This document shows, piece by piece, positions 1 through 10,156 of a DNA stretch of 10,156 nt. Under the pieces are notes generated by a model. The model had not been told where the DNA came from and searched no databases. It was given only the letters and a program-made list of their open reading frames with translations. Positions within the stretch are counted from its first letter, which is position 1. Every line of letters starts with the position of its first letter. This DNA comes from Planctomycetota bacterium (GTDB taxonomy: Bacteria > Planctomycetota > Phycisphaerae > WQYP01 > JAJZKY01), in contig JAJZKY010000118.1 of the NCBI GenBank assembly GCA_021803885.1, positions 1 through 10,156 on the forward strand. The letters run 5' to 3'. The translations under genes were made by a program, and so were the position numbers.

Positions 1-2
1 AT

Positions 3-1076
3 CCTTTAAATCTGTATTGGACAGGCATGGGTGGCAAGAGATCGGCTAATTTATTGACGAAGCTTTTCAAATTTGCGGACTGGCTAGAACACCAAGGATT
101 TGGACTGCTACATGGATTGACCGTGCCGGCAAATCTTACAGACCGTGTTTGCTACGTCCGCGCATTCAACAAGAGAAAGGCCGCATCGCTTCTAGGTCAC
201 TTGAAGAGGATGCAAGAGATGCCGGAGCGGGTGGGCCTCCACAAGCGTGCTCGGCGCCGTGAACCAATCGTCATGGATGACCTCCACGCATTTCCAGAGG
301 AGATTCTTCCTCGCCTCCTGACACAAGGCTTTGCGCGTGGGGGTGCTGCCACAGCAACAAAGATCGAGCTGCGGTATGACATCCAGAGCATCTTGATGGT
401 CTTGATCATGCATTTCGGCGGTCTTCGAATCAGCGAGGTCTGCCATCTATGGACGCCGGACATCAGGGTCGGCGAACGTGGATGTCAGATCGATCTATTT
501 CATCCATCCGACGGTAAGATTGTCTGGCGCGGAAAAGCAATAAGACGGGCTGAGTATCTCATGCTACACGGCATGCGGCCGCTCACTGAAAGCCATGGCA
601 ACAATCGCGTCGGCTGGAAAGGCTCACTAATTACCAACGGGCGAATGATGAGTTCCAGGATCTTCCTGGTCCCACCTGAAATCTCCGAGCAGATCCGGAT
701 CCTGTACCAGTTGCACGTCGCAACCCGCCCATCCTCCGAGAACGGGCACCCTTGGCTCTTTGTCAAAGATAACGGGAGGCCGATGACCCCGAAAGCCTTC
801 AAAGAGCATCACGAACGCGCACTGCGCCGGATCGGCTATGAACCGAATAGCATTGACGGTCTCGACATGCACGGCCATCGCCACTCGTACGGCCATAGAA
901 TTGGTAGAATTTTCGAGAAAAAGGACATCATGGTCATGATGCGACACACCAGCCCCTTCTCGCAAGAAGCGTACAAGCAGATGAGCGAAAATGGGTGGGT
1001 AAAACGCATAGACGAAGCGTTGCGTGACTCCGTATTTAACGCACCGCTTCTCCCGCTTTTTGATTCCGGGGGGTGA
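3..1076 (+). CDS. Tyrosine recombinase / site-specific integrase, GmtY- or TnpA-like (5' partial)
   Basis: Predicted DNA breaking-rejoining enzyme of the tyrosine recombinase family, which cuts and rejoins DNA through a covalent 3'-phosphotyrosine. Counting from the ATG at 27, the catalytic residues are all visible: Arg134 in GLRISEV, the HxxR motif HGHR at 282-285, His307 in RHTSPF and the nucleophile Tyr316 in EAYKQ. Residues 1-70 look like the helical core-binding (SAM-like) domain. The reading frame stays open to the left edge with no stop, and the helical domain seems to lack its first part, so the true start is probably outside the window; ATG 27 is the first start visible. The stop overlaps the next gene by 4 nt, so the two are co-translated. 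A segment with HPSDGK and AEYL between the Arg and His boxes recalls, from memory, GmtY recombinases of the gamma-mobile-trio. Position in the cluster also fits TnpA of Tn554. The enzyme class is secure; the subfamily is not. Confidence 0.88.
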   Translation, partial: PLNLYWTGMGGKRSANLLTKLFKFADWLEHQGFGLLHGLTVPANLTDRVCYVRAFNKRKAASLLGHLKRMQEMPERVGLHKRARRREPIVMDDLHAFPEEILPRLLTQGFARGGAATATKIELRYDIQSILMVLIMHFGGLRISEVCHLWTPDIRVGERGCQIDLFHPSDGKIVWRGKAIRRAEYLMLHGMRPLTESHGNNRVGWKGSLITNGRMMSSRIFLVPPEISEQIRILYQLHVATRPSSENGHPWLFVKDNGRPMTPKAFKEHHERALRRIGYEPNSIDGLDMHGHRHSYGHRIGRIFEKKDIMVMMRHTSPFSQEAYKQMSENGWVKRIDEALRDSVFNAPLLPLFDSGG

Positions 1077-4000
1077 CACGCGTGTACAGATACCTGACAA
1101 CAGACTACAAAGTTGAGATTAGCCCGGCGACTGGCCGGGAAATCAAGATTAACCCGTCCTTAACGAAATTCCTGATTGTTCCGGAACCAAATTCGATAAA
1201 AAGAGCCTATCGGCGTATTCGCGCCATGCTCGATGACATCGTGGCAGAGCATGGGCGCAGTCAAGCCTACCTATCACTCACCCTTGACAAACACACGATG
1301 ACAGTCGTTGAGACGCATTATAAAGATAACGATCAGATTGTCTCCAGGCTTGATGAAGCCATTGGCGCCGTTATCGAATGGCGGCGGGAAATTAAAACGA
1401 AAATTAAAGACAAAACCGCATCGTCAATTGAAAAACGACGTTCGGCTGGCGAAATGGTGTGTTTCATGAAATTCATTGCCATCCTTCGCGATGAAGAGGT
1501 GTTAGCTTGGCCGTCTTATCGTAATCTTCTGTGTACTGAGGAGGACGGGCGTCACCGCTCGGAGCACACGGTTATCTCAGGTTTTTTCCTGGGGGCCCTT
1601 AAGCCGCTGCTAGACCAAACCGAGACCTATATAAGGTCGCGTGATCACCATGCGTCGGTCAGAGTAATATATGAGTGGATCTTCAGCAGGCTTGGTATCA
1701 CCTGCTTTGCTGACTTATCGGAAAACGTGTTGGGTGATGATCTTCGTAAAGGCAAGGCAGCAGCTGGATACTATGGGCTCAAAGCGCACGATGCTTTAAA
1801 CGCATTTTACAAGACCGAAGGCCACCCCGAACTTTGCTTCCCAACCGCCAAATATTCAAGGATCGGTCAGGACAAAATCACGGACGGCATTGACGAGGTA
1901 ACGTATCTTTTCCCAACAATGGCGCAATGGGTCGAGATCGCAAAGGAATTTGTCGGACAGAGCACCGGTCAGAAGAAGACTATGCTGTCTGGTTTGCGCA
2001 GCTTGTTGCAACAAATTGCTGAGCGTGGACCAGATTTTCATGATCCGAGATTTGTATTTCGAAATGCAGAACGTCTATCTGATCTGAATATCACGAATTC
2101 CCACTATAAAAAACTCTACAGGGGCTTTTTCAAGTTCGCCATGGAAAGCCGCAGTGTTTCGGAAATACTTCCCGATGGACGGGTCGCTGTTGAAGCGGGA
2201 TTTTCCAACCCGATAGATCGTATAGGTGCAGTAAGCAACTCAACCGCGGCCATCGAGTCGATGACACCGGCGCTCCCGACCTGGTTGATGCATCAAATGA
2301 AGCAGGTATTGGTTGAGGATAACTTCAGGTTCGGCCGTACACTCCATGTCAAAGGCATTGTGCCGGCGATTGACCGCCATATCCAACTAGATGGTCGTCC
2401 TATCTTCTGCCCTGTACGGAGTATCTATATGCTCCTGAAGCTTACGCTGCCGGTGCGTGGCCACCAGTTGCGCTGCCTTGATTCAGGTGAAGGGGATGAC
2501 CGTCGCTATGAGGTTGATCCGGAGGTCGTTGAACGTGCTGTTTTTGAGCAGACCTTTCCCGACGAGTTGCGCAAAGGAAAGTGGGCTATCAACAACGGGC
2601 AACTCGCAAGGCGAATCAGGCACTCACGGAAGATATTAGGGCAGCGGGTCCTTGGTCAGGGCACTCTTACCCAGCGGGTCGATAATGAAGGAGCACCATT
2701 TCTCGGGTTATATATCAATACAAACAAGACGGCAGACCAAGGGAAGATAGGCAACGAGGCGGGATATCATATCCCCTGGGTCAGTTCTGAAGCCGTCGCA
2801 TATATTTTATATATGCGAAACTGGTGGGAAACAAATGCACCATTAGAGGTGCTTACCTCCTGGTCTGATATAACTGAAAGATATTTTAAGCAAATGGATC
2901 GCTTTTATCTGGCAGGCCGCCCTGATACAGCGTTTTTATTTCGGCAGCCTAGAAGCTCGATCGGCGCACCGTTGCAAATGCATCAAATCGAATATTTTTG
3001 GGACGCCTTAATGGCAGAAATGCAGGCACGCTTGCAAAAGCAAGGCATAACGGGAATAGATGGGCAGGAAATTAAGCTAGGTGAATTTGTTGAAAGAAAG
3101 AGTGCAGGTAATAAAACGGACGTAGCCGACAGAACTGTATTTAGGCCTTATTATACACTTCACTCAATTCGTCACGGATTGATTACTGCATTGGTGCAGG
3201 ACGAGCGGATCCCAGTTGAGATCGTCATGAAGCTGGTTGGTCATGCCTCGATGGTTATGACTCTGTGGTATACCAAATTCTCTGACAGACACTTTCGCGA
3301 TGCCATGGAGAACGCCGCCCCAGCGCTCAAGGGGCAAATGGATGATTTCCTCGCCTCGCTGGCGGAACTCGACGACGGGACACGGGAGCGGCTCATATTC
3401 AACAGCCCGAATTGCTACGCCTATTTGAAGGATTATCCTAAGGCTTCTCACACTATAACGGATCTCGGCGTATGTCCGAATGGTGCCCAGATGTGCCATG
3501 TCGGGGGAATAGAGGTGAAGGATGACGGGGAGTCCGCGAGAGAAGGTGGCTCTCCGAAATATAAATCTCTGCGTCCGATGAATTGCGTGCGGTGCCGCTT
3601 CCTCGTCACTGGACCGGCCTATCTACATAATCTTATCAATTACTTTCACCAAGTCGGCTGGGCTCTACGGGAGAAATCTGTTGCACTGAATAAGCAGTTC
3701 GATGCTTGTGATCGACTGGAACATGGGACCGACGAAGTGAGGCGACAAGGAAGAGAAGTCGCTGCCAAGATGAATGCACTGCGCGTCGCCACGGAGCGAC
3801 GGCAGGCCCTCGAACACGAGATCAGGGACATTGTTGACGACTGGTCAGCAACCTTTCGTTTGATCGAGGATTGTATCGCTATCGCGCGCAAAAGAGCTCT
3901 GGGCGATAGCGAGAAGGCTTTGTTACTCGTCAACGATTTTGCGAGTTTTACGGATAGCTTGGTGTCTGTGGATAGCGGCGAAACCACTGTGTTGGAACTT

Positions 4001-4450
4001 GCGGATTGGATATGCCAGGCAGCCGAAGTTATGCAAAGCAATGTATTGACCGAGGTATTGTCCGCAGCCAGCGCTGAACGCCTCAAGCATCTCGACCGGA
4101 TCTTGAAGCGCCAAGGTATCGATCCGGTTTTTTTTGATCTTGATGAGGAAGTTGCCAGAGGTGTCGCCAATGAGATGGCTTATCGCCTCTACCATGAGCT
4201 TGGTCGGCAGGATGCCAACCGTATCGCTGCGGGCAATGCAACGCTGAAGGACCTTCGCATGGAACGGGCGCAACGCGGCCTTGATGATCGACCGATTCTT
4301 GCGGTCGAGACCCTGTTGCGGCAGGTCGGCCAGAACCCAAAGGTATTGCTTGAGGGCCCGCCTCCTTCAGAATTCGGATCTGCCGCCATGAAGCGATTGG
4401 AACTACCGCGTCCGAAGTTGCAGACTACAGAGAGCCGCAAACGGTCATGA
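1073..4450 (+). CDS. Very large second tyrosine recombinase, GmtZ/VPA1269- or TnpB-like
   Basis: A 1125-residue protein with a tyrosine recombinase core in its middle. Arg462 (PVRGHQ) is the likely first catalytic Arg. It is followed by HSIR at 697-700, Gly-His at 723-724 and the nucleophile Tyr733 (LWYTK). The 460 residues before the core are unassigned. After the core lies a possible zinc-binding cluster (Cys801, Cys808, Cys838, Cys841, as C-x6-C and C-x2-C), then a charged helical stretch around 855-930 that looks like a coiled coil, then a helical tail. It is about three times the size of an ordinary integrase and larger than TnpB of Tn554 (about 630 aa). The large integrase of gamma-mobile-trio elements is a closer size match, recalled and not tested. 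The chosen start is GTG 1073, which overlaps the upstream stop as GTGA like the other junctions. GTG 1082, with a G-run 8 nt upstream, is an alternative. It probably acts together with the recombinase encoded before it. Confidence 0.85.
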   Translation: MTRVYRYLTTDYKVEISPATGREIKINPSLTKFLIVPEPNSIKRAYRRIRAMLDDIVAEHGRSQAYLSLTLDKHTMTVVETHYKDNDQIVSRLDEAIGAVIEWRREIKTKIKDKTASSIEKRRSAGEMVCFMKFIAILRDEEVLAWPSYRNLLCTEEDGRHRSEHTVISGFFLGALKPLLDQTETYIRSRDHHASVRVIYEWIFSRLGITCFADLSENVLGDDLRKGKAAAGYYGLKAHDALNAFYKTEGHPELCFPTAKYSRIGQDKITDGIDEVTYLFPTMAQWVEIAKEFVGQSTGQKKTMLSGLRSLLQQIAERGPDFHDPRFVFRNAERLSDLNITNSHYKKLYRGFFKFAMESRSVSEILPDGRVAVEAGFSNPIDRIGAVSNSTAAIESMTPALPTWLMHQMKQVLVEDNFRFGRTLHVKGIVPAIDRHIQLDGRPIFCPVRSIYMLLKLTLPVRGHQLRCLDSGEGDDRRYEVDPEVVERAVFEQTFPDELRKGKWAINNGQLARRIRHSRKILGQRVLGQGTLTQRVDNEGAPFLGLYINTNKTADQGKIGNEAGYHIPWVSSEAVAYILYMRNWWETNAPLEVLTSWSDITERYFKQMDRFYLAGRPDTAFLFRQPRSSIGAPLQMHQIEYFWDALMAEMQARLQKQGITGIDGQEIKLGEFVERKSAGNKTDVADRTVFRPYYTLHSIRHGLITALVQDERIPVEIVMKLVGHASMVMTLWYTKFSDRHFRDAMENAAPALKGQMDDFLASLAELDDGTRERLIFNSPNCYAYLKDYPKASHTITDLGVCPNGAQMCHVGGIEVKDDGESAREGGSPKYKSLRPMNCVRCRFLVTGPAYLHNLINYFHQVGWALREKSVALNKQFDACDRLEHGTDEVRRQGREVAAKMNALRVATERRQALEHEIRDIVDDWSATFRLIEDCIAIARKRALGDSEKALLLVNDFASFTDSLVSVDSGETTVLELADWICQAAEVMQSNVLTEVLSAASAERLKHLDRILKRQGIDPVFFDLDEEVARGVANEMAYRLYHELGRQDANRIAAGNATLKDLRMERAQRGLDDRPILAVETLLRQVGQNPKVLLEGPPPSEFGSAAMKRLELPRPKLQTTESRKRS

Positions 4451-4908
4451 CGAGGCGCAACGTCGAGGAGGAGATTACCGCCAGACTGGATAAAATGTTA
4501 TCCTTTGAACAACCATTGCCGGCGACGTCCGACGGCAAGGTAAACGTTGCGGCGTTGGTTAGAATGCTCGGCCTAAAGGCCGCAGACACGCAGTATTTCC
4601 ACAAAATTGATTCGATAAAAACAGCCGTCAATGCGCTCGCGGCCGAGCAAGGCTTAGCTCCTATTGGTGCCCGCACTGAACAGGCTGCCGCAGACAAGAA
4701 GCTGCTGAACCGGATAGCTGAGCAAGGGAGACGTGCAAGAGAGATCGAAATTGGTGCGATCACCAACGCGTCTCTCGTCGAGGCTTTGAGCGAGGATCTG
4801 CGCGGAGCGAGGGCCGAGATCGTGCGGCTGCGCCGGGAAAACACCTCGCTACGCGAGCGACTCGCCATGGTCGAAGATTGCGGATTTCTTTTCGGCGATC
4901 AGCCATGA
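4447..4908 (+). CDS. Small coiled-coil protein, TnpC-like accessory factor
   Basis: A 153-residue protein of unknown biochemical role. Residues 30-75 form a compact region (VNVAALVRMLGL, then IDSIKTAVNALA) that could bind DNA. Residues 80-145 are highly charged with heptad-spaced Leu, Ile and Val and should form a coiled coil, hence probably a dimer. No catalytic motif, signal peptide or membrane segment is seen. It overlaps the large recombinase gene by ATGA and overlaps the helicase gene by ATGA at its own end. A small coiled-coil protein encoded right after two tyrosine recombinases matches TnpC of Tn554, which affects transposition efficiency and orientation. Small 'VPA1267-family' proteins near gamma-mobile-trio genes are another possible relative, from memory. 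The gene is supported by its tight fit in the operon; the function is inferred from position. Confidence 0.72.
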   Translation: MTRRNVEEEITARLDKMLSFEQPLPATSDGKVNVAALVRMLGLKAADTQYFHKIDSIKTAVNALAAEQGLAPIGARTEQAAADKKLLNRIAEQGRRAREIEIGAITNASLVEALSEDLRGARAEIVRLRRENTSLRERLAMVEDCGFLFGDQP

Positions 4909-7067
4909 TCGTGGAAATTGCGGTCGACCGTATTTTGGTGAAGTCGGCGACTTTCATCATCTTCGCGGGCGCAGCAGCCGATGGCCAACGCCTGATCGTG
5001 AAGAGTGCAGAACCCGTTCTGCCGGCGATCGGTGAGGTCTACCAGGTGGATGGCGAAGCCAAGGATTTTCGTGACCAACGTGGATATGTCCATCGCCAAA
5101 TTGAGGCGCGATATATCAGTCGGGTCCGGATTTCCGGCAAATTGATCGCACCGTGGCTGAGGACGCTGCCTGGGGTCGGCGTGGAACGCGCCAGGCGCCT
5201 TTTGATGGTCTACGGTAGCGAAGTGCTGGATGTGCTGACAGACCTCTCCAAGAATGAGGAATTGGCCGCGGTGATCTCGCCGGCCCGCCCGAATCTGGGC
5301 AGGAAGCTGGTGAGTTTGATTCAAAGTCGGCTGATTGGGTTCAGGACCGAAGAGGAAGCCGCTTTCGATGAAGGGCAGTTCTATCGCTCGCTCGAGGAAT
5401 ACGGGGTGTCAGAGGTCCGACTGGCAAGACGACTATGGCGGCTTTTCGGCGGCAATCAAGGTTGGGCTGGTCTGTTGGTCGACCCGTATATTTTGGCCGC
5501 CTTTACCGATTGGAAGTCGGCGGATGAATTTGGAAAGCGCATTCTTGTTGTTCGGTGCGGTTCGCTCGCTATTGGTGACCATCCCTCTCGCTTGATCGGG
5601 GCATGCGCATCTGCTTGGAGCGAAATCCTCTCAAGAGGAGAGACCGCATGTGGCCGCGAGAGTTTCGTTGAAGTGCTGGCGCATCGGATTCCGAACCCGC
5701 TGGACGCCCTCTCCCTCGCCCTAAAGCGGGGCCTAATCCAAGAATTTGGCCACCATCTTTGTCCCAAGGGTATCGCCTTTCTCGAGCGAGAGGTCCTACA
5801 TGGATTCCATCGTCTACACGGTCGCGCTGAGCAGGTGCCCGATGTCGATGGTCTTATCGACAGAGCTCAAACTACTGCAGGTTTGCGCATGACAAGCGAG
5901 CAAACCGACGCACTGAGGTTTGCCATTAAGAACCCAGTTTGCTGCCTGCAAGGCGGCGCAGGAACTGGGAAAACGACGATTTTGCGGGTCTTGGTTCGTG
6001 CCTGGGAACAATGCGGCGGCGACGTCATCATCGCCACGATAGCCGGAAAGGCTGCTCTGCGGGCGAGCCGAGCGACCGGCAAACTGGCATATACGATGGC
6101 ACGATTGATGGGCGGAATTGAGCGAAAGAAAGGACTATCCAAGGAGGGGCGCTTTGATGCAGCCAAAGCTATCGAAACCCCAGCGATCGGATCGCAAACA
6201 CTTATCATTCTTGATGAAGCTTCAATGGTAGACCTAGCGGCTATCCGATCCTTATTGGACCTCGCGCCCGACGGCGCCCGCCTGGTCCTTGTTGGAGATT
6301 TTGGCCAGCTTCCTCCGGTTGGCTTGGGTCAAGTTTTCCACGATCTCGTGTCCTCAGGCTGGTATACAGCCACGTTGTCCACGCCGCTTCGACAAGCTAA
6401 GGAGAATCCGATAGTCGCCGCTGCGTGGGCGATTCGTAACGGCTTACTGCCGGGATTGCCCCCCTATCGTGGGGCCGCTCAGGGTGTTTTCCATCTTCCC
6501 TGCCCCACTAAGGAAATCGGTCTTAGAATCCAGCGTTTGAAAAGAGACTTCCCCGACGATGTGATGACGATCACGGCGCTTCGGGCAACCGCGGCGGCAA
6601 TCAACGAAGAAGCAGCTCGGTCACTCGCAGCAATGGGCATCGAGGGGCAACGACTAGGGCCGAATTGCCCATTCGTCGCCATCGGGGAACCCGTGATTAT
6701 GTCGCGCAATTTCTATGCGCACGGCTTGATGAATGGGCAAACTGGGACCGTCACAGCGATCGACCCTGTGACGATTAGATGGGACGGTGAGGAACAGGCA
6801 CGAGAGGTCGACCCCGATTATATTGCGGAAATTGAGCCGGCTCATGCGATCACCTGCCACCGTGCCCAGGGCAGCGAAGCCGACGTCGTTATTGTCAGCC
6901 TCGATAGCGCGCATCTTATAACTAGGAACTGGCTTTATACGGCCGTAACCAGGGCACGAAAGACAGCCATTTTCGTTGGGCCGAGTTCGACCATTACAGA
7001 TGGTGTCGCCAAAATCACATCCCGCGCTACGGGTTTAAGGCTGATGTTGGAACGGGAGGCGGCATGA
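4905..7067 (+). CDS. RecD2-like SF1B DNA helicase
   Basis: Predicted ATP-dependent 5'-3' DNA helicase of the RecD/TraA superfamily 1B, 720 residues, close to the 715 of Deinococcus RecD2. The N-terminal 70 residues look like a small beta domain. A helix-hairpin-helix (LPGVG, 88-92) follows, with a RecD2-type DPY motif further on. Helicase motifs are complete: Walker A GGAGTGKT 350-357; Walker B LIILDEAS 433-440 with Asp437 and Glu438; motif III GDFGQLPPV 464-472; TPLRQ 493-497; motif V HRAQGSE 652-658; motif VI YTAVTRAR 678-685. All residues expected for ATP hydrolysis are present. ATG 4905 was chosen because it overlaps the upstream stop as ATGA; an in-frame TTG at 4878 would add nine residues but fits less well. 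No RecB or RecC is nearby, so this is the stand-alone RecD2 type, not the RecBCD subunit. Within the operon it could process DNA ends or intermediates during movement of the element, or serve as repair cargo. Confidence 0.88.
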   Translation: MIVEIAVDRILVKSATFIIFAGAAADGQRLIVKSAEPVLPAIGEVYQVDGEAKDFRDQRGYVHRQIEARYISRVRISGKLIAPWLRTLPGVGVERARRLLMVYGSEVLDVLTDLSKNEELAAVISPARPNLGRKLVSLIQSRLIGFRTEEEAAFDEGQFYRSLEEYGVSEVRLARRLWRLFGGNQGWAGLLVDPYILAAFTDWKSADEFGKRILVVRCGSLAIGDHPSRLIGACASAWSEILSRGETACGRESFVEVLAHRIPNPLDALSLALKRGLIQEFGHHLCPKGIAFLEREVLHGFHRLHGRAEQVPDVDGLIDRAQTTAGLRMTSEQTDALRFAIKNPVCCLQGGAGTGKTTILRVLVRAWEQCGGDVIIATIAGKAALRASRATGKLAYTMARLMGGIERKKGLSKEGRFDAAKAIETPAIGSQTLIILDEASMVDLAAIRSLLDLAPDGARLVLVGDFGQLPPVGLGQVFHDLVSSGWYTATLSTPLRQAKENPIVAAAWAIRNGLLPGLPPYRGAAQGVFHLPCPTKEIGLRIQRLKRDFPDDVMTITALRATAAAINEEAARSLAAMGIEGQRLGPNCPFVAIGEPVIMSRNFYAHGLMNGQTGTVTAIDPVTIRWDGEEQAREVDPDYIAEIEPAHAITCHRAQGSEADVVIVSLDSAHLITRNWLYTAVTRARKTAIFVGPSSTITDGVAKITSRATGLRLMLEREAA

Positions 7068-7756
7068 CTATCGAAGAAGTCAAAGCTCTGAAAGATCGTT
7101 TGGTGGTATCGCGCCATACGCAACGAGCCAAGGATGCCGTCGACGCGATTTGGCTCGCGCTTGAGGCGATGCGCCAGCGGCACGTGGTGACATATGCCGT
7201 CTCAGCCGTCGTGAGGACCGCAGAAGAATTGTGCCCAGGGAAGGCGCCGGCGCTCCAGACCGTACGCAACAAAATGGGCAAAGATTACCGTCAGCTGATT
7301 GATCTATACTCACGGGCCGCAGGTGCAAATCGGCCCGAGGACGCATCGCCAACCTTATCGCGGTACGACCGCGTGATAGATGGCATCGACAACATCGAAA
7401 TTCGGACCCAGATGAAAATCTTGCTTCGGGATTTCACGCGCGAACGTAATCAGGCAAACGTGCTTCGGCAGCTGTTGGCGCGAGTCTCAATTCCAGCTGG
7501 TGGTACACGCCCGCCACCACAAATATCCGGTCCAGAACACGGCGCTTCACTCAATCCGGAAGAAGCGCTTACCGAATTCGATATCAAGTTGATGGAAAAG
7601 CTCAGCGATAAGAAAGAGTTTGAGAGGCGTGGCCTCGAACCCAGAGACAACGGAGAAGTCAGGACCCTCGACGACATGGTTGTCCTTCCTGCCGGGAGTA
7701 CGCAAACCTTTGCGAGGGTTGCAAAATTTCTTCGTTCTTCGAGTTTGGCAGGATGA
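7064..7756 (+). CDS. Protein of unknown function, possibly GmtX-like with a DNA-binding N-terminus
   Basis: A 230-residue protein that closes the operon and overlaps the helicase gene by ATGA. A good ribosome site, GGGAGG, lies at 7054-7059. Residues 15-90 look like a compact helical domain containing the segment TVRNKMGKDYRQLIDLY (about 67-83), similar to DNA-binding N-terminal domains of mobile-element and plasmid proteins. From memory, GmtX of the gamma-mobile-trio has a comparable 'IRNK-G-x-YR-x-LI' segment; this could not be checked. The middle (100-140) is helical and charged. A Pro/Gly-rich linker (about 145-165) precedes a charged tail. There is no signal peptide, membrane segment or enzyme motif. 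The LexA-type site of recA begins 12 bp after its stop. The gene is well supported by position and ribosome site; the function is not known. Confidence 0.75.
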   Translation: MTIEEVKALKDRLVVSRHTQRAKDAVDAIWLALEAMRQRHVVTYAVSAVVRTAEELCPGKAPALQTVRNKMGKDYRQLIDLYSRAAGANRPEDASPTLSRYDRVIDGIDNIEIRTQMKILLRDFTRERNQANVLRQLLARVSIPAGGTRPPPQISGPEHGASLNPEEALTEFDIKLMEKLSDKKEFERRGLEPRDNGEVRTLDDMVVLPAGSTQTFARVAKFLRSSSLAG

Positions 7757-7767
7757 CTCCGCAATAA

Positions 7768-7789
7768 GAACAAAGCACGAACATTGTTC
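7768..7789 (+). promoter_or_regulatory. LexA (SOS) box upstream of recA
   Basis: GAAC at 7768-7771 and GAAC at 7779-7782 are separated by exactly 7 nt, which is the alphaproteobacterial LexA operator, GAAC-N7-GAAC. A further GTTC at 7786-7789 makes a dyad GAAC-ATT-GTTC with the second half. The site lies just upstream of, and next to, the proposed recA -35 element, where LexA binding would block transcription. It predicts that this recA is induced by DNA damage. The motif is short, so chance is possible, but its position before a recA argues against that. Confidence 0.72.
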
Positions 7790-7817
7790 TTGCGTACCTT
7801 GCCATAGTGGATAAAAT
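7790..7817 (+). promoter_or_regulatory. Candidate recA promoter
   Basis: TTGCGT at 7790-7795 could be the -35 and TAAAAT at 7812-7817 the -10, 16 nt apart. The -10 matches the sigma-70 consensus at five of six bases, the -35 only at three. The leader would be about 95 nt. The adjacent LexA-type site supports the assignment. Confidence 0.5.
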
Positions 7818-7905
7818 GCAACCCAACATCGAGGGTGATGGGCTCGAACGCGGAGCAAGCTTACTAAGACAGCTGGGGCAACCACGTCGTGCATGAAACG
7901 AATAC

Positions 7906-7911
7906 AAAGGA
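7906..7911 (+). promoter_or_regulatory. Ribosome binding site that sets the recA start
   Basis: AAAGGA lies 7 nt before the ATG at 7919. An in-frame GTG at 7889 would lengthen the protein by ten residues but has no ribosome site and would read through this one, so ATG 7919 is preferred. Confidence 0.7.
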
Positions 7912-7918
7912 CCATGTT

Positions 7919-8959
7919 ATGAATGAACGAGCCAAAACTTCCGCAAGCGACAAAACAAAGGCCCTAGACGCAGCACTGGCGCAAATTGAACGCGCCTTTG
8001 GCAAGGGATCGATCATGAAGCTTGGAGACAAGCCACATGAGACGATTCCCGCTATCTCTACAGGCTCAATATCGTTAGATATTGCGCTAGGTATTGGCGG
8101 CATGCCGCGAGGTAGAATTTGTGAAATTTTTGGACCTGAGTCTAGTGGCAAGAGTACTGTCGCGACAACTATTGTAGCAGAAGCGCAAAAAATTGGTGGT
8201 TCATGCGCTTATATTGATTCCGAACATGCATTTGATCCAACTTACGCACAAAAGCTTGGCGTCAAAATTGAAGATCTAATATTATCGCAGCCAGATACTG
8301 GTGAGCAGGCTCTTGAAATAGCTGACACATTGGTTCGCTCTGGGGCGATTGATGTCGTTGTGATCGATTCGGTCGCCGCTCTTGTTCCTCGCGCCGAACT
8401 TGAGGGCGAGATGGGTGACAGCCATGTCGGCCTTCACGCCAGGCTGATGTCTCAATCGCTGCGGAAGCTCACCGGCACCATTTCTAAATCGAACTGTCTC
8501 GTCATTTTCATCAACCAGATCCGTATGAAAATCGGTGTCATGTTCGGCAATCCCGAGACCACGACTGGCGGCAATGCGCTAAAGTTCTACGCGTCGATCC
8601 GCCTGGATATCCGTCGGATCGGCGCAATCAAAGATAAAGACGAGGTCGTCGGAAACCAGACCAGAGTGAAAGTTGTGAAGAATAAGGTGGCTCCTCCATT
8701 CAAAGTTTGCGAGTTCGACATCATGTATGGGGAAGGCATTTCGAAAACTGGCGAGCTAATCGATCTCGGAGTGAAGACTAATATCGTCGAGAAATCCGGC
8801 TCTTGGTTCTCCTATAATTCCCAACGTATCGGCCAAGGCCGTGAAAACGCCAAGCAATTCCTAAAGGATAATCCCAAGATCGCCGAGGAAATTGAGGCGC
8901 AAATCCGCGCCAACGCAGGCGTTGTCGAACACTCAATGATTGGCGACCCAGAGAGTTAG
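7919..8959 (+). CDS. recA: RecA recombinase, divergent and probably accessory copy
   Basis: Predicted RecA, 346 residues, which forms ATP-dependent filaments on single-stranded DNA, carries out homology search and strand exchange, and in SOS stimulates LexA self-cleavage. All key parts are present: Walker [10 protein letters not shown] at 72-80 with Lys78; catalytic Glu102 in DSEHAFD; Walker B ending at Asp150 (VVVIDS); loop 1 region EGEMGDSH; loop 2 region [12 protein letters not shown] at 213-224; and the GQGREN segment of the C-terminal part. Several normally constant positions differ. Walker A has KST where most RecAs have KTT, DSEHAFD replaces DAEHALD, and VCEFDIMYG replaces VEFDIMYG with the usual preceding Gln. 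The C-terminal acidic tail is short (IGDPES). The gene has its own LexA-type box and promoter and sits beside recombinase and helicase genes. This suggests a second, mobile-element recA and not the chromosomal gene, though the latter cannot be ruled out from this window. The 5' half is poorer in GC than the 3' half. Confidence 0.95.
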
Positions 8960-9037
8960 ACTAGGGCGGGTAGTGTCAAAGATCTTTCGCACATTTGATC
9001 AGGCGACGACGGCTCCTGGGATTTGGCTGGTTAACAG

Positions 9038-9063
9038 CAGCGTCATGTTGCAGCGTCATGTTG
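9038..9063. repeat. 13-bp tandem duplication
   Basis: CAGCGTCATGTTG occurs twice without any gap (9038-9050 and 9051-9063), both copies identical. It is not a multiple of three, so it shifts the frame of the small minus-strand reading frame that crosses it. It looks like a slippage or repair scar in non-essential DNA. Confidence 0.85.
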
Positions 9064-9194
9064 ATGTACTTTCGGGTTGACCACTGGGTTCCGGCAATGT
9101 GACGCAGCCGTGCGGCGGCCAAGTTCACCTGCCCCTGAACTTTCATCCGGCTGCGATTGGAGCTTCAATCATCTTGCGCTGCTACCCATCTTTG

Positions 9195-9247
9195 AACCAC
9201 CGGAGGCTAAAGCTTCGGCTATTTGCATTTGGTGGTTGGATCCAACC
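9195..9247. repeat. Inverted repeat and 14-bp palindrome
   Basis: AACCACC (9195-9201) pairs with GGTGGTT (9231-9237). Overlapping its right arm is a perfect palindrome, GGTTGGATCCAACC (9234-9247). The two structures cannot form at the same time. No T-run follows, so this is not a standard terminator; it could be a protein-binding site or part of an element end. Confidence 0.6.
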
Positions 9248-9322
9248 GCGTCGTTGCAGGTTTGATGAGCAGTCCCGGGCGCTGCCTGTGCCTGGGCGGC
9301 TCGACCGCGTGGCGGCCCAGTT

Positions 9323-9353
9323 CGATCATTGATCGATACGGCATTTTGCCGTA
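9323..9353. promoter_or_regulatory. Operator-like palindromes over the toxin-antitoxin promoter
   Basis: Two neighbouring inverted repeats are seen: CGATCA-T-TGATCG (9323-9335), which covers the -35, and TACGGCA-TTT-TGCCGTA (9337-9353), which fills the spacer and touches the -10. Ribbon-helix-helix antitoxins of the TacA type bind such sites, alone or with the toxin, to repress their own operon. The binding itself is inferred. Confidence 0.65.
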
Positions 9354-9357
9354 CAAT
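9329..9357 (+). promoter_or_regulatory. Promoter of the toxin-antitoxin operon
   Basis: TTGATC (9329-9334) and TACAAT (9352-9357) are spaced by 17 nt, the ideal sigma-70 distance, with four and five of six consensus bases. Transcription would start near 9364, giving a very short leader before the ribosome site. Confidence 0.68.
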
Positions 9358-9365
9358 ATGGAGCG

Positions 9366-9372
9366 AAGGAGG
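9366..9372 (+). promoter_or_regulatory. Strong ribosome binding site of the antitoxin gene
   Basis: AAGGAGG lies 5 nt before the ATG at 9378. It is the best ribosome site in the window, as expected for an antitoxin that must be made in excess of its toxin. Confidence 0.75.
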
Positions 9373-9377
9373 CCGCC

Positions 9378-9668
9378 ATGCCCAAGTCCCAAGTCGAAGC
9401 CGAAACCGCCCGGTTGGAAGCGCGGATTCCCATCCAAGTCTATGACCAGATGCAGCGCGCCGCTCGCCTACGCGGCCTGACCCTGACGGGCTATCTCATT
9501 GCGACTGCCGGAGAGGACGCGAGGCGCGTCGTTGAGGATGCCGAGATCATGCGCCTTGCGCGTGAAGATCAAATCCGCTTCGCCGAGGCGCTGATCAATC
9601 CGCCCAAACCGAAAGAGCGGCTGGCCCGCGCCGCGAAGCGTCATGCCGATCTGATCGAACGCCGGTGA
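9378..9668 (+). CDS. tacA: DUF1778/TacA-type antitoxin
   Basis: A 96-residue antitoxin of the DUF1778/TacA family. Residues 10-50 match the ribbon-helix-helix fold: a short strand (ARLEARIP) for DNA contact, followed by two helices (VYDQMQRAARLRG and LTGYLIATAGEDA). The C-terminal half (about 50-96), with a RFAEALINPP segment typical of the family, is the part expected to wrap and neutralise the toxin. The length is normal for the family. The stop overlaps the toxin start by 4 nt as GTGA, the usual translational coupling in these operons. The palindromes over the promoter are its likely target. GC is about 65%, much higher than in the genes to the left. Confidence 0.92.
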   Translation: MPKSQVEAETARLEARIPIQVYDQMQRAARLRGLTLTGYLIATAGEDARRVVEDAEIMRLAREDQIRFAEALINPPKPKERLARAAKRHADLIERR

Positions 9669-10156
9669 GCGTCCGCTTCGCCATCGAGCCGCTGGCGAAG
9701 GCGCACAAGCGGGCGGATTTCAGCTGCGGCAACGACCGGATCGACACCTACTTCCGCGAGACCGTCTCGCAGGGCGTAAAGCGCAAATACGCCACCTGCT
9801 TCGTCGCCAGGGAGATCACGACGGGACGGGTGGCAGGTTTCTACACCCTGTCGTCCAGCAACGTGCCCTTGAACGAGGTTCCCGAGCCGCTGGCCAAGAA
9901 GCTGCCGCGCTATCCGACTGTCCCGGCGGTGCTGATCGGCTGGCTTGGTCGGCATAGCGACTACGTCGGACAAGGGCTTGGAGAAGCCCTGCTGTTCGAC
10001 GCCATTAAGACCGTGGCGACCGCGCCCATCGGTGCGCATGCCATCTTTGCCGACGCTATCGATGACAGTGCGGCAGCCTTCTATGCGGCCTTCGGTTTCA
10101 CACCTTTGATCCGCCGACCGCGCACCCTCTATCTGCCGGTAACGACCGCGCTGAGC
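9665..10156 (+). CDS. tacT: GNAT-family toxin, TacT-like (3' partial)
   Basis: Predicted GNAT acetyltransferase toxin. Characterised TacT and AtaT members acetylate the amino group of aminoacylated tRNAs and so stop translation. The 164 residues visible cover nearly the whole family length of about 160-175; no stop is reached before the right edge. GTG 9665 is the start, overlapping the antitoxin stop. The N-terminus (CGNDRIDTYF) and the ATCFVA and GFYTLSS strands are typical. The acetyl-CoA loop reads V-G-Q-G-L-G at 101-106, with Val101 where Arg or Gln is usual, and Trp93-Leu-Gly-Arg-His precedes it in place of the common RLAVD. The catalytic Tyr is kept: Tyr140 in AFYAAFGF. The changed loop could lower activity or be a normal variant of this branch. 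Confidence 0.9.
   Translation, partial: MSVRFAIEPLAKAHKRADFSCGNDRIDTYFRETVSQGVKRKYATCFVAREITTGRVAGFYTLSSSNVPLNEVPEPLAKKLPRYPTVPAVLIGWLGRHSDYVGQGLGEALLFDAIKTVATAPIGAHAIFADAIDDSAAAFYAAFGFTPLIRRPRTLYLPVTTALS

Follow-up and report, generated by a model that had tools for sequence, protein, structure and literature searches.

The locus considered here raises the question of why a helicase should be encoded in the middle of a recombinase operon, and whether it takes part in the movement of the element that carries it or is merely carried along. The window (the whole stretch of DNA analysed, 10,156 nucleotides) matches positions 254054-264209 of the Acidiphilium multivorum JZ-6 plasmid NZ_CP041717.1 at 100% identity. 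The ORF list places the five genes of the operon, here called Y, Z, C, H and X, on one strand, at the same coordinates as in an earlier account made from the sequence alone (the sequence-only reading). The features of the window are as follows.

3..1076, + strand: Y (gene 1), gmtY-like tyrosine recombinase, truncated at its 5' end by the window edge (NF040693, 255 bits on the cut copy, cut-off 340)
1082..4450 (alternative start 1073), + strand: Z (gene 2), gmtZ-like tyrosine recombinase, Integrase_2 (PF13009, 126.7 bits; NF047926, 429 bits, below the cut-off of 600)
4447..4908, + strand: C (gene 3), HTH-like domain and coiled coil, the first member of the C-H module (structure model; partners in loci L172 and L174)
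4905..7067, + strand: H (gene 4), RecD-type SF1B helicase, the second member of the C-H module (RecD2 equivalog TIGR01448, 251 bits, below the cut-off of 500; aligns to PDB 3e1s)
7064..7756, + strand: X (gene 5), gmtX (NF040692, 74.9 bits, above the cut-off of 40; RefSeq name gmtX)
7919..8959, + strand: element-borne intact recA (TIGR02012, 570 bits, cut-off 325)
9378..9668, + strand: TacA-type antitoxin, cargo (PF08681, 75.8 bits)
9665..10156, + strand: GNAT acetyltransferase, cargo, probably the TacT-type partner of the antitoxin, truncated at the window edge and overlapping the antitoxin gene by 4 nt (PF00583, 26.9 bits, cut-off 20.7)

The window contains no tRNA, and no Rfam match at the gathering threshold.

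The operon and its proteins

The sequence-only reading described a five-gene operon in which every junction is a 4-nt overlap. The operon is real, and the ATGA overlaps at 4447-4450, 4905-4908 and 7064-7067 are firm, RefSeq using the same starts, but the first overlap is doubtful. GTGA is present at 1073-1076, but in the RefSeq annotation gene 2 begins with the following in-frame GTG (plasmid 255135, window 1082), which lies about 8 nt downstream of a GGGGGG tract read by eye from the sequence, and with this start the junction between genes 1 and 2 is a 5-nt gap. Overlap geometry was in any case rejected as proof of a unit because it is too common: in a plain gmtYZX operon of Polaromonas both junctions show it, and 18 of 27 C-H pairs offer a possible start with a 4-nt C/H overlap.

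Judged from their model matches, genes 1, 2 and 5 encode proteins related to GmtY, GmtZ and GmtX, the products of the gamma-mobile-trio (GMT, gmtY-gmtZ-gmtX), which was reportedly described by Mahata et al. in 2024 (Nat Microbiol 9:3268). GmtX is the sole trio member of the window above its curated cut-off; the full-length gene 1 (448 aa in the RefSeq annotation of the plasmid) is not named gmtY in RefSeq. The fifth protein, which had been taken for an unknown one, is thus identified by its score as a member of the core trio. The R, HxxR, H and Y motifs are kept in both recombinases on a check of the sequences. The trio genes are not directly adjacent in the window, where C and H separate Z from X. 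A search with the gmtZ protein gave four matches, a search with the gmtX protein returned only itself, and the structure model of X is poor (pLDDT 68).

The model of C (pLDDT 82) consists of helices at residues 3-67 and one long helix at 78-149, and a PDB fold search with it gave no match at E <= 0.001. The partners of the window C in L172 and L174 are 43% and 46% identical to it, and homology to the other C proteins is probable, at a profile probability of 68% and with weak single-sequence scores. The window C matches DUF6262, which presumably covers TnpC of Tn554, only weakly (17.7 bits, cut-off 29); one C protein (L014) is above this cut-off (30.5 bits), and DUF6262 was not found in two C-H-bearing genomes. 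The gammaproteobacterial C is already named "VPA1267 family protein" in RefSeq. H aligns to RecD2 of D. radiodurans with its helicase motifs intact. Its clade is rare, occurring in 1 of 385, 0 of 274 and 1 of 195 genomes. When genome and viral contigs were scanned with helicase profiles, ATPase-motif patterns swamped the results, but a few useful loci did emerge.

The element and the split recA

The whole element measures 16,127 bp, one repeat copy counted, and interrupts a plasmid recA at its Walker A codons. The 5' part of this recA lies upstream of gmtY and ends at the codons GPESSG (Walker A), the remainder lies at plasmid positions 1078-1893, across the origin of the record, and an exact 10-bp direct repeat, AGTCCTCGGG, is found at both junctions (253581-253590 and 1076-1085). 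A match of 10 bp also arose in 3 of 300 shuffled versions of the right junction window. When the flanks are joined they form an open recA frame, with no stop across the 341 codons examined, whose product is 74.9% identical to the element's own RecA over 338 residues. A 13-bp near-repeat (12 of 13 positions) lies within the element near both ends, 15 nt in from the left one and 55 nt in from the right one. Downstream of gmtX the intact recA is followed by the TacA/GNAT pair and then by a transposase of the IS256 type. No intact uninserted copy of the split recA was found on other plasmids, where the best long matches to its 3' part are 80-81% identical, nor was an empty site found in a close relative, and insertion into recA is known from one element. 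The carried recA probably compensates for the split one, and the element may still move.

Distribution of the C-H pair

The C-H pair lies next to 9 recombinase sets of GMT type and 17 of GInt type, and its position varies; "GInt-type" denotes three mutually related recombinase genes in a row, a class defined by layout and not by the published gin sequences. Among the GMT-type sets, the order is Z-C-H-X in the window and in L174 (which is cut within Z), Y-Z-ORF-C-H in L172, Z-ORF-C-H in L182, Y-Z-X-C-H in L077, L179, L180 and L183, and C-H-Y-Z-X in L033, where the pair is upstream of gmtY. The protein at the X position has no similarity to GmtX in L172 and only a weak one in L182 (profile probability 22%), so X is assigned there by position. 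The GInt-type sets are L014, L043, L084, L184 (decayed), L185, L199, L200, L206, L207, L239 (3.5 kb away), L240, L244, L245, L246, L251, L252 and L253; no ginD-type gene was detected in L207, L251, L252 or L253. For L043 and L084 the label draws also on their place directly after an SSB gene, where GInts are reported to lie in the available text of PMC5385486. Named hosts comprise alpha-, beta- and gammaproteobacteria and one Holophagaceae MAG, and the helicase of L174 has an identical counterpart under the name Geomonas. Restriction genes adjoin the element of L180, and in L181, an element of undefined type, a C-H pair follows a RepB-type primase gene. The sequence-only reading was right to group the two tyrosine recombinases with the coiled-coil protein and the RecD-type helicase as belonging together in one operon.

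Some of the loci counted had also served to train the local C and H models, while ten C genes were found in loci outside the training set (L206, L207, L239, L240, L244-L246 and L251-L253). In a control of 80 RecD-type loci on genome contigs, GMT or GInt recombinases were present in five, all five of which had C, and C was found in one other locus, L059, whose contig is 4.7 kb long. Of the six C genes, five belonged to the training set. Among loci detected with the ginC profile, C-H is present in two of the three matching genomes of the class Alphaproteobacteria (3 of 385 matched) and in 9 of the 18 matching genomes of the G007 family (18 of 177 matched; eight pairs adjacent, one at 3.5 kb), shares which may be too high because this profile (A3) was built solely from C-H-bearing loci, G007 among them. 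Two of the nine G007-family loci without C-H are at contig ends and one is decayed.

The helicase is not a constant part of GMTs, a possibility that was rejected because C together with H occurs in 0 of 17 helicase-blind GMT loci, one of which (L006) has a short C only, while X, intact or broken, is present in all 17. These comprise seven plasmid loci (L003-L009), two from a class-wide genome search (L187 and L188; 3 of 369 genomes matched, the third, L177, being a fragment left out of the count) and eight from the G006 family (L254-L261, with matches in 8 of 190 genomes), G006 itself being excluded because its locus, L033, was found through its helicase. In ten hand-picked plasmid GMT loci (L189-L198), which give no rate because they were chosen after C-H-bearing plasmids were known, the pair is likewise absent, C alone occurs once (L197) and X is present in all ten. 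The plasmid GMT searches matched 146 and 140 records, of which the loci examined are samples and not rates. H is present on at least pKAZ1 (L180) and, as judged from positions alone, on K. pneumoniae NZ_CP036336, a record of the same gmtZ plasmid list. According to the sequence-only reading, the helicase and the fifth gene would be mere cargo if related loci regularly lacked both. The helicase is indeed regularly absent, but the fifth gene is kept throughout the helicase-blind set, and the helicase is nevertheless not plain cargo: together with gene 3 it recurs within or next to the recombinase operon in distant lineages, in varied positions, and in a second element family.

The recurrence of the pair is accompanied by a mixed helicase tree. 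This tree has 40 rows (27 C-H pairs, L184 being left out, six database proteins and seven ordinary RecD2 proteins), and its well-supported branches force at least four changes between GMT and GInt, as did those of an earlier 45-row tree. GMT copies appear in three places among GInt copies: L077, L179, L180 and L183 beside the GInt-type L084 and L240, with L182 and L239 near; L033 with the GInt-type L185; and the window, L172 and L174 near the GInt-type L014, L199, L200, L206 and L207. The seven ordinary RecD2 proteins form one clade, with the window H outside it; L043 joins this clade on a long branch, so its placement is unsure. In the GmtZ tree (32 rows; L170, L174, L177, L191, L192 and L193 left out) the C-H-bearing sets are scattered, at least five changes being forced, with several very long branches, and the C-H label is neither significantly clustered nor significantly spread relative to shuffles. 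C-H seems to have been gained repeatedly, and separately by different families.

Possible roles of the pair and comparison with known systems

The preferred interpretation, to which about even confidence is attached, is that the window contains the recombination end of a GMT-like element and that C-H is an exchangeable helper module of multi-recombinase elements. Y and Z would probably carry out strand exchange at the att sites, with X as a core accessory, and C-H would be a separate module acquired by several GMT and GInt lineages. C probably binds DNA or the recombinase complex. H, for which the 5'-3' polarity expected of RecD2 relatives may be supposed, probably unwinds the strand-exchange intermediate during copy-out or excision, and the element would consequently depend less on host helicases. 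SE elements are modelled, in the available text of PMC10214605, to pass through a single-stranded bridge with copy-out, which makes a helicase step plausible. More specifically, and only tentatively, C may recruit the dedicated helicase to the single-strand-exchanged att intermediate, from which one strand would be peeled off, so that copy-out would be little dependent on the host and the pair would act as a stand-alone "movement helper" swapped between elements. Recombination does not need C-H in general, since most GMTs seen are without it, and the reported sufficiency of their own four genes for GInt and SE recombination (available text of PMC5385486 and PMC10214605) also counts against a need for the pair.

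It is unlikely, though worth weighing, that C-H is instead cargo with its own job, for example in defence, sited where it gains an active promoter and translational coupling. The absence of the pair from most GMT loci seen would agree with this, as would the defence-type genes adjoining some elements, such as the restriction genes of L180, and the matches of the helicases to PADLOC RecD-type models (159.6 bits to typeIV_RecD for the window H). However, the helicases match a wide range of RecD/UvrD-like models, as a shared motor would be expected to, and neither the three C proteins nor Y, Z and X have a PADLOC match at E <= 0.01. C and H also stay paired next to recombinase genes in 26 sets from the two families, L033 having them ahead of gmtY. 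Least probable is a role of H after the recombinases, in replication or repair (restart, circle copying) or in plasmid stability, with the recombination complex untouched: SE circles are double-stranded and nicked, and replication is presumed necessary for them (available text of PMC10214605), and the pair of L181 follows a primase gene, but L181 is a single case of undefined type and RefSeq annotates no replication initiator beside the window operon.

No paper linking a helicase module to GMT or GInt was found, although the main GMT description, outside the search, may mention these genes; the words "helicase" and "RecD" are absent from the main text, as available, of the GInt and SE papers (PMC5385486, PMC10214605). 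The C-H helicase module is a concrete candidate for a part in the copy-out of multi-recombinase elements (GMT, GInt, SE and Tn554).

Relatives of all three GMT genes are present in the one window operon, GmtX above its cut-off, while the operon differs from a GMT in having C and H between Z and X and in the below-cut-off scores of its GmtY- and GmtZ-like proteins. Tn554 (tnpA-tnpB-tnpC), with which the sequence-only reading had compared the operon, was ruled out as the closest kind by the matches of genes 1, 2 and 5 to GMT models. As far as the available description of Tn554 goes, the two share a pair of tyrosine recombinases and a small third protein, whereas the window has an additional helicase and gmtX, and no DUF6262 match above the cut-off. 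GInts (ginABCD; PMC5385486, available text) likewise have a multi-recombinase operon and short direct repeats (10-17 nt, compared with 10 bp for the window element), and GInt-like sets also carry C-H, but they have three recombinases where the window has two. Proteins at the ginD position have no profile similarity to gmtX, and no GinA-D model is a best match in the window operon. SEs (intA-tfp-intB-srap), which are marked by a strand-biased circularisation that leaves no empty site, resemble the window in placing several recombinase-type genes and an accessory gene at one end, and differ in their gene set, with no helicase mentioned in the available text of PMC10214605. The motor domains and motifs of the window H align with those of D. 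radiodurans RecD2 (PDB 3e1s), while its score below the equivalog cut-off and its place apart from the seven ordinary RecD2 proteins set it off. The RME, a recA island of Vibrio cholerae S24, also splits recA and brings its own full recA, but is described in the available text of PMC4405046 as 32.8 kb long, with 9-bp inverted repeats, an insertion point 494 bp into recA, and a phage integrase and a XerS-type recombinase as its named enzymes. The window element is a second case, after the RME, of a recA-splitting island that brings its own recA, with different enzymes, site and ends.

Composition, possible spread and ends of the element

The recA gene carried by the element (window 7919-8959) is a mosaic in composition, with a third-position GC of 0.20-0.35 at window 8099-8338 and of 0.55-0.75 downstream from window 8399, which hints that the gene is recombinant. 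The protein database lists GmtX identical to that of the window (7064-7756) in 29 contigs, the longest of 3.79 Mb, and this hints that copies also occur outside the Acidiphilium multivorum JZ-6 plasmid.

A 13-bp near-repeat, TTGATAC[T/C]ACATC, occurs at both element ends (18592-18620 in L001, which holds the left end, and 1021-1085 in L002, which holds the right), located 15 and 55 nt inside them; these repeats are possible binding sites.

C and H genes in other settings

In two GMTs (L197 11585-11995; L006 9973-10239) the C gene, its end altered or shortened, is kept without the helicase gene, which suggests that H was lost from both.

In Rhodovastum (L181 7725-14138) a RepB-type primase gene is followed by a C-H pair and then an integrase gene, at a locus with neither a recognisable GMT set nor a recognisable GInt set. 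A shortened RecD-like helicase gene adjoins mer genes on a Salmonella IncC plasmid (L186 8977-10881); the annotated genes next to this helicase gene include no recombinase.

Position of the GInt-type sets

Two single-strand-binding protein (SSB) genes are directly followed by GInt-type sets:

L043 3271-3834, SSB gene (PF00436)
L084 2686-3348, SSB gene (PF00436)

Both sets resemble GInts in lying just behind an SSB gene, a position reported for GInts in the published account (PMC5385486).
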